Translations under genes and position numbers: made by a program
Part shown: positions 1 to 64,000 of the stretch, piece after piece
How positions within the stretch are numbered: position 1 is the first letter of the stretch
Layout of the letters: each line of letters starts with the position of its first letter
Assembly (NCBI RefSeq): GCF_003600645.1
Contig: NZ_CP032482.1
Span: 3,534,001 to 3,598,000, forward strand
Length of the DNA stretch: 64,000 bases
Direction of reading: 5' to 3'
Source of the DNA: Yersinia rochesterensis
GTDB taxonomy: Bacteria; Pseudomonadota; Gammaproteobacteria; Enterobacterales; Enterobacteriaceae
The notes under the pieces: model-generated
What the model saw: the letters and a program-made list of their open reading frames with translations, nothing else
What the model was told of the DNA's origin: nothing
Database searches by the model: none

Positions 1-434
1 TGGCTTGCCTTGATTTTGATCGACTCAACACTTCTGCGAGGCAGTTTTTGAACCACTTTAGTGCCCATTTTGGGGTAAAACTGCGTCAAAATACAGACTT
101 CATTTTTCTGCCAGCTTCGGAGACTTTTGACCCCCATTTTTTTTGCCATGGCAAAAATGGTTTTCCGCGTTCTCCCCGGCAATAACTGACCGACAAAGGT
201 TATCCCCTCGCCATCGGCATAATGTGTCCGGATGACCTCTTTTTCCTCTTCAGTCCAAGGAACCGCATGCACCTTACAAAGCCCTAACTCCTGGGCTGCC
301 AATCTTATTGCGGTCAGGGTACGGCCCAAATGGGTGGCTATCTCCGTAGTGGGTATCTTCCCATAGTGGGTTTCCACAAACGTCAATTCGCCTAAGGTCC
401 ACGCGGTACGATGGTTTCTGTATTCTTCACTCAT
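1..434 (-). CDS. Putative DNA-binding protein with three Myb/SANT-like repeats (partial)
   Basis: The frame is open from an ATG at 434 to the window edge (144 codons), so the C-terminus is missing. Three similar helical units are visible, each opening with a tryptophan: AWTLGELTFVETHYG near residue 11, PWTEEEKEVIRTHYADG near 59 and SWQKNEVCILTQFYPKMG near 106. Each is followed by a second helix of HTH type (TTEIATHLGRTLTAIRLAA, RTRKTIFAMAKKMGV, RRSVESIKIKA). The spacing of W, E, the hydrophobic residues and Y/H is that of Myb/SANT-like DNA-binding repeats. It lies 93 bp after the last T6SS gene on the same strand, so it could be the distal cistron of the T6SS operon or a separate regulator. 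The function is inferred from fold only. Confidence 0.6.
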   Translation of the reverse strand, partial: MSEEYRNHRTAWTLGELTFVETHYGKIPTTEIATHLGRTLTAIRLAAQELGLCKVHAVPWTEEEKEVIRTHYADGEGITFVGQLLPGRTRKTIFAMAKKMGVKSLRSWQKNEVCILTQFYPKMGTKVVQKLPRRSVESIKIKAS

Positions 435-527
435 CGCAGCTTCCTGATGCAATATCCCTGGTCAACCTTTCCTGGCACGGCATTAAATCTTTTGTCCAAG
501 CGGTGTGCATGGCCAGTCACGCATCAC

Positions 528-1937
528 CTACGGCGATGCCGTTTCGGGCAACGTGAGTAACGCATACCGGTTCAGCAGTTGAGTAAACCGGCTGTCAATC
601 TGTTGGCGCAGTGCTGAAGATGGAGTTTGCCCTGACTCGGACTGTGCCTGATACTGACGCAACAACTCTTCCAACGGTAATGTTTGTGCCAGCGGTTGTT
701 GAATCGCAAAGACCACCGATTTCAGCTCAGAGACCGTCATATAGCGCCCCTTTTTCTCATCCAATCCATTTAGGCGATCGGCCAGTTGCCGTAGGCGCTC
801 TTGCGCCAGTGCATAGTATTTCAACTCCCCCAGCGGGGCGGCTCCAGCCTCTCGCTGTTGCTGCCACAATGTGCTCAAACGCTTAACGTCTTGGCTGGCG
901 GGCCACAATTGTTGTGCTTGTGATAACAGTGCATCACCCCGTATTTGCGCCCATAACGGCGGCAATATCGCCAATTGTTCTAACTGTGAGCCACTGGCTT
1001 GCAGCACGGGTTCAGTCAAACGTCCCAGTGCGGCGTCTGAGGTTTGCTGTTTCAGCTCATCAATTGATTTAGCGGCCAGCGGTGTGGGTAGAGGGCTGGC
1101 ATTGGCGAGTAATGCCTCCCGTAACGGATCGGATGAGAGTGATTGCCAGATAGCGAAACCGCCCGTCATCAGCACCGCCATCAGTGATAACCCGGCGATA
1201 AAACCGTGCCCGGCCTTCCAGCGCGGGGGGGGTGGCGGCTCAGTTGGAGCGAAAGCCACCTGCACACTCGGCGGAGCCGGTTCGTTGACAATATAGACCA
1301 GCGGAGCACTGGCTGTGATCGGCGCGAAGGTGGGTTGTGATTGTTGCTGTGGTTCCGAGCGCGCGGCGTGCCGCATTGGTACAGTCAATCGGTCGGGTGT
1401 ATCAGCGTCCGCTTCAGCACTCTCCAGCCGCAATGCGGCGTTATGTAACATGAGGCGAACACCGTCCAGTTTACTCAGATGCTTGAGTTCCAGCGTTTGC
1501 AGTTGCGTGCAGAGTTGTTCCAGCACCTGTTCAGCGCGGTAAACCAGCGCCAGATCACCGTAGCACAGGGTCATGGTGCGCCAGACCTGTTGCAATCGGT
1601 CACTCAACCAAGCCAGTAACTCCACCCGCGCATGGGTTTGCGGTGGCCACAAGGCGCTCCATTGATGAGAGATTAATCCCGCCAGCAGCTCCAACCCTTC
1701 ACACAACCCGGCCAGCCCGGCAATTTGCGTCCGAGCCAGGGTAAAATCAACGGTGGTCTGTAGCTCAACACCATTCTGGCGAAACAGCGCTAAACAAAGC
1801 TGCTCGACCCGCGCCCAGTCAACATCCGGGCGGGCGGGATGATGTAATTTACCGATTTCGTTACGTAAGGCGCTGAATTCAGCAAAATAACGCGGGTCGC
1901 CGCCGGTTTTCAGGTGGCGTTCAGGTAAGTGTGTCAT
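528..1937 (-). CDS. T6SS TssA-like protein with ImpA N-terminal and VasL-type C-terminal regions, membrane anchored
   Basis: This 469-residue protein starts with an ImpA-type N-terminal domain (GGDPRYFAEFSALRNEIGKL, then the LISHQWSALWPP segment near residue 90). The N-terminal domain is followed by a proline-rich stretch (PPPPPRWK, about 235-242), one transmembrane helix (GFIAGLSLMAVLMTGGFAIW, about 245-265) and an alpha-helical C-terminus. This is the layout of VasL/TagA-type TssA relatives, which in other T6SSs act at the membrane-distal end of the sheath. A separate soluble tssA lies at 6361-7947, so this is the second TssA-like gene of the cluster. It is the last recognisable T6SS gene in the direction of transcription. 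Confidence 0.8.
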   Translation of the reverse strand: MTHLPERHLKTGGDPRYFAEFSALRNEIGKLHHPARPDVDWARVEQLCLALFRQNGVELQTTVDFTLARTQIAGLAGLCEGLELLAGLISHQWSALWPPQTHARVELLAWLSDRLQQVWRTMTLCYGDLALVYRAEQVLEQLCTQLQTLELKHLSKLDGVRLMLHNAALRLESAEADADTPDRLTVPMRHAARSEPQQQSQPTFAPITASAPLVYIVNEPAPPSVQVAFAPTEPPPPPRWKAGHGFIAGLSLMAVLMTGGFAIWQSLSSDPLREALLANASPLPTPLAAKSIDELKQQTSDAALGRLTEPVLQASGSQLEQLAILPPLWAQIRGDALLSQAQQLWPASQDVKRLSTLWQQQREAGAAPLGELKYYALAQERLRQLADRLNGLDEKKGRYMTVSELKSVVFAIQQPLAQTLPLEELLRQYQAQSESGQTPSSALRQQIDSRFTQLLNRYALLTLPETASP

Positions 1938-2057
1938 GGTAATAACTCAAGAAGGGTAAAAGTATCCGATGGTCAGTACAATGACACTCGGGGATCACGA
2001 TACTGTGGCTATCTGGGGTATCGAAGTCATACCCAGCCTAGTATCTGTCGATGATAT

Positions 2058-2477
2058 TCAGTGAGTCATTTCTCTTCCTGTAGACCTGTCCAAGCATCGC
2101 TCTGTAACAGGCTCCCAATACGCATTGAGATCCTTACTGTTTGCGCATTGTGTCCTCACATGCTGCGGTGGTGGAGAAACCGCAGGTAATACAGGACTGT
2201 TGGCCTTTCGTTCGTTCATCGGTCTCCCACTTTCCGCTGTTCTTGTTCCGTTCTCTTTTTTCTCAGAACGTGACTTTGCTTTTTTAACCGGGGTTGGCGC
2301 TGCATCCTGGCCAACATAATCAACCTGCCGACTTTGACCACCATGACAGTGATACTCACCCGTTTTGCGATTACTATGACAGCCCTCTGCGTTGGTTCGC
2401 CCGGAATGTGCCATTGATGGCGTGTTGATAATGATACTGAGCAGTAGCGCCAGCCTGATGCCGGTGTGCAGTTTCAT
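2058..2477 (-). CDS. Secreted YHYH-type small protein
   Basis: This is a 139-residue protein with a clear signal peptide (MKLHTGIRLALLLSIIINTPSMA). The mature N-terminus reads HSGRTNAEGCHSNRKTGEYHCH, a His/Cys-rich YHYH motif that could bind metal. A charged low-complexity linker (KKAKSRSEKKENG) and a C-terminal part with two cysteines (CANSKDLNAYWEPVTERC) follow. It sits between tssE and the VasL-like gene, all on the minus strand, so it is probably co-transcribed with the T6SS. Nothing in the sequence shows a catalytic activity. It may be a periplasmic accessory protein or cargo acquired within the cluster. Confidence 0.6.
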   Translation of the reverse strand: MKLHTGIRLALLLSIIINTPSMAHSGRTNAEGCHSNRKTGEYHCHGGQSRQVDYVGQDAAPTPVKKAKSRSEKKENGTRTAESGRPMNERKANSPVLPAVSPPPQHVRTQCANSKDLNAYWEPVTERCLDRSTGREMTH

Positions 2478-2545
2478 CGAAATATCCTTATCAAAAACAG
2501 AAATAAAGAGTGGGGACTCCGGAGTTCAGAACCCGATAATGCACT

Positions 2546-2986
2546 TCAGACTCCCGTTGTTCTATCAAGATACTGTTGTTTCATGTGCCGTATCAACACC
2601 CGCCCTTCCGGCATAAACGCGGTGCCAAAATGCACCAGTCCGAGCTCTTTCAGCTCGGCATCAATTCCATATTCCAAATGCCCCGGAGCGGATTGTGGCA
2701 GTAGCACCACGTTGATACTTTTCAGCCGTGGCTCATATTTTAGCAACGTGGCTGAGAGCGTAGTCAGCAGTGAATGTGCGGTTCCTGGCATTCCCTGCAA
2801 GATTTTGCTCATGTCTGGCAGGCCGTAATCCGGCAGATGGCTGAGCGTACCGGCGCGGCAGTTAAGAATGCGCTGCATATTATCGAGCACCGACAGGACG
2901 ACCTGATTGGTTTCGCTCACCTGATGCAGGTCAAGCTCACCCGCTACGTTGCCGAACAGCATTTCATAGAGAGAAGGCTGGGGCAT
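2546..2986 (-). CDS. tssE: T6SS baseplate protein TssE (gp25-like)
   Basis: The 146 residues are the usual length for TssE. Family signs are PSLYEMLFGN at the N-terminus, the NCRAGTLSHLPDYGLPD segment near residue 43, in which TssE and phage T4 gp25 proteins are most conserved, and a closing beta-sheet region. The protein is a wedge component of the cytoplasmic T6SS baseplate and works with TssF and TssG. It begins immediately after tssJ (1-nt gap), consistent with translation from one operon mRNA. Confidence 0.92.
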   Translation of the reverse strand: MPQPSLYEMLFGNVAGELDLHQVSETNQVVLSVLDNMQRILNCRAGTLSHLPDYGLPDMSKILQGMPGTAHSLLTTLSATLLKYEPRLKSINVVLLPQSAPGHLEYGIDAELKELGLVHFGTAFMPEGRVLIRHMKQQYLDRTTGV

Positions 2987-2987
2987 A

Positions 2988-3530
2988 TTACTTATCCTTC
3001 AAGGGTAAAAGAATCATCCCATGATTATTCAGTTCAATCTGACGAGCCTTATCGGGGTCGAGGTCGTCACGGTTCAACACCACCCGCCAGGTGTTGTTAG
3101 CGATATCAGGTGCCAGAAACATACCCGCGACTGCCACATACTGCGCTTTTTCGTCCAGCGGCATATCGATGGACACCGCAGCACCCGGACGAATACGGAT
3201 ATCTTTTTCAGCCAGCAGATCGGCTTTGATGGCCTGGCTGTCCTCGGCAAATAATGAGGGATAATCGGTACCGTCAAACGTTTTGCGGTCTTGTAGCTGA
3301 TAGATGCGCACCACCGTGGCCAGTGGGGCACCGGTCGCGTTGTTGTTTACCGCATCCCGCGCCTGTATATCCAGATGCAGGGTTTTCACCTGCTTATAAA
3401 AAATGGATTTTGTCACCGCGACGGTGCCGTCACTCACTTTCTGAGTCAGTCCACATCCGCTCAGAGTGGATACCATGACCAGCATCAGTAATGCAAAACG
3501 TGTTTTACCAGCGGTAATCGCCATATTCAT
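2988..3530 (-). CDS. tssJ: T6SS outer-membrane lipoprotein TssJ
   Basis: A lipoprotein signal with lipobox LSGC precedes a beta-sandwich domain (TLHLDIQARDAVN, PLATVVRIYQL, GMFLAPDIANNTWR) typical of TssJ. TssJ anchors the TssJLM membrane complex to the outer membrane by binding the periplasmic part of TssM. The frame is open further upstream, but the ATG at 3530 is preceded by GAAGGGACACCG, a good ribosome binding site, and gives a normal lipoprotein signal, so I place the start there. The start overlaps the end of tssG by 26 nt. Confidence 0.9.
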   Translation of the reverse strand: MNMAITAGKTRFALLMLVMVSTLSGCGLTQKVSDGTVAVTKSIFYKQVKTLHLDIQARDAVNNNATGAPLATVVRIYQLQDRKTFDGTDYPSLFAEDSQAIKADLLAEKDIRIRPGAAVSIDMPLDEKAQYVAVAGMFLAPDIANNTWRVVLNRDDLDPDKARQIELNNHGMILLPLKDK

Positions 3531-4611
3531 CGGTGTCCCTTCGGTGAAGATTTTCCTGAACACGCTGATAGCGGCCCAGATTAATTGTGATCATTTCAGT
3601 GTCGGTGGGTGTGGTTGACGCGACGCGCTGTGTCCGCATTACGGCGGTTCTGCCTAACAGAATCCCGGTGCTTTTCGGCTGGCAAGAGAGCTGTGCGTCA
3701 GGCAGTAGCGCGCGTAACACCGTCAGTTGTAAACGCACATGCAGCCGCGACCCCAGATACACATGCAACAACGCCATCAAATCCGTGTGTAACTGCCCGC
3801 CGGGCAACCACTCTCGGGCTTCATCGGGGTTATCGGTTTTCAATTGCAGTAATACCTGACTGTTAACATCCACCGCGTGACTGCCCATTACCGGGCTGTT
3901 ACTCATGCTGATGGGGTGACGTGCGCTCAGGGCCAGTGGATTGCGCAAGGGGATACGGCAGCGGTCATGCGCTATCACGTGGGCATCGGTTTCCGGTGCC
4001 AGCAACTGAACTAACGCAATAATGCCTTCACTGGTGCGCGTGGGCAGGCGCATCATGCCAGTCAGTGCCAGAAAACGAGACACCGGCGTGGCGATATTCT
4101 GTGCACATCCCTCAATACCCAGACCACAGAGGCTCAGCAGATACCGAGAGGTTTTATCGGTGCCGCCGGGCGAAAAGCTGGCCGGATAAGAGTACTTCCG
4201 CCAGACGCGGTAGTACTGCGTGATCAATCGGTGATTGAAAATGTCCAGAAAGTCGCTGACTGCCTCATGCCCTTCCCGGCGCTGGGTAATATCGTCGATA
4301 TACGCAGTAGGCAGTGGCGACTCCACGCCATACAGTCCCATAAAGGTGGTGCGGATGGTCGGTGGGAGGTGTGCATGCGCGGGTATTTCCACCCGTTTAA
4401 ATTCACTGGCCGGAAACCCCATGCCCGGATGGGGGCGAAAACGCACCGGATCGTGCCTAACCTGCCAGTGACTACCCAATGGCGGGGCATCCGGCTGGCT
4501 TTGCTCCAGTAACTGACAGAAGCGATAAAACTGGGTATACGGCAGTTTATCCCACAGTTGTTCGATTAGCCGGGCAGGCGCTGATTGTGATTCTCTTTCC
4601 ATCGGATACAT
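3505..4611 (-). CDS. tssG: T6SS baseplate protein TssG
   Basis: The protein has 368 residues. The N-terminal region LWDKLPYTQFYRFCQLLE and the following VRFRPHPGMGFPASEF are conserved features of TssG (VasB/ImpH). TssG pairs with two TssF copies in each baseplate wedge. The gene overlaps tssF by 46 nt upstream and tssJ downstream. An internal ATG at 4602, nine bases after a GGGAA, may be the true start. The difference is three codons. Confidence 0.92.
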   Translation of the reverse strand: MYPMERESQSAPARLIEQLWDKLPYTQFYRFCQLLEQSQPDAPPLGSHWQVRHDPVRFRPHPGMGFPASEFKRVEIPAHAHLPPTIRTTFMGLYGVESPLPTAYIDDITQRREGHEAVSDFLDIFNHRLITQYYRVWRKYSYPASFSPGGTDKTSRYLLSLCGLGIEGCAQNIATPVSRFLALTGMMRLPTRTSEGIIALVQLLAPETDAHVIAHDRCRIPLRNPLALSARHPISMSNSPVMGSHAVDVNSQVLLQLKTDNPDEAREWLPGGQLHTDLMALLHVYLGSRLHVRLQLTVLRALLPDAQLSCQPKSTGILLGRTAVMRTQRVASTTPTDTEMITINLGRYQRVQENLHRRDTDEYGDYRW

Positions 4612-6329
4612 TTCCCGGCAGGCTGAACGATAAGGGTGAGCTGATTGAACAAATGGATGTCAGCGTAAAGGGCAAAGAAACGGTTGAGCATCTCGCCAAA
4701 CAGATGAATGTCGCCTTCGCCGGTAAAGCCGTTGCCATCCAGTGTCACTTCAATGTCGATACCCCGTAACAGAAAGCCCTTTTCAAACCGCTGCGTCTGG
4801 TGGTGCTGCACCTGTTGAATGGCATCAAGACGGCGATTATTCAGTTCATCCCCCTGCCAGTTGTACAGCTCCAGCGTCCCGCGTAGCACCTGTGCGCTGC
4901 TCATCAGGTTGAGGTAACTTGAGCCCAGATGGCTCAGTACCCGCCACTGAAAGTGGTCTTCCGCCGGGGGATAAGAGGGTAACGTAGGCTTGCAGAGATT
5001 GCGTACTTTCAGCGGCGTCTGTAACACTGCTTCGCAGCGGTCCAACAACGTGCTCTGTAACGCTTTGCGCGGGAGCTGACCATTGGTACCGGTAATTTTC
5101 AGCGACACCGCCTCGCGGGTAAACAATCGGTCCGCTTCCCATTGCTGGCCGCCGAGGATCAACCAGGTATCATGCAGCCCGGTCACCCCTCGTTTTACGC
5201 GGGTATGGTAATAGCGTTCCGGCGCATGACGTCGCTGCATTCCGCCGCGATGGCGAAAACTGGTAAAAGGAACATAGGTGGCATCGGATGTCCGTTGCGA
5301 ACCGGTCACAGCGTCGACGGAGTAAATTTCGGTATGCCCATCCTGCAAGCGGCGCGGGCGCAGCATATACTCACTTTCCAGCCCATTGATGGTTAACGGG
5401 TCAGCTTCCAGCGAGAACAGGTTAATCACCGGTACACAATGCAGGTTAAGCGCGTCATCCCTGACCGGCAGATCACTTTGCCACTGACAATCAAACACCA
5501 CTTCGATATCAAACCAGGCAATACCCGCCGGCAGCGTCACGGTTTCCAGCCCGTTCAGATGCACGAACATAAACTTCTCGCGGAAAGTGAAATACTCCAG
5601 TAATAGCTGATAACCGCTGAAGGCGCTGTCGCCTTTGGGCCACAGCAGGTCTTGGTCTGCAAAGCCACCGGGCGAAAACCAACCATCCAGTTTTATCCGA
5701 TCAACCTGATTGGGCAGACGCAAATAGAGCGCGGCCTGCCGCCGGGTGAGGGCCAGATGTAACGCACTGCTGACCGCCGCCTCTCCCGCCAGATAAAAAC
5801 ACAAGCGACGTAAGTCCACCTGCGACCAGTCAGCTTGTGGGCTGCAGGCCAGTCGCAGGCGCAGCACCGAACGGCCGTCTGGTTCGGTCGCCATCACCAC
5901 GGTTGAGACGGCGAGCGGGTTGAGTACCATATCGCGGGTAGTGCGGTACTGGCAAACGGTATTCTTCGGCCCAATGGGGCGGGAATAGATTTCCATGCCT
6001 TCGGGCACGATTTCAGCCATTTTCATCGCCGGAACATCCGGGGTCAGCGCCACCACCGACAGCGAGGGAATGGTGCGTAGATAGTGCGGCCACAACATGC
6101 TCACCAGCCCTTCGGTGAACTCCGGCAGGTCGTCATCAATTTTTTCGCGCAATCGCCCCATGGAGAAGGCAAAGCCTTCAAACAGGCGTTCGACGTAAGG
6201 GTCAGGCGTACCGGGTTTATCCAGATCTAACATCGCTGCCCGGTCAGGGTGAGTTTGGGCAAACTCTTTAGCTGCATCGCGCAGATAGCGCATTTCGGCG
6301 TCGTAATAACGCAGGGTAAGGTCTTTCAT
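4566..6329 (-). CDS. tssF: T6SS baseplate protein TssF
   Basis: At 587 residues this is the normal TssF (VasA/ImpG) length. The start LRYYDAEMRYLRDAAKEFA, the DPYVERLFEGFAFSMGRLRE segment near residue 43 and the LWPHYLRTIPSL segment are TssF hallmarks. It forms the baseplate wedge with TssG and TssE. The order tssF-tssG-tssJ-tssE fits one polycistronic unit with overlapping genes. The start lies 31 nt after the tssA stop. Confidence 0.95.
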   Translation of the reverse strand: MKDLTLRYYDAEMRYLRDAAKEFAQTHPDRAAMLDLDKPGTPDPYVERLFEGFAFSMGRLREKIDDDLPEFTEGLVSMLWPHYLRTIPSLSVVALTPDVPAMKMAEIVPEGMEIYSRPIGPKNTVCQYRTTRDMVLNPLAVSTVVMATEPDGRSVLRLRLACSPQADWSQVDLRRLCFYLAGEAAVSSALHLALTRRQAALYLRLPNQVDRIKLDGWFSPGGFADQDLLWPKGDSAFSGYQLLLEYFTFREKFMFVHLNGLETVTLPAGIAWFDIEVVFDCQWQSDLPVRDDALNLHCVPVINLFSLEADPLTINGLESEYMLRPRRLQDGHTEIYSVDAVTGSQRTSDATYVPFTSFRHRGGMQRRHAPERYYHTRVKRGVTGLHDTWLILGGQQWEADRLFTREAVSLKITGTNGQLPRKALQSTLLDRCEAVLQTPLKVRNLCKPTLPSYPPAEDHFQWRVLSHLGSSYLNLMSSAQVLRGTLELYNWQGDELNNRRLDAIQQVQHHQTQRFEKGFLLRGIDIEVTLDGNGFTGEGDIHLFGEMLNRFFALYADIHLFNQLTLIVQPAGKCIRWKENHNQRLPG

Positions 6330-6360
6330 GGTTTTCTTTTTATCAGGATAGGGTTATCGA

Positions 6361-7947
6361 TTAACCACACAGCACCGCAGCCCGTGCCGGGTCGAGGGCC
6401 ACTAATCCGGCGAGCAGGTTTTCCATCTCGCCATGCAGCCGTGATTTGTCCGACTCGGTTCGGCTGGCTTTCATGCGCAGCAATTTCAGGCGACGGGCTT
6501 TCACTTCAAACAGTAATTCCGGCTCCCATTGGGTGAGCGTCATCAAGGTCGCGTTCCCCTCCAGCTCACCCAGCAAATGCAATGCCATGTCGTTTTTTCC
6601 GTACTGCTCGGCGACCCGCGCCATCAGCAGGCGGATTAGCCACTGATGGCGAGAGGTGCGGGTACCCGGACGGTTTTGCAGCCAGTTCAGTGCCGCTTCC
6701 ACGCCTTCGCTGTCGGCTTGCGCCAGCGCTTCCGGCTCCAGTTGCAAAATATCGTCATCACCCGCCGTACTGGCGGAGGCTGCCGGTTCACTGCCCCAAC
6801 TTTCTGCTGCCATGACGTGCTGGTTTATCCAGTGCAAGGTCACCTCATCAGCAAAAGGTGTTCCATCACTGAATGCCAGACCTTCGAGCCCGGGCAAGCG
6901 GGTCAGCAGACCATTCAAATCCTGCTGAATGATGTCAGCCCAACGCTCATGCTGCCCACCTGTTTTCAGCAGTGCCTGATGGGTATACCACTGGAGATCC
7001 AGCCACAGGTGATTAACGCCCTGAGCAAACAGGATGTCGGTTTGCTCCAGCAGTTCCAGCCAGCTTTGTTGCAGATAAAGACGTTTCAGCAGTGCGCGGT
7101 TCTCCAGCTTCGGCGGAGCCAGACGGGTACATCCGTCAGCTGCCAGTGGCGGCAGTTCATGCAGGGTGTCCAGACGAATGCTTTTCATCAGATGATGCCC
7201 CGACAGCCAGCCGTTCGGCTGGTCGCGCAAAAAAACCGCCAGCAGTTTTGCCTGATCGAGCAAATCACGCCCGGAGCTGACGGCTTTCAACGCAGGAGCA
7301 TCAGGCGCAGAGTGACGAGGGAGACTGCTGTTTTGTGGGATAACGGCATCAGGGCCGCCGGACTGCATTAGCCGGTTTTCCAATGCCGCGTAAAGGGCAG
7401 CGAGCTGAGGGCGGGTGGATTCATCCCAACCACCAACACTTTCCTCGGTTAACACCAATGCACCCACAATGCGTTCAAAGTCAGCTTTTGTAACTTCGGG
7501 GTACAGTGACAGGCTATCCAGCACCCGGCTACCTGCCAACCATTCCAGTGCCAGTTTGCGGCTGTTGCCACGTTGCGGATGCAGTGCATCACCAAAGCGT
7601 TGGATCAACCCGGCCAGCAAGGCCAGACCATCCGCTAGCCCGCTTTCGCCATCGATGTGCAGCCGCGCCCAGATATAGTAGGTCGCGATGCGCACATCCT
7701 TGCTCACCCCGGTCAGCAGTTTCTCTGCCAGTGCACAGACCAAACCGGTGTCTGCGCCGGACAGTTTGTTCACCTCTTCACGCATCTGCTGGAAGTCATC
7801 GTCATAACCGGGGTCATCACCCACCAGTGAGTCCGGGGCAATGGGAACCAACCATTTTTCCCAGAGCAAGATCTGCTGCTGTACCGGTTGCGAAAGCGCC
7901 TGCGGTTCGGCATGGCAGGCGCTGAGTAAGGTGTGCAACGTAGCCAT
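6361..7947 (-). CDS. tssA: T6SS protein TssA (ImpA/VasJ type)
   Basis: This soluble protein of 528 residues has an ImpA-type N-terminal domain (about 1-170, including the TYYIWARLHIDGESGLADGL segment) and a VasJ-like C-terminal helical domain (about 230-528). There is no transmembrane segment, unlike the second TssA-like protein at 528-1937. TssA primes and coordinates tail tube/sheath polymerisation at the baseplate. The ATG shares one base with the TGA of tssM (TGATG), indicating translational coupling. Confidence 0.9.
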   Translation of the reverse strand: MATLHTLLSACHAEPQALSQPVQQQILLWEKWLVPIAPDSLVGDDPGYDDDFQQMREEVNKLSGADTGLVCALAEKLLTGVSKDVRIATYYIWARLHIDGESGLADGLALLAGLIQRFGDALHPQRGNSRKLALEWLAGSRVLDSLSLYPEVTKADFERIVGALVLTEESVGGWDESTRPQLAALYAALENRLMQSGGPDAVIPQNSSLPRHSAPDAPALKAVSSGRDLLDQAKLLAVFLRDQPNGWLSGHHLMKSIRLDTLHELPPLAADGCTRLAPPKLENRALLKRLYLQQSWLELLEQTDILFAQGVNHLWLDLQWYTHQALLKTGGQHERWADIIQQDLNGLLTRLPGLEGLAFSDGTPFADEVTLHWINQHVMAAESWGSEPAASASTAGDDDILQLEPEALAQADSEGVEAALNWLQNRPGTRTSRHQWLIRLLMARVAEQYGKNDMALHLLGELEGNATLMTLTQWEPELLFEVKARRLKLLRMKASRTESDKSRLHGEMENLLAGLVALDPARAAVLCG

Positions 7948-10900
7948 CAGTATCCCTCTTCTGTTGCGGTATCCGTTTTCTGAGCGCCACCGGTGGCATC
8001 CACGCTGAATATTTGCGTCGGTAAAACAAAATTACGCAGTTTCAGTAACGCCAGCGGACCTTCTCCGGCCTCGGTTCGTAGGGTGTAATTCAGCGGCCTG
8101 CCATCTGGCGCTTTCCAGGTAAGATTAAAGCTGCTGCTGACCCCCTGATACGGTGTGACCTGAGCCTTGTCCAGTAAACGGATCCACCCCCAGGCCCCAG
8201 AGAGATCAGCAAACTGTCGGGTACCGGCCTGCGTACTTATCCAGCTCAGGCTGGCACCAGGCGCTTCGGTATCATGGGGCCAGGTGAGACGTTTCCAGAC
8301 TGGCAACTGGTTGTAATAGCTGAGCTTCTGGCTGTCGATCACCAGATCAGTTTGCATCACATCTTTAGCGGTTCCGGGGCGCAGTTCAAAGCGGATGCCC
8401 GCTTCACCATCGGCAAACACCACATCAGACAAATAACTCAACTGATCTACGGCTTTCAGGAACGCCGGGTTAAATGTCAACCCCTGAGCATTGATGCTGT
8501 CCGGTACCCAATGGCTGCCCTCTTTGTGCAGCACGCCATTCAACCGAGTTTGCAGGAAGCGGGCGATACGGCCACTGTCGCTGTTGAGATAACGTGCCAG
8601 CAGCGGAAGTGATACTTCACTGCTGGTATCTTTTAACGGATAACGCCCGCCGAAGGTACTGTTCCAGTCATCGACAATAGATGCCTGCCACTGGGCATTC
8701 AGACTCTGGGCCGCAGGGGTTAATACCTGCTGCCACGCCTGTTCCATCGGCTGGACAAATACCGTCTGGCCAAATCCACTCCACTCCTGACCGAGGCTGG
8801 CGGCAACCAGGCTGCCGTAATCACGGGTTTCGGTCAGATCAACCGCTTTGCCCTGAAATACCGTCTGCGCCAGAGTCTGAGTCATGGCCTGAGGATCGGC
8901 GGCATTCACCACCTGCTGAAGTTTAAGCCGTACTTGGGTAACACGGGTCAGGAAGGTTTGTAGGCTGAGGTGGGTATTGCCCTGTCCGCCTGCCTTGACA
9001 TCCATCAGCGCCAGTACTGGACCGAAAGTGGCATCCAGCGGCCCCTGTGCCCCCGCTTGCTGATCAATGGCGGGCTGCCCATCGCGGTTTAACAGATTTT
9101 TGGCCGATTTCACCAACGAGTCAGACAACGCCTCACCGGTTTGCCCGGTTTTACCCTGTACGCTCAGGGTGTTCATTAACGCCACCAGAGGGGACTGACG
9201 CACGTCGGCCATCAGGGTGAGCTGGTCGATGGAGTCCGATAGCGTCTGTGCCTGCTGCCAGTGCAGACTGTTGAGAAAATCCAGCCAACGGGTGGAAAAG
9301 TCAGCGAAATAGCGCGCCTTCAAACGTGCCTGTAGGGCTTCGGGAGAATCCTGCTGCAACGCGGTATTTTTACTGTCACTCAGCACCCAGTCCATCTCTT
9401 CCCGACGCTCACTGGCCACTTTTTCAATCGCCGGTTTTACCGCATCATCCCAGGCTTTACGGGTGAACATGCCCGGCACGACGGCATCTGTGGTAAAGAT
9501 CCGTTCAGCATCGGTATCGCCCGTCATATCAGACAGGCGCAGATCAGCATACTGATTCGCCACCTGAGCCAGCATCTTCTGATAGAGCGAAGATTCACTG
9601 TTACGCGCCCCCATCTGACGGATCAGCCGGGTACGTACCTGACTGACCCGATTTTCATCCAACTTCAGACGCCAGGCTGGATGCTGGGAAAGATTACGGG
9701 CATAAAAATCCAGCAGCGCCGGACCGCTGCCCTGCCAGAGACTGTCCGGCACACCACTGCGCTGTGGCCAGTCATGAAGCAGCGTGGTGCTAAACCATGG
9801 CGCATCCATTTTCTCCGGACGCGCCAGCATCAAATAGAGTTTTAACTGCTCATACGCGGGTTTCACCAGCGTGTCGCGCAGCGGAGAGTCAGGGGGAAGC
9901 TGCGCCATGGTGATGAGTTGTTTTTCAAGGTGACGAGCGGCGGCATCACGCAGCAGAGGGGTGGCGCTGGCCCAATAATGTGGCCAGAGTGCGGCCAGCA
10001 AAGCATCATTCTGGCTCAGACCAAACCGGCTGTACCACGGTGCGCCCTGTTGCTGGCGATACTGCAATCTGTCTAACGTGTGTTGCATATCCAGTTGCGC
10101 TTGCAGACGGGCCGGAAGAGGCTGCTGCACGTTAGCCGCCCGTTTGACCTGAGATTCACTGGCATTAATCGTGTCTCGGTTGACCAGGAATGACATCACC
10201 ATGCCCACGCCCCACAACACCATGATGCCCGCCAGCACCATCGCCAGCGTTTTACGCCAGGCAAACCCCAGCTTTTTCGCGGCTAAGCCTGCGGGCAATA
10301 ATGGCAGTGAATCAATCAACACATCCCAGCGGTTATCCTTGCCCCAGTGGTGCTTCACGCTGCGTTTTGCATCGACGGATGCCGGGCTGAAGATAACCCC
10401 CGCCAGCGGTGAAGGGCGATACGGGTTCAGCAGCGTCGCAAGAGGGCCCGCGACAGAATCTGGCTGACGCGCTAACTGATCGGCCAGTTGCAACAAGAAT
10501 GGGTGCTGCGTGTTGCTGCTAATCTGTTGTGTACCCTGCTCAATCAGCGACGGCAACAACCCAGCAAGTTGCGTACTCAGTTCGTCCGGTTTACACCCTA
10601 CCGGCAGCAAACAACCCACGGATTGCGTGATGCGATCAGCCCCGCCATCGGCATGCAATGACCAGACATACAGCGGTAGCCGCCAGCCGAGGAGTTCATA
10701 GCGTGAAGCGAACGCCTGCGCCACGCTGTCCATCATATCGGTCGTGAGTGTTGTTTTAGATTCTTTCTGACCTAGCGCAGTGCGTTGAGCCAAGGCTGAG
10801 GTCACCCAGACCACGCCATCCAGCGGCCGGCGGCGCAACTTACGCAAGGCACTCAGCCAGGCGCTATCGGCCTGCGCCCCCAGATCGCCGCCCCACAACA

Positions 10901-11348
10901 GCACGGTGCCACGGTCTTCCTGCCAGTATTGCGACGTCAGGCCGGGGGTGAGTTGTTCAACATCCGCCGCACTACCGGTGAGTAGCAGGATGCGTACTTT
11001 GCGGGGCCAGAAGCGGCCGTAGGTATGGTGCAGGGCTTGTTGTAATTCAGCGACCGTGACATGACGGGGCGGTGTTTGGAGCAGGCGATCTTCACTGCCC
11101 GGCAATGCACGACTCTGCTGCGCCTTCCTACGGTGGAATTTTTCCTGAACGCTGCGAGCCATCACTGGAGAATAGCGTAGGAGAACCAGCACTATGCAAA
11201 TGATAGTCAACGCCAGTATCTGCTTTCCTGGAGTATCAATCCCAGCCAGTCGGCCATAGCGTATAATCAACCACCCAATGGCGGTGATCACGGCTAGCAC
11301 GATACCCACTCGTCCCAGACGACCGAACAGACTACCTGATGTGTTCAT
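7947..11348 (-). CDS. tssM: T6SS inner-membrane protein TssM (IcmF/VasK)
   Basis: This 1133-residue protein has two N-terminal transmembrane helices (VGIVLAVITAIGWLIIRYG and ILALTIICIVLVLLRY), a cytoplasmic domain, a third helix near residue 375 (TLAMVLAGIMVLWGVGMVM) and a long periplasmic part ending in the IcmF C-terminal domain. It is the central pillar of the TssJLM trans-envelope complex. In the cytoplasmic domain, where many TssM proteins carry a Walker A loop, I read ILLLTGSAADVEQL, which lacks the GxxxxGK[ST] signature. This TssM therefore probably lacks the NTPase site. It overlaps the upstream gene by 17 nt. Confidence 0.95.
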   Translation of the reverse strand: MNTSGSLFGRLGRVGIVLAVITAIGWLIIRYGRLAGIDTPGKQILALTIICIVLVLLRYSPVMARSVQEKFHRRKAQQSRALPGSEDRLLQTPPRHVTVAELQQALHHTYGRFWPRKVRILLLTGSAADVEQLTPGLTSQYWQEDRGTVLLWGGDLGAQADSAWLSALRKLRRRPLDGVVWVTSALAQRTALGQKESKTTLTTDMMDSVAQAFASRYELLGWRLPLYVWSLHADGGADRITQSVGCLLPVGCKPDELSTQLAGLLPSLIEQGTQQISSNTQHPFLLQLADQLARQPDSVAGPLATLLNPYRPSPLAGVIFSPASVDAKRSVKHHWGKDNRWDVLIDSLPLLPAGLAAKKLGFAWRKTLAMVLAGIMVLWGVGMVMSFLVNRDTINASESQVKRAANVQQPLPARLQAQLDMQHTLDRLQYRQQQGAPWYSRFGLSQNDALLAALWPHYWASATPLLRDAAARHLEKQLITMAQLPPDSPLRDTLVKPAYEQLKLYLMLARPEKMDAPWFSTTLLHDWPQRSGVPDSLWQGSGPALLDFYARNLSQHPAWRLKLDENRVSQVRTRLIRQMGARNSESSLYQKMLAQVANQYADLRLSDMTGDTDAERIFTTDAVVPGMFTRKAWDDAVKPAIEKVASERREEMDWVLSDSKNTALQQDSPEALQARLKARYFADFSTRWLDFLNSLHWQQAQTLSDSIDQLTLMADVRQSPLVALMNTLSVQGKTGQTGEALSDSLVKSAKNLLNRDGQPAIDQQAGAQGPLDATFGPVLALMDVKAGGQGNTHLSLQTFLTRVTQVRLKLQQVVNAADPQAMTQTLAQTVFQGKAVDLTETRDYGSLVAASLGQEWSGFGQTVFVQPMEQAWQQVLTPAAQSLNAQWQASIVDDWNSTFGGRYPLKDTSSEVSLPLLARYLNSDSGRIARFLQTRLNGVLHKEGSHWVPDSINAQGLTFNPAFLKAVDQLSYLSDVVFADGEAGIRFELRPGTAKDVMQTDLVIDSQKLSYYNQLPVWKRLTWPHDTEAPGASLSWISTQAGTRQFADLSGAWGWIRLLDKAQVTPYQGVSSSFNLTWKAPDGRPLNYTLRTEAGEGPLALLKLRNFVLPTQIFSVDATGGAQKTDTATEEGY

Positions 11349-12480
11349 CTTCGTTTCCTGATGTGACAGTACTGATAAAATGCTCTTCTCCTGAGGAGAA
11401 CAGTGTTAGCAATGACTCTTTACGGAGACTGACAAGTTCTACAGCCAGCGCGGTCAAAATCCAGGGTGCCAACGGTCCCGGAACACCACACCATTTTTCC
11501 AGCATCCCTCTTTCGGCGGGTTGCCAGACGGCACCGTGCGCAGCGCCGACGGTCATCAATGGTGCGGAAAATGTTTCCCAGAACAAAGCATCGCCGAGCA
11601 CACGGGCGCTGCCGCTGGCCGCAGTCTGAGTTGCCAAAAACAAGCTGATATCCTGCTCGAACGCAGTCATATCCAGAGGCATAGGTCGCAGCAGACGTGC
11701 CAAATGCGGCAGATGATATTTCTGCGCCACGTCATCACTGGTCAACAGCAATGCCGCCAGCCCATCGGAATATGTTTCATTACCCCTCAACTGCATCACC
11801 AGGATCAGATCGACCGTCAACACTGACTGTTTCAACCGTTCTTCCACATAGTTCAGGGACAAGGTATCCGTGACGGTGATGTCATTCGGAACCCTTCGCT
11901 CAGGAAATAACGTTGACCAGACCGCAGAAAAGGTTTCGACAAGGCAACCAGTGGGTAAATCAGTCACAATAGTGACACTGAGGGGGAGATCTTGCGGCAG
12001 ATCCTGTAGCGTTTTCTGTACGCCACTCAAACAGTATTTAACTGGCGTGCTAGTGTCTGATATCCGCCGAGTCAGCGTGCCTCGGGAAGGAAGACTGTCA
12101 CCTGTCGCCCCCAGAATAGCGTCTGCGGTTACGCCGTCCGGTAACAGAATGCCGCTTCCCAGAATAGCGAGATGACGCTCCGCCCAAACTTCCCATTGTT
12201 TCTGACCAAGATCGGCCTCTTTTTGCAGGAACGCATGTTCATCCACTTCTCGTCCCCACAGCCAGCCTCGCAGGCAGAACAGAAACAACCAGATACCCAG
12301 TGGGGTCAGTGAAATCCACCAGATATTGAATTCAGAAAGTGTCTTTACCGTTCCTGAGGCATGAAGGATAAACAACAGTACGCCCACGATCATCATCATG
12401 GCCCCTGCCAGCAGCCACCGTATCAGTGAAGGTGGCGGTGACAGTTCCGAGGTTAATGCTTTAGTTCGTTCCCAGCCCAT
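11332..12480 (-). CDS. T6SS-associated membrane protein of unknown function
   Basis: This 382-residue protein has two N-terminal transmembrane helices (LIRWLLAGAMMMIVGVLLFI and WWISLTPLGIWLFLFCLRGW) and then a soluble domain of about 300 residues, probably cytoplasmic. The region ILGSGILLPDGVTADAILG suggests a structured domain, but I recognise no catalytic motif. It is coupled to tssM by a 17-nt overlap and starts 3 nt after the PAAR gene. This arrangement suggests a role tied to the TssJLM complex or to PAAR/VgrG loading. I do not know a named family for it. Confidence 0.75.
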   Translation of the reverse strand: MGWERTKALTSELSPPPSLIRWLLAGAMMMIVGVLLFILHASGTVKTLSEFNIWWISLTPLGIWLFLFCLRGWLWGREVDEHAFLQKEADLGQKQWEVWAERHLAILGSGILLPDGVTADAILGATGDSLPSRGTLTRRISDTSTPVKYCLSGVQKTLQDLPQDLPLSVTIVTDLPTGCLVETFSAVWSTLFPERRVPNDITVTDTLSLNYVEERLKQSVLTVDLILVMQLRGNETYSDGLAALLLTSDDVAQKYHLPHLARLLRPMPLDMTAFEQDISLFLATQTAASGSARVLGDALFWETFSAPLMTVGAAHGAVWQPAERGMLEKWCGVPGPLAPWILTALAVELVSLRKESLLTLFSSGEEHFISTVTSGNEDEHIR

Positions 12481-12483
12481 TGA

Positions 12484-12750
12484 TTATCCTATCGTGCTGT
12501 TTGACGCACTAGAGATCACCTGACAACCGCACTGACATTTGCAGCCATCAATAACGACGGCACGGCCTCCACAGGTTCGTTGCGGCATACCTTCAACGAT
12601 CGGGTTTGTACCGTGCCCTTCAACTGGGCAGCTCACCATATCGCCTACTAATGCGGCCTTCTTGCCATTCACTGTAATTGTGGAAGAGGCGGAAATAACT
12701 GAACCGCCATGCGTTGTTTTATCACCGAGTAAAACGAGTCCTCTGGACAT
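12484..12750 (-). CDS. PAAR-domain spike tip protein
   Basis: An 88-residue single-domain PAAR protein. It shows the PAAR repeats (GLVLLGDKTTHGGSVISAS, ALVGDMVSCPVEGHG and RAVVIDGCKCQCGC) and the His/Cys residues that hold the zinc at the cone tip (H14, C42, H46, C69/C71). PAAR proteins sharpen the VgrG trimer and help carry effectors. No toxin domain is fused. The gene lies between the lipoprotein array and the tssM unit, closing the vgrG-effector-immunity block. Confidence 0.92.
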   Translation of the reverse strand: MSRGLVLLGDKTTHGGSVISASSTITVNGKKAALVGDMVSCPVEGHGTNPIVEGMPQRTCGGRAVVIDGCKCQCGCQVISSASNSTIG

Positions 12751-12872
12751 AATTAATTTCCAGGTAAATTAAATTTTTTAAATAGAATGGCGTTTAACTT
12801 TTATTTCATTCAGCCAGTTAAAACAAAAAAGGAATGGTATTTTGTGGATACAATATTTTTAATGGAACATAC

Positions 12873-12946
12873 CTCATAGATGATTTCAACTTTTACCTCC
12901 GTGATATATAAGAAGCAGGCAGTCCTATGTGTGGATTTTTTAATAA
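12873..12946 (-). pseudogene. 5' remnant and spacer of a deleted fourth lipoprotein copy
   Basis: The spacer between lipoprotein copies (CTCCGTGATATATAAGAAGC and on through the next stop codon) is present a third time here. Directly downstream of it in the gene direction I read GTTGAAATCATCTA, which matches the opening codons of the intact copies (ATTGAAATTATCTA). The ATGA of the start is replaced by TAAA. Similarity stops after about 15 nt. This looks like the scar of a further tandem copy that was deleted. The remaining sequence up to the PAAR gene is AT-rich and I see no gene in it. Confidence 0.55.
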
Positions 12947-13732
12947 CTATTTCATTGAGAGCAGTTTTTCATAATCAGGTACTCTCGTACGTTCATGTCC
13001 AATTGTTCCATCAGGATAGATTATTGTCATATTTGCAGGTTCATCTTTGTTTTTTGAACTTTCAAGCTTTACAACCTGTTGAATATGTAATGTAGGTTCA
13101 ATAATTATATTTTTAGTATTGTAAACTCTGTAATGTCTGCTCCACTTTTCGTTTTTCACACTCCCTCCAAACATCTCAATATAGGTTTCGTTAAATGTAT
13201 GGTTGATATATATCATGGGGAAAAAATCGGTATTTATATTAAGATTACCGCGTACATCTTTCTTTAGTCCTGGCAATCCTCCTCCGCTATAAAATTCATC
13301 ATCAAAAGCAAATACATAGCTTGTAGACGTTATATCTTTCCCTTTTGTCAGGGAGGTATTATTAATAAGTTGTAGATCAACTCTGACAGTACTCAGTTTC
13401 CATTCACACCTACCACCGCCATCTAGAGCAATACGAGCCTCCCAGATATCACCTCTTCCTTGCTGCGTCATCCTTTCGACTCGAGGGTTAAACCCCCGTT
13501 CTTTACGGATATGTGATTCAGTGGTGCTGTCATAATCCTCTCGCTGGCATTTATCCGAGCGGTACAGGACATCCATGGGCGTGACTTCCGTTTGCGATGG
13601 CAACTTAACGGTCACGGTCACCCACTCAGAACTGGCAGGAGGGTTGAGGGTATAATCCGGCCGACTGGCACAACCGCTCAGAGGAAGTATTAGTGCTAAC
13701 AGACTAAGGCAATTAGATAATTTCAATTTCAT
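12947..13732 (-). CDS. Lipoprotein, putative immunity protein to the adjacent lipase effector (copy A)
   Basis: The 261-residue lipoprotein has signal MKLKLSNCLSLLALILPLSG and lipidated Cys21. With Ala at +2 it is not marked for inner-membrane retention, so an outer-membrane location facing the periplasm is expected. Residues 1 to about 118 are almost identical to copies B and C. Residues 119-261 differ strongly until the end motif PDYEKLLSMK. Position next to a predicted phospholipase effector, export to the periplasm and tandem duplication all fit a T6SS immunity family (Tli-like), but no binding evidence is visible. Start ATG at 13732 follows an ACGGAGG-type ribosome site. Confidence 0.75.
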   Translation of the reverse strand: MKLKLSNCLSLLALILPLSGCASRPDYTLNPPASSEWVTVTVKLPSQTEVTPMDVLYRSDKCQREDYDSTTESHIRKERGFNPRVERMTQQGRGDIWEARIALDGGGRCEWKLSTVRVDLQLINNTSLTKGKDITSTSYVFAFDDEFYSGGGLPGLKKDVRGNLNINTDFFPMIYINHTFNETYIEMFGGSVKNEKWSRHYRVYNTKNIIIEPTLHIQQVVKLESSKNKDEPANMTIIYPDGTIGHERTRVPDYEKLLSMK

Positions 13733-13783
13733 CCTCCGTGATATATAAGAAGCGGGCAGCCCTATGTGTATATTTTTTAATAA
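13733..13783. repeat. Conserved spacer between tandem lipoprotein genes
   Basis: This 51-bp spacer (CCTCCGTGATATATAAGAAG, then CGGGCAGCCCTATGTG and an AT run) separates the start of copy A from the stop of copy B. It recurs with a few substitutions at 12897-12946 and at 15775-15824. It supplies the ribosome binding site (ACGGAGG on the minus strand) for each following copy. The three copies show that the duplicated unit was gene plus spacer. Confidence 0.8.
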
Positions 13784-13898
13784 CTACTTCATTGAGAGCA
13801 ATTTTTCATAATCTGGATTGACATGAGGAATCTCCTCTTTACTGCCGTCAGGGTAGGTCGCAGTAATATTTCCCGGTGGAGATGTAAGTATCCCAGCT

Positions 13899-14783
13899 TT
13901 AGTTCCACGCACTTTTTGAGATTTCCGGGTTTTCAGCCATCAGCCGGTATTCTTCCGGTGTCAGGTTATTCAGGGATTCATGGGGCCGCTCACTGTTATA
14001 TTCATTCAGCCAACGTTCCGTAATTTCCCGTGCTTCGTTCAACGTTCTAAACAGGTAAAAATCCAGTATTTCTGTCCGGTACGTCCTGTTAAACCGTTCG
14101 ATAAATGCGTTTTGCGTCGGTTTGCCCGGCTTGATAAATTCCAGCATCACGCCATGCTCTTCGGCCCATTGCGCCAGAGCCAGTGATATCAGTTCTGGCC
14201 CATTATCCATCCGCATCTTCAGCGGATATCCACGGTTTGCTACTATCCTGTCCAGCACTCGGACGACACGCTGTGCCGGGATATTTAGGTCAATTTCGAT
14301 AGCCAGAGCTTCACGGTTAAAATCATCGACGACATTGAAGGTCCGAAAACGTCGGCCACATGTCAGCGCGTCGTGCATAAAATCAATCGACCAACTTTGG
14401 TTCAGGGCTTCCGGCGTTGCCAGCGGAGCCGGATTGCGCACCGGCAGGCGTTGTTTACCCTTACGACGAAAATTCAGTTTTAACAGACAGTAAATCCGGT
14501 GTACGCGCTTGTGATTCCAGACGTGCCCCTGCCTGCGAAGCACCTGAAAAAGCTTCTTAAAACCGTAGCGGGGATAGCGCTCGGCCACCTCTGTCAGCAT
14601 TTGGATCACCGGTTCATCACGTCGCGTATCCGGTTGGTAACGAAACACCGTCCTGCTCAGCGATAACGTCCTGCATGCCTGGCGTACGCTCATCGTAAAC
14701 TGCGCGGTCAAATAGTTGACGAGCTCACGCTTTATCGCTGGTTTTAAAGCTTTTTTTCGATGACGTCTTTCAGCGCCCGGCAT
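13899..14783 (-). CDS. IS3-family transposase OrfB (integrase catalytic domain)
   Basis: The 294-residue frame carries the rve/DDE integrase core: D in WSIDFMHDAL, D in MRMDNGPEL and E in NAFIERFNRTYR. An HTH_21-type segment (RYPRYGFKKLFQVLRRQGH) comes before it. OrfB overlaps OrfA by 40 nt in the -1 frame. It is normally made as an OrfAB fusion by frameshifting, so the internal ATG given here may not be used. The frame is uninterrupted, so the element may be active. Confidence 0.93.
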   Translation of the reverse strand: MPGAERRHRKKALKPAIKRELVNYLTAQFTMSVRQACRTLSLSRTVFRYQPDTRRDEPVIQMLTEVAERYPRYGFKKLFQVLRRQGHVWNHKRVHRIYCLLKLNFRRKGKQRLPVRNPAPLATPEALNQSWSIDFMHDALTCGRRFRTFNVVDDFNREALAIEIDLNIPAQRVVRVLDRIVANRGYPLKMRMDNGPELISLALAQWAEEHGVMLEFIKPGKPTQNAFIERFNRTYRTEILDFYLFRTLNEAREITERWLNEYNSERPHESLNNLTPEEYRLMAENPEISKSAWN

Positions 14784-15031
14784 TCCAGACTCAGATCGGC
14801 AAACATCTGCTTCAGACGACGATTCTCGTCTTCAAGATCTTTGATTTTTTTGATATCAGCGGCTTCCATTCCGCCATATTTCGCCTTCCAGTTGTAGTAG
14901 CTGGCTTCGGAAATAGCAGCCTCACGGCACACATCTTTGACGGTCCTACCCGCTTCGACTGATTTCAGTACGGCGATGATCTGGTGCTCGGTGAATCGGA
15001 TCTTACGCATAGTGATCTCCTCAGATGACAT
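14744..15031 (-). CDS. IS3-family transposase OrfA (HTH and leucine zipper)
   Basis: This 95-residue protein opens with MRKIRFTEHQIIAVLKSVEAG and has the HTH_Tnp_1 helix-turn-helix (VKDVCREAAISEASYYNWKA) and a leucine-zipper helix (IKDLEDENRRLKQMFADL). The last codons contain GAAAAAAAG, a run suitable for -1 frameshifting into OrfB. It binds the terminal inverted repeats and, as an OrfAB fusion, gives the active transposase. The promoter would lie in the right end of the element, 58 bp away. Confidence 0.93.
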   Translation of the reverse strand: MSSEEITMRKIRFTEHQIIAVLKSVEAGRTVKDVCREAAISEASYYNWKAKYGGMEAADIKKIKDLEDENRRLKQMFADLSLECRALKDVIEKKL

Positions 15032-15774
15032 AATCAGTATGTCGGAAGATCTCTAAAAGTGAATGGGCCGTTTTGAGGGGATACTTACAGAGATACGGGA
15101 CTTTCAAGCACAACAATCTTATTTATATGCAGATTAGGCTCTATAAATATCTTTTTCCCATTGTAAATTCTGTAATGCCGGCTCAATTGCTCATACCTCA
15201 CATCTCCTCCGAATAATTTCAAAGTGGTTTTATTGAAAGCATGATTAATAAATACCAGAGGGAATAAATCTGTTTTAAAAAGTAGATCACCATTAGTGTT
15301 TTTTACCTTTCCGGCATCGAACCCACTGCCATAACCATCGTTATCAAAATCGAAAACATAATTTGTTTCGATAATACTTTTACCCTGAGCCAAAGAATTG
15401 CTACTTGCTAACTTAATTCCAACTCTGACAGTACTCAGTTTCCATTCGCACTTTCCACCGCCATCTAGAGCAATACGAGCCTCCCAGATATCACCTCTTC
15501 CTTGCTGCGTCATCCTTTCGACTCGAGGGTTAAACCCCCGTTCTTTACGGATATGTGATTCAGTGGTGCTGTCATAATCCTCTCGCTGGCATTTGTCCGA
15601 GCGGTACAGGACATCCATGGGCGTGACTTCCGTTTGCGGTGGAAGCTTAACGGTTACGGTCACCCACTCAGAACTGGCAGGAGGGTTGAGGGTATAATCC
15701 GGCCGACTGGCACAACCGCTCAGAGGAAGTATTAGTGCGAATAGACTAAGGAAATTAGATAATTTCAATTTCAT

Positions 15775-15824
15775 CCTCCGTGATATATAAGAAGCGGCAG
15801 CCCTATGTGTATATTTTTTAATAA
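15775..15824. repeat. Conserved spacer between lipoprotein copies B and C
   Basis: This is the same spacer as at 13733-13783 (TCCTCCGTGATATATAAGAA, with one base missing in the GCGGCAG part). It carries the ribosome binding site of copy B. Confidence 0.8.
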
Positions 15825-16604
15825 CTATTTCATTGAGAGCAATTTTTCATAATCAGGGATAATCGTACGTTCATGTGCAATTTTTCCATTTGGATAAGTT
15901 ATCGTCATTCCTGCAGGTTCGCTTTTGCTTTTGGGACTTTCAAGTACAACAACTTTATTCATATACACAACAGGTTCTATAAATATATTTTTAGTACCAT
16001 AACTCCTGTAATGCCTACTCCATTTTTTATATCCCGTATCCCCTCCAAACATCTCAATAGAGGTCTCATGAAACATGTTGTTAATCACAATCATCGGAAA
16101 TAATTCTGTTTTTAAATGTAAGTTATCATTAACATCTTGCGCCTTGCCAACTCCAAACCCTCCGCTATAGCCTTGATTATCAAAATCAAAAACATAGTTT
16201 GTTGCAATAATACTTTTTCCTTGGGTCAAAGAGTTGCTACTGGTCAATTTAACCCCAATTCGCATAGCGCTAAGTTGCCATTCGCACTTTCCACCGCCAT
16301 CTAGAGCAATACGAGCCTCCCAGATATCACCTCTTCCTTGCTGCGTCATCCTTTCGACTCGAGGGTTAAACCCCCGTTCTTTACGGATATGTGATTCAGT
16401 GGTGCTGTCATAATCCTCTCGCTGGCATTTATCCGAGCGGTACAGGACATCCATGGGCGTGACTTCCGTTTGCGATGGCAACTTAACGGTCACGGTCACC
16501 CACTCAGAACTGGCAGGAGGGTTGAGGGTATAATCCGGCCGACTGGCACAACCGCTCAGAGGAAGTATTAGTGCTAACAGACTAAGGCAATTAGATAATT
16601 TCAA
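15825..16604 (-). CDS. Lipoprotein, putative immunity protein (copy C), TTG start inside the effector gene
   Basis: The protein aligns with copies A and B from residue 1 (LKLSNCLSLLALILPLSGC). Their ATGAAA is replaced here by AAGAAG from the effector's last codons. The matching start is a TTG at 16604, six bases after GGGAG, lying 14 nt inside the lipase gene, so its translation should be coupled to that of the effector. The alternative is an ATG at 16643, which would give an atypical longer signal. About 259 residues, lipidated at the lipobox Cys. The 5' 330 bp are nearly identical to copy A, while the 3' half is more like copy B. It is the effector-proximal, and so the likeliest cognate, immunity protein. 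Confidence 0.75.
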   Translation of the reverse strand: MKLSNCLSLLALILPLSGCASRPDYTLNPPASSEWVTVTVKLPSQTEVTPMDVLYRSDKCQREDYDSTTESHIRKERGFNPRVERMTQQGRGDIWEARIALDGGGKCEWQLSAMRIGVKLTSSNSLTQGKSIIATNYVFDFDNQGYSGGFGVGKAQDVNDNLHLKTELFPMIVINNMFHETSIEMFGGDTGYKKWSRHYRSYGTKNIFIEPVVYMNKVVVLESPKSKSEPAGMTITYPNGKIAHERTIIPDYEKLLSMK

Positions 16605-18561
16605 CTTCTTCTCCCACAACGGATTTAAAACGAATAAGTGCATTCTCACCACCAGGTGTCTTCTTAGTGATATCCAGTGCGCTACCCAACATTTTCTGTA
16701 GAGCCAGAAACATCCGGTTACGTGTCAACTCTTCCACAGGCGTACTGTCGACATACTGATTCATTTGTAGTTGAAACGCATCTCGCCTGGTCTTACGCTG
16801 CATTGCCAACTCTGGCCAGGCAGACTCCAGTAGCTGGTTATTAAGAAATGGCAGATATTCACTTGCCATCGAATGACGCATGGGGTTCGTCATATGGTCA
16901 AACTTAGGGTTAGTATTCCGTGGGAAAATTCGCTGCATATCCTCTCCGGGGTATTCACGAACAAACGCTTCCTGCGCTTCTTTGGCCTCTTCATTCTCAG
17001 TTTCTGACAGGGAAGGTACCAGGAATAACTTGGCCTTACGTGGCAGACTGTAGCTAAGGCGGCGGCAGGTATTGGGGTTCATCATCACCTGACACTCTTC
17101 AGATGAGTGGGTCTGAGTTGTGCGGAAGAACACCACCGGTTTTCCGTGGTGCCAGTAATGTTCCCCAACGTAAGCACCGACCATCTGAGCGGGCAGTTCC
17201 GCAAGCAGCGTCCAGAAAAAACCCAACGTGCTACCGAGAGGGCCAAATTTTCCATACAACCAGTTATCCATATCTGCATCAAACGGCACGCTGGTAATGG
17301 TGTCAGTATCATTTACATGTCGATAGTGAGTTATTTGATACAAACTCCCCACGGCATCAGCGGTAAAGGTCCGCGGCATACCGTAGGTATAAAGAAGAGG
17401 CCCTATAGCCTTCATCTCGGCAGCATAAGTTAGCCCCAGAGCTCCCCCCAGGCTGTGGCCGCAAATAAACAATTTTTTCTTTCCATTGGCTTCTGCCAGA
17501 GAAGTTTTTATCTGTCCAAATTCTTTTTCAAATGTCTGTTTAGCCAAATGGTATGCATCAAGGAAACCTCCATGAATGCATCCGGTATTTGCCAGTTCAG
17601 TCGGGCAAGGTTGAGGGGAAAATGCACCATCAGTTAACCAGTCGGGAACCTCTTGTGTACCGCGCCAGGCAACGGCCAAATGTTCTTCGCACTCCACATA
17701 AAAAAATTGAGTACTGTCAAGCAGAGGCTTGGATGACCCTGGAGTATTAACACTCTTAGAGTCCAAAAATTCGGCAGTGATATAGCGCTGGCTGAATGGC
17801 ACATCTACAGCAAGTGCGTACGGATATGCAGGTGACTCTTCATGTCTTGGCGTAGTGGACAAATCCAAACATTTTTCAAGGAAAAAGGATTCTACGATAC
17901 GTTTTTCCGTATAAGCCATATTAGCCATTAAGCCAAGGTTATAGCCGTTAGCCAGGGAATACTCTTTTGTATCATGCAGTGCCAGCACCCACGCCCGGAA
18001 CGGACAAATTTCAATAACGTGCCGCTTCTCAAGATGTTCTCGGCCAATCTCCAGACCTTTCAGCGACTTGTCCGGCGGAAAATGGAATCGGGGTAGTGTT
18101 TCATCTTTCCATCCTTTAATTTCCGGCGCGCAGTCACAAAGCTCTCCAATCGTGGCGTAATGGTACAGATATCCTTGCTGCTCTGAGCTTATCTGCACAT
18201 TTGAGCGCCAATCGGAACTGTCTTTCTTATTGACTGTTTGCCTGCTACGGGGATTACGGGTAATACCCAGCGGGCGCGTCTCCATTTCATCCGCCAGCTT
18301 CTGGGCATCTATTGTCAGGGTCAAATCAAGCCAGTGAAGTTGCTCTATTCTGATGAGCCCATTACTGTCGCTTTGGCCTTCATTACTGCTCGAATATTTA
18401 CACCGGGTTGCATCGTTTTCAACTTTGTAAGGCATGCCAGCAACGGGTTTACCAAGCTCGTCAACGAGCTGAATTTCCACCCAATATTTTTTTTGCTTGC
18501 CGGTAAACGCATCCGGGCTCTTAGGGCATATTGAAGTAAATGCCGTCGAGTTAGTCATCAT
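16591..18561 (-). CDS. Putative T6SS phospholipase effector, class 3 lipase fold
   Basis: The protein has 656 residues. A class 3 lipase core lies at about 270-460. The nucleophile elbow is GHSLGGALG (near 375), the probable acid is in RHVNDTDTITSVPFD, and the His candidate is in VGEHYWHHGKPV. An oxyanion-type segment LAVAWRGTQEVPDW precedes it. The N-terminal 30-100 residues (YWVEIQLVDELGKPVAGMPYKV) look like a transthyretin-like beta-sandwich used by T6SS cargo for docking. There is no signal peptide, as expected for T6SS delivery. Its place after vgrG and before lipoprotein genes matches Tle/Tli effector-immunity loci, closest to the Tle2/TseL type by lipase class. Substrate not shown. An ATG three bases in (18558) has better spacing to AAGGGA. 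Confidence 0.82.
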   Translation of the reverse strand: MMTNSTAFTSICPKSPDAFTGKQKKYWVEIQLVDELGKPVAGMPYKVENDATRCKYSSSNEGQSDSNGLIRIEQLHWLDLTLTIDAQKLADEMETRPLGITRNPRSRQTVNKKDSSDWRSNVQISSEQQGYLYHYATIGELCDCAPEIKGWKDETLPRFHFPPDKSLKGLEIGREHLEKRHVIEICPFRAWVLALHDTKEYSLANGYNLGLMANMAYTEKRIVESFFLEKCLDLSTTPRHEESPAYPYALAVDVPFSQRYITAEFLDSKSVNTPGSSKPLLDSTQFFYVECEEHLAVAWRGTQEVPDWLTDGAFSPQPCPTELANTGCIHGGFLDAYHLAKQTFEKEFGQIKTSLAEANGKKKLFICGHSLGGALGLTYAAEMKAIGPLLYTYGMPRTFTADAVGSLYQITHYRHVNDTDTITSVPFDADMDNWLYGKFGPLGSTLGFFWTLLAELPAQMVGAYVGEHYWHHGKPVVFFRTTQTHSSEECQVMMNPNTCRRLSYSLPRKAKLFLVPSLSETENEEAKEAQEAFVREYPGEDMQRIFPRNTNPKFDHMTNPMRHSMASEYLPFLNNQLLESAWPELAMQRKTRRDAFQLQMNQYVDSTPVEELTRNRMFLALQKMLGSALDITKKTPGGENALIRFKSVVGEEVEII

Positions 18562-18570
18562 AAATTCCCT

Positions 18571-19002
18571 TTATTGAGCATTCTCAGCCGTTCTCGTCAA
18601 AGCAAAAGAACTAAATTTCAGTAATTCAGAGATAATAAGGACAGTGATAAAAAGTAAGATGCCGTTGGCATGCAGTTGTTTTAACAGCCAGGGGGCGAAT
18701 GAAAGTGAGGGAACAACTAATAATAAACGAAGTGGGATCTGTGCGAAAACCAATAAGCGAACCCTTCCCCAGCCGACAAGAAGTAATACAGCAGAAAATA
18801 TGATGGAAATAGTTAATAAGAGCGATAGCGTAAACATCACAAGCGCTGACATTCCCTGTTGAGGCAGTAATTGGCTGAAACTGGCAATATCATCAATGAG
18901 TGGAATGCGGCCCTGCTCTACATTAAGCCAGGTAAATCTAACAATATAAAAAACATCCAGCACACCCCAAAATAAACATACTTTCCTGAAATTCAATTTC
19001 AT
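18571..19002 (-). CDS. Small four-helix membrane protein between vgrG and the lipase effector
   Basis: This 143-residue protein is almost entirely hydrophobic, with about four membrane segments (VCLFWGVLDVFYIVRFTW, ALVMFTLSLLLTISIIFSAV, RLLVFAQIPLRLLLVVPSL and GILLFITVLIISELLKF). The start codon follows AAGGAC within the end of vgrG, so it is coupled to vgrG. I recognise no family. It might protect against the VgrG C-terminal extension or the lipase, or help the effector cross a membrane. It contains no motif that decides between these. Confidence 0.65.
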   Translation of the reverse strand: MKLNFRKVCLFWGVLDVFYIVRFTWLNVEQGRIPLIDDIASFSQLLPQQGMSALVMFTLSLLLTISIIFSAVLLLVGWGRVRLLVFAQIPLRLLLVVPSLSFAPWLLKQLHANGILLFITVLIISELLKFSSFALTRTAENAQ

Positions 19003-19004
19003 GT

Positions 19005-21872
19005 TCAGTCCTTTTTCTCATACACGTCATCAGCAACTACAGGCATCCAGTGCCACGATTTTCCACCGACAGCCCAACCATCATCTCCCTCCAGGAATGT
19101 TTGCGTAATCTTTCTTTGCGCACCATACCGATGAATAGCCGAAGTATTCGTTATCTCTTCTGTTGCATTAGAAGGCAAAGATCGCCATTCCTGGATTTTA
19201 TCCCTCTTCGTATTCATGTAGTCTTTTCCATCAGAGCCAAACACTCGCCCTTCATCGCCCATTGATGTCAGTCGATTGATGGCCATAATTGCCGTATTTT
19301 TTAACCCATGGTAATCATGATCTAACGTGATCCAGAATCCGGGACCTTCTGCTGGCAATTCATCGGGAAAATCTATCTGAACACTGGCTGGCATTGCGGT
19401 ATGGATTGGTAGGGTTTTGCCTACAGCATCCGAGGCACCTTCAAACACATCACCCTCACCGGTGGTGATCTTGTATCGGGTAAAAGGTTTTATCTCACCT
19501 GACGCTGGATCTTTGAGGGTAAAATTCTCCTTATAACCTTTAGGGAAAGTGACAGGTGGGGTGTCCAGTGTCGCGGGACCAGTCTGGTCAACGTTTGCAG
19601 CTTTAAGCAAGATATTCCCCGGACAGCCCAGTTCGATGTTTCCACCGCTGATTTTTATGTACGCCCCACCACAACTGAGGGTCAGCTCCTTACTGGCATT
19701 AACCTTCACGCTGCCTTCTGAACTACTGATGGTGACATCTTGCAACGCTGATGCATTGAGCACATCACCCTGAGCCTGAATATCCACTTTTCCGGCTCCG
19801 GCATACAACTGCATCCCAGCCCCCTGAGCAAAGAGGCTGACGGTATCACTGGCAGCCACGGTAAATGACTTGCCAGCGCTGATATCCGTATTTTTGCCTG
19901 ACATAAAACCAATACTTTCACCACCAGAGGCGAGACGAATCGCTTTCGGGCTGACAATACCAATGCCTTCCGGTGCATGCGCCAATATTCCGGCCTCACT
20001 CAGCTCTTCCAATGCGTTGTTCAGTTGTAACTGGCTGTCTGTTTCCCCCGGAGTAGCTTGTACCGCCTGAGCTGCTTTGTTTAGGCTTTTTGCCAGTGAC
20101 AGTGCCTGCTCCAACTGCCGGATAGCCCCTTGCATATCAAGCATCTGCCCTTGTGTCTGAGGCTGTTTATCCGCACTGATAAACACCCCTTTCCCACCGC
20201 GGATGCTAACCCAATCATCGGTACGCAACTCTGCACCTTCACCGCGAAGAACTCGTTGCGCATCTACATTGTGCCCAAGGTTCAACTGGGTCTTGCCGCC
20301 GTACTCGGTGCTGAGCTTGATGTGCTCTTCGCCGCGTTTGTCTTCCATGCGTAGCTTGTTGAAAGCAGGGGTACGGATCACGTTGCGGGTGTTATTTTTT
20401 TCGGTCACATGGTCGGTATGACGCGAGTCATGCAGGGCATGGGCGATATACGGGCGGTCTGGGTCACCGTCGTGAAACGCGATGGCCACTTCGGTGCCCT
20501 GTATCAGCGGAAAGTGAATGCCATACACATCACCACCGTAAGGTTTGGCGAGTCGCACCGGCATACTCTCCTGACCTTGTGCTTTATCGTCCTGGTCTGC
20601 ATCAAATTTCACCCGATACAAGCCGGAGGTATCCTGCCAGGCATAGATATCGTTGGCCTTCGCGCTGGTCACCCGCGCCATCATGGTGCCGCTGACTTTT
20701 GGACGGGGCAGCAATGCCGGGCGCCAGCACAGAGTTTCACTGTAGGGTACCGCCATCCAGTTCACCACTAATGCATCCTTGCGGCTGGCACTAAAAAAGG
20801 TGCCGGTGATGACGACGCCGTTGTCCATAACGGTGGGAAGCGTCGGAACAATCACAGTTTCGGTTATCGTCAGTACCTGCCCTGGGCTGAGGGTAGCATC
20901 ATTACCCAAGCCAACAATCGTTGTCTGTGCTGATAAAAAACGCTCATGGTCGAGGCGTGCTAGGAAGTTGGCGGTTTCAGCTGTGGGGTCGATTTTATCG
21001 CCGGTATCCAGATGGCGGGGTTTGTAGTGATACACGTCGCCGTAGGTCACCCCTTCACTCTCGCCGCGCGTCATATCGGTTCTGCCAGACTGAAGTACTT
21101 TCTGTGCTTCACGGTGGTTATAATCTTTGGTGGTCACGTTAGCCTGCACCACATTGTGCTGTACACTCACGCCCCAAACCGACTCCGCACCACTGTCACT
21201 CATACCTGAAGGGCTGTTCAACGGCAGGTCTTTACCAAACTTATAGGCACTCTGCTTATCGGCAAAATGCACCACTTCAGTCTGGGTGTCCGGCTGCAAG
21301 CTGAAGAAGTAAAATATCCCCATCTCTGAGAGCAATCGTTCAATGAATTCCAGGTCGCTTTCCTGGTACTGATTTATTTGTTCACGTTTCGGATAGGTCT
21401 GTTTCAGGACAAACTCATATTCCCAGTCCTTAAAGCCATGCTCCTGAAGTATCTGCTCCACCACTTCCGGTACCGATTTGTTGACAAAGAAACGGTGGGT
21501 GCGGAATTGATTGCGCAGCAGTGCCAGAAATGGTGATAGCGTTATCTGATACACGGTCTGGTCTTTTGAGCCACTGACTCGCTCAAAACTCGTCACTACC
21601 CCATGCACCACCTTTTGCTCCGAGAGGCTCTGCAACAAACCAGCCCCCATTATCAAACTGGCTGGTTTACGCAGCAACTGACTGGCATCAATGTCTTTGT
21701 CAGTACTGGTGAAATGAACTGTGTAGCAATACAATTCACTCATCGCTTCCGTCCCCACAAAATCCTCCACATCCAGAGGAGAGGAGCAGGAAGGAATATC
21801 AAGGCAGTAACGATTCAGGGTGGTTTGGGTGATAGCTGACAGCGTATTTTGAAGCGTATCAATAATACTCAT
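19005..21872 (-). CDS. vgrG: T6SS spike protein VgrG with C-terminal extension
   Basis: 955 residues from the ATG at 21872, which follows CGGAG. Upstream in-frame codons are not needed. The N-terminal gp27-like part (SPLDVEDFVGTEAMSELYCY) is followed by the gp5 OB-fold (PRPKVSGTMMARVTSAKAND, with HFPLIQGTEVAIAFHDGDPD) and the DUF2345-type beta-helix needle (to about residue 755). A further ~190 residues follow. These open with a transthyretin-like stretch (FTRYKITTGEGDVFEGASDA) and end in a Trp-rich segment (GWAVGGKSWHWMPVV). The extension has no HExxH or other known toxin motif and is more likely a docking platform for the downstream lipase. Confidence 0.93.
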   Translation of the reverse strand: MSIIDTLQNTLSAITQTTLNRYCLDIPSCSSPLDVEDFVGTEAMSELYCYTVHFTSTDKDIDASQLLRKPASLIMGAGLLQSLSEQKVVHGVVTSFERVSGSKDQTVYQITLSPFLALLRNQFRTHRFFVNKSVPEVVEQILQEHGFKDWEYEFVLKQTYPKREQINQYQESDLEFIERLLSEMGIFYFFSLQPDTQTEVVHFADKQSAYKFGKDLPLNSPSGMSDSGAESVWGVSVQHNVVQANVTTKDYNHREAQKVLQSGRTDMTRGESEGVTYGDVYHYKPRHLDTGDKIDPTAETANFLARLDHERFLSAQTTIVGLGNDATLSPGQVLTITETVIVPTLPTVMDNGVVITGTFFSASRKDALVVNWMAVPYSETLCWRPALLPRPKVSGTMMARVTSAKANDIYAWQDTSGLYRVKFDADQDDKAQGQESMPVRLAKPYGGDVYGIHFPLIQGTEVAIAFHDGDPDRPYIAHALHDSRHTDHVTEKNNTRNVIRTPAFNKLRMEDKRGEEHIKLSTEYGGKTQLNLGHNVDAQRVLRGEGAELRTDDWVSIRGGKGVFISADKQPQTQGQMLDMQGAIRQLEQALSLAKSLNKAAQAVQATPGETDSQLQLNNALEELSEAGILAHAPEGIGIVSPKAIRLASGGESIGFMSGKNTDISAGKSFTVAASDTVSLFAQGAGMQLYAGAGKVDIQAQGDVLNASALQDVTISSSEGSVKVNASKELTLSCGGAYIKISGGNIELGCPGNILLKAANVDQTGPATLDTPPVTFPKGYKENFTLKDPASGEIKPFTRYKITTGEGDVFEGASDAVGKTLPIHTAMPASVQIDFPDELPAEGPGFWITLDHDYHGLKNTAIMAINRLTSMGDEGRVFGSDGKDYMNTKRDKIQEWRSLPSNATEEITNTSAIHRYGAQRKITQTFLEGDDGWAVGGKSWHWMPVVADDVYEKKD

Positions 21873-21973
21873 GGGTTTTACTCCGTGGTAACAACCTGTA
21901 TTCCATGGGTTTGTACACCGCATAGCCAGTTAACAGCCGACAGGTTTATTTGAAGGGGGAGGTTATTTCCGGT

Positions 21974-22294
21974 TCAGTTATAGAGCCAATGTCCAGCTTT
22001 GGCTGATTCAATAAACATCCCAACCGTTAATGGTATTTTGTTTTGATTAAGGGCTTTTCGTGAAAATACGGATTTAACCTTCCAGGGGTAATAGTTACTG
22101 AGAGAAAATTCGGCAGGCTGAACATTAAAATGTGAGAAAAATCTTTCTGTCATCTCAGCGACATCATCTGCTTCATGCAGATTCTGTAAGGGGGTGTCAT
22201 CGTCAATATCAATTTTTTTCATGAACAGGCTGGTCACCAGCGGTAGCTCGCTTTTGACAAATTCTCTGACGCGGTCTTCGATTGTCATGTTCAC
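21974..22294 (-). CDS. DUF1493 family protein
   Basis: The protein has 106 residues: IEDRVREFVKSELPLVT at the N-terminus, IDIDDDTPLQNLHEADDVAEMTERFF in the middle and a C-terminal SAKAGHWLY. The acidic helix pattern resembles acyl carrier-like folds. The likely start is a GTG whose TGA-overlapping position (GTGA) couples it to the preceding gene. The ATG two codons later is the alternative. DUF1493 genes usually sit behind a small membrane protein gene, as here. The function is not known, and the position inside a T6SS cluster is notable. Confidence 0.75.
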   Translation of the reverse strand: MNMTIEDRVREFVKSELPLVTSLFMKKIDIDDDTPLQNLHEADDVAEMTERFFSHFNVQPAEFSLSNYYPWKVKSVFSRKALNQNKIPLTVGMFIESAKAGHWLYN

Positions 22295-22746
22295 CAGATT
22301 TTATCCTCCGCTCGTGCGATGGTATTATACTTGCTGACGGTTTTGAAACTTATCGTAGCCACATCAGTTGCCAGTATAATCCACCCTAAAACGGGAACCG
22401 CTCTTCCTGCAAATGCCCCCAGATTATTAACCCAAAACACCTTGACACCACTTAACGAAAAGGATTTTTTTGTCAATGTCGGCAGGATACGTTTTTTGAA
22501 TTTGTAGCTGAGATGCTTGCGGAAAAACAGTGACGCATGCGATGTACCTTTCGTTGCTGTATTGGGTTTTCCGAGTACATCGACACTATTATTACCGAGG
22601 ATCACAAAAGCCACACCTACGATATCCTTGATGCCCAGTTGATTTTCAGTTTCATCCACCAATATCCAAAACAGCAACTCATAAGCCGTCAGATTATTTA
22701 ATCCATTAAAAAAATAAGTACCGTTAAGTTCTTCAACCGTATCCAT
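22291..22746 (-). CDS. Small membrane-associated protein paired with DUF1493
   Basis: About 151 residues from the ATG at 22746, which has AGGAG ten bases upstream. The N-terminal segment (LNGLTYFF-type, NNLTAYELLFWILVDE) is followed by basic residues (HLSYKFKKRILPTL) and a C-terminal hydrophobic glycine-containing helix (AVPVLGWIILATDVATISF) that probably inserts in the membrane. It overlaps the DUF1493 gene. Such pairs occur in several enterobacterial accessory loci. Amphipathic C-terminal helices of this type also occur in membrane-active toxins, so an effector/immunity role is possible but unproven. Confidence 0.6.
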   Translation of the reverse strand: MDTVEELNGTYFFNGLNNLTAYELLFWILVDETENQLGIKDIVGVAFVILGNNSVDVLGKPNTATKGTSHASLFFRKHLSYKFKKRILPTLTKKSFSLSGVKVFWVNNLGAFAGRAVPVLGWIILATDVATISFKTVSKYNTIARAEDKIW

Positions 22747-22822
22747 AGGTGTAATTCTCCTGGGCAATAAACGAGCAACGCTGGCTACGTTCCCTATCTT
22801 TTAGGGGTTACTATTTTCTTGG

Positions 22823-25480
22823 TTAGATAAGGTTTAGCCTTTTATCACTAAACTCCAGCGTGATCCCTTCGGCTTCATCCCAGCCCAACGTCAACGAGGT
22901 AGTGCGCTGTTGCTCGCTCATACGGCTTAACAGTTGCTGGCTCAGCACCGGCAAAATTTGCTGATTCAGCAGGCTGTCGATGTTGCGCGCGCCGGTGTCT
23001 GGCAGCAGGCAGGCGGCGACCAGCGTGTCGTACAGGCTTTCTTCAATAGTGCATTGCAGGCCGTAATGTTTGTTCAGGCGTTTAGCGACCTGTGCCAGTT
23101 TCATTTCAACGATGGTGCGCAACGCGGTGGCATCCAGTGGGCGGTAGATCAGGGTCTGGAAGCGGGCCAGCAAGGCGGGCTGGAAGTGGTCGCGCAGGAT
23201 CGGGCGCAGCAGTTCGTGCAAATCACTGTGAGTCGCTTCCGGTTGTTCATCGAGCAATTGCATAAGATGATCACTGCCCAGATTGGCAGTCATCAGGATC
23301 ACGGTGTTACGAAAATCAATTTCGCGCCCTTCACCGTCGCGCATAAAGCCACGGTCAAACACCTGATAGAACAGGTTGATGACATCAGCGTGCGCTTTCT
23401 CAACTTCATCAAGCAGCACCACGCTGTACGGGCGCTTACGCACTGCTTCGGTCAGAATGCCACCCTGACCGTAACCGACATAGCCCGGTGGCGAGCCTTT
23501 GAGCTGGGAAACGGTGTGCGCCTCCTGATATTCGGACATGTTGATGGTGATCAGCGATTTCTCGCCACCGAACAGTGTGTCGGCCAGCGCCAGCGCGGTT
23601 TCGGTTTTACCCACTCCACTTGGCCCGACCAGCAGGAACACCCCCAGTGGGCCATTTTCGGACGTCAGACCGGTTTTGGCGGCGCGCAGGCGTTGCGCCA
23701 TCTCAACCAGCGCTGCATCCTGACCGACCACGCGGGTCGCGAGGTGGTTTTCCAGTTGCAACAAATCGGTCTGTTCATCTTTCAGCAGGCTGCTTAGCGG
23801 CACGCCGGTCCAGTCAGCGATAACCGTTGCCACCGTGCGCACATCAACATCCAGCGACAGCAGCGGCGCATTGCCCTGAATCTGACTTAACTCTTCCTGC
23901 AACGTGGCCAGATGTGCCGCGTTGGCGATATCCTGACGCGCGTCGATAATCAGGGTGGTGAGGCGTTGCTCTGCTTCATATTGCTGTGCAAGCTGCTGTT
24001 GTCCAACGACCAGTTCTGTGCGGTGTTGGTCAATCTCAGATAAGCGCGTTGAACCGATGTTCGGCAGCAGGAGTAAGTCCTGTTCGATGGCCTGTTGCTC
24101 CATCGCCAATGCAGCCAGTTCGGCGTTAATTTCCATCAGCGCGACCGGTAGCGTGTCGATGCTCATCCGCACCCGGGCACCAGCAGTGTCGAGCAGGTCA
24201 ACCGCTTTATCCGGCAGTTGGCGGCCCGTCAGGAAGCGCCGCGACAGGGTGACCGCAGCGGTAATAGCAGAATCCAGAATGTGCACGCCGTGGTGCTGGG
24301 CGTAACGGCCTTTTAAGCCGCGCAGCATCAGGCTGGCTTTGGCATCGTCCGGCTCGTCAACTTTCACCATCTGGAAGCGGCGTTCCAATGCGGCATCCCG
24401 TTCAAAATACTGCTTGTACTCCGACCAGGTAGTGGCAGCAATGGTGCGCAGTTCACCACGCGCCAGTGCGGGTTTCAGCAGGTTGGCGGCATCTGCGCCA
24501 CCGGCCTGATTACCGGCACCGATGATGGTATGGGCTTCGTCGATAAACAGCAGCACTGGCGTCGGTGATTGTTGCACTGCTTCAATAACATTTTTCAGGC
24601 GCTGTTCGAACTCGCCTTTGACCCCCGCCCCGGCTTGCAACAGGCCCAAGTCCAGGGTGCGCAGGCTGACGGTTTTCAGGCTATCCGGTACGTTACCTTC
24701 GGCAATTCGCAGCGCCAGCCCTTCAACCAGCGCGGTTTTACCCACACCCGGTTCACCGACCAGAATCGGGTTATTTTTACGGCGGCGCGATAGGATGTCG
24801 ACCATCTGGCGGATCTCGGTATCGCGACCAAAAATCGGGTCAATCTGCCCGGTTTTCGCTTTGGCGGTGACGTCCAACGTAAATTTATCCAGCGCCGCTT
24901 GCAGGGCGTCATTGAGTTGCTGCTGACCGCGGGTAGAGGGAGTAGCCGCGGCCTCATTGGTCAGATTGACCGGGCTGTCTGCCAGTGCCGCAGCCTGCTG
25001 AACCTCGGGACGTTCGTCGGATTGGCTGTCCAGCAACGGTAACAGGCGGTGTAACTGGGTGGTGCTCAGGCTGAGCAACGGCCATCCCGCCTCTGCGGTC
25101 AATAATGATGGCGAATTTATCAGGGCAGATAACAGATGAACCGAGCGCACCGCATCAGCATTTTCCTGCAACGAGGCATCTAGCCAGGCACTTTTGATCA
25201 GTTGCTGTAACGCGGCTGACAACTGAGGTTTGCCCTGCACCGTGCGCGGCAACGTATCCAGATGGGCCAGCAACCCCTGCCACAGACTGTCCATGTCCCA
25301 CTCATAACGACGGGCAATCACCGTGATATCGCCTTCACCCTGTTCCAGCAATTTCAACAACCAATGTTCAACGGTTATCTCGGCATGGGCACGGGTCTGA
25401 CACAGGGTTGCAGCACCGGCCAGTGCCTGCGCGCAATAGGGATTTAACCGACGTAATAAGTGTGCTGAATGCGTTGTCAT
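22823..25480 (-). CDS. clpV: T6SS AAA+ ATPase ClpV (TssH)
   Basis: 885 residues, the normal ClpV length. An N-terminal Clp_N domain (about 1-150) binds the contracted sheath. AAA domain 1 has Walker A GEPGVGKT (about 242-249) and Walker B LLFIDEAH. A coiled middle domain lies around 410-520. AAA domain 2 has Walker A GPSGVGKT and Walker B VVLLDEVEKAH, followed by the ClpB_D2-type small domain. ClpV disassembles the contracted TssB/TssC sheath for reuse. It is separated from hcp by 445 bp carrying a terminator and palindromic repeats, so it probably starts a separate transcript that includes vgrG. Confidence 0.96.
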   Translation of the reverse strand: MTTHSAHLLRRLNPYCAQALAGAATLCQTRAHAEITVEHWLLKLLEQGEGDITVIARRYEWDMDSLWQGLLAHLDTLPRTVQGKPQLSAALQQLIKSAWLDASLQENADAVRSVHLLSALINSPSLLTAEAGWPLLSLSTTQLHRLLPLLDSQSDERPEVQQAAALADSPVNLTNEAAATPSTRGQQQLNDALQAALDKFTLDVTAKAKTGQIDPIFGRDTEIRQMVDILSRRRKNNPILVGEPGVGKTALVEGLALRIAEGNVPDSLKTVSLRTLDLGLLQAGAGVKGEFEQRLKNVIEAVQQSPTPVLLFIDEAHTIIGAGNQAGGADAANLLKPALARGELRTIAATTWSEYKQYFERDAALERRFQMVKVDEPDDAKASLMLRGLKGRYAQHHGVHILDSAITAAVTLSRRFLTGRQLPDKAVDLLDTAGARVRMSIDTLPVALMEINAELAALAMEQQAIEQDLLLLPNIGSTRLSEIDQHRTELVVGQQQLAQQYEAEQRLTTLIIDARQDIANAAHLATLQEELSQIQGNAPLLSLDVDVRTVATVIADWTGVPLSSLLKDEQTDLLQLENHLATRVVGQDAALVEMAQRLRAAKTGLTSENGPLGVFLLVGPSGVGKTETALALADTLFGGEKSLITINMSEYQEAHTVSQLKGSPPGYVGYGQGGILTEAVRKRPYSVVLLDEVEKAHADVINLFYQVFDRGFMRDGEGREIDFRNTVILMTANLGSDHLMQLLDEQPEATHSDLHELLRPILRDHFQPALLARFQTLIYRPLDATALRTIVEMKLAQVAKRLNKHYGLQCTIEESLYDTLVAACLLPDTGARNIDSLLNQQILPVLSQQLLSRMSEQQRTTSLTLGWDEAEGITLEFSDKRLNLI

Positions 25481-25549
25481 AAATTCTCTTCCTTGTATGC
25501 GAAACCTAATACGTTAGCCGGTTTCAACTGGCATTATTGTCGCCGTCAG

Positions 25550-25625
25550 TTTGCACACGGACTGCGCGCAAGGCCTGGAGCGTACACGCAGTACGTGACG
25601 GCGCCGAACACTGCCCAGGTGCAAA
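25550..25625. repeat. Palindromic intergenic element bounded by TTTGCAC/GTGCAAA
   Basis: A 76-bp stretch between clpV and hcp has terminal inverted repeats TTTGCAC and GTGCAAA and an internal dyad CGTAC-ACGCA-GTACG. It is GC-rich compared with the flanks and non-coding. It resembles dispersed palindromic elements of enterobacterial intergenic regions, but I cannot show other copies in this window. The leader of clpV lies just downstream. Confidence 0.45.
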
Positions 25626-25771
25626 ATGGCAAGTAAAATAGCCAGATGAAGCTGGTGTCGGGCACGCTACCGCCCATAGCCGTCAACCAAGGCCCATAAG
25701 GTCATCTGATAAAATGTGTGTGCGCTTAGCGAAATACCGATGCCCCGATGCTCAGCTAAAAACACAAAAAT

Positions 25772-25793
25772 AGCAGACGGCGAACCGCCTGCT
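25772..25793 (-). terminator. Rho-independent terminator after hcp
   Basis: On the minus strand a GC-rich hairpin (AGCAGGCGG, loop TTCG, CCGTCTGCT with one mismatch) is followed by ATTTTTG. It lies about 130 bp after the hcp stop and would end the tssB-to-hcp transcript, leaving clpV with its own promoter. Confidence 0.75.
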
Positions 25794-25800
25794 TCTGGGG

Positions 25801-25925
25801 TTACCCTAAATAATTCGTGTTGCAGGCAGGCGGCAAGTGAACGCCCCTCTGGTCACATAGATAACTATGTGACCAGGGTGAGCGAACGTCGCCAATGCAC
25901 CTGCGGCACGAAGAATGACGGGTAA
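25801..25925. repeat. ERIC element (IRU)
   Basis: This 125-bp imperfect palindrome is bounded by TTACCC and GGGTAA. It contains the sequence blocks of the enterobacterial repetitive intergenic consensus: TTGCAGGCAGGCGGCAAGTG on one side, a central dyad GTCACATAG-ATAA-CTATGTGAC, then AGGGTGAGCGAACG and AAGAATGACGGGT. It directly abuts the hcp stop codon and would fold in the 3' end of the hcp mRNA, ahead of the terminator. Confidence 0.9.
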
Positions 25926-26417
25926 TTACGCGGTAGTACGCTCGTTCCAAGAATCGGAATGAATGATGTTGCCGTCTTTGTAAGTCCAGGTGATTTTTTC
26001 GTAACGCAGCTCAATGGCTTCGAGGTGATTGTGTTTCTCTTTGGCCGGATCCTTGATGTCGTGCATCTTCGGTGCCACTTTCACCAGCTTCACGTTCTCA
26101 AGCTTGGTATTGAAATACTCCACTTCCTGACCCGCATCGTTAATGCGATACCATTTGAACTCAGCGGATTTCAGGGTCTGGCCGGTGGTTACCGCTTTGT
26201 ACAGGTACGGGCTGGAAGAATCGATTTCCTTGGTGAACAGGAACGGGGTATGGATACGGGTGCCGGTCAGCTTGCCCGTGTTGTTGTCTGTCGGGATATA
26301 CAGGTTATGTTCCTGCGCCACGATCTCAATGCTGCCTTCGCGATCTTTAACATCTACGGAACCTTTAATGTCCGCACCGCCATCATCTTTCAGCCACAGA
26401 TAGACTGGAATTGCCAT
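25926..26417 (-). CDS. hcp: T6SS tail tube protein Hcp (TssD)
   Basis: 163 residues, typical of Hcp. It opens MAIPVYLWLKDDGGADIKGS and contains REGSIEIVAQEHNLYIP and HTPFLFTKEIDSSSPYLYKA, the conserved beta-barrel strands of the hexameric ring. Hcp stacks into the inner tube and is expelled with VgrG. The C-terminus (DIKDPAKEKHNHLEAIELRYEK) is the normal Hcp region, with no fused toxin. It lies 3 nt after the OmpA-domain gene. Confidence 0.96.
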   Translation of the reverse strand: MAIPVYLWLKDDGGADIKGSVDVKDREGSIEIVAQEHNLYIPTDNNTGKLTGTRIHTPFLFTKEIDSSSPYLYKAVTTGQTLKSAEFKWYRINDAGQEVEYFNTKLENVKLVKVAPKMHDIKDPAKEKHNHLEAIELRYEKITWTYKDGNIIHSDSWNERTTA

Positions 26418-26420
26418 GGT

Positions 26421-28154
26421 TTACTTCTCCATTTCTTGAGTTGAGACGTCACTTTCATCCTGTGACGCTGTTTTTACGCCTGGCAGGCGACAGGCATCGG
26501 CCTGCGGTACCAGACTGATTTCGACACGGCGGTTGAGCGCACGGCCCGCTTCCGTATCGTTAGATTTCAGAGGACGACTCTGGCCATAGCCCTGGACGGC
26601 AAAGCAGCTTTCTGGAATATCCCCGGTATCGCGCATCCAGTTGCGTACCGATTCCGCCCGCTTAAGTGACAGAGCCTGATTCGACTTATCATCACCCGTG
26701 ATATCGGTGTGCCCCGCCACCACGATCAACCAACCCGGTTTTGCTTTAATCCCGACCAGCGCATTGATAAGCACTTTGGTGGAGCCAGATTTAAGCATTG
26801 ATTGACCCACGTCAAAGAGCGACAGACTATCCAGACGGAGGGTTTGGGATCCCTGAACAATTTGATTAATCACTGGTGGCGGTGGCGGTGGTGGTGGTGG
26901 AGTCCAGCTATTGATAGCGATATCAAGCGGAGCCCTAAGCCGCAGCCCTTGATACAAACCCAGTGACAAACGCATGGGCGCACCGCGACGTAACCAGTCA
27001 TCCAGCAGATGTGCATCCGCCCGTAGTTGCTGTTGGGCCAGAGCTTTAGGGGCTGGAGGCGTGCCAGTGAGCCGGTTATACTGCGACAGATGATCATCAA
27101 CGCTCTGGACCAGGCGCTGGTTATTGATGAAAGAGGCCAGCAGGGCAAACAGTAAAAATACCCCGCACAGCACGCCAGCCATCTGCCAAACCTGCATCAG
27201 GCGGGAGACGCCGCGGCGGCGAGGCAGATAAGGTAGCAGCACTTCTGGCAACGGCAGGCACTCTTGCTCAGGGGTCGCCACCGGCATCAGCGTAGTGACT
27301 CCATTGATGTGTGTCTGCCACAAATTGTTCTGACGCCCCGCGACCGGTGTAAAACAGCAGCCCCATGCGCACAGGGTAAGTGCAGGGACATCTCCTTGCC
27401 GCTGTGTCAGGATGCTCAGGACATGTTCATCAAGCCAGGACAGAAGACTTTCCATCCAGAATACAGCGCTCAACCTTCCCTCACCGTTGCAGGACTCTTG
27501 AGGCTGGCTCCATTCAACCAGCGGTATGACGCCTGCCCCCACCTCCTGAACCTGAATGCCTTTCTGCCCCGGAGTGACCGTATACCACCGTTCGGCCTGC
27601 GCAGATGAAGCCACAGGTGGTGAAAGCCAGGTGCCTAACCAGACTGGAGGGATCCCCGCAAGCCATCCTTTGCACTGCACGATAGCCCGTTGCCAGGCAC
27701 GCAGGAATTGTGAAAAATCATCCAGGCTCTGATGTTGCTCTGGCACGATAGCCAGTAATACCGAGATCTGCGCAATCAGCGCCGGGCGTTCAGCCGCCAG
27801 ATGTTGCGCGAGTATTGGCAGTTGTTCTGGTAGCTTCACTGCCAGATACCAACCCTGACGCGTTTCACGAAAAGATGCCAAGGGGGAAAACAGGGCATCG
27901 CTGTCACCACAAACCAGTACTACCGCGCCCTGAAAATCTTCAGGTGGCAGTGTTGAATCGGCAATGGATTGGTGAGCCACTTTATTGCCGTTGTACTTGC
28001 GCCACTGAAAGTAACCGACCGCAGCACAGAGGATGACAACCAACATGCTCAGTGCCACACGACTGCCCGTGCCCAGCGGCCAGAAACCCAGGATAAGCCA
28101 CAGTGCCAGGCACGCCCCCAGCAGCAACAGAAGTAACTGTGTTAATCCGCGCAT
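26421..28154 (-). CDS. T6SS OmpA-domain inner-membrane protein (TagL-like)
   Basis: The protein has 577 residues. Two N-terminal membrane helices (LLLLLLGACLALWLILGFW and VALSMLVVILCAAVGYF) and a third near residue 330 (GVLCGVFLLFALLASFI) precede a tract of nine prolines. A C-terminal OmpA/MotB-type peptidoglycan-binding domain follows, with the signature VAGHTDITGDDKSNQALSLK...RAESVRNW and RRVEISL. In systems where TssL lacks its own peptidoglycan domain, such as this one, a separate TagL-type protein anchors the complex to the cell wall. The gene follows tssL by 3 nt, which supports that role. Confidence 0.85.
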   Translation of the reverse strand: MRGLTQLLLLLLGACLALWLILGFWPLGTGSRVALSMLVVILCAAVGYFQWRKYNGNKVAHQSIADSTLPPEDFQGAVVLVCGDSDALFSPLASFRETRQGWYLAVKLPEQLPILAQHLAAERPALIAQISVLLAIVPEQHQSLDDFSQFLRAWQRAIVQCKGWLAGIPPVWLGTWLSPPVASSAQAERWYTVTPGQKGIQVQEVGAGVIPLVEWSQPQESCNGEGRLSAVFWMESLLSWLDEHVLSILTQRQGDVPALTLCAWGCCFTPVAGRQNNLWQTHINGVTTLMPVATPEQECLPLPEVLLPYLPRRRGVSRLMQVWQMAGVLCGVFLLFALLASFINNQRLVQSVDDHLSQYNRLTGTPPAPKALAQQQLRADAHLLDDWLRRGAPMRLSLGLYQGLRLRAPLDIAINSWTPPPPPPPPPVINQIVQGSQTLRLDSLSLFDVGQSMLKSGSTKVLINALVGIKAKPGWLIVVAGHTDITGDDKSNQALSLKRAESVRNWMRDTGDIPESCFAVQGYGQSRPLKSNDTEAGRALNRRVEISLVPQADACRLPGVKTASQDESDVSTQEMEK

Positions 28155-28157
28155 CCG

Positions 28158-28811
28158 CTAGTGCATCCCTGTCAGTTGAGACACCATGTGCGTCAACCGA
28201 GTGGACAACGTGAACCACAGAGCAACCAGTATGACGACGCCCGCCCCCCAAAAGAGCCAATAGGTCTTGCGCCCAGAGCGCAAACGCAATGAGCGTGAGA
28301 CCACCGGTGTTTCCTGTGAAGAGGCAAACGGCGGTACCAGCAAACTCAGCTTACGCACCACATCTTCTCTGCGCTCGTCACCCTGTTCGCGGTAACGACC
28401 GGCAAATCCCAAGGTTAGCGCACGGTAAAAGCAGGTCAGCACCGCCGTATCCGGTGCCGGCTCCTGCAACACCGTGCGGATCCGCTCCCACAGCTCTTCA
28501 CCCGCGTTTAGAGTATTGAAGTAGCGGGCCTGAAGCGGGTCTTTCAGCCATTTGGTATAACCGCTGTCCTGTTTCTGACGGTTCAGGACGCTTTCATCCA
28601 GTAACGCACACTGGGTGTACAGCATATGGTCGCAACTGATTTCGCTGAAACCGGCACGCGACAGCGTATCGCGTGCGCTGTCAATCCACGCACAGGCACG
28701 GCGGTACAAGGCTTCTCCGTCCTCAACCTCCTGACCGTTACGCAACTGGCTGACCATCAGCCAGCAGGGATAAAAGACTGCATCAACCACAGACGTATTT
28801 ATTTTGCTCAT
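28158..28811 (-). CDS. tssL: T6SS inner-membrane protein TssL (DotU/IcmH)
   Basis: This 217-residue short TssL has a helical cytoplasmic domain (LYTQCALLDESVLNR, DPLQARYFNTLNAGEELWERI, CFYRALTLGFAGRY) and one C-terminal membrane helix (YWLFWGAGVVILVALWFTL). There is no OmpA extension, and that part is encoded by the next gene. Its ATG overlaps the stop of tssK (ATGA), indicating coupled translation. TssL joins TssM in the inner membrane and contacts the baseplate through TssK. Confidence 0.95.
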   Translation of the reverse strand: MSKINTSVVDAVFYPCWLMVSQLRNGQEVEDGEALYRRACAWIDSARDTLSRAGFSEISCDHMLYTQCALLDESVLNRQKQDSGYTKWLKDPLQARYFNTLNAGEELWERIRTVLQEPAPDTAVLTCFYRALTLGFAGRYREQGDERREDVVRKLSLLVPPFASSQETPVVSRSLRLRSGRKTYWLFWGAGVVILVALWFTLSTRLTHMVSQLTGMH

Positions 28812-30145
28812 GAGCGTAGCACCGCAAACAGTTCGAGTTTGACATCACCCAGCGAACCTGGGGTGTAGAAAGCACAGTTCCCCGCATCCAGCATGGCCTG
28901 CGCGGCTGGCCCCTTGAGGTCAAGGGCAAAGTACTGATTCTCTAGACGCAGCGGGATAGCGGCCGGAACATGAGACAGCGGTTTCATCGCCACACCGTTG
29001 AGTGCCACGTTAACCACATCTGACACATCCTCAACGCTGCCAGCCTTACACAACAGCGGGAACTGAGTTTGCAACAGATGGTTGGGGATCGAAGAGCGAA
29101 CCGAGAGATAGAAATCAGCCCCTTCACGCAGACGAGCATCATGCAATGAACCGGTCCAGAATTGGCCCTCGTGAGCCAGTTCAATCGCCACCATCCGGGA
29201 CGGCAGGCTGGCTTCGAGCAGGGCATCAAGCAAGGTGAACAACGGCGGGAAAACCTGCTCAGGTGCGTCATGCTGATACAGCGGAATGTCTTCAGCTTTA
29301 TGTTCAAGGGAAAATGTCAGCAGACTACCGGCGAGGCGGACCAGTTCGCGATAGAACAGTTCTGGATGGCGGGAAGGTGTCTGATACAGTTCCATCAGTA
29401 CCGGCTCGGCACTGTTTAACGCATTCAGCAACCAGAACAGCGACACATCGGCCACCGCAAAATCTGCCATCCGTTCGTTACTTTCACGCCGCATGGCCAT
29501 CAGGCGACGTCGACGCGCCTGTAGACGGTGGATTAAATCCCCCAATTCAGTCAGCACCACCTGACTTGCCGCCAGCGACAGCATCGGTGGAATGAAATTC
29601 TCATCCTGCATCCACTGCCCCTGGGCATTGCGCATCAAGCGCACCACTGGGCAGGTCAGATAAGCACTGTTTTCCTGATGAGCAAAACGCAGCGTGACCC
29701 CGTGGCGCATTATCGCCAGCTCAGTACGCTCATGACCGGCAAGCTCCTGTACCGTGACCCACTCTTGCTGCCAGCGGCGAGGGCGCGCGCTGTCCTGACC
29801 ATCATCCAGATTGCCGCCGTTGGCCGACAGTAACGGCAATGCCAGCACCACATCGACCACGTCACGGTCTGAAATTACAGACAAATCGCAGGCGGGAGGC
29901 AGGTTATCCGCCCGTTCAGAATCAATCAGCGTGCCATCAGGGAAGCGAACCACCAGTCGAAGTGCATTCAGACGGGAAAGCGCCAACGATCCACTGTCGA
30001 ATGCCGCATCAATGACACCCCATGGGGATGCCAATGTCATATGTGCCACGCCGTCTGCCACGTAGGCGTCCCAGCGGGCCTGTTGCTGGAATTGTTGCGG
30101 GGCTAAAAAGGCTCCGTCATTCCATAGCGGACGATAAATCTTCAT
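28808..30145 (-). CDS. tssK: T6SS baseplate adaptor TssK
   Basis: 445 residues from the ATG at 30145, which is preceded by AAGGAAG. The family opening is MKIYRPLWNDGAFLAPQQFQQQ. Domains follow phage receptor-binding protein folds: the N-terminal shoulder, head and a C-terminal part contacting TssL/TssM. TssK trimers connect the wedges to the membrane complex. Codons upstream of this ATG are open but lie in the ERIC-derived intergenic sequence. Confidence 0.94.
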   Translation of the reverse strand: MKIYRPLWNDGAFLAPQQFQQQARWDAYVADGVAHMTLASPWGVIDAAFDSGSLALSRLNALRLVVRFPDGTLIDSERADNLPPACDLSVISDRDVVDVVLALPLLSANGGNLDDGQDSARPRRWQQEWVTVQELAGHERTELAIMRHGVTLRFAHQENSAYLTCPVVRLMRNAQGQWMQDENFIPPMLSLAASQVVLTELGDLIHRLQARRRRLMAMRRESNERMADFAVADVSLFWLLNALNSAEPVLMELYQTPSRHPELFYRELVRLAGSLLTFSLEHKAEDIPLYQHDAPEQVFPPLFTLLDALLEASLPSRMVAIELAHEGQFWTGSLHDARLREGADFYLSVRSSIPNHLLQTQFPLLCKAGSVEDVSDVVNVALNGVAMKPLSHVPAAIPLRLENQYFALDLKGPAAQAMLDAGNCAFYTPGSLGDVKLELFAVLRS

Positions 30146-30175
30146 CGGTACTTCCTTGCTTACAATCATGCCCAA

Positions 30176-30289
30176 CGTCATTGGTGTTGCAGCTAGATGG
30201 CAACTGAACGAATCCCCAGGCGTTGACTAACGCCAATGACTGGGGAGAGAAGGCAGCCAACAACGCTGCAACTTCAAGGACAAAGGGCA
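30176..30289. repeat. Degenerate ERIC-like element between tssC and tssK
   Basis: Blocks of the ERIC consensus are present in order: GTTGCAG, GAATCCCCAGG, central dyad GGCGTTGACTAACGCC, GACTGGGGAGAGAAGGCAGC and GCTGCAACTTCAAGGA. The ends are more degenerate than those of the copy at 25801. It lies between cistrons of the tssB-hcp operon, so it is transcribed and could modulate mRNA stability or the ratio of sheath to downstream proteins. Confidence 0.75.
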
Positions 30290-30290
30290 A

Positions 30291-31838
30291 TCAGGCTTTC
30301 GCCTTCGGCATCTGCGAAACCAATGACAGATTCACGTCCATGCCTTCAACCTGGAAGTGCGGTACGGCATACAGCTTCACGCGGAAGAAACCGGGGTTGT
30401 CTTCAATATCTTCTACCGTGACTTTCGCATCACGCAGTGGATGGGAAGCCTGCAAATCGTCGCCCGGATCAGTCATTTCCGTCACCAGCGTGCGGATCCA
30501 GTTATTCAGCTCCAACTCCAACAGACGGCGGTCTTTGGTAGTACCGATGTTCTCGCGCTGGATCAACTTCAGATAATGCGCAATGCGTGACAACAGGAAG
30601 ATATACGGCAGACGGGCATTAATACGGCTGTTGGCAGTCGCGTCAGCGGTGTCATACAGCGCGGGCTTCTGCGTAGAGTTGGCCGAGAAGAAGCAGGAGT
30701 AATCACGGTTTTTGTAGTACGACAGCGGAATAAAGCCCAGATTAGCAAACTCAAATTCGCGCGTTTCCGGGATCATCACTTCTGACGGGATTTTGACCTG
30801 ATTACCGGTACCTAGATCGTACAGGTGGATAGGCAGGTTGGTCACAGCGCCACCGGCCTGCGGGCCACGGATCTGCACACACCAGCCGTTTTTGATGAAG
30901 CTTTTCACCATATTGGCGGCAAAAGCAAACGAGGCATTGGTCCACAGATAACGGTCGTGGTCCGGCCCTTTCACCTGCTCTACGTAGTTAAAGCTACGTA
31001 CTGGCACTGTGTCCGGGCCGTAAGGCAAGCGCCCCAGCACGCGCGGCATGGTCAAGCCGATATAACGTGAATCATCCGAATCGCGGAAGGCTTTCCACTT
31101 GATGTATTCAGCACGGTCAAAGTAGTTACCAATATCTTTGATAGCCGCCACTTCTTCCATGTTCTCTTTACCAAAGAACTCGGGGCCAACGGAGCCAATA
31201 AACGGCATATGGGCTGCCGCGGCGACCTTGGAGATATTGCGCAATAACGCGATATCTTGCGGGCTACGGTCAAACTCGTAGTTGGAGATAGCGGCGGCAA
31301 TCGGCTCGCCACCGGGGGTGTCGTATTCCTGAATGTAAGTCTGGGTGTAGAGGCCGCTTTGCACGATTTCAGGGGCGTCTTCAAAATCCTGCACCAGATG
31401 ATCTTTACTGATATCCAGCAGTTCGATACGCACGTTTTGACGGAAATCGGTTTGATCGATAAGGGATTTCACGCCACGCCAGGTCGACTCCACCCGTTGG
31501 AAATCAGGGTGATGCATCACCGCATCCAACTGGCGACTGATTTGATCATCCAGCGCCGCAATGTGGCCATCCAGCAGGGTTTTATCCAGCTTTTCCACTT
31601 TTTTCGACGACTGCTTCAGCAGGTCCAAAAAGACACTGACGGCGGCAGTGACACGCTCATCAGTGGTGGCATCTGCCATGGTATCGTTGTTCTGGAAAGC
31701 ATCCAGCCCCGTCAATGAGGAGACCGGGCTCAGGTTGATTTTTTCAAATAAAGCGGCATAAACCCCCTGGGCTACGGGACGGTTTTTCTCTAATACGGTC
31801 GTCGCAGTACCCTGCGCACTGTTTTCCTGTACAGACAT
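30291..31838 (-). CDS. tssC: T6SS sheath large subunit TssC (VipB)
   Basis: 515 residues from MSVQENSAQG at 31838, which lies eight bases after AAGGA. Longer in-frame starts overlap that site. Conserved features include LLKQSSKKVEKLDKTLLDGH, ESTWRGVKSLIDQTDFRQNV, the PYGPDTVPVRSFNYVEQV segment and the C-terminal handshake strands. TssC polymerises with TssB into the contractile sheath. tssB lies 44 nt upstream. Confidence 0.96.
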   Translation of the reverse strand: MSVQENSAQGTATTVLEKNRPVAQGVYAALFEKINLSPVSSLTGLDAFQNNDTMADATTDERVTAAVSVFLDLLKQSSKKVEKLDKTLLDGHIAALDDQISRQLDAVMHHPDFQRVESTWRGVKSLIDQTDFRQNVRIELLDISKDHLVQDFEDAPEIVQSGLYTQTYIQEYDTPGGEPIAAAISNYEFDRSPQDIALLRNISKVAAAAHMPFIGSVGPEFFGKENMEEVAAIKDIGNYFDRAEYIKWKAFRDSDDSRYIGLTMPRVLGRLPYGPDTVPVRSFNYVEQVKGPDHDRYLWTNASFAFAANMVKSFIKNGWCVQIRGPQAGGAVTNLPIHLYDLGTGNQVKIPSEVMIPETREFEFANLGFIPLSYYKNRDYSCFFSANSTQKPALYDTADATANSRINARLPYIFLLSRIAHYLKLIQRENIGTTKDRRLLELELNNWIRTLVTEMTDPGDDLQASHPLRDAKVTVEDIEDNPGFFRVKLYAVPHFQVEGMDVNLSLVSQMPKAKA

Positions 31839-31882
31839 CAGCATGTTCCTTTTCTTCTTTCTACAAGCAGCCAATCCGGCGA

Positions 31883-32383
31883 TTAACAGTCTTTGGGGGC
31901 CAATGCCGCCAGTTCAGCACGCAGCTCATCGCTCAATGCTTCGTCTTTGAGGATGTTTTCCAGCTCACGGCGGAAGGTGGCGTTGTCCAGCAAATTGGAC
32001 TTGAGATCACGCAGCAGATTGCGCATTGCCAGCAAGGCACGCAGTTGTGGGATTTGACGGGCGACACTTTCCGGCTCGAAATCCTTCATGTCATTGAAGG
32101 TCAGGGATACGGCGGTATCGGTATTATCCCCTGCCAAAGTATCAGGCACCGTTAATTTCAGGCTCGGTTGGAACTCGGCCAACACGCTGTTGAAATTATT
32201 TTTGTTGATATTGAGTTTTTCACGTTCGGACAGCGGGCGCTGTTCCTGACCGTTGCTGTAATCACCCATCACCAACAACTTCAAAGGCAGCTCCATTTTC
32301 TTTTGAGCGCCACCTGTATGCAGGTCAAGCTTAATATTAATGCGTGCTTTAGGTATCTCATTTTGGAAGCTTGAAGAGGACAT
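31883..32383 (-). CDS. tssB: T6SS sheath small subunit TssB (VipA)
   Basis: 166 residues, the usual TssB length. Conserved segments are LPLKLLVMGDYSNGQEQRPL, LTFNDMKDFEPESVARQIP and the C-terminal LRAELAAL helix. It is the first gene of the tssBCKL-ompA-hcp unit, and the promoter should lie in the 1.1 kb upstream. It starts MSSSSFQNEIPKARI, preceded by AAGGAAAG. Confidence 0.96.
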   Translation of the reverse strand: MSSSSFQNEIPKARINIKLDLHTGGAQKKMELPLKLLVMGDYSNGQEQRPLSEREKLNINKNNFNSVLAEFQPSLKLTVPDTLAGDNTDTAVSLTFNDMKDFEPESVARQIPQLRALLAMRNLLRDLKSNLLDNATFRRELENILKDEALSDELRAELAALAPKDC

Positions 32384-33376
32384 CGACTTTCCTTGTTAGG
32401 GAAGAGAATTAAGGAAATCCATTCCTGATAAAACGCGTAAAAATAATCTACTTGTGTGAACACAATATCCAACACCCTCCGATACGTCGGGCGTATGTAA
32501 TAACAAAATAATTGTCCGTAGATAACCTTACCCATTCACAGGATGGCATAACACGGTATCTGATAGGTATTTTTCACACACATAAGCACATCAATTAAAT
32601 ACCCGAGGCGCAGTGTAGAAACATTAGGTACTTAACACCAACGCGTTAAATGTAACTAAATGTAACCATTAAAACAAAATAATCAATATAACATCTCATT
32701 GATGTGTAAGACTTTTCTTACATGAGAAACGTAAACCCATACTGTAAAAGGGTTTAATAAATATCATAAAAATTAAAGTAACAGCTTTGGAAGTGTGTTA
32801 TAGGAATATGCCTACAAATATTTTTTCAGAAATGTGACATTCGTCGGGGATGTTTGATTACAAGAATCAGAAATAAGAGATAAATCTATTATCACTGTGA
32901 ATCAATTAACCTCTATTAACGTAAATATAATTTATTGCAAGAGAGTGTCATTGAATTTTTGAGCATAGTCCTCTACCCCCGCAGAACTTAATTTTCTCGG
33001 AGCCAATATGCACAAGAGTGCTAGCCAGATGATGGCTGAGCACCCTGAATATTTATTCTAAAATGGAAAACATGCTAAGTAACTATATAGTTTAGGTTTT
33101 TGTACACGTCATGAATGTATCAATAGGTGAAGAGATAATATAATCATTATTGTTCACTTCAGTCACTTTGTCGGCAGAAACAAGCTATGAAAGTCTGGAT
33201 CTCGGTGGAAAGGGGCGATATTTTTGCGAAGGATCTGTCTGCATGATAGATGTCCTGACCGTGTGTTTCTTTCATCCTGACAATTTTCCCCTGTGACCGC
33301 TTCAGCATAGCTGACAACAACTAGCGTAAATCCGACATAACATTAATTTGAATTTTTAATATTCTCTTCCTGGTAT
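32384..33376. other. About 1.1 kb AT-rich divergent intergenic region
   Basis: No credible coding sequence lies between the divergent tssB and choloylglycine hydrolase genes. The region is AT-rich (for example AATCAATATAACATC and GTAAATATAATTTATT), as in promoters silenced by H-NS-like proteins. A short tandem repeat TAAATGTAACTAAATGTAAC lies near 32646-32665. The T6SS promoter and its regulatory sites presumably lie here, but I could not identify a convincing sigma-54 or Fur site. Confidence 0.5.
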
Positions 33377-33398
33377 AGAAAGCAAGATCATGCTTTCT
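33377..33398. promoter_or_regulatory. Inverted repeat upstream of the choloylglycine hydrolase gene
   Basis: Perfect 8-bp arms AGAAAGCA and TGCTTTCT are separated by AGATCA, about 100 bp before the start codon. It could be an operator or an early transcribed hairpin. It lacks the T-run of a strong terminator. Confidence 0.4.
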
Positions 33399-33497
33399 TT
33401 AACTGATAATCTACTATTAACATCCAGATGAGCATCAACCAGAGCGTCGAATTGCCACTTAAGCATTCTGATTATTGTGATATAGGAAAGGTAACGC

Positions 33498-34571
33498 ATG
33501 AATAAAAACCGGATATCTAAAATGCTATTAGGCGCGATGGCCTTTGTCAGCACCATCACGCTAATTCCCGCAGCACAAGCCTGTACCCGAGCTGTTTATC
33601 TGGGGCCGGAAGATTTAGTAATAACCGCCCGCTCGATGGATTGGAAAGAAGATCTTCATTCTGATCTGTGGATATTCCCACGGGGAATGGAGCGCACTGG
33701 GAATGCGGGGCCAAACTCAGTGACCTGGACATCAAAATATGGCAGCGTGATCACCGCCGCCTATAACATTGCGACTACTGACGGCATGAATGAAAAGGGC
33801 TTAGTGGTGAATATGCTGTGGCTGGCTGAATCCCAATACCCAGAGCCAACCCCAGCTAAACCTAACATTTCACTGGCAGCCTGGGGGCAATATGTTCTTG
33901 ATAATTTTGCGACCGTCGATGAAGCGGTTAATGAATTTAAAAAAGATCCTATTACCGTATTAACCAGTAATGTCCCTGGTCAGGAAAGGCTGGGCACCAT
34001 TCATCTCACACTGTCAGATGCCAGTGGTGATAGCGCCATATTTGAATATATTGATGGCAAGCTCATTATCCACCATAACCGGGAATATCAGGTGGTCACA
34101 AACTCACCGACCTATGATAAACAATTAGCAATTAACTCATATTGGCAAAGAATTGGTGGCACCAACATGCTACCGGGCACCAATAGCTCCAGTGATCGTT
34201 TTGTTCGAGCACAGTTTTATATTAATGCGATTCCCAAATATACCGATAAGCAACTGGCTACAGCGAGCGTATTGAGTGTTATTCGTTCAGTTTCCGTTCC
34301 TTATGGTATCAGTACACCCGATGAACCGAATATCTCCTCCACCCGTTGGAGAACTCTCTCAGACCAGAAAAATAAGATTTATTATTTTGAATCTACATTG
34401 ATGCCAAATACATTTTGGGTTGATTTTAATAAGGTCGATTTTTCAAAATCTGCTGACGTGAAAAAGCTGAAGATCAATACGCCACAAGCGGCTCAGTATA
34501 CTGGCGATGTCTCATCACATTTCCAACCAGAAAAACCGTTTGTATTTGAACCTGTTATTCAGAAAACCTAA
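33498..34571 (+). CDS. Secreted choloylglycine hydrolase / penicillin V acylase family amidase
   Basis: 357 residues. The signal peptide ends AAQA, directly before Cys29. Signal peptidase cleavage would therefore expose the N-terminal nucleophile Cys of this Ntn-hydrolase family. In mature numbering Cys1, Arg17 (ITARSMDW) and Asp20 fall exactly at the family positions, and Asn174 (VVTNSPTYD) fits the oxyanion residue. Family members cleave the amide bond of conjugated bile acids, penicillin V or N-acyl homoserine lactones. Gram-negative periplasmic forms often favour penicillin V and acyl homoserine lactones. The exact substrate cannot be read from the sequence. It is a single gene between the T6SS and the efflux operon. 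Confidence 0.9.
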   Translation: MNKNRISKMLLGAMAFVSTITLIPAAQACTRAVYLGPEDLVITARSMDWKEDLHSDLWIFPRGMERTGNAGPNSVTWTSKYGSVITAAYNIATTDGMNEKGLVVNMLWLAESQYPEPTPAKPNISLAAWGQYVLDNFATVDEAVNEFKKDPITVLTSNVPGQERLGTIHLTLSDASGDSAIFEYIDGKLIIHHNREYQVVTNSPTYDKQLAINSYWQRIGGTNMLPGTNSSSDRFVRAQFYINAIPKYTDKQLATASVLSVIRSVSVPYGISTPDEPNISSTRWRTLSDQKNKIYYFESTLMPNTFWVDFNKVDFSKSADVKKLKINTPQAAQYTGDVSSHFQPEKPFVFEPVIQKT

Positions 34572-34600
34572 TGCAACCTGTTGAGCAGTAGAGTAAAAAT

Positions 34601-34648
34601 GGGGAGAGAATCACCCTAATGCTATTAGCATAGCGCTATTCTCTCCCC
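34601..34648. terminator. Bidirectional terminator between the hydrolase gene and mdtP
   Basis: Perfect 11-bp arms GGGGAGAGAAT and ATTCTCTCCCC enclose a 26-nt loop. On the minus strand the stem is followed by ATTTTTAC, and on the plus strand by TGTTTATT. It lies between convergent genes and suits both. Confidence 0.8.
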
Positions 34649-34691
34649 TGTTTATTGGCACCATAATCTACATGGCTCACTGCTCCAGCAG

Positions 34692-36212
34692 CTAATGCAG
34701 CAGTGCCAATGATTCTGAAGTATTCGTCATTTTGCCCATCACAAAAGCCAGATTAGCGGCAGCGACCAAAGAAGCGGCATGCGCGTCAGCGCTCATTTGC
34801 TGCGCATTCAACAACCCATTGGCAGTCTCATTAGCCACTGTTATGGTGCCGACACCATTGCGATAAGATTCCAGTGCGGCGTCATAGGTAATAAAGGAGG
34901 TTTTCACCAAATTGAGTGCCGCCTGATTGGATTCAAGCGCAGAGCGCAATGTATCTGCCGCCACCACGATTTCACGCACTGCCAACTCCTGCGTTTTCTT
35001 AAATCCTTCGGCAGCAACTGCGGCTCGGGATTCTGCCTCTTTCACCCGCGCCGCGCGAATTCCGCCATCATAAAGAGGGACACTGACGCCGACCAAAATA
35101 CTGGAAGATGAGGTTTGTTGGCTGATGCCGGGCAAGCCCTGAATATCAAAACGCCCATCCCCCCCCGCCACAGCCCCGGCCAGATAGACTTTCGGCAAGA
35201 AATCAGCTTCCGTTGCTTTGATACCCGCTTTGGCGGCTTCAACCGCCGCATAACTGGCTAACACATCCGGCCGCTGGGAAAGAGCCAGCCGAATCATTTT
35301 TTCGGTAGGTGCGCTGATCCCCTTTGGCAAAGCACGATCCTCGGCATACCCGACTTTGATATCCAATGACGGAGAAACGCCCATCGCGCCCAGCAATGCC
35401 TGATAAGCATCACGTTCAGTGCCCTTTGCCATCACGCGACGTAATTCAGACTGTGCAACCTGCTGCTGCGCCAGCGCCACTTCAACTGTCGTCGCGACCC
35501 CATTCTTACGGCGTTCCTCGGCAGCATCTTGAATTTTTAAGCTATTCTTCAGTGTTTGCTCTGCTATCTGGCGCTGAGTTTGTGCCACGCCATATTGGAA
35601 GTAACTGCGGGTGACATCATAAATGAGCTTTTGGTGCATACCATTGAAGGTCACATTCGCGGCATAGGAAGTCTGTTTAGCGGCGTCAAGCAGCGCGCTG
35701 CGCTGACCAAAATCAAAGATAAGCCACTGTAATGCCAAAGCAGGAACCACTGCACTGCCGGAGGTTTTTAGATCCTTATCGCCGCCAATCGCGTAAGGTA
35801 ACGGCGTGGTGGTACTCTGGTAGCCGCCAATCACACTCGCTGAAATGATAGGTAAAAATATCGCCTCCCCCATTCCTACTGCCAGTGCTGCTTGCCGCGC
35901 TTGTTGCCAGGCAATTCGAGTATCCGGATTCTGACTTTGGGCGATATCAATCAATTCTGGTAACGAATAAGCGCGGTCACTTTTTATGGTCGGCGGCGGG
36001 GCCAATTCCGCCACCAACGGATTCGGTGGGACAGAAAAGTTACCGCTCCCCACCGAAGCATTGGCATCAGGCGACCAAGGTTCGGTATAAGATGCAGGTG
36101 CAAGATCCAAGCGATCTGTAGCACAACCGGCGATCAACATGCTCAGACTCAATACCGAGCCAGTCAAACTTATTTTGACTATCCGGGCCGTCAATACAAC
36201 GTGCGTCATCAT
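34692..36212 (-). CDS. mdtP: Outer-membrane efflux lipoprotein MdtP (TolC/NodT type)
   Basis: About 506 residues from the ATG at 36212. A lipobox (LIAGCATD) precedes two repeated OEP domains of alternating beta and coiled-coil helices (SLPELIDIAQSQNPDTRIAWQQ, then TEKMIRLALSQRPDVLASYAAV). It is the outer channel of the MdtNOP-type export system. The start lies one base beyond the mdtO stop. The TTG further upstream is less likely because the lipoprotein signal would be too long. Confidence 0.88.
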   Translation of the reverse strand: MMTHVVLTARIVKISLTGSVLSLSMLIAGCATDRLDLAPASYTEPWSPDANASVGSGNFSVPPNPLVAELAPPPTIKSDRAYSLPELIDIAQSQNPDTRIAWQQARQAALAVGMGEAIFLPIISASVIGGYQSTTTPLPYAIGGDKDLKTSGSAVVPALALQWLIFDFGQRSALLDAAKQTSYAANVTFNGMHQKLIYDVTRSYFQYGVAQTQRQIAEQTLKNSLKIQDAAEERRKNGVATTVEVALAQQQVAQSELRRVMAKGTERDAYQALLGAMGVSPSLDIKVGYAEDRALPKGISAPTEKMIRLALSQRPDVLASYAAVEAAKAGIKATEADFLPKVYLAGAVAGGDGRFDIQGLPGISQQTSSSSILVGVSVPLYDGGIRAARVKEAESRAAVAAEGFKKTQELAVREIVVAADTLRSALESNQAALNLVKTSFITYDAALESYRNGVGTITVANETANGLLNAQQMSADAHAASLVAAANLAFVMGKMTNTSESLALLH

Positions 36213-36213
36213 G

Positions 36214-38133
36214 TCATCCAATTCCCAGAAGTTCCTCAAGCCGCTTTATACGTTGTTGAATAGTCAGATCAATTGGCAATAGCTCTTTTTGTAATAACTC
36301 TTGCCGTAATGATGCGCCATTCTGTTTTTGCTCATTAGATAATGCCGTAGCATCGCCACCTGTCGAAAGCCGACGCAATTGTTCTACATCGGACGCCGAT
36401 TTTTCAGTGGGGAGAAACAACACCGGGCACAACTTGCCCATTTCAGCCAGTATTGCTTGTAAGCGCGCACACTCTTCTCGCGAAGGGCGCAATTGCGCGG
36501 GTTCGAAGGGGATCAGCGCCAGCTCTTCTTGCGCACTGTTAATCTCCGCCTCAACAGTGGTGGCCTCTCTTAGCGCCGCAGGCCGTGCATCGGGCGATAA
36601 TGCAGCCAAATTGGTTAGCGATTTCAAGGCATTATTGATATGGACACGCACCGCATCTGTAATCGCCACCGGCCACAATCGGGTGAAAATCACATATACC
36701 ACCAGATTACCCAGCAAAATACCCAGCACTCTATCAAGGGCCACGCCCAGATCGGTACTCGGCCCAAAACCTTGCAATACCGTCAGCAGGAAGGCCAATC
36801 CTACCTGTACACCGGCATACGCGATGCGCTCACTGCCACATGACACCCAAGCGGCCAATAGAATGCAGCCAAACACCAACGCCATTAATTGCCCAATATC
36901 ATTCAGATGGGGAATGATGAAGATAATCGACAGCACCCCCATCAGCGCCCCAATCAAGCAACCAATAATCCGTAAAACCAGTTTATGCACCGTCTCGCCG
37001 GTGGTGCCCAGCGCCGCAACATAGCAAGTGATCATGGCGGTATGAATATCCTGCCAGTCCAACGCGGTGTAAATCAGATAGCAAATCAGCGCCGCGGCCG
37101 TCGTTTTCAGAGCAAACTGCTGATGAACAGGATTGGTGAGGGCATCTGCGGCAAAGAATGAGGATTTCGGCGCATCCAAATCTTGCCCACTCTCCCCGGT
37201 CGCCAATGCTCTCAGCGCGTTGCTGATTTCCTTGATTTCATCACTGGCACTTTCACTAGCAAAGTGAGGAATATCAACCACATTTCTCGCCAAAATTGCC
37301 TGTGCCGCAGCACTACAGTAGCTCGCCAGTTCAAGGCGCACATTCTTCGGTGAGGCTACAGGTAAAGCCGAGGTCGCCAACAGTAACCGGTAACTGCTTT
37401 TTACCGCGTTCTCCAGCCAAGCCGCTTCAGCCGAGGGGCGCAGATGAAAAATACGCACAAAAAGCGCCCGTTGTTGATGCTCATTTTGCCCTTCTTGTAG
37501 CAAATCCCCAACACCGGCGAGGTTGGCGGCACTAGGTTCGCGCAATGCCTCCGCCACGGTAGATAGCCGCTCGGATAAGCTGGCGCGCAATAACGTCTGA
37601 GGTGCCCGGCCAAAGAAAAGGTTGAAGCCAATAATCAATAACATCGGGGAAACAGCCATTAGCCAAGCATACAACAGCCCCCGCGTTGCCACTTCCCCCA
37701 TGGGAATATTGCTCAGCAACGTCATCACAAAAGCAATCACCAGCGCAATAATACTGCCGACCGGGCCGAGTTTGCTGGCCGAGCCGAGATAGAGAAACAA
37801 AAATGAGCTGACAATCAAAGCCGCCATGCGCAATGGTGCAGCTTCCAACGTGAAGTGGATAAGTAGGAATACCAAACCGACGACCAGCGATACCAATATG
37901 GTGATAGCAATAGCCATCACCATGCTCTCTACACCATCCGGTTTCATCACGAAAATAATGAGATAACAGCTGAGCGCGGATTCTGGAATGCCGTAGACCA
38001 TAGCAACCAGAGTCATCAATGCACAAAGCGCAGCAACGCGCCAGGCCATCGCCACCCGCCCGGGGAAATAGGCTAAATCAGCTTTTGCCTGGCGGATGAT
38101 GCCGCCAAGGGTACCGTCAGCAACCGTCGTCAT
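36214..38133 (-). CDS. mdtO: FUSC-family inner-membrane efflux protein MdtO
   Basis: About 639 residues. Two blocks of membrane helices (about 40-175 and 345-490) alternate with cytoplasmic helical regions, as in aromatic acid exporter/FUSC proteins. Motifs include AMAWRVAALCALMTLVAMV and the second-block AMITCYVAALGTTGETVHK. With MdtN and MdtP it forms a tripartite pump that in E. coli has been linked to puromycin and dye resistance. The ATG at 38133 overlaps mdtN by 17 nt. An upstream TTG (38163) is possible. Confidence 0.88.
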   Translation of the reverse strand: MTTVADGTLGGIIRQAKADLAYFPGRVAMAWRVAALCALMTLVAMVYGIPESALSCYLIIFVMKPDGVESMVMAIAITILVSLVVGLVFLLIHFTLEAAPLRMAALIVSSFLFLYLGSASKLGPVGSIIALVIAFVMTLLSNIPMGEVATRGLLYAWLMAVSPMLLIIGFNLFFGRAPQTLLRASLSERLSTVAEALREPSAANLAGVGDLLQEGQNEHQQRALFVRIFHLRPSAEAAWLENAVKSSYRLLLATSALPVASPKNVRLELASYCSAAAQAILARNVVDIPHFASESASDEIKEISNALRALATGESGQDLDAPKSSFFAADALTNPVHQQFALKTTAAALICYLIYTALDWQDIHTAMITCYVAALGTTGETVHKLVLRIIGCLIGALMGVLSIIFIIPHLNDIGQLMALVFGCILLAAWVSCGSERIAYAGVQVGLAFLLTVLQGFGPSTDLGVALDRVLGILLGNLVVYVIFTRLWPVAITDAVRVHINNALKSLTNLAALSPDARPAALREATTVEAEINSAQEELALIPFEPAQLRPSREECARLQAILAEMGKLCPVLFLPTEKSASDVEQLRRLSTGGDATALSNEQKQNGASLRQELLQKELLPIDLTIQQRIKRLEELLGIG

Positions 38134-39166
38134 TACGCACGATAACCACGGCAGTTGCCCCAACTCGCATCAGGTCCTCCGGCGGTTTTTCCAGACTGAT
38201 TCTCACTGGGAAACGCTGGACAACACGCACCCAATTTAATGACTTCGGCACATAAGGCAGGCCACGCGGGATATTCAACATATCTTCAGAACTCACGCCC
38301 CAACCAATCCCCTCGACCCGCCCTTGAATCGCGCGCTGTCTGTCCGCCATCACATACACAGTGGCACAATCTCCCACTTTGATATGCTTCAATTCTGTCT
38401 CGCGGAAAAATGCTGAGGCATGCCAATGTTCGGTATTAATGAGAGTAAAAATGGCCTGATCCGGGACAACAAACTCCCCTGTTGAGACAGTCAACCCGAC
38501 AACCCGGCCATCGTGGGGCGCACGAACTTGTGTATTCGCCAGTTCGCGTTCGGCAATCGCCAATGCTGCTCGTCGTGCCACCACCAGCGCTTCAGAGGCG
38601 GCGGTACTGCTCACCAAAGCCTCTGCGGCAAACGATTGTTTTAATGCTTGTTTTAGGCTGACTTCGGCATCATGCTTCGCCGTCGCTGCATCATCGACCT
38701 GCTGCGCGGTAACATAGCCTTTCGGGAGCAAAGGTTGCAGACGGGCCAATGTCTGAGTGGCTAATTTGAGATTGGCCTGCGCTCGGACAATTTGTTCATT
38801 AGTAATTGCCGCGTTGGATTGCTCAGCGACCACAGTCCGTTGCTGAGTATCGCGGGCGGCCTCCGCCATTTTCAACTCGGCCTGCGCCTGTTCGACTTGT
38901 AGCCGATAAAGATCCGGATCAATGGTAAACAACAGGTCGCCCCGCTGAACTTTGCTATTTTCCTCGACATTGATCGAGATAATACGGCCCGGAACCGCGC
39001 TGACAACATGCACCACACTGGCTCCCAGCTCTGCATCCTCAGACAACGGATTCAGTGTGGTCTGCCGCACTGACAGCCAGCCGAAAATCACGGCGGCAAC
39101 AATGATAACGCCAGCAACAATGAGTGCCAGTTGCCGCTTGCGCCCACTCCCCTGTAGTTTATTCAT
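38117..39166 (-). CDS. mdtN: Membrane fusion protein MdtN (HlyD/EmrA type)
   Basis: 349 residues with one N-terminal membrane anchor (LALIVAGVIIVAAVIFGWL), a lipoyl-like half (VVHVVSAVPGRIISINVEENSKVQRG), a coiled-coil hairpin (about 85-200, VEQAQAELKMAEAARDTQQR) and the second lipoyl half (ELANTQVRAPHDGRVVGLTVSTGE). It bridges MdtO and MdtP in the periplasm. It lies 9 nt after ytcA. Confidence 0.9.
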   Translation of the reverse strand: MNKLQGSGRKRQLALIVAGVIIVAAVIFGWLSVRQTTLNPLSEDAELGASVVHVVSAVPGRIISINVEENSKVQRGDLLFTIDPDLYRLQVEQAQAELKMAEAARDTQQRTVVAEQSNAAITNEQIVRAQANLKLATQTLARLQPLLPKGYVTAQQVDDAATAKHDAEVSLKQALKQSFAAEALVSSTAASEALVVARRAALAIAERELANTQVRAPHDGRVVGLTVSTGEFVVPDQAIFTLINTEHWHASAFFRETELKHIKVGDCATVYVMADRQRAIQGRVEGIGWGVSSEDMLNIPRGLPYVPKSLNWVRVVQRFPVRISLEKPPEDLMRVGATAVVIVRNDDGC

Positions 39167-39175
39167 ATTTATTAT

Positions 39176-39499
39176 TCATCGCGTAAACAGTAATAGGGAA
39201 CAGATGAATGCCACAGCCAGCGCCAGGCAGACATACACCAATAGCCGCCAGGGCAGCACGTCATCAATACCAACGCGAATAAATACGACACGAGCAATCA
39301 CCGCCGTGATTATTCCGATAAAAGCGCAAGCCATCCAGGAGGGGAAATAGGAACCCACCAAGGAAAATGAGGGCGCTGCGGCACCTGAGCAGCCACTCAG
39401 GGCGATAGCGGATAACAGAACCCATGGCCCACGCCATAGATTCGGTTTTATGGCACTTAAAAGCCCCTGCTGCTTCCTGAGGGAAGTCATATTATTCAT
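39176..39499 (-). CDS. ytcA: YtcA family lipoprotein
   Basis: 107 residues with a lipoprotein signal (VLLSAIALSGCSG) and two further hydrophobic helices (WMACAFIGIITAVIARVVFI and LLVYVCLALAVAFICSLLLF). The order ytcA-mdtN-mdtO-mdtP is the same as in E. coli, which supports the name. The role is unknown. As the first gene of the operon it may assist pump assembly. Confidence 0.85.
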   Translation of the reverse strand: MNNMTSLRKQQGLLSAIKPNLWRGPWVLLSAIALSGCSGAAAPSFSLVGSYFPSWMACAFIGIITAVIARVVFIRVGIDDVLPWRLLVYVCLALAVAFICSLLLFTR

Positions 39500-39563
39500 T
39501 GAACAACCTCAATTAACTCGCGATATCCCATCAGAAATTTAAGTTTATGACTATAAACAGCGG

Positions 39564-41027
39564 CTACGAATGGCTTTCCAAAGTGTTTTTGAAAATTTGC
39601 CCATCTTTCATAATGACCCGAAATGCTTTCTCTGGTTGAGCGACGAGTTGGATATCATCCAGAGGATTGCCATCGACCAGAATCAGGTCAGCCAGCGCAC
39701 CATTTTCTACAACGCCCAATTTTCCTGGGTAAGGATTTCTGGGGCCAGAAAAGGCGCAGAGTTCAGCATTAACACTGGTTGCCATTTTGAGGACTTCAAT
39801 CGGTGAGTACCACCGGGTCAGTTTGGCTAATTGCGCACCTTGCCGGCTTGCCAGTCGGGCATCAAACAGAGTATCAGTGCCCCATGCCGTCTTAATGTTG
39901 TATTTTTTCGCCAACATATAAGCAGTATCCGTGCCCGCCACCATTTCAAGTTGTTTGGCCCGTGACGCCGGACTTGGTGTTGGCACCGCATCTTCATCAT
40001 CAAGGAAAGGTTGCAAGCTCCACCAGATGCCTTTTTCGGCCATTAGCTGCACAGTTTCCTCATCCAACAACTGGCCATGTTCAATACATTTAACCCCACC
40101 TTTGATAGCCATAGTAACAGCGCGCGGGGTGTAGGCATGGACGGTCACATAGGTGCCCCAGTTTTCAGCTGCGGTGACTGCAGCTTGGATTTCTGCTACA
40201 GAACCCTCAGTCACATCGATGGAGTCATACATGGAGCTGACACCACCACCGGCCATATATTTGAGCTGCGAAGCACCTCGCATGAGTTGTTCTCTGGCGC
40301 GCAACAATACTTGATCAGCACCGTCAGCGATCGCCGTCATCCCTACACGTTCGGCGTAACTTAGTGGATCTGAGGGGGTGTGCGGCAATTCACCAAGTAA
40401 ACGAAAATCGCCATGCCCACCGGTCTGAGTGATGAATGCGCCCGATGGGAAGATTCGCGGGCCAGTGGCGACATGCTCATCAATCGCGCGTTTCAAGCCA
40501 AAAACCGGCCCGCCCATATCACGCACAGTGGTAAAACCGCGCATCAAGGTGGCATCAGCTTCAGCAATGGCCAGCGCCTGAATATAATTAAAATCCGCCG
40601 TCATGGCGGTCATCATCGACGGGCGAGCCATAATCGCATGCCAGTGAGCATCAATCAGCCCCGGCATCAATACGCCGCCACCACCATCAATAAGCTCCAC
40701 ATCCGGCGAAAGCGGTGTATTCGCAGGTTCAACCGATTTGATTTTGTTGCCTTCGACTAATACTCGTAGCCCGTCTCGCAAGTGGTCTGAAATACCATCA
40801 AAAATGCGAACATTAATAAAAGCCACCACACGCACCGCATTGGCAGTTGCATCGCTTTTTTGTGGTTTTGCTCCCGGTACCGCTGCCGCAACAGTGGCCG
40901 CGGTGATAGGGGTTGATTGGGTCGCTTTCTGGGAAAATACTGTATTAATACGCACGAATGCCGGGCTATTACAGAGGCAACCTTCGCCATGTGTGTGGGG
41001 GAGCTGAATTAATGGCATGTGAGACAT
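39564..41027 (-). CDS. Metal-dependent amidohydrolase (imidazolonepropionase/prolidase-like)
   Basis: 487 residues. The amidohydrolase metal site is complete: HxH in GLIDAHWHAIM (near 130), a candidate carbamylated Lys in SQLKYMAGGG, His in YVTVHAYTPRA, His in KCIEHGQLL and Asp in TAWGTDTLFD. The substrate class includes imides, dipeptides and N-acyl compounds and is not decided here. The N-terminal leader HTHGEGCLCNSPAF adds a His/Cys cluster outside the usual fold. The gene is divergent from the ParD-like/map pair and 65 nt upstream of ytcA, so it might share that transcript. Confidence 0.85.
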   Translation of the reverse strand: MSHMPLIQLPHTHGEGCLCNSPAFVRINTVFSQKATQSTPITAATVAAAVPGAKPQKSDATANAVRVVAFINVRIFDGISDHLRDGLRVLVEGNKIKSVEPANTPLSPDVELIDGGGGVLMPGLIDAHWHAIMARPSMMTAMTADFNYIQALAIAEADATLMRGFTTVRDMGGPVFGLKRAIDEHVATGPRIFPSGAFITQTGGHGDFRLLGELPHTPSDPLSYAERVGMTAIADGADQVLLRAREQLMRGASQLKYMAGGGVSSMYDSIDVTEGSVAEIQAAVTAAENWGTYVTVHAYTPRAVTMAIKGGVKCIEHGQLLDEETVQLMAEKGIWWSLQPFLDDEDAVPTPSPASRAKQLEMVAGTDTAYMLAKKYNIKTAWGTDTLFDARLASRQGAQLAKLTRWYSPIEVLKMATSVNAELCAFSGPRNPYPGKLGVVENGALADLILVDGNPLDDIQLVAQPEKAFRVIMKDGQIFKNTLESHS

Positions 41028-41377
41028 AAAGTTCTCCTTAATGAACAGTCCCTCAATAAAAAATCAGAGGGCGCGCTCTCGATCATAGAACAAATTTTCT
41101 CATAACAGCTTATTTTTATAAAAAAATTTGACCAGAAATAGTGTTGGAACTCTAATCCTGACCTGATAGCGCCGATAGCTGTATTTTTATTATTTACCGG
41201 AATGAGCCGATGGGATCGGCTGTATTTCTCATATTAGGTAAAAATGCAGATGGTATATACTTTTCACTATTATCATTTAGCCTATTAATTCTGATTTTTT
41301 TTAGCAAGTATATTATTTGCTCAACTTGCTACCCTAGATCATATCAATCTCTGGCAACCTAGAATTATTTATGGCAA
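41028..41377. other. Divergent intergenic region, AT-rich
   Basis: This contains the promoters of the amidohydrolase (minus) and the ParD-like/map pair (plus). A short dyad GAGGGCGCGCTCTC lies near 41067. I see no gene. Confidence 0.4.
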
Positions 41378-41403
41378 TATACGAAACATATATGTTTCGT
41401 ATA
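41378..41403. promoter_or_regulatory. Perfect 26-bp palindrome, putative operator of the ParD-like protein
   Basis: Each half is TATACGAAACATA and the two halves are exact reverse complements with no spacer. It ends 8 nt before the start codon and touches the probable ribosome binding site (AGGTG at 41403-41407). This is where an autoregulatory ribbon-helix-helix repressor would be expected to bind. As RNA it would also fold into a 13-bp stem with essentially no room for a loop, so DNA binding is the likelier role. Confidence 0.8.
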
Positions 41404-41411
41404 GGTGTTTT

Positions 41412-41663
41412 ATGGGAATTGTTAAAATATCTGATTTGATGCATGAGAATCTTCGCATCGCCAGTAACGCCATGAGCCGCTCAATCAATGCACAAGCCGA
41501 GCACTGGCTCAAAATGGGTATGCTTGCCGAGCTTTATCCTCAGTTGAGCTATCACGAACTTGCTCGCGCACTGGTTCAGGTGGAATTACAAGGTGGAGCG
41601 GACATTGCCAGAATCATCCAGAGTGAAACCCATAAGCTTAATAAAGAAGAGAATGCACAATGA
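41412..41663 (+). CDS. ParD-like ribbon-helix-helix protein
   Basis: 83 residues. The N-terminal beta ribbon (GIVKISDLMH) and two helices (ENLRIASNAM and SINAQAEHWLKMGMLAE) form a ribbon-helix-helix dimerisation/DNA-binding fold as in ParD-like antitoxins. The C-terminal part (SYHELARALVQVELQGG) is helical. The stop codon overlaps the next start (ATGA). No ParE-type toxin is present, and the partner is a methionine aminopeptidase. It is likely to bind the palindrome just upstream and repress its own operon. Confidence 0.85.
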   Translation: MGIVKISDLMHENLRIASNAMSRSINAQAEHWLKMGMLAELYPQLSYHELARALVQVELQGGADIARIIQSETHKLNKEENAQ

Positions 41664-42445
41664 CAGAAGTAAAAATCCACTCACTAGCAGAAATTGAAAT
41701 GGCGCGTGCCGCCGGCCAAGCTGCTGCAAAAGTGTTGGAAATGATTACACCCTATGTCCTTGCTGGGGTCACAACGGATGAGATTGACCGGTTGTGTCAC
41801 GATTACATTGTTAACGAACTAAAAGTTATTCCTGCCAATATTGGCTATCACGGCTATACGCGCACAGTTTGCACCTCGGTGAATCATGTGGTCTGCCACG
41901 GAATTCCGTCCGATAAAAAACTCAAAAATGGCGATATTGTGAATATTGATGTCGCCATTATTAAAGATGGTTGGTATGGCGACACCAGCAGAATGTACTT
42001 TGTCGGTGAGCCTTCCGTGAGAGCTAAACGACTGGTGGATATCACTTATTTATCGATGGTGGCGGGGATTCAGGTAGTACGTCCTGGGGCAACACTCGGA
42101 GATATTGGGGCGGCGATTCAACAGGTGGCGGAGGGGGCTGGTTTTTCTGTCGTAAGGGAATATTGTGGTCACGGTGTGGGCCAGGAATATCATACTGCGC
42201 CACAAATCCTGCACTACGGGGCACCAGGAGTAGGCATGCCGCTTAAAGCGGGGATGATTTTCACCATCGAGCCGATGATTAATACCGGTAAAGCGGCCAC
42301 CAGCGTACTGGCGGATGGTTGGACGGTCGTCACCAAAGACCGCTCCCTTTCAGCCCAGTGGGAACACACCATTGCTGTGACGGAAACCGGCTATGACCTG
42401 CTGACACCATGGCCAGAGGGCACCGGAGAATACGCCGCAATCTAG
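41660..42445 (+). CDS. map: Type I methionine aminopeptidase (second copy)
   Basis: 261 residues, the standard type Ia length. All metal ligands and the catalytic His are present: His in VNHVVCHGIPS, the two Asp in NIDVAIIKDGWYGDTSRMYF, His in YCGHGVGQEYHTAP, Glu in MIFTIEPMIN and Glu in SAQWEHTIAV. It removes the initiator Met of nascent proteins. The housekeeping map normally lies beside rpsB, so this ParD-coupled gene is probably an additional copy. Translation is coupled to the ParD-like gene by a 4-nt overlap. Confidence 0.93.
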   Translation: MTEVKIHSLAEIEMARAAGQAAAKVLEMITPYVLAGVTTDEIDRLCHDYIVNELKVIPANIGYHGYTRTVCTSVNHVVCHGIPSDKKLKNGDIVNIDVAIIKDGWYGDTSRMYFVGEPSVRAKRLVDITYLSMVAGIQVVRPGATLGDIGAAIQQVAEGAGFSVVREYCGHGVGQEYHTAPQILHYGAPGVGMPLKAGMIFTIEPMINTGKAATSVLADGWTVVTKDRSLSAQWEHTIAVTETGYDLLTPWPEGTGEYAAI

Positions 42446-42469
42446 TCATCACCTGATTCGTGGCAATCA

Positions 42470-42504
42470 CCTTATTCGTGGTAAACAACTGGCCACGAAT
42501 AAGG
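42470..42504. terminator. Strong hairpin between convergent map and ABC ATPase genes
   Basis: Perfect 12-bp arms CCTTATTCGTGG and CCACGAATAAGG enclose an 11-nt loop. It lies between the stop codons of convergent genes. Neither side has a long T-run, so it may work as a weak terminator or an mRNA 3' end stabiliser. Confidence 0.55.
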
Positions 42505-42525
42505 GAAAAATCGCCGCTCAGTACC

Positions 42526-43284
42526 TTAGCGGTAATAAACCGCAATATGCTGATCTTGCACTTTTTCTATCCTGATTTTTATATCAAAAATTTCTTCCAG
42601 GATATCCGGCTGCATTATTTCTTCGGGTGCACCGCGATAGATAACTTCGCCGTCTTTCATCGCAATAATATGGTCAGAATACGCAGAGGCGAAGTTGATA
42701 TCATGAATGACCAATATGATGGTTTTATTCAATTCATCGGCCGCACGCCGCAATTGCTTCATCATCGCGACACAATGCTTCATATCCAGATTATTTAATG
42801 GCTCATCCAACAGGATATATTTCGTATCCTGGCACAGCACCATGGCAACATAGGCGCGTTGCCGTTGCCCACCTGACAGTTCATCAAGATAGCGGTCTTT
42901 CAGCGGCATCAAATTGAGGAACTCCATTGCCGCATCAATATGTTGGCGATCATTTTCATTGAGCCGCCCTTTCGAATAGGGGTAACGGCCAAAGCCAACT
43001 AAATCCGCAACTGTCAGCCGGCTGGTAAAATGATTTTCCTGCCGTAAGACGGAGAGGATAGTCGCCAACTTATCGCCAGAAGTTGTGGCAACATCCAGCC
43101 CATTATATTGGACACGCCCGAGATCTGGCGTCAGTAAACGGCTCATAATCGACAATAACGTCGATTTACCCGCACCATTTGGCCCGATGATTGATGTGAC
43201 TCCACCAGACGGAATGCTCTCATTTATATTATTGAGTACCGTTGTACTCTGGTATTTTTTATTAATATCAGTTATTTCAATCAC
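42526..43284 (-). CDS. Siderophore ABC transporter ATP-binding protein
   Basis: 252 residues. Walker A GPNGAGKSTLL (about 36-46), Q-loop RQENHF, signature LSGGQRQRAYVAM, Walker B YILLDEPLNNLD and the switch His in LVIHDINFA are all present. It belongs to the FepC/FecE group. The start overlaps the permease stop (ATGA). It energises the two permeases upstream. Confidence 0.93.
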   Translation of the reverse strand: MIEITDINKKYQSTTVLNNINESIPSGGVTSIIGPNGAGKSTLLSIMSRLLTPDLGRVQYNGLDVATTSGDKLATILSVLRQENHFTSRLTVADLVGFGRYPYSKGRLNENDRQHIDAAMEFLNLMPLKDRYLDELSGGQRQRAYVAMVLCQDTKYILLDEPLNNLDMKHCVAMMKQLRRAADELNKTIILVIHDINFASAYSDHIIAMKDGEVIYRGAPEEIMQPDILEEIFDIKIRIEKVQDQHIAVYYR

Positions 43285-44288
43285 ACCGGAGCCTTTTTTA
43301 TTAAAAGATAAATAAACAGCGCGCCACCCACAAACTCAATGACCACGGAAAGCGTTCCCGACATGTTCAATAAACGTTCGAGGATTAATTGCCCACCGAC
43401 CAACGTAATCACCCCCAGCAGAAAGACCCCCGGCAGCAAATATTGATGCCGGAATGACCCCACCAGTGGATAAGCCAGATTAGCAATGAGCAAACCTAAA
43501 AAGGTTAATGGCCCAACCAGTGCCGTCGATATAGCCACCAGCAAGGAAACCAGCAGCAAAATAGCGGTAATTCTTTTCTGGTAGGCAACCCCCAGATTAA
43601 TCGCGGTATTTCTACCCAACGCAATAATATCGAGGGAATGACGCATACGCCAAATGACAATCGCCACGATAATAATTATCCCAGTAGACAGGGCAATAAT
43701 TTCCGGCGCAGCTCGCGTAAAGGTGGCAAATACCCTACCCTGCAAAATAGCAAACTCCCCAGGGGAGAGCAGGCGCTGCATCAAGCTGGATAAACTGCGG
43801 AACAAAGTGCCACAAACCAACCCGACCAATAATACCTTGTGAAGATTGATCCCGACACCGGTCAGCAACCAGCGATACAGAAATACCGAGAACAGCAGCA
43901 ACAAGGCCGACTCACAAAGGAATTTCCCTGTTATTCCTAGCACCCTGAACCCATTGGCATCGACAAAAAAGATCAACATCGTTTGAATTAGGATAAACAG
44001 CGCTTCAAGCCCCATCACTGACGGCGTCAAAATACGGTTATTAGTCACTGTTTGGAATAATACGGTGGCAATACCGGCAGCAAACGCGACCAATACCATA
44101 GTGGCTAAAATAAGGCCGCGATGCACCAGAACATACTGGATATTGCCCCGAAGATTAATTGTCATGAAAATGATAATCGCGGCAAGGGCGATAATACTCA
44201 ATAACAATAACCGCTTTGCTGGCGAGCTGAATGTTTTACTGTTCTCTTGAGGAAGAGAGCGTGAGGAAGAATACTCATTAGCCTGCAT
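43281..44288 (-). CDS. Siderophore ABC transporter permease (FecCD family), second subunit
   Basis: 335 residues with about nine or ten membrane helices. The FecCD signatures are degenerate N-terminally, but the C-terminal coupling region (GRNTAINLGVAYQKRITAILL and FLGLLIANLAYPLVGSFRHQYLLPG) is clear. The N-terminal ~27 residues are hydrophilic and Ser-rich. It resembles the second permeases of anguibactin/petrobactin-type importers. It overlaps the first permease by 11 nt. Confidence 0.9.
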   Translation of the reverse strand: MQANEYSSSRSLPQENSKTFSSPAKRLLLLSIIALAAIIIFMTINLRGNIQYVLVHRGLILATMVLVAFAAGIATVLFQTVTNNRILTPSVMGLEALFILIQTMLIFFVDANGFRVLGITGKFLCESALLLLFSVFLYRWLLTGVGINLHKVLLVGLVCGTLFRSLSSLMQRLLSPGEFAILQGRVFATFTRAAPEIIALSTGIIIIVAIVIWRMRHSLDIIALGRNTAINLGVAYQKRITAILLLVSLLVAISTALVGPLTFLGLLIANLAYPLVGSFRHQYLLPGVFLLGVITLVGGQLILERLLNMSGTLSVVIEFVGGALFIYLLIKKAPV

Positions 44289-45237
44289 GACGTTTTGTCC
44301 TAACGATTAATAATAGGAAAACGAGTGCGCCAATTGCGCCCAGAATAACGCTGGCAGGTATTTCAAATGGGTAACTGACTAACCGACCAATAATGTCACA
44401 TAACACCACCAGCCCACCGCCACACAACGCCACCCAAGGAATGGTTCGACGCAGATTATCCCCCATCGCCATACTGACAATATTGGGTACAATTAATCCG
44501 AGGAAAGGTAGCACGCCAATTACCACCACCACCACGCCACTGACAATGGCAATAATGGACATCCCCATTAGCATAACCCGCTGATAATTCAGGCCAACAT
44601 TGACGGAAAAATCCCGCCCCATTCCGGCGACAGTAAAACGGTCAGCGATTAAGCAGGCAATCAGCGTTAATGCGCCCACGATCCACAGCAGTTCATAACG
44701 GCCCTGCAACACGCCGGAGAAATCACCCGATTCCCAACTGCCCAATGATTGCAACAGATCAAACTCCATTGCCAGGAAGGTTGTCACCGCGCTAAATACC
44801 GCCCCCAGCATAATGCCGGTCAGCGGCACCATCAGCGCCGATTTCATTCTCATTCGTGCCAGCAACAGCATAAACAGTGCCGTCCCGCCCATGGCGAATA
44901 CAGTGGCAACCAACATCTTAACCATTACCGGAGCCGCTGGGCTAAACACCATGACTAATAATAATCCGAGACTAGCCGACTGGGTGGTGCCTGCAATCGA
45001 GGGTTCGACAAATCGGTTCTGAGTGAGCATCTGCATAATAAGACCAGCAACACTCATAGCACTGCCGGCTAAAACTAATGCTAGCGTTCGCGGCACGCGA
45101 CTTATCAAAAAAATATCGCGCATGTCGGGATCTGACCAGACTTCGGCCAATGTGACATTACCAACACCAATAAACAGGCTGCATGTCATTAGGCCCAGTA
45201 AAATAACCAGGCCCGCAATAAAACTAAGATTTTTCAT
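44278..45237 (-). CDS. Siderophore ABC transporter permease (FecCD family), first subunit
   Basis: 319 residues. Motifs include FLISRVPRTLALVLAGSAMSVAGLIMQ, the typical start of the FecCD core, and FLGLIVPNIVSMAMGDNLRRTIP, the ATPase-coupling loop. Paired with the following permease and ATPase it forms a heterodimeric channel. The similarity pattern is closest to FatD/YclN-type transporters, which take up catecholate or mixed siderophores. Confidence 0.92.
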   Translation of the reverse strand: MKNLSFIAGLVILLGLMTCSLFIGVGNVTLAEVWSDPDMRDIFLISRVPRTLALVLAGSAMSVAGLIMQMLTQNRFVEPSIAGTTQSASLGLLLVMVFSPAAPVMVKMLVATVFAMGGTALFMLLLARMRMKSALMVPLTGIMLGAVFSAVTTFLAMEFDLLQSLGSWESGDFSGVLQGRYELLWIVGALTLIACLIADRFTVAGMGRDFSVNVGLNYQRVMLMGMSIIAIVSGVVVVVIGVLPFLGLIVPNIVSMAMGDNLRRTIPWVALCGGGLVVLCDIIGRLVSYPFEIPASVILGAIGALVFLLLIVRTKRHAG

Positions 45238-45246
45238 TAGTGAGAA

Positions 45247-46200
45247 TTACTGCGCGGAGGCTTGTTTATCCAACACTGAACTGATTTTATCCATCAGTTG
45301 CATATAACTCTGCACGCCACCGGCAATATAGAGCGAGGCAGAATCAAGATAAATTACGTGATTATTTTGCCATGCTTTGGTTTTATGAATCAGTGGGTTA
45401 TCCAGAACCTGTTGTGCTGACTGGTTTTCAGTACGGCCAATAGCATTATCGCGGTCAAGGACAAACAGCCATTCTGGATTGGCATCAAGAATAAATTCGG
45501 AGGTTACCACATTGCCATGATTACCGGCTTCAGTGAAACTGGCCGCTGGCGTAAATCCTAACTCATCAAAAATAAAACCAAAACGCGAGCCTGGTGTATA
45601 AGCAGACATTTTTCCACCACTGACCATCACTAACATGGCAGACCCAGCGTTAGCTGATTTCTGTTTGATAGCATTAATCTGAGCGGTAAATTTACCCAGC
45701 AGGGTTTTCGCTTCTTCTTCTTTACCAAAGATAGAGGCTAATTGCTCCGTACGTTGAGTCAGACTTTGGGTAAAATTCTTAGGATCGATATCCAGTGAGA
45801 TGGTCGGGGCAAGAGCGCTAAGTTTGTCATAGGTATCTTGAGCACGACCGCCCGCAATAATTAGGTCAGGTTTAGCCTGGCTAAGAGCTTCATAATCCGG
45901 TTCAAATAATGTGCCCGCATTCAGATATTCTGCACCCGTGTATTTGGATAAAAAGGCCGGAAGATGGGTGCTGGTCTGGGGTACACCGGCTACTTTGATA
46001 TTCAGAGCGTCGGCAATATCCAATGTCGAGGGGTTCAATATGATGACTTTTTGCGGATTAAGCGGAACCTGAGTAGTACCTTGTGCGTGCTCGATAGTGA
46101 TTTTTGATGTTTCTTCAGGGGTCACAGAGGAATTATCACACCCGGTAAGCACAGCAGTCAGTGCCAGTAATGATGAAAATAAAGCTAAACGTAATCGCAT
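45247..46200 (-). CDS. Siderophore-binding periplasmic lipoprotein
   Basis: 317 residues from the ATG at 46200 (AGGAGA seven bases upstream). Upstream in-frame codons overlap the promoter region and are rejected. Signal MRLRLALFSSLLALTAVLTG with lipobox Cys is followed by a class III binding fold (VIILNPSTLDIADALNIKVAG, KPDLIIAGGRAQ, EFILDANPEWLFVLDRDNAIG), as in CeuE/FatB/YclQ proteins. Lipid anchoring is usual for this subgroup. It heads the importer operon, and a Fur-box-like site lies 45 nt upstream of its start. Confidence 0.93.
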   Translation of the reverse strand: MRLRLALFSSLLALTAVLTGCDNSSVTPEETSKITIEHAQGTTQVPLNPQKVIILNPSTLDIADALNIKVAGVPQTSTHLPAFLSKYTGAEYLNAGTLFEPDYEALSQAKPDLIIAGGRAQDTYDKLSALAPTISLDIDPKNFTQSLTQRTEQLASIFGKEEEAKTLLGKFTAQINAIKQKSANAGSAMLVMVSGGKMSAYTPGSRFGFIFDELGFTPAASFTEAGNHGNVVTSEFILDANPEWLFVLDRDNAIGRTENQSAQQVLDNPLIHKTKAWQNNHVIYLDSASLYIAGGVQSYMQLMDKISSVLDKQASAQ

Positions 46201-46244
46201 TTTCTCTCCTGAAAAGTGGAATGTGGATATCCTTGATTGGGAAC

Positions 46245-46263
46245 GCCAATGATTTGCATTACT
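46245..46263 (-). promoter_or_regulatory. Putative Fur box upstream of the siderophore importer
   Basis: On the minus strand AGTAATGCAAATCATTGGC matches the 19-bp Fur consensus GATAATGATAATCATTATC at 13 positions, with a good ATG…CAT dyad. It lies 45 nt before the binding protein's start, as expected for iron repression of this operon. Confidence 0.6.
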
Positions 46264-46309
46264 AATCTCAGGATAATACCGACATATGCCGATAATTAAC
46301 AGAAGATAA

Positions 46310-46329
46310 AAGCCCGCGAATGCGGGCTT
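46310..46329 (-). terminator. Rho-independent terminator after the P450-like gene
   Basis: Perfect 8-bp arms AAGCCCGC and GCGGGCTT with loop GAAT (plus-strand reading). On the minus strand the stem is followed by TTTTATC. It lies 17 nt after the P450 stop and separates that gene from the Fur-type promoter of the importer. Confidence 0.88.
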
Positions 46330-46345
46330 GAAAGGAAAATGAGAC

Positions 46346-47929
46346 TTAACGACTAAAACCAATATTGTCATCAATGACGGCATTGGGGCCAATAGGCACT
46401 CGGCCTGGTTTGCCCAGTTGCAGTTTATTGAACACAATTTTGTCCCGCCATACTTTACGCAGAAAATCTTCAAACACCTGAATAGTCAATTGCTCACCAG
46501 GGCAGCGGCGATAACTGAACCCAAAAGGTGCAAATCCTGCATAGTCACATACAGGTTTTGCTTTGCCGTCTACTACACCAAATACTGTACCAAAACCGCT
46601 GTTCGTCACCGCAACATTGCGGCCATCTTTTACCTCCAGTGAGGTGATATCAAACGGGCAACGAGCAAGGCCAATTTGCTGACATTTTTCTTCGGTTATT
46701 TCAGCGCTAGTGGGAACTTTAAGATAGCGATCGGGGGAGAAATCGTCAGGATCTTTCCAGTGAACAGGGCTAAAACTGGTGCTGGTATGTGGTGTGCTGA
46801 TATAACTGTGGCGCTCAAAAGGTAGACCAAATCGTTTGTGAGGCGACTCCCCATAAGCGGAGGTTCGCGCATCTTCAACCGCAGAAATACTGCCGCCATT
46901 CGGTGAGATAGTGCGGAATAACTCCATGACAAATAATTCTAATGGTGTGTAAGGTGCACCATTGGCATTATCGAAATCACCACTCATGGTTTTTTTAAAT
47001 GCTTCTCGTACTGTCGGATCGCCTTCATTTTCACTCAACCGCGACATAATACCGAATAAGGTATTGCCCCACTGGCTGAAAGCCACAAAGTTATGGAAGC
47101 ATTCAAACACGATATCTTTCTTACTGAAGTTTTCACCATTACCGGCATTTTTCAACCAATACCACGCCATGGTTTTTTCTGGATTAGCCGTCCGCCCGTT
47201 GTTGATGTCATCAACACGTTCATCAATCCATTGTTTGAGGAAATCGAGTTGTTTGCGTACTGTCATGTAGTTTTCATAAACAATCGGCTGTAATGGATCA
47301 CGGTAGGCTAATACCGTATTGAATGACTCACCAATCTCTCGGACTTGTTTCGGGATGGCATCACCTTTAACCCCTAAATGTAGATCCCAATAAATATCAA
47401 AATAGTAATCCAAATAGTGGCGCATAAAGGGTTTGTTGGCGAACTGTGGCTCCATTAATTGATCGAAAAATGCCACCACTTTATCCCCATACATCGGGCG
47501 GTACAGATCCGGTGTCACTGCTGTGAAATAGATACGTTTACGAAGATTATGTTCTCCACGTTCCTCTAAACCTTGCAGAAAAACCGTCACCCCTTCAGAG
47601 GGCGTGGGTTTCCAATCTTTATAAATCAAGCCCCAAAGGTCATAAGGTAAGGCGTTCTCTTTAGTAAAATTCAGATCGATCATTGGTAGCATCGGCCTTT
47701 CACCCTCATAAAAACTAGTCAGGAAGAAAGGGACGACGGCATTTTCTACATAAGCTCTATCAAAATTAGCGGGAATAGTTTCACGAAAACGTGCCAGCGC
47801 AGCTGCTATTTTATCTGGCAATGCATGCTCTCCTGTTGCTGCATTACCTGCTGCCACGGCTCCGGCGGTGGATGTCCCAGCAGCTAAGCCTAACGCTGCA
47901 GCTCCTTTCAAGAATGTACGTCTTTCCAT
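46346..47929 (-). CDS. Tat-exported cytochrome P450-like protein
   Basis: 527 residues from the ATG at 47929. The upstream in-frame ATG is rejected because its codons form the ribosome binding site GAGGAG. The N-terminus MERRTFLKGAAALGLAAG is a twin-arginine signal, and cleavage is likely in AGAVAAG. P450 landmarks are a K-helix ExxR (ELFR, 336-339), a PERF-like HWKDPDDFSPDRYL (390-403) and a Cys-ligand loop FGFSYRRCPGEQL (F469, R474, C476, G478), in which the usual first Gly is Ser. The I-helix region ECFHNFVAFSQWGNTLFG lacks the common AGxDTT. Some 65 residues separate PERF and the haem loop, against about 20-25 in classic P450s. A periplasmic location is unusual for a P450. The reaction is unknown. 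Confidence 0.82.
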   Translation of the reverse strand: MERRTFLKGAAALGLAAGTSTAGAVAAGNAATGEHALPDKIAAALARFRETIPANFDRAYVENAVVPFFLTSFYEGERPMLPMIDLNFTKENALPYDLWGLIYKDWKPTPSEGVTVFLQGLEERGEHNLRKRIYFTAVTPDLYRPMYGDKVVAFFDQLMEPQFANKPFMRHYLDYYFDIYWDLHLGVKGDAIPKQVREIGESFNTVLAYRDPLQPIVYENYMTVRKQLDFLKQWIDERVDDINNGRTANPEKTMAWYWLKNAGNGENFSKKDIVFECFHNFVAFSQWGNTLFGIMSRLSENEGDPTVREAFKKTMSGDFDNANGAPYTPLELFVMELFRTISPNGGSISAVEDARTSAYGESPHKRFGLPFERHSYISTPHTSTSFSPVHWKDPDDFSPDRYLKVPTSAEITEEKCQQIGLARCPFDITSLEVKDGRNVAVTNSGFGTVFGVVDGKAKPVCDYAGFAPFGFSYRRCPGEQLTIQVFEDFLRKVWRDKIVFNKLQLGKPGRVPIGPNAVIDDNIGFSR

Positions 47930-48348
47930 ATCTGCACTCCTCACATTGAAAATAACACATGCCAGTTATTGGTTTTTTAAAGAATATATAAACGACGTTA
48001 ATATATTTATATTCCACCACTGAATATAGCGACCTAAATCACAGTTGCATTATTTCTGAGTCACAGTTTTGGCTGAGATCTTTATTATTATTTATCATTC
48101 CAAACCAATAAAAAGGCAAGATTATTCTTGTATTAAAAATAATAAAAAATGCTAACCACATGAAACATTAATTAAAAATAATTTCTTAGAAGACATTGAC
48201 TCTAAGATAAGTATCAAAAAATTTAAATTTCAATTCCTTGGGTTCAAACTCGGTGTTTAATTAATTTATCGACATTTTTTGTTGCCATTATTTAAATAAA
48301 ATTATATTCCACTAAAACTGCATGGCTATTCGGTGTTAAACTCGTTTT
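47930..48348. other. AT-rich region between the P450-like gene and the broken porin gene
   Basis: The gap holds the P450 ribosome site and presumably its promoter. A run of A/T-rich sequence (AATAATAAAAAATGC, AATTTAAATTTCAATT) dominates. I see no gene and no clear Fur, CRP or terminator signal. Confidence 0.4.
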
Positions 48349-49251
48349 TTACCAAAACTGGCGTAGAGTCATCCTGATAGTTTGGGATTCAGGCTGCTGT
48401 GAGGGTTTAGCAACAACACGTTCGTAATTCACAATAATATCACCGCCGCCCCAAGCTCTTATGCCGATTCCCGTGCCTAATCTCAAGGTATTGGCCGCAT
48501 TATCCTGAGCGAGATTATCAATATGAGTTTCACCACCGACATTGTAATAACTATCCAAAGATAGCCATATTTCAGGTGTAATATTACGGCTGGCATGACC
48601 TTCAATGATAACTAATGGATCTTGCCCGAGCTTAGAGGCACCCGCGACCTGATAATTATCATTAGTGGTAAATACCGTCGTGGTGATATAGGTCTAAAGC
48701 CACGTCCAGCCTTGGTCTGGCGTATAACTATAATTCACTGTCGGCGAGAAAACCCAGCGGTTTGAACTCGGGTTAAGAGCAGAGTGAGCATCATATTCAC
48801 CCAATGGGGTTCCAAGATAAAAATGAAAACTGGAGAATGTCTCAGGAATAAAAGATCGAAATTGTTCGCGACTCAATGCCGGGCCGCCAAATAAATTTAT
48901 CTGCCACAACATGCCAATATCAGAGATTCCTCGAGTAGAAGCGCGAAAGTCACCGGAATGGGTTTCAACATAGCGATAAGGGAGCACCAAAGAAAGACCG
49001 CCCGTCCTCCCCCAGTAATCCATCGTCCGAGTAAGCATAAAAGATTGAGATAATACATTTGCCCTAACATCAGAGGTAATATCCATACCATCTTCGGGTG
49101 TCACCGATGATGAATAACCTGCATTGTAAAATCCAAGCCACGCATCAATAGGTGCATTCAAATAATCTCGAGCAGACCCACAAAGAGCAGTGATGGGGAG
49201 AAAAGCCGCGGTAAGATAAACTAATGGGTATAATCTGAGATAAATATACAT
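48349..49251 (-). pseudogene. Outer-membrane beta-barrel protein (phenol MetA-pathway type), interrupted by TAG
   Basis: One reading frame encodes a signal peptide (YPLVYLTAAFLPITALCG) and a beta-barrel of the Phenol_MetA_deg type. It runs to WTWL, then TAG at 48694-48696, then continues in the same frame with TYITTTVFTTNDNYQV to a normal end TLRQFW. The C-terminal Phe-Trp end is typical of outer-membrane barrels. Without the TAG the product is about 300 residues. A single base change explains it. It is next to the P450-like gene on the same strand and could have served substrate passage. It could also be read by suppression. Confidence 0.8.
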
Positions 49252-49855
49252 GATTGCTATTCTCACTTAATCAAGGAGACATTCATACACTCAGCTATTT
49301 ATACTCTCGGTTAAAGACTAATTTCCAGATAATTCTAATCACAGCAAACACAATAAAAGTGTTTAAACGTTATTTTTATTTTATCCAGACAATAAATCTA
49401 TCCATTTTAAACGATAAAAACGCGGGCTACCTCTTTGGTATTATTATATTTAACGAGAAAAAATCGATTATCTAGATATAATTACCGGACTGAAGCTCGG
49501 CAATTTCTACGTCAATATCTATCCTGGCCAGCGTGATGACATCCGGCCAAAATAAAAGCGGTAAGGGGCACCCAATTTAAGATACTTACCGCTAGTTTTG
49601 TTGCGCCCACCCGCAAAAATCGTGTAAATACCGAACAGATATATGACAATTTTGTGAACAATCACTAAAGTAAGGATAATTAATTTGACCTATCTACGCG
49701 GGTAGATATACTAAAAGGACGGGTTAATATTAATTTTATCTAATATTTCCTTATCAAGCTCAGTCTCACTTGTTTGACCCCGACGACTGAGTAAAGGCCA
49801 ATAAACACGCATTGACGCGTGAACATGATGCTTCAACACCAGGGGAACCTTTTTA
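49252..49855. other. Divergent intergenic region with inverted repeats
   Basis: About 600 bp with no convincing gene. It contains AGCGGTAAG/CTTACCGCT arms (49557-49565 and 49585-49593) followed by TAGTTTTG, and the near-palindrome TATCTACGCGGGTAGATA near 49690-49710. The dyad TTGACGCGTGAA (49812-49823), 33 nt before the MFS start, has the central CG symmetry of LacI-family operators. It is a candidate site for the downstream regulator. Confidence 0.4.
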
Positions 49856-51259
49856 ATGACTTCACTAAATAGCTCGGCGGCAGACAATGCTCCATCAGAG
49901 AGCATGGCTGCAGAAGAGCGCTTGGCTACGCCCGAGGGTCGCAAAGACTTTTGGCGCGCAACCTTTTCGTGCTGGCTCGGTACGGCCATGGAGTATGCAG
50001 ACTTTGCACTTTATGGTTTAGCTGCTGGCATAATATTTGGTGATGTCTTCTTCCCTGAAGCAACACCTGCAATCGCGTTATTGTCCAGCTTTGCCACCTA
50101 CTCCGTCGGCTTTATTGCCCGTCCTATTGGCGCGCTGCTGTTCGGAAGATTAGGGGATCGCAAAGGCCGGAAAGTGGTCATGATTACCACCATCACCTTG
50201 ATGGGCGCCTCCACCACCCTGATTGGTCTAATCCCAAGCTACGCCTCTATCGGCTTGTGGGCTCCGGCCTGTCTGGCTTTCTTGCGCTTTATGCAAGGGT
50301 TGGGAGCCGGTGCTGAGCTGTCTGGTGGTGCGGTGATGTTGGGGGAATATGCTCCTGCTAAAAGGCGCGGTTTGGTCTCGTCTATTATTGCATTAGGTTC
50401 TAACAGCGGCACACTACTGGCGGCACTCGTGTGGTTGCTGGTCTTGCAAATGGATAAGCAAACTCTGCTCGATTGGGGCTGGCGCATTCCATTCCTGTCC
50501 AGCATTTTAATCGCCGGTGCTGCACTGTTTATTCGTCGCCACATGCGCGAAACCCCGGTATTTGAACGCCAAAAACTGGTGCTGGAACAACAGCGTCAAC
50601 AAGCATTGGCACTGGGGCGCGAGCATACGGTTGAAGTGGATAACCGCACTTTCTGGCAGCGCAGTAAATCATTCTGGATTATGGTGGGCTTGCGTATCGG
50701 CGAGAACGGCCCGTCTTATCTGGCTCAGGGCTTTATGATTGGTTATGTCGCCAAAGTGCTGATGGTGGATAAATCAGTGCCAACCATGGCGGTGTTCATC
50801 GCGTCCTGTCTGGGCTTCCTGATTATTCCACTGGCGGGTTATCTGTCAGACCGCTTTGGCCGCCGCATTACCTATCGCTGGTTCTGTCTGTTATTGATTA
50901 TCTATGCTTTCCCGGCATTTATGCTGCTGGAAACCCGCGAGCCTATTCTCGTGATAGGGACTATCATTGTTGGTATGGGTTTAGCATCACTGGGTATCTT
51001 CGGTGTGCAAGCCGCGTGGGGTGTGGAGCTGTTTGGTGTGACTAACCGCTATACCAAGATGGCAGTCGCAAAAGAATTAGGCTCCATTTTGTCCGGTGGG
51101 ACTGCGCCATTGATAGCAGCGGCCATGTTGACATTCACCGGCCACTGGTGGCCAATTGCGCTGTACTTCGCCGTAATGGCCGGGATAGGGTTTGTCACCA
51201 CGTTCTTTGCCCCAGAAACACGTGGGCGTGACCTCAACTTGCCAGAAGATGCGATTTAA
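49856..51259 (+). CDS. MFS transporter, metabolite:H+ symporter (MHS) type
   Basis: 467 residues with 12 predicted helices. Motifs are SCWLGTAMEYADFALYGLAAG near the N-terminus and GRLGDRKGRKVVMIT (loop 2-3), with RFMQGLGAGAELSGGAVMLGEYAPAKRRG in helices 4-5. These features define the ShiA/ProP-like MHS group, which takes up small acids, betaines and related metabolites with protons. A GGGGA ribosome site precedes the ATG. It leads a plus-strand set with a LacI regulator and a nucleoside hydrolase, so a purine- or nucleoside-related substrate is possible. Confidence 0.9.
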   Translation: MTSLNSSAADNAPSESMAAEERLATPEGRKDFWRATFSCWLGTAMEYADFALYGLAAGIIFGDVFFPEATPAIALLSSFATYSVGFIARPIGALLFGRLGDRKGRKVVMITTITLMGASTTLIGLIPSYASIGLWAPACLAFLRFMQGLGAGAELSGGAVMLGEYAPAKRRGLVSSIIALGSNSGTLLAALVWLLVLQMDKQTLLDWGWRIPFLSSILIAGAALFIRRHMRETPVFERQKLVLEQQRQQALALGREHTVEVDNRTFWQRSKSFWIMVGLRIGENGPSYLAQGFMIGYVAKVLMVDKSVPTMAVFIASCLGFLIIPLAGYLSDRFGRRITYRWFCLLLIIYAFPAFMLLETREPILVIGTIIVGMGLASLGIFGVQAAWGVELFGVTNRYTKMAVAKELGSILSGGTAPLIAAAMLTFTGHWWPIALYFAVMAGIGFVTTFFAPETRGRDLNLPEDAI

Positions 51260-51474
51260 CCGCGTAAAATAGGTTTCGAAGTTACTGACAAACTTATTAA
51301 TCATAAGGTGAGTGAAGGGTTACCGCACCCTGGGGCATTCTGGCGACTGGCATCGCTACGGCCCCAACGGCACGTTTCCCCTTCATTTGACTTTGCCAGC
51401 AGCCTAATTCCCGATATTGTATTAAGTAAATGAAAGGGTTGTATGGCATCTGTATTCAGATTAAGTAGGTAACT

Positions 51475-52494
51475 TTGGTTAACCCGCAGTCTCGTCGTAT
51501 TACACGTTCTGATGTCGCGCGCGAAGCAGGCACTTCTGTCGCGGTAGTCAGTTACGTCATCAATAATGGACCACGGCCAGTCGCCTCGGCCACCAAACAG
51601 CGCGTGCTTGATGCGATTCAAAAAACCGGTTACCGCCCCAATGAAATAGCCCGATCACTAGCTCGCGGTACCACTCAAACATATGGTCTGATTGTTCCCA
51701 ATATTTCTAACCCTTTTATTTCTTCCATGGCCCACGCCCTGCAACGTGAAGCCTTTGCTAACGGGCAAGTGTTGTTATTGGGAGATGCGGGCGATGACCG
51801 GCAGCGCGAACGCGAACTGATCAATAATCTGCTACATCGTCAGGTTGATGGCTTGTTGTATACCAGTGTTGACCGCCATCCTTATATTGAATTAATTCAA
51901 ACCACTGGCACCCCCTTTGTCATGCTCGACCGCGTCGATGCTGCACAACAAATCTGTGCTATTCGTGTGGATGAACGCGCCGCCGCGTTTCAAGCAACAC
52001 AGCATCTAATTGAACATGGCCATCGCGATATCGCCATTATTTGCGGCCCGCTGGATATGCTCAATACTCAAGATAGGTTGAATGGCTGGCGCGATGCATT
52101 GCAACAAGCGGGGTTAAGGGTGCGCAATGAGTGGATTTTCCCGACCACATACACCCGCCCAGGGGGTTATCAGGCCGCACAGCAAATGCTGAAAGGGCCA
52201 TTGCCGCAGGCGCTATTCACAACTAACGAATTACAGGCTTTTGGTTGTTTGCGGGCCATGTCCGAGCATAATCTGACCGTCCCGAAAGATCTGGCGCTGG
52301 TCTGTTTTAACGGCACCATTGAGTCTGAATATAACGTGCCGTCCTTGACAACAGTGCGTCAGCCGTTGGATATCATGGCGAAAACCGCCATCGAGATGCT
52401 CAAAAACTGGAGCGGTGAACCCATAGTTCGCGAGTTCGATTTTTCGCTACAGATCGGTGAATCCTGCGGCTGCTCCCATACCCAAAGAAATTGA
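51475..52494 (+). CDS. LacI-family transcriptional regulator, TTG start
   Basis: 339 residues. The N-terminal HTH (RITRSDVAREAGTSVAVVSYVINN) and hinge helix (YRPNEIARSLARG) are followed by a periplasmic-binding-like domain (TYGLIVPNISNPFISSMAHAL to the C-terminal TTVRQPLDIMAKTAIEML). A stop codon lies three codons upstream and no ATG comes before the HTH, so the TTG at 51475, behind AGTAGGT, must be the start. It probably controls the neighbouring transporter and hydrolase genes in response to a sugar or nucleoside. Confidence 0.9.
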   Translation: MVNPQSRRITRSDVAREAGTSVAVVSYVINNGPRPVASATKQRVLDAIQKTGYRPNEIARSLARGTTQTYGLIVPNISNPFISSMAHALQREAFANGQVLLLGDAGDDRQRERELINNLLHRQVDGLLYTSVDRHPYIELIQTTGTPFVMLDRVDAAQQICAIRVDERAAAFQATQHLIEHGHRDIAIICGPLDMLNTQDRLNGWRDALQQAGLRVRNEWIFPTTYTRPGGYQAAQQMLKGPLPQALFTTNELQAFGCLRAMSEHNLTVPKDLALVCFNGTIESEYNVPSLTTVRQPLDIMAKTAIEMLKNWSGEPIVREFDFSLQIGESCGCSHTQRN

Positions 52495-52522
52495 TTTCCC
52501 ATAATAAAAAGATAAAAAAAAT

Positions 52523-53506
52523 ATGCGTTTAATTATTGATTGTGACCCAGGAAATGGCGTGCCCGGCGCCAATGTCGATGATGGTTTAGCATTAGCGCTG
52601 GCCATCGCCGCCCCAGAAATAGCGTTGGAATTAGTGACTATCGTGGCGGGGAATACCCCAAGCGAAGTCGGATTTTCTGTTGCCCATGATTTAGTGACCC
52701 GTCTGGGGGTGAATATCCCCATCATGCGGGGCGCGTCACAAGCGCTGGTGGAGCCGGCGGCGCTTTGGCGCGACAAGCTGGATAATGGCGCGGCCAGAAA
52801 TGGATTAACTGCACTTTGGCAACAAACGCCCCTGCCGCCCATGGTGGCCTCCAATGCGCCCTTAGCGGCCCATGCTATCGGCGAATTAATTTGCAATAAC
52901 CCCGGCGAAATAACCTTGGTGGCCATCGGCCCACTGACAAATATTGCCCATGCCATGCAGCTTTACCCGCAAATGGCGTCATCGGTGGCGGAAATTGCTA
53001 TCATGGGCGGTGTGTTTAATGTCGAGGGCTATTTTAAAGACACCAATTTTGGTATCGATCCCGAAGCCGCGCATGTGGTACTGACCAGCGGTGCTAACAT
53101 TACATTGGCACCTTTGGATGTCACTACGCAGACCCAACTGCTGCATCAGGATTTAGATAAGATTGCACAAATTGACTCTGTACTCAGCCGTTATCTGGTA
53201 GAAACTTTGCGCCCGTGGATAAGTTACTCAATGCAAACACGGCAACTGCCGGGTTGCTGGGTTCATGATGCCTTGGTCGTCGCCTGGTTGCTGGATAAAA
53301 GCATCGTGACCACCACCAGCGACTATGTCGATGTCGCGCTGGAAGGGGCGCTAACCCGCGGGATGACCTTGCGCTTTAGCCCGCAAAATCTGCGTTTGGA
53401 TGTTGGCATTCCGGCACCACAGGGCAAGCCAGTAAAAATTTTGCAATCCGTTGATAATAAAAAGCTCTTGGATATCATTTACCAATCCTTGAGCAATTTC
53501 ACCTAA
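52523..53506 (+). CDS. Nucleoside hydrolase (IunH family)
   Basis: 327 residues. The calcium-binding motif is DCDPGNGVPGANVDDGLALA (residues 6-25), with a seven-residue insertion compared with the common DTDPGIDDA. Other family parts are VTIVAGNTPSEVGF, ITLVAIGPLTNIAHAM, NFGIDPEAAHVV and CWVHDALVVAWLL with the catalytic region. It splits nucleosides into base and ribose in the cytoplasm. It follows the LacI gene by 28 nt and precedes the Na/Pi gene, so these are likely co-transcribed. Substrate preference is not readable. Confidence 0.92.
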   Translation: MRLIIDCDPGNGVPGANVDDGLALALAIAAPEIALELVTIVAGNTPSEVGFSVAHDLVTRLGVNIPIMRGASQALVEPAALWRDKLDNGAARNGLTALWQQTPLPPMVASNAPLAAHAIGELICNNPGEITLVAIGPLTNIAHAMQLYPQMASSVAEIAIMGGVFNVEGYFKDTNFGIDPEAAHVVLTSGANITLAPLDVTTQTQLLHQDLDKIAQIDSVLSRYLVETLRPWISYSMQTRQLPGCWVHDALVVAWLLDKSIVTTTSDYVDVALEGALTRGMTLRFSPQNLRLDVGIPAPQGKPVKILQSVDNKKLLDIIYQSLSNFT

Positions 53507-53538
53507 TCTGGAGCCACTCACCCCAACTGAGACTGACT

Positions 53539-55158
53539 ATGCTGACATTGCTTCATCTGCTTTCTTCTGTCGCCCTGCTGGTGTGGGGCACACACATCGT
53601 CCGCACCGGTATCATGCGAGTTTATGGTGCCGATTTGCGCCGGGTACTGAGCGCCAGCATCCAGAAAAAACCGACGGCGTTTATGGCCGGGATTGGCGTC
53701 ACCGCACTGGTACAAAGCAGTAATGCGACCGCGTTGCTGGTCATTTCGTTTGTGTCGCAGGGGCTGATTTCATTGTCTCCAGCCCTGGTGATTATGCTAG
53801 GGGCTGATGTCGGGACCGCGCTGATGGCGCGGGTGCTCACCTTTGATCTCTCTTGGCTGTCGCCATTGCTGATTTTGGGTGGGGTCATTGTCTTCCTCGG
53901 CCAACGTAAAGCGCGCGTGGGCCAGATGGGCCGCGTATGTATTGGCCTCGGGCTGATTATTCTGGCGCTGCAACTGATTGTGACGGCTGCCGGGCCGATT
54001 ACACAGGCGACCGCAGTTCAGGCCATTTTCTCTTCTCTGACCGGCGATACCATTCTAGCGCTGTTGATTGGCGCGCTGTTCGCCATGATCAGTTATTCCA
54101 GTTTGGCTGCCGTGCTACTGACCGCGACACTCGCCGCTACCGGCTTAGTGCCACTGAACATCGCGCTCTGCATTGTAATTGGTTCAAATCTCGGCAGCGG
54201 GTTGCTGGCCCTGATCAGCAGCCGTGGGCAGAATGCCGTCTCTCGCCAAGTGGTGCTGGGGAGCCTGCTATTTAAAGTTATCGGCTGTATCTTAATTGTC
54301 CCTTGGGTCAATATGTTAGGGAAATGGCTGTTCGGGCGCAGTTTACCCGCCGCCGAAGTGGTCATTTACTTCCACGTTTTCTATAACCTGCTGCGCTGTT
54401 TGTTGATGCTGCCATTTGTTGGCGTGATGGCACGAATTTGCAGCCGGTTGATCAGTGATGACCCCAATATTCCCCAGCCTTCAGCGCCACGCTATCTCGA
54501 TATTACCGCTATCGACACCCCGTCACTGGCCTTAGCCAACGCCGTGCGAGAAACCCTGCGCATGGGTGACGTGCTGGAGCAAATGCTATTTCGCTTTAAA
54601 GAAGTGTTGGAGGGGAATAAACAGCAAAAACATGAAGTCAGCTTGTTGGAAGATGAAGTCGACATGCTGTATAGCGCGATAAAACTGTATTTAGCCCAAA
54701 TTCAACAAGATGAATTAGGCGAGATTGACTCACGCCGCTGGGCGGAAATCATTGATACCGCAGTTAATCTCCAGCAGGCGGGCGATATTATTGGCCGCAT
54801 GACTTCAGATGTCGCCGCTAAGTCGCTCAATGCACGTAAGCCGTTTTCAGCCGAAGGGTTTGAGGAATTAAATACCTTACATGCCCGATTGGTCACCAAC
54901 CTCGATTTGGGCATGTCGGTATTTTTATCCCGAGATATCAATAATGCCAAGCGCCTGCGCCGTGCCAAGCATCGTTTCCGTTTGCTGAACCGCCGATACT
55001 CCCACGCCCACGTCGAGCGTTTGCATCAACAAAACGTTCTGAGCATTGAAACCAGCAGTCTGCATATGGGGCTATTGGGGGATATGAAGCGCTTGAACTC
55101 ATTATTCTGCTCAACCGCTTATCATGTGCTGGAAGTGCCGGAAGAGGCGCTGGACTAA
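53539..55158 (+). CDS. yjbB: Na/Pi cotransporter family protein with PhoU-like C-terminus (YjbB type)
   Basis: 539 residues. Two Na_Pi_cotrans repeats carry the QSSNATALLVISF motif (about 53-65) and the second-half analogue FAMISYSSLAAVLLTATLAATG (about 180). The C-terminal ~200 residues are helical and PhoU-like (RETLRMGDVLEQMLFRFKEV, AVNLQQAGDIIGRM). Length and layout match E. coli YjbB, which has been connected to phosphate efflux. The context with a nucleoside hydrolase suggests handling of phosphate released during nucleotide salvage. That is an inference. Confidence 0.88.
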   Translation: MLTLLHLLSSVALLVWGTHIVRTGIMRVYGADLRRVLSASIQKKPTAFMAGIGVTALVQSSNATALLVISFVSQGLISLSPALVIMLGADVGTALMARVLTFDLSWLSPLLILGGVIVFLGQRKARVGQMGRVCIGLGLIILALQLIVTAAGPITQATAVQAIFSSLTGDTILALLIGALFAMISYSSLAAVLLTATLAATGLVPLNIALCIVIGSNLGSGLLALISSRGQNAVSRQVVLGSLLFKVIGCILIVPWVNMLGKWLFGRSLPAAEVVIYFHVFYNLLRCLLMLPFVGVMARICSRLISDDPNIPQPSAPRYLDITAIDTPSLALANAVRETLRMGDVLEQMLFRFKEVLEGNKQQKHEVSLLEDEVDMLYSAIKLYLAQIQQDELGEIDSRRWAEIIDTAVNLQQAGDIIGRMTSDVAAKSLNARKPFSAEGFEELNTLHARLVTNLDLGMSVFLSRDINNAKRLRRAKHRFRLLNRRYSHAHVERLHQQNVLSIETSSLHMGLLGDMKRLNSLFCSTAYHVLEVPEEALD

Positions 55159-55168
55159 GCCGTAAAAT

Positions 55169-55194
55169 GGAGGGCGCGATCATATCGCCCCTCC
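55169..55194. terminator. Hairpin between convergent yjbB and pepT
   Basis: GGAGGGCGCGAT and ATCGCCCCTCC form a GC-rich stem with one bulge and loop CAT. On the minus strand ATTTTACGG follows. It lies between the two stop codons and probably serves both genes. Confidence 0.7.
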
Positions 55195-55217
55195 CCTATG
55201 GGCTGTTTAGCCGCAGC

Positions 55218-56450
55218 TTATTTTTTCGCCGCAGATAAGCAGATAGTCCGGGTCAACTCATACGATTTTACAAAGGAGCTGATTGGCAGAAATTCAAACG
55301 GCGAATGGAAATTATGCGCGCCTGTGAAATAGTTAGGTGTTAACAGCCCTTTGCTGGATAACGCCGCACCATCCGTTCCGCCCCGCATCGGGATCACATT
55401 AGGCTCAATTCCCAACTGCGCCATGGAAGAGAAAATAAGCTCGATAGCTTGCTTATCTTCACCAATGGAATTGCTGATATTGCTGTAAACATCGGTCACT
55501 GAATAGCTTAACTTGGCGCGTGGATAACGGGCAGAGATCTTTGCCACCGCCTCGCCAATTGCGGCTTTACGGGCCGCAAATGAAGTATTATCAAAATCAC
55601 GGATCGCCATTTTCAGTTTGGCATGGTTGGGGTTAGCCACCATATCGGTAAACCAGACATAGCCCTCGCGCCCTTCGGTGTGTTCTGGCGTCTGTTGTGG
55701 ATCAAATTCGCTGATAATGTCATAAGCGACACGGATAGGATTGATCAGCACATTCTTGGCTGACATGGGATGCGCCGTCACACCAATAATATCAATCTCC
55801 GCCGAGGCCGCATTGAAGTTCTCATACACCACTTCGCCCAGTTCGCAGCAATCGATGGTGTAAGCAAAATCAACATCAAACCGCGCCAGATCCAGCGCCT
55901 TGGCACCGCGCAAACCAATCTCTTCATCTGGCACAAATGCCACGATAATATCGCCGTGCTTATCATCCGCGCTCAAGTTTTCCAGCAGTGTCATCACCAC
56001 CGTTACCGCCGCTTTATTATCCGCCCCCAACACACTGGTGCCATCACTGAAAATAATCTCTTCATCTTGATAACGTAGAATTTCCGGGTGTTCCGCCGTG
56101 CGCAGATAGATGCCCTGTTCTGGGTTCAAGCACAAATCACTACCGGTAAAGCGCAAGCGCTGCGGATGAATATCGGCTGACAAACCAACATCAACGGTAT
56201 CAATGTGAGTGATAAAACCAATGCGTGGCGCTGTAGGCTGGTTGCCCGGTTTACGGGCGGTTACCGTCGCATGTTCATCAATAATGATATCTTCCAGCCC
56301 CAACTGCCGTAATTCATCGGCCAACATTTGCGCCATCTTATGCTGCCCCGCCGTGCTCGGCAGCGTGTCAGAGGCGGAGTCACTTTGGCTACTGACGGAC
56401 AGATAGCGGAAAAATCGTTGAGTGAGTTGTTCTGAGAGTGCGATTGTCAT
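55218..56450 (-). CDS. pepT: Peptidase T (tripeptide aminopeptidase)
   Basis: 410 residues, the normal PepT length. The M20 metal ligands are all present: His/Asp in GFITHIDTVD, Asp in SVLGADNKAAV, Glu-Glu in FVPDEEIGLRG, Asp in AYTIDCCELG and His in YFTGAHNFHSPFEFLP. It removes the N-terminal residue of tripeptides in the cytoplasm. It lies 33 nt after the AbgT-type transporter and both probably form one operon for peptide use. Confidence 0.96.
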   Translation of the reverse strand: MTIALSEQLTQRFFRYLSVSSQSDSASDTLPSTAGQHKMAQMLADELRQLGLEDIIIDEHATVTARKPGNQPTAPRIGFITHIDTVDVGLSADIHPQRLRFTGSDLCLNPEQGIYLRTAEHPEILRYQDEEIIFSDGTSVLGADNKAAVTVVMTLLENLSADDKHGDIIVAFVPDEEIGLRGAKALDLARFDVDFAYTIDCCELGEVVYENFNAASAEIDIIGVTAHPMSAKNVLINPIRVAYDIISEFDPQQTPEHTEGREGYVWFTDMVANPNHAKLKMAIRDFDNTSFAARKAAIGEAVAKISARYPRAKLSYSVTDVYSNISNSIGEDKQAIELIFSSMAQLGIEPNVIPMRGGTDGAALSSKGLLTPNYFTGAHNFHSPFEFLPISSFVKSYELTRTICLSAAKK

Positions 56451-56483
56451 TTCTTATTCCTTATTCATTTTATTTTTAGACAG

Positions 56484-58040
56484 TTAGTGGGTCGCTGGGT
56501 AGGTATAGCCGCTCTGGAACCCCAACGGAATCCCCAATCCCCAGAACAAATACAGCATCAGGGTTAACACAATTGTCAGCCCAAGAGTATAAGGCAGCAT
56601 CATGGCGCAGAGTGTTCCGACTCCGGTTTTAGAGCAATACTGGCGGCAATACATGATGATTAACGGATAGAAAGCAAACATCGGTGTCGAGATATTGACA
56701 GTGGAACTGACGCGGAAACTGGCCTGCGTCAGTTCCGGCGAAATCCCCACAGCCATTAACATCGGCACTAATACCGGTGCCAGAATTGACCATTTAGACG
56801 ATGCAGAGGTAATGATAATATCCAGCGCGCAAGACAGTAGAATCACCCCCAGAATAGTGAATCCAGCGGGCATTGCCAGGGTACGCAAGAAATCAGCCCC
56901 CGAGATTGCAAGCAATGTGCCGATATTGGAATGGCTGAATGAGTATAGGAACTGGGCGCAGAAGAAACTGAAGACTAAAAATGAGACCAACGAGCGAGTG
57001 ATGTTTTCCATGCTGTTGGTGACATCTTTAGTGCTTTTAAAGGTACCCGCGCTGAAGCCGTAAATCAGGCCAGGAATGGCGAACATGAAGAACAGTAATG
57101 GGACAATGGCTTGCATGATAGGCGCATCAGGGCGGGTTAAACTTCCCTCTGGTGAGCGCAATAAAGAGTTCTCCGGGTACAATGCCGCCGCCAGCCCCAC
57201 CAGCATCAATAACATAGTCAACCCCGCTTTCTTAAATGCTTTGCTCTCGCGCGGAGTCACTTTTTGCAGTTTATCATTGTTATGTAGCACACTGAGATCG
57301 TCATTCAGGGGCATCGATTTAATTAAACGCGGCTCAACAATTTTCTCAGTAATAAACCAGCACACCAGAATCACCGCAAAGGTGCTGCCAAAGCTGAGGA
57401 AATAGTTACATAACACATTGACGTTATAACTCGGGTCAATAATATTTGCCGCGCCCTGAGTAAAACCCTGCATGATAGGGTCAATAATCGATGGGGTGTA
57501 ACTGGCCGAGAATCCACCCGCCAACCCGGCAAAAGCCGCGGCAATTCCAGCCAGCGGATGTCGACCACTGGCATAAAACATCATGGCCGATACCGGCATT
57601 AAAATCACATAAGCCGAATCAGATGCAACATGGCTGACTACACCAATAAAAATGACCGCCGGTGTCAAAATGCGCTGTGGCGTCACATTAAGCATCTTTT
57701 TCAACATGACCTGAATAAAGCCACTGCCCTCGGCAATACCAATACCCAGTGTTGCGACAATAGTAATGGCCAATGGTGGGAAGTTAATAAAGTTTTTGAC
57801 CATGGTGGTAATAAAGGTCACCAGCTCAACTGGTGCCAGCATATTGGTCACTTTGATCTGAGAGCCGGTCAGAGGATGATAATAATCGAAATTAATAAAT
57901 GACAATCCAAAAGAAAGCGCCCAGCACACACCTAATGCATAAATAAATAGCATGGTGATATCCGGCATAGCATTACCGATGCGCTCAATGGTATTAAGTA
58001 TTCCGGTTTGCCGGTTTTCCTGCGGTTCTACTGATGACAT
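56484..58040 (-). CDS. abgT: AbgT-family transporter
   Basis: 518 residues from the ATG at 58040, which follows AAAGGACAGG. The longer upstream open frame has no such site. The protein has about a dozen membrane helices with AbgT signatures (GIGIAEGSGFIQVMLKKML, VASDSAYVILMPVSAMMFYASGRHPLAG, GGFSASYTPSIIDPI). E. coli AbgT imports p-aminobenzoyl-glutamate, and others are drug or metabolite exporters. Co-occurrence with pepT suggests uptake of a peptide-like substrate that PepT or others then cleave. The symbol marks the family, not a proven substrate. Confidence 0.85.
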   Translation of the reverse strand: MSSVEPQENRQTGILNTIERIGNAMPDITMLFIYALGVCWALSFGLSFINFDYYHPLTGSQIKVTNMLAPVELVTFITTMVKNFINFPPLAITIVATLGIGIAEGSGFIQVMLKKMLNVTPQRILTPAVIFIGVVSHVASDSAYVILMPVSAMMFYASGRHPLAGIAAAFAGLAGGFSASYTPSIIDPIMQGFTQGAANIIDPSYNVNVLCNYFLSFGSTFAVILVCWFITEKIVEPRLIKSMPLNDDLSVLHNNDKLQKVTPRESKAFKKAGLTMLLMLVGLAAALYPENSLLRSPEGSLTRPDAPIMQAIVPLLFFMFAIPGLIYGFSAGTFKSTKDVTNSMENITRSLVSFLVFSFFCAQFLYSFSHSNIGTLLAISGADFLRTLAMPAGFTILGVILLSCALDIIITSASSKWSILAPVLVPMLMAVGISPELTQASFRVSSTVNISTPMFAFYPLIIMYCRQYCSKTGVGTLCAMMLPYTLGLTIVLTLMLYLFWGLGIPLGFQSGYTYPATH

Positions 58041-58461
58041 ATCCTGTCCTTTCCCTTTAAAGAGGCCATAGCCAAAACGGACAGAAAACACACGTGACTT
58101 CCTGTCGCGATAGAGTGATTGCGTGGTGTGGGAGAAGATAAAACCAAGTATTAACGGGGTGAAAGACGAATAAACCCTGAAAATGAAAAACAAAAACTAA
58201 CATCATGAAAAGTATAATATTTTTATATTTGGTTTTTTATAACAAAAATCATAACGCGTCAATTTAATTTCATTTTTTATTTAATTAAATATCATATTAA
58301 ATGCTATAGAAATGATAATCAGCTAAATTTAGTATCGATAAATAACGAAAAGAAAGACCAATAATCCAATGAAATAACAAATTAAAAAATATAAAACAAA
58401 AAATAATTCGCCACCGATTCCTTCATTATTAATATTTACCGACACACTTTTAACCACAAAA
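58041..58461. other. AT-rich intergenic region upstream of the AbgT-type gene
   Basis: No gene is seen. The sequence contains AAATGATAATCA near 58310-58321, which resembles one half of a Fur box, but it lies about 270 nt from the start codon. Long A/T runs suggest a promoter region bound by nucleoid proteins. Confidence 0.35.
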
Positions 58462-58491
58462 AACGGCACATACCCATTGATATGTGCCGTT
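58462..58491 (-). terminator. Rho-independent terminator of the autotransporter gene
   Basis: Perfect 11-bp arms AACGGCACATA and TATGTGCCGTT with an 8-nt loop. On the minus strand the stem is followed by a run of six T. It lies 25 nt after the autotransporter stop codon. Confidence 0.92.
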
Positions 58492-58516
58492 AGTTATTGA
58501 TAACTATTAATTACCG

Positions 58517-61500
58517 TTAGAAATTATATTTAACCCCTAACGTGATGCTGCTATCACTGTAACCATTATTACCCAGTTGCTGGCCAACATTCCCCCACAG
58601 GTTCAGCTTTTTATTTATCTGGCCTTCAACACCCAATTTCAATTCGGCAATATTAGCGGCTCCCGCTTGTTTTACAGTGATGCCATCCAATGTAGTACCG
58701 AAATCTTTAGTATTGTGGATCCAATTGGCTTCAACGTAAGGTTTAAACGCGGGTTCTTTCGCCTTGTTGGCGGACTGAATCGGGCTAATGAAAGCTTTCG
58801 CGCCTAAACGGGTTTGAATATTATTATTCCCCTCGCCAGTGACCAAGGTGCCATTGGTTTCGGTATGAGAATCTGCTTTTACGCCCATCCACACCACCTG
58901 AGCTTTCGGCTGGATAAAGAAGTTGCTATAAGCACTTTCCCCCACTTTGAAGATATAACCACTCTCAACCGCAGCGGTAAAACCTTTAGAATCATATTTC
59001 TCAGTGGTGAGATCCTGCCCATCAACCTGATTAGTAAACCAGCTGTATTGCAGCCATGAATCAACGTATGCACCGGTATTTTCCTGGCTATTAGCAAACC
59101 AAGTGCCATACATCCCGACACTGTAACCATCAACCGAGCCATTGGAGCGATAGCCCGTCATCTGCGCCACGCTAGAACTGCTGCTATTGGCATAACCCGC
59201 CATCACACCGACACGCCACAAATCTTGCGCGTTACGGCTCCATTGCGCCACATCTCCACCGAGCTGCATGACATAGCGGTTATCTTGAGTTTTCAACTCA
59301 CCACTGTCATCACGGGAGCGATTATGAGTGCCTTCATTGCGTAACCACAGGCTGGTGGTTTTCTCTTCACCAGTGAAGACATCGGTGTACAGTGTTTCGC
59401 CCGCACGGTCGGCCAAAGTGGTGACAAACATCGTGTTCGCCGCCGCCAGGTTTGCGGTGTAGCTGGCTGGCTCTGGACGGCGCTCATCGACTTCAGTACG
59501 CAAATACCAGTCGCCATCTGTTGGCGAGCTAATGCTGCCCTGATACAAGAAATACTCATATGCGCCAGCAACCGCACGGCCATTAAGGGTAAATTGCCCC
59601 GCCGAATCACCGCCGACATTGATAATTTTGATGCCGTCAGACGTCCGCCCACCATTACCGCCAATGTTATTCACCGTGACATAACTCTGCCCTGCGGTAT
59701 TACCGGTAATCAATAACCGGTCACTGCTTGACGAATCCCCCGCCAGAACGGTATTGAAGACCACTGTGCCATTATTACCGGTATAATTACCGTCAATGGT
59801 AAATGTTCCAAAATCACCGCCGGTTAAAGCATTCGGCATAATCAGACTGCCGTTGCTTTCAACATTCCCGGTCACCTTGCCGTAGCCACCTAATGAACCG
59901 GTGGTGGTAATCAGCACATTGCTGGTCAGATTGGCGATAGTCGAGGCCAACGAGACTGATAATGAACGCGCTAACGGTGATTCTTCCACATAAAGCGCCG
60001 ATATCACCGGTAAACTGCCCAATTGCAGCAATCCATTCTCAATGGTGGTCAGGCCAGCACTGACCGTGCTTCCCTCAATTTTAACCGTTCCGCTACCACG
60101 TTTAATCAGCGCACCACTCCCACTGATGGCGTTAGTCAGCTCCCAGACTGACGCCGTATCCAGAATCAATTCACCACTGTTGGCAATTCGGCTATTCCCG
60201 AGATTTTGGGCGCTATTCGCCGTCAAAATAGCCCCGGAATCCGTGGTAAATAGACCCGAATAGCCGCTGTTATCTCCCGCCAGTCGGATATTGGCATTGT
60301 TCGTCAGTTGGGTGTTACCGCTGGCTCCGGTCAGATTGTTCGACAATACGCCGGTGGTATTATCCAGGTTAAGAACCCCGTTATTATTAATCGCCCCGCT
60401 TCCCAGACCTTGGGCCTGATACAGATGCGCCGTGGCACCGCTGGCAATATCCGTGCTAGCGGTAAAGCCGCTATTCCCTTGAGTGACACTGAGTGTACCG
60501 CCGCTCAGAGCCAGCTCTCCTGCACCGCTAAGCGCACCATCCACTTGGCCGCCGTTTGTTACGGCTAATTTGCCATTATTGAAATTCAGGGTGCTGCCGG
60601 TTTCCGTGGTTAATTGGCCCACTGTTTGCTGAGTCCCATTGAGATCCACGGCGGTGGCATTGCTCATCGCCAACTGCGAGGTTTGCCCCAGCGCAGAGTT
60701 TGCATCCAGACGTAAACTCCCTGAACGCACCCACGTGGCCCCAGTGTAATTATTGGTCGCATTCGATAACGAGGCGATGCTGCCTTCATTTGCGGAAACA
60801 AACGCCAAATCACCACTGCCGCTAATCTGGGTAGACAAATCGTTAGATTGTTTACCATTGTTAGCCAGCGTTGCCGTCAAGATCAAAGCATCATTGCCAG
60901 TGCTCTGTAGCTCCAATGCTGTCAGCCCATAATTAACATACAAGCCGTCATAACTATTACCGGTTGTCAGACCGTAATTAAATGAGCCAACCGCCGCGGC
61001 ACTGCCCACACCAGGGTTATAAAGATTCTGATAGAAAACAGCACTTATGGGGCCACCATTCTGATCAGTGAGTGTTAATTCATGCCCGGAACCGGTAGCA
61101 GCCCCGGTGCCCAACTTAACAATTATCTCACCTTCGTCCAGCGCCATCACTGGCAAACCATCAAGGCTAGGCGCAAGGCCAGCAGGTAAATTGACCCGAA
61201 CATTTCCCCCACCGGTGGTATTGATACTATTCGCCGCGAAAGTTCCTTCCGAGGAGATGACACCGGCGTTATCCACCACGTTATTGAACAGTATCGTACC
61301 GCCGTTCAGCGCCAGTCCGCCGATATTTTGGACACCATCGGCCACAGAAGTCATATTGCCGCTGGACAGTTTTAGCGTGGCATTCGTCAGGGCCGATGTG
61401 TTCATGCCATTAAGATCAAAAGTGGAGTTCGTCAGGTTCACTGTGCCGCTGAATGCCCCGCCCACCGAGGTGCCGAAGTCAAATGCCGTGCTGGCCAGAT

Positions 61501-64000
61501 TCTTCGCCACATTCAGGGTGCCGTTGCCGGTCAGGCCGTGGTCAAACAACGCGATGTCAGTCAGGTTCAACGTGGCATTGGCGATATCCACCGCCACCGC
61601 ATTATCGACCGCATTACTGCTGGTCAGCGTGGCATTTGAGCCGCCGGTCACCTGCAATATCCCGCTGCCCGTCACCGTATTGGCAAAGGTGCCGTTAAAG
61701 CCACTCAGCGCCAGAATATCCTGCGCCCCCGCCAGAGCGATGTTGGCCGCCGCGCCCAGATTATTCGTTGAGCCGACAGTTAGTTTACTGTTCCCCGCCA
61801 CAGCATACTGGCCGAGGAAGTTGCTGTTATTGCCGGTCAGACTGGTGTTCGCGCCGGTGGTGACGTCCACCACAGAACCGGCAACCCCGCTGAGCGCATT
61901 GGCGATGGTGCCGCTAACGCCATTTAGCACCAGATGCGAGGTGGCGGTGTCCAGCCCAACTGTGGCCGTTGACGCCCCGAGATTACTGGCCTGTGTCACT
62001 GTCAGTTCACCCGCAGCACCGATATGATGTGCGCCACTGAAGCTGTTCGTGCCGGTCAAAGTCACTGCGGCGTTGGTATTGATATCACCATTGCCGCTCA
62101 GCACATTCGCCAGCGCCGCATTGGCCCCGTTCAGGTTCAAATCGCCCAGCACGTTAACCGCGCTGCTGCCCAGTGTGCCCGCGCCGCTCAGGGTGGCGGA
62201 AGCACCGCTGGCAATATTGGTTTGCCCCGCCAGACCGCTGTTGGCGGCACTGAGGGCTAAATCGCCGCCATTGATATTCAGGGTGCCGGAGCCGGTCAAA
62301 CCGCCGGTTGCGGTGGAAGCCCCGCCGGCACTCAGGTTCAATGTACCGCCCGCGATATTCAGAATATTGCTGTTGGTCAACAGGCCGCTGCTGAGCGCCC
62401 CGCCAGTGCCTAATGTGACCGTCCCGGCGTTGGTCAGTGCGCCCACCGTCTGGCTGTGGCCGTTAATATTGGTGCTGGCCCCGCTGAGCACATCCAGCAA
62501 TGAGGTGCGCCCAAAAGCATTGTTAGCCCCCAGAATCAGCGAACCCGCATTGACTGTGGTCGCCCCGCTGTAGGTATTGGTGCTATTCGCCAGTGTCAGC
62601 GCGCCATTGCTGGCATCTACCTGCAAACCGCCGTTGCCCGACAGCGCCGCATTCAATACCCGATTCGCCGTCGCTCCGCTCTCCGTGACCAGTAATAAGG
62701 CATCATTGCCGCCGGTTAACAATTCCAGCGCTTTGAGGGAGTAATTGACGTACAAACCCGTGCCGCTGCTACCGTCACTGCTGGTCAGGCCATAGTTATG
62801 AGTGGCATTGGCGACCGTCACCCCGCCCTGCTCGATGGTGGACAGCACCGCCTGACCACCGGATGTCACCGACGTGCCGTTGATCACCAAATCCAGATCG
62901 TTGACATTACCGGTGACGTTATTGCCGTTGATCAGCTCCAGCATGATGTCGCCCCGATCTTGCGCGAGGATCGACAAGTTGGGTGCGATGACCGGGTTGG
63001 TGTTCTCCCAGTTGCTCGTGCCGGTGACACTGACCGTGCCGCTGTTCAGCGCCAGTTCGGTCACGTTGACCACTCCATTGGCCTGTGACTGCGGGGCGGC
63101 ACCGTCAAAAATCAGGGTGCCGCCATTCAGATTCAGCCCATGCACTGTGCGGTCGGTGGAACCCACGGTGGTGACGTTGTTAGCCGACAGTTTCAGCGTG
63201 GCATTCGCCAGCGCTGCTGTGTTGTCCGCTGTTAAGGCAAAAGTGGAGTTCGTCAGGTTCACTGTGCCGCTGAATGCCCCGCCCACCGAGGTGCCGAAGT
63301 CAAATGCCGTGCTGGCCAGATTCTTCGCCACATTCAGGGTGCCGTTGCCGGTCAGGCCGTGGTCAAACAGCGCGATATCAGTCAGGTTCAACGTGGCATT
63401 GGCGATATCCACCGCCACCGCATTATCGACCGCATTACTGCTGGTCAGCGTGGCATTTGAGCCGCCGGTCACCTGCAATATCCCGCTGCCCGTCACCGTA
63501 TTGGCAAAGGTGCCGTTAAAGCCACTCAGCGCCAGAATATCCTGCGCCCCCGCCAGAGCGATGTTGGCCGCCGCGCCCAGATTATTCGTTGAGCCGACAG
63601 TTAGTTTACTGTTCCCCGCCACAGCATACTGGCCGAGGAAGTTGCTGTTATTGCCGGTCAGACTGGTGTTCGCGCCGGTGGTGACGTCCACCACAGAACC
63701 GGCAACCCCGCTGAGCGCATTGGCGATGGTGCCGCTAACGCCATTTAGCACCAGATGCGAGGTGGCGGTGTCCAGCCCAACTGTGGCCGTTGACGCCCCG
63801 AGATTACTGGCCTGTGTCACTGTCAGTTCACCCGCAGCACCGATATGATGTGCGCCACTGAAGCTGTTCGTGCCGGTCAAAGTCACTGCGGCGTTGGTAT
63901 TGATATCACCATTGCCGCTCAGCACATTCGCCAGCGCCGCATTGGCCCCGTTCAGGTTCAAATCGCCCAGCACGTTAACCGCGCTGCTGCCCAGTGTGCC
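58517..64000 (-). CDS. Giant autotransporter adhesin (type Va), N-terminus outside the window
   Basis: The frame is open over the whole 5.5 kb to the window edge, so at least 1827 residues are encoded here and the signal peptide is missing. The passenger consists of Gly/Asn/Thr/Leu-rich parallel beta-helix repeats with autotransporter-associated strand motifs (SGAGTLGSSAVNVLGDLNL, LSGNGGLQVDASNGALTLAN). The C-terminal ~280 residues form a beta-barrel (WRVGVMAGYANSSSSSVAQM to SITLGVKYNF) ending in Phe, as outer-membrane barrels do. A linker with YTANLAAANTMFVTTLADRAG marks the passenger/barrel border. It probably mediates adhesion or autoaggregation at the surface. The nearest Met to the edge is inside a repeat and is not a start. 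Confidence 0.93.
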   Translation of the reverse strand, partial: GTLGSSAVNVLGDLNLNGANAALANVLSGNGDINTNAAVTLTGTNSFSGAHHIGAAGELTVTQASNLGASTATVGLDTATSHLVLNGVSGTIANALSGVAGSVVDVTTGANTSLTGNNSNFLGQYAVAGNSKLTVGSTNNLGAAANIALAGAQDILALSGFNGTFANTVTGSGILQVTGGSNATLTSSNAVDNAVAVDIANATLNLTDIALFDHGLTGNGTLNVAKNLASTAFDFGTSVGGAFSGTVNLTNSTFALTADNTAALANATLKLSANNVTTVGSTDRTVHGLNLNGGTLIFDGAAPQSQANGVVNVTELALNSGTVSVTGTSNWENTNPVIAPNLSILAQDRGDIMLELINGNNVTGNVNDLDLVINGTSVTSGGQAVLSTIEQGGVTVANATHNYGLTSSDGSSGTGLYVNYSLKALELLTGGNDALLLVTESGATANRVLNAALSGNGGLQVDASNGALTLANSTNTYSGATTVNAGSLILGANNAFGRTSLLDVLSGASTNINGHSQTVGALTNAGTVTLGTGGALSSGLLTNSNILNIAGGTLNLSAGGASTATGGLTGSGTLNINGGDLALSAANSGLAGQTNIASGASATLSGAGTLGSSAVNVLGDLNLNGANAALANVLSGNGDINTNAAVTLTGTNSFSGAHHIGAAGELTVTQASNLGASTATVGLDTATSHLVLNGVSGTIANALSGVAGSVVDVTTGANTSLTGNNSNFLGQYAVAGNSKLTVGSTNNLGAAANIALAGAQDILALSGFNGTFANTVTGSGILQVTGGSNATLTSSNAVDNAVAVDIANATLNLTDIALFDHGLTGNGTLNVAKNLASTAFDFGTSVGGAFSGTVNLTNSTFDLNGMNTSALTNATLKLSSGNMTSVADGVQNIGGLALNGGTILFNNVVDNAGVISSEGTFAANSINTTGGGNVRVNLPAGLAPSLDGLPVMALDEGEIIVKLGTGAATGSGHELTLTDQNGGPISAVFYQNLYNPGVGSAAAVGSFNYGLTTGNSYDGLYVNYGLTALELQSTGNDALILTATLANNGKQSNDLSTQISGSGDLAFVSANEGSIASLSNATNNYTGATWVRSGSLRLDANSALGQTSQLAMSNATAVDLNGTQQTVGQLTTETGSTLNFNNGKLAVTNGGQVDGALSGAGELALSGGTLSVTQGNSGFTASTDIASGATAHLYQAQGLGSGAINNNGVLNLDNTTGVLSNNLTGASGNTQLTNNANIRLAGDNSGYSGLFTTDSGAILTANSAQNLGNSRIANSGELILDTASVWELTNAISGSGALIKRGSGTVKIEGSTVSAGLTTIENGLLQLGSLPVISALYVEESPLARSLSVSLASTIANLTSNVLITTTGSLGGYGKVTGNVESNGSLIMPNALTGGDFGTFTIDGNYTGNNGTVVFNTVLAGDSSSSDRLLITGNTAGQSYVTVNNIGGNGGRTSDGIKIINVGGDSAGQFTLNGRAVAGAYEYFLYQGSISSPTDGDWYLRTEVDERRPEPASYTANLAAANTMFVTTLADRAGETLYTDVFTGEEKTTSLWLRNEGTHNRSRDDSGELKTQDNRYVMQLGGDVAQWSRNAQDLWRVGVMAGYANSSSSSVAQMTGYRSNGSVDGYSVGMYGTWFANSQENTGAYVDSWLQYSWFTNQVDGQDLTTEKYDSKGFTAAVESGYIFKVGESAYSNFFIQPKAQVVWMGVKADSHTETNGTLVTGEGNNNIQTRLGAKAFISPIQSANKAKEPAFKPYVEANWIHNTKDFGTTLDGITVKQAGAANIAELKLGVEGQINKKLNLWGNVGQQLGNNGYSDSSITLGVKYNF
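61420..62179. repeat. Internal repeat unit of the autotransporter, near-identical to 63241-64000
   Basis: The 760 bp here match those starting at 63241 with an offset of 1821 bp (607 codons). I noticed only a few differences, for example CAACGCGATGTCAG against CAGCGCGATATCAG, both synonymous. The match reaches the window edge, so the unit may be longer and further units may follow. The protein segments on either side are related but much more diverged. Confidence 0.9.
63241..64000. repeat. Second copy of the autotransporter internal repeat (runs off the window)
   Basis: This is the partner of 61420-62179, beginning at AAGTGGAGTTCGTCAGG. DNA near-identity against diverged neighbours points to recent duplication or gene conversion within the gene. 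Confidence 0.9.

Follow-up and report, generated by a model that had tools for sequence, protein, structure and literature searches.

Cytochrome P450s usually work in the cytosol or on internal membranes, tied to reductases, and their redox partners usually dock near the stretch that precedes the haem loop. In the available parts of the cited papers, several systems bear on a different arrangement. CYP152 peroxygenases are reported to be driven by H2O2 without partners, the acid–alcohol pair being replaced by Arg–Pro (PMC5818669), and the CYP74 clan is described as non-classical P450s needing neither O2 nor redox partners (PMC10813956), in which a conserved Asn of the I-helix groove starts O–O cleavage (PMC8124189). 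BUPOs (2026) and fungal UPOs are haem-thiolate, peroxide-driven enzymes, many with export signals (PMC13394420), EfeB/YcdB DyP peroxidases are haem enzymes exported by Tat (PMC8197335), and Tat signals are reported on laccases (PMC8556283). COG4313 proteins are described as channels for hydrophobic molecules (PMC9581022), one of which belongs to an operon for indole oxidation that also has a regulator of AraC/XylS type (PMC4577076).

We analysed a 64,000-nucleotide stretch of Yersinia rochesterensis DNA (the window), in which a P450-like protein with a twin-arginine export signal had been predicted next to a siderophore importer and a barrel protein, an arrangement thought to be undescribed. 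In the open-licence literature, where absence is weakly tested, we found no study of this family and none of an exported, periplasmic, secreted, extracellular or Tat-dependent bacterial P450, the matches by title being fungal or tree; to that extent the claim of novelty stands. A secretome prediction counts CYP139 of M. tuberculosis as secreted, according to the part of the paper available (PMC5293778). The family is also already annotated in databases, some members being named "cytochrome P450" or "twin-arginine translocation signal domain-containing protein".

Computation finds a P450 fold with its motifs, a conserved Tat leader and a recurrent channel neighbour, and the simplest joint reading of the three is an envelope enzyme, suggesting an oxidising protein that acts in the envelope and does not draw on the electron suppliers usual inside the cell. 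From them we infer actual export, haem binding, peroxide use and the substrate class. The P450 would fold and take up haem in the cytoplasm, be exported by Tat in its haem-loaded form and work in the periplasm, where it would oxidise or isomerise a hydrophobic small molecule with a peroxide (H2O2 or an organic hydroperoxide) replacing O2 and NAD(P)H electrons; one branch would admit the substrate through an outer-membrane channel of its own, of COG4313 type and encoded by the adjacent gene. EfeB, as a Tat-exported haem enzyme, offers a precedent for Tat export of haem enzymes, and bacteria also have haem-thiolate peroxygenases, of a different fold, that carry export signals, as far as the cited sources go. 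We consider the joint reading of a Tat-exported, periplasmic, peroxide-driven P450, in one branch with its own channel, evenly poised between right and wrong, its export half being much firmer than its chemistry half.

The P450 gene and its relatives

The gene (46346..47929, minus strand) was characterised by its open reading frame, alignment, profiles and a structure model. It runs from 47929 to 46346, starts in translation with MERRTFLKGAAALGLAAGTSTAGAVAAG and encodes P0001, a putatively exported P450-like protein of 527 aa. The predicted reading frame is present, with every named landmark at its residue: on the same strand lie ExxR, E336-L-F-R339 (46913..46924), the PERF-type motif FSPDRY at residues 397–402 (46724..46741; DPDDFSPDRYL from D393 in translation and alignment) and the haem-thiolate loop FGFSYRRCPG (46496..46525) with ligand C476 at 46504–46502. 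All 73 rows of the alignment (72 loci and the window) have E336, R339 and C476, and a loop of the form FGF[GSA]YRRCxG occurs in 235 of the 240 best-listed database relatives, the remaining 5 being slightly different.

The 72 loci were drawn from L001–L087, leaving out broken or cut sequences (L029, L046, L050, L051, L052, L059, L063, L075) and duplicates (L001, L015, equal to L014, L081–L084, L086). Leader labels cover 80 loci (47 Tat, 28 none, 5 cut), and at least 1.5 kb was present on both sides of 43 of the 47 Tat and 24 of the 28 leaderless loci. The reference P450s are the 34 of loci L088–L132 that passed our ORF filter, among which a few may repeat (L127 and L132 are of equal length); the CYP152-type comparison consists of L089 and L090 only, L091 having failed the filter. 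The neighbour tally comprises 129 proteins from 70 loci and leaves out ORFs above 800 aa, so the L026 channel is missing from it. The record named Martelella alba BGMRC 2031 (L018) has the same match and N-terminus as G236/L083 of the window's own family, and its name may therefore be wrong.

Against Pfam p450 (PF00067), the window protein scored 15.5 bits, under the curated cut-off of 22.8; at E<=0.01 the profile matches every one of the 52 family members, the best E being 2.8e-8. Profile–profile comparison aligned the family with ordinary bacterial P450s over 402 columns (probability 97.2, E 3.5e-11) and with the two CYP152-type sequences at probability 91.1 and E 1e-6. The original prediction had proposed comparing a predicted structure with P450 folds. 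For the AlphaFold2 model (pLDDT 85.5 and pTM 0.86, low over the first 35 residues), the best 50 listed rows of both structure searches were P450s, three titles in one of them giving the enzyme name only, and the Foldseek TM-scores of the matches listed, 0.42–0.61, show the modelled P450 fold to be divergent. Fold, family match and the invariant ExxR and Cys support the P450-like assignment, and by computation the gene product is a genuine but unusual cytochrome P450.

Comparison with the Y. frederiksenii copy (L002) gave dN 0.016 and dS 1.21 (ratio 0.014), and the gene is under strong purifying selection. The window belongs to a chromosome of Yersinia type; the named relatives in Y. frederiksenii and Y. 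alsatica are 97 and 96% identical to the window copy, and another Yersinia genome (G305) holds a 99% copy. The gene is rare and patchy: full-length copies were found in 7 of 25 Yersinia genomes, 2 others having fragments or a weak N-terminal match only, in 5 of 295 family genomes and in 1 of 398 phylum genomes, the window's own. A decayed-looking remnant, with short matches and stop codons, lies at C139:17275-17507 of the Yersinia genome G314. The sole other P450 found by PF00067 in the window's genome (L088) is of ordinary type, with AGLET on the I-helix.

The I-helix, the insert and the supply of electrons

The I-helix (residues 270–298; 47036..47122, minus strand) has no [AG]Gx[DE]T and, by alignment and model, is broken at 285; the AlphaFold2 model predicts it as 270–284 and 286–298. 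Over the 73 rows, E276-C-F-H279-N280-F, A283 and Q286-W287-G288 are invariant, position 285 is Ser in 72 rows and Asn in one, and 14 of the 17 positions 272–288 hold one residue in at least 72 rows. Given the predicted break, the groove is probably A283-F-S-Q286-W287-G288, its register being inferred from the kink and the helix length; profile alignment with the reference P450s placed a gap at the groove. The O2-activating acid–alcohol motif [AG]Gx[DE]T was found within residues 181–340 in 0 of the 240 best-listed relatives. A looser control pattern, [AG]Gx[DE][TS], was found in 20 of the 34 reference P450s and was missing in 14, so absence of the motif is not a clean test.

The second unusual feature, seen in alignment and model, is the long stretch from the PERF motif to the haem loop (residues 403–458; 46556..46723, minus strand). 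The PERF-to-Cys distance is 65–73 in 239 of 241 proteins measured, against 18–30 in 20 of the 34 reference P450s, the other 14 having no pattern or the pattern elsewhere. Leaderless relatives share both the motif absence and the insert, and neither feature thus tracks export; a reductase-free step would rest on the two of them. No redox-partner family recurs among the 25 of 110 neighbour families listed, although single redox partners may lie beside individual loci: an FMN oxidoreductase adjoins L047, an amine-oxidase type adjoins L079, and luciferase-type and dihydroorotate-dehydrogenase families account for 2 of the 129 neighbour proteins each.

These features bear on two alternatives to peroxide-driven chemistry, both of which accept export. 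The first, which we regard as unlikely, is a hydroperoxide isomerase or lyase of the CYP74 kind that would rearrange outside lipid hydroperoxides without added oxidant. The I-helix sequence FSQWGN resembles, we presume, the FN-type groove of CYP74; N280 is invariant, and Asn occurs at 285 in 1 of 73 rows. The reported start of O–O cleavage by the groove Asn (PMC8124189) and the independence from O2 and redox partners (PMC10813956) would suit such an enzyme. Ser at 285 in the other 72 rows would speak against it, as do an insert of about 50 residues rather than nine, the lack of any CYP74 among the 51 PDB sequences matched at E<=1 and the lack of a lipoxygenase among neighbours scanned or listed. 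CYP74 was likewise not seen among the best 50 listed rows of each structure search, where list position excludes nothing. An oxylipin pathway with a lipoxygenase or haem-dioxygenase partner was considered and dropped, neither being found among the neighbours scanned or listed.

The second, an exported O2-type monooxygenase drawing periplasmic electrons from some donor, we judge to be quite unlikely. It accords with the P450 fold and landmarks, with the 14 reference P450s that likewise miss the O2-motif pattern and with the flavoenzymes adjoining the gene in a few loci, but it would have to accommodate the motif count of zero among the best-listed relatives, the want of a recurrent redox-partner family among the neighbour families listed and a long insert close to where partners would be expected to dock.

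The twin-arginine leader and the neighbouring genes

Residues 1–26 (47852..47929, minus strand), identified from the translation, leader labels and controls, form a twin-arginine leader with ERRTFLK and an Ala/Gly stretch, for which A24-V-A26 is a plausible cleavage site. Curated Tat profiles stay under their cut-offs for the window protein (Pfam TAT_signal 19 bits, cut-off 22.7; TIGR01409 13.6, cut-off 16.7); TAT_signal at E<=0.01 was matched by only 5 of 52 members and, in a second profile search, a curated Tat profile by 2 of 51. A simple twin-arginine rule, devised for this analysis and tested on N-termini, matches the window protein and 45 of the 72 full-length members of the family, against 0 of 34 reference P450s; among other ORFs from these loci with 250 aa or more it matches 21 of 1067, and among shuffled N-termini 48 of 9000. 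On the tree (73 rows; unrooted, so that gain and loss are indistinguishable), the leader label makes three changes. It is present in 45 of 46 rows of one clade, covering Proteobacteria, mycobacteria, an Actinomycetota bin and a Verrucomicrobiota bin, with L054 as the sole exception; outside the clade it occurs in Falsiroseomonas (L057), and cyanobacterial, Ktedonobacter, Nannocystis, streptomycete and Massilia relatives are leaderless. The leader is present in 114 of the 120 best-listed relatives of the window protein and in 46 of the 120 best listed for the distant L079 protein. Computation supports the predicted export signal as a leader conserved in its clade.

The actinobacterial rows of this clade have a lipobox-like Cys at the position where lipoprotein cleavage would fall, and a TatC gene is present in the window's genome. 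A disulfide was considered as an export marker and rejected: C424 is kept in all 46 Tat rows and in 26 of the 27 others, C461 in 45 and 23 of them, so that leaderless relatives conserve both as well and neither follows export. The L060 relative, from a bin named Nitrososphaeraceae archaeon, groups with Ktedonobacter, reflecting transfer or a binning error. That the protein is a soluble P450 staying in the cytoplasm, its RR motif decorative, would fit the 27 of 73 tree rows without a leader and the poor profile matches; we find this very unlikely given the near-complete retention of the leader within the clade, its absence from reference P450s and the lipobox-like Cys of the actinobacterial rows.

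The barrel protein claimed as a neighbour proved to recur at other P450 loci. The window's COG4313/PF13557 outer-membrane channel gene (48352..49251, minus strand) was recognised by profile and by similarity to a Y. frederiksenii protein. Its open part (49251–48694; 185 aa, with a Sec-type leader by eye) scores 39.7 bits against PF13557 (cut-off 22) and ends after 185 codons at an in-frame TAG (48696–48694), beyond which similarity to the Y. frederiksenii protein continues in frame up to 48352; in four other Yersinia genomes, the frame is uninterrupted. The P450 adjoins it at 765 bases from the end of the open part, and at nine other loci (L002, L003, L005, L012, L013, L014, L026, L028, L085) a barrel gene lies 3–424 bases from the P450. 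The barrel is upstream in the same direction in Yersinia, downstream in the same direction in Paraburkholderia, Serratia, Bordetella petrii and a Hyphomicrobiales bin, and downstream and convergent in three alphaproteobacterial bins.

Seven P450-adjacent barrels measured are 62–97% identical to the Y. frederiksenii barrel, and the window frame 89%. On plasmids, both barrels of at least 60% identity adjoin the P450, and the other six, 27–33% identical, are on records without any P450 relative found. In Yersinia, 5 of 25 genomes have the barrel, each of them with the P450 nearby, and it is missing from two genomes in which the P450 is full-length. PF13557 is sparse overall, with 13 genes in 11 of 40 genomes, the window's being the only one found in its genome. 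Given this sparseness and the recurrent adjacency, chance is a poor explanation. Next in frequency after the barrel, among the neighbour families listed, come AraC-type regulators (7 of 129 proteins); they adjoin the P450 in several alphaproteobacteria (L024, L038, L043, L044, L073; L038 by scan, the others by clustering).

The importer claimed as part of the arrangement did not hold up as a linked gene. The siderophore-type substrate-binding lipoprotein (45247..46200, minus strand; by profile and clustering) likely starts at ATG 46200 and far less so at the listed TTG 46473, which overlaps the P450 gene. It adjoins the P450 in the window, L002 and L003 only; its gene clusters with neighbours of the latter two and not with those of Y. 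nurmii (L009), and we judge it to lie outside the system. Peripla_BP_2 was matched by 2 of 129 neighbour proteins, and L080 has one FecCD-type homologue some 7 kb away from its P450. A hairpin scan placed a terminator-like hairpin 3' of the P450 gene, before the importer (46310..46329, minus strand); the region has 4 such hairpins, no more than the mean of 4.0 in shuffled sequence. Large neighbour ORFs that were scanned matched MutL, mannosyltransferase-type, amine-oxidase, BTAD/NB-ARC, DUF6701, ATP-grasp or adenylate-cyclase families, or had no match. A 771-aa ORF downstream in the mycobacterial L039 (10589-12904) has no Pfam match and by eye resembles a sensor-kinase-type protein, with similar ORFs near the P450 in L037 and L074; the composition of some high-GC neighbour ORFs, in L008 (332 aa) and L062 (544 aa), suggests shadow frames. 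An exported haem protein past P450 chemistry (a haem carrier, a sink for peroxide or NO, or a protein that handles iron together with the importer) would suit the adjoining importer, but we find it highly improbable, as the importer is not beside the gene at other loci and the near-invariance of residues 272–288 argues for catalysis as far as sequence conservation can tell.

What the original prediction observed is confirmed and its interpretation partly supported. Against the reading as a peroxide-driven envelope enzyme stand the interrupted channel copy in the window, the 38 of 47 Tat loci at which the channel gene is missing, the Tat profiles under cut-off for the window protein and the flavoenzyme neighbours found singly or in pairs. 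A wider picture, of a widespread Tat-exported, peroxide-driven envelope P450 branch with a channel-paired sub-branch modifying a hydrophobic compound between the membranes and a lipoprotein-anchored branch in mycobacteria, is tentative and in our view somewhat more likely wrong than right. Should such a conserved exported branch exist, it would alter ideas of where P450s can do their chemistry and predict that peroxides or hydroperoxides are used; it would also supply biocatalysis with P450s that need no partner. Comparison with the leaderless cousins within the family offers a direct test of export.

Comparison with known systems

The window protein shares its P450 fold with CYP152 (P450 BS-beta, OleT, SP-alpha), several chains of which are among the best 50 listed in both structure searches. 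CYP152 is also the nearest curated model by count, NF053744 being matched by 10 of 51 members at E<=0.001 (best 1.5e-7); the window protein itself reaches 13 bits against a cut-off of 600. It differs in its Tat leader, its long insert and the missing Arg–Pro pair (residues 268–298), positions 286–287 being Q-W in 73 of 73 rows, and we know of no exported CYP152 enzyme. CYP74 (allene oxide synthase and hydroperoxide lyase, also in some Proteobacteria) has a groove Asn at a position where, in the probable register, this family has Ser285 in 72 of 73 rows, the invariant N280 lying nearby; it also has a nine-residue haem-domain insertion, from which the insert of about 50 residues before the loop here probably differs. 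With no Arg–Pro and only a doubtful Asn, the family is filed under neither. The top Foldseek match was the cyanobacterial CYP120A1 (2ve3_B, E 2.8e-8, TM 0.51/0.61), which is 15% identical to the window protein and, to our knowledge, has no Tat leader.

The neighbouring barrel genes belong, like the COG4313 channels TcpY and Pput2725, to PF13557; in the parts of the literature examined, no exported enzyme partner is reported for those channels. The Tat-exported EfeB/YcdB enzymes have a DyP fold and His-ligated haem. On the available part of the source, the closest functional analogues of the window protein are the BUPOs and fungal UPOs, whose fold is unrelated to that of P450s, whose predicted signals are Sec-type in two clades (PMC13394420) and whose PCP motif was not found in the window protein. 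If the peroxide-driven reading is true, the Tat-exported branch would be the P450-fold counterpart of the secreted fungal peroxygenases.
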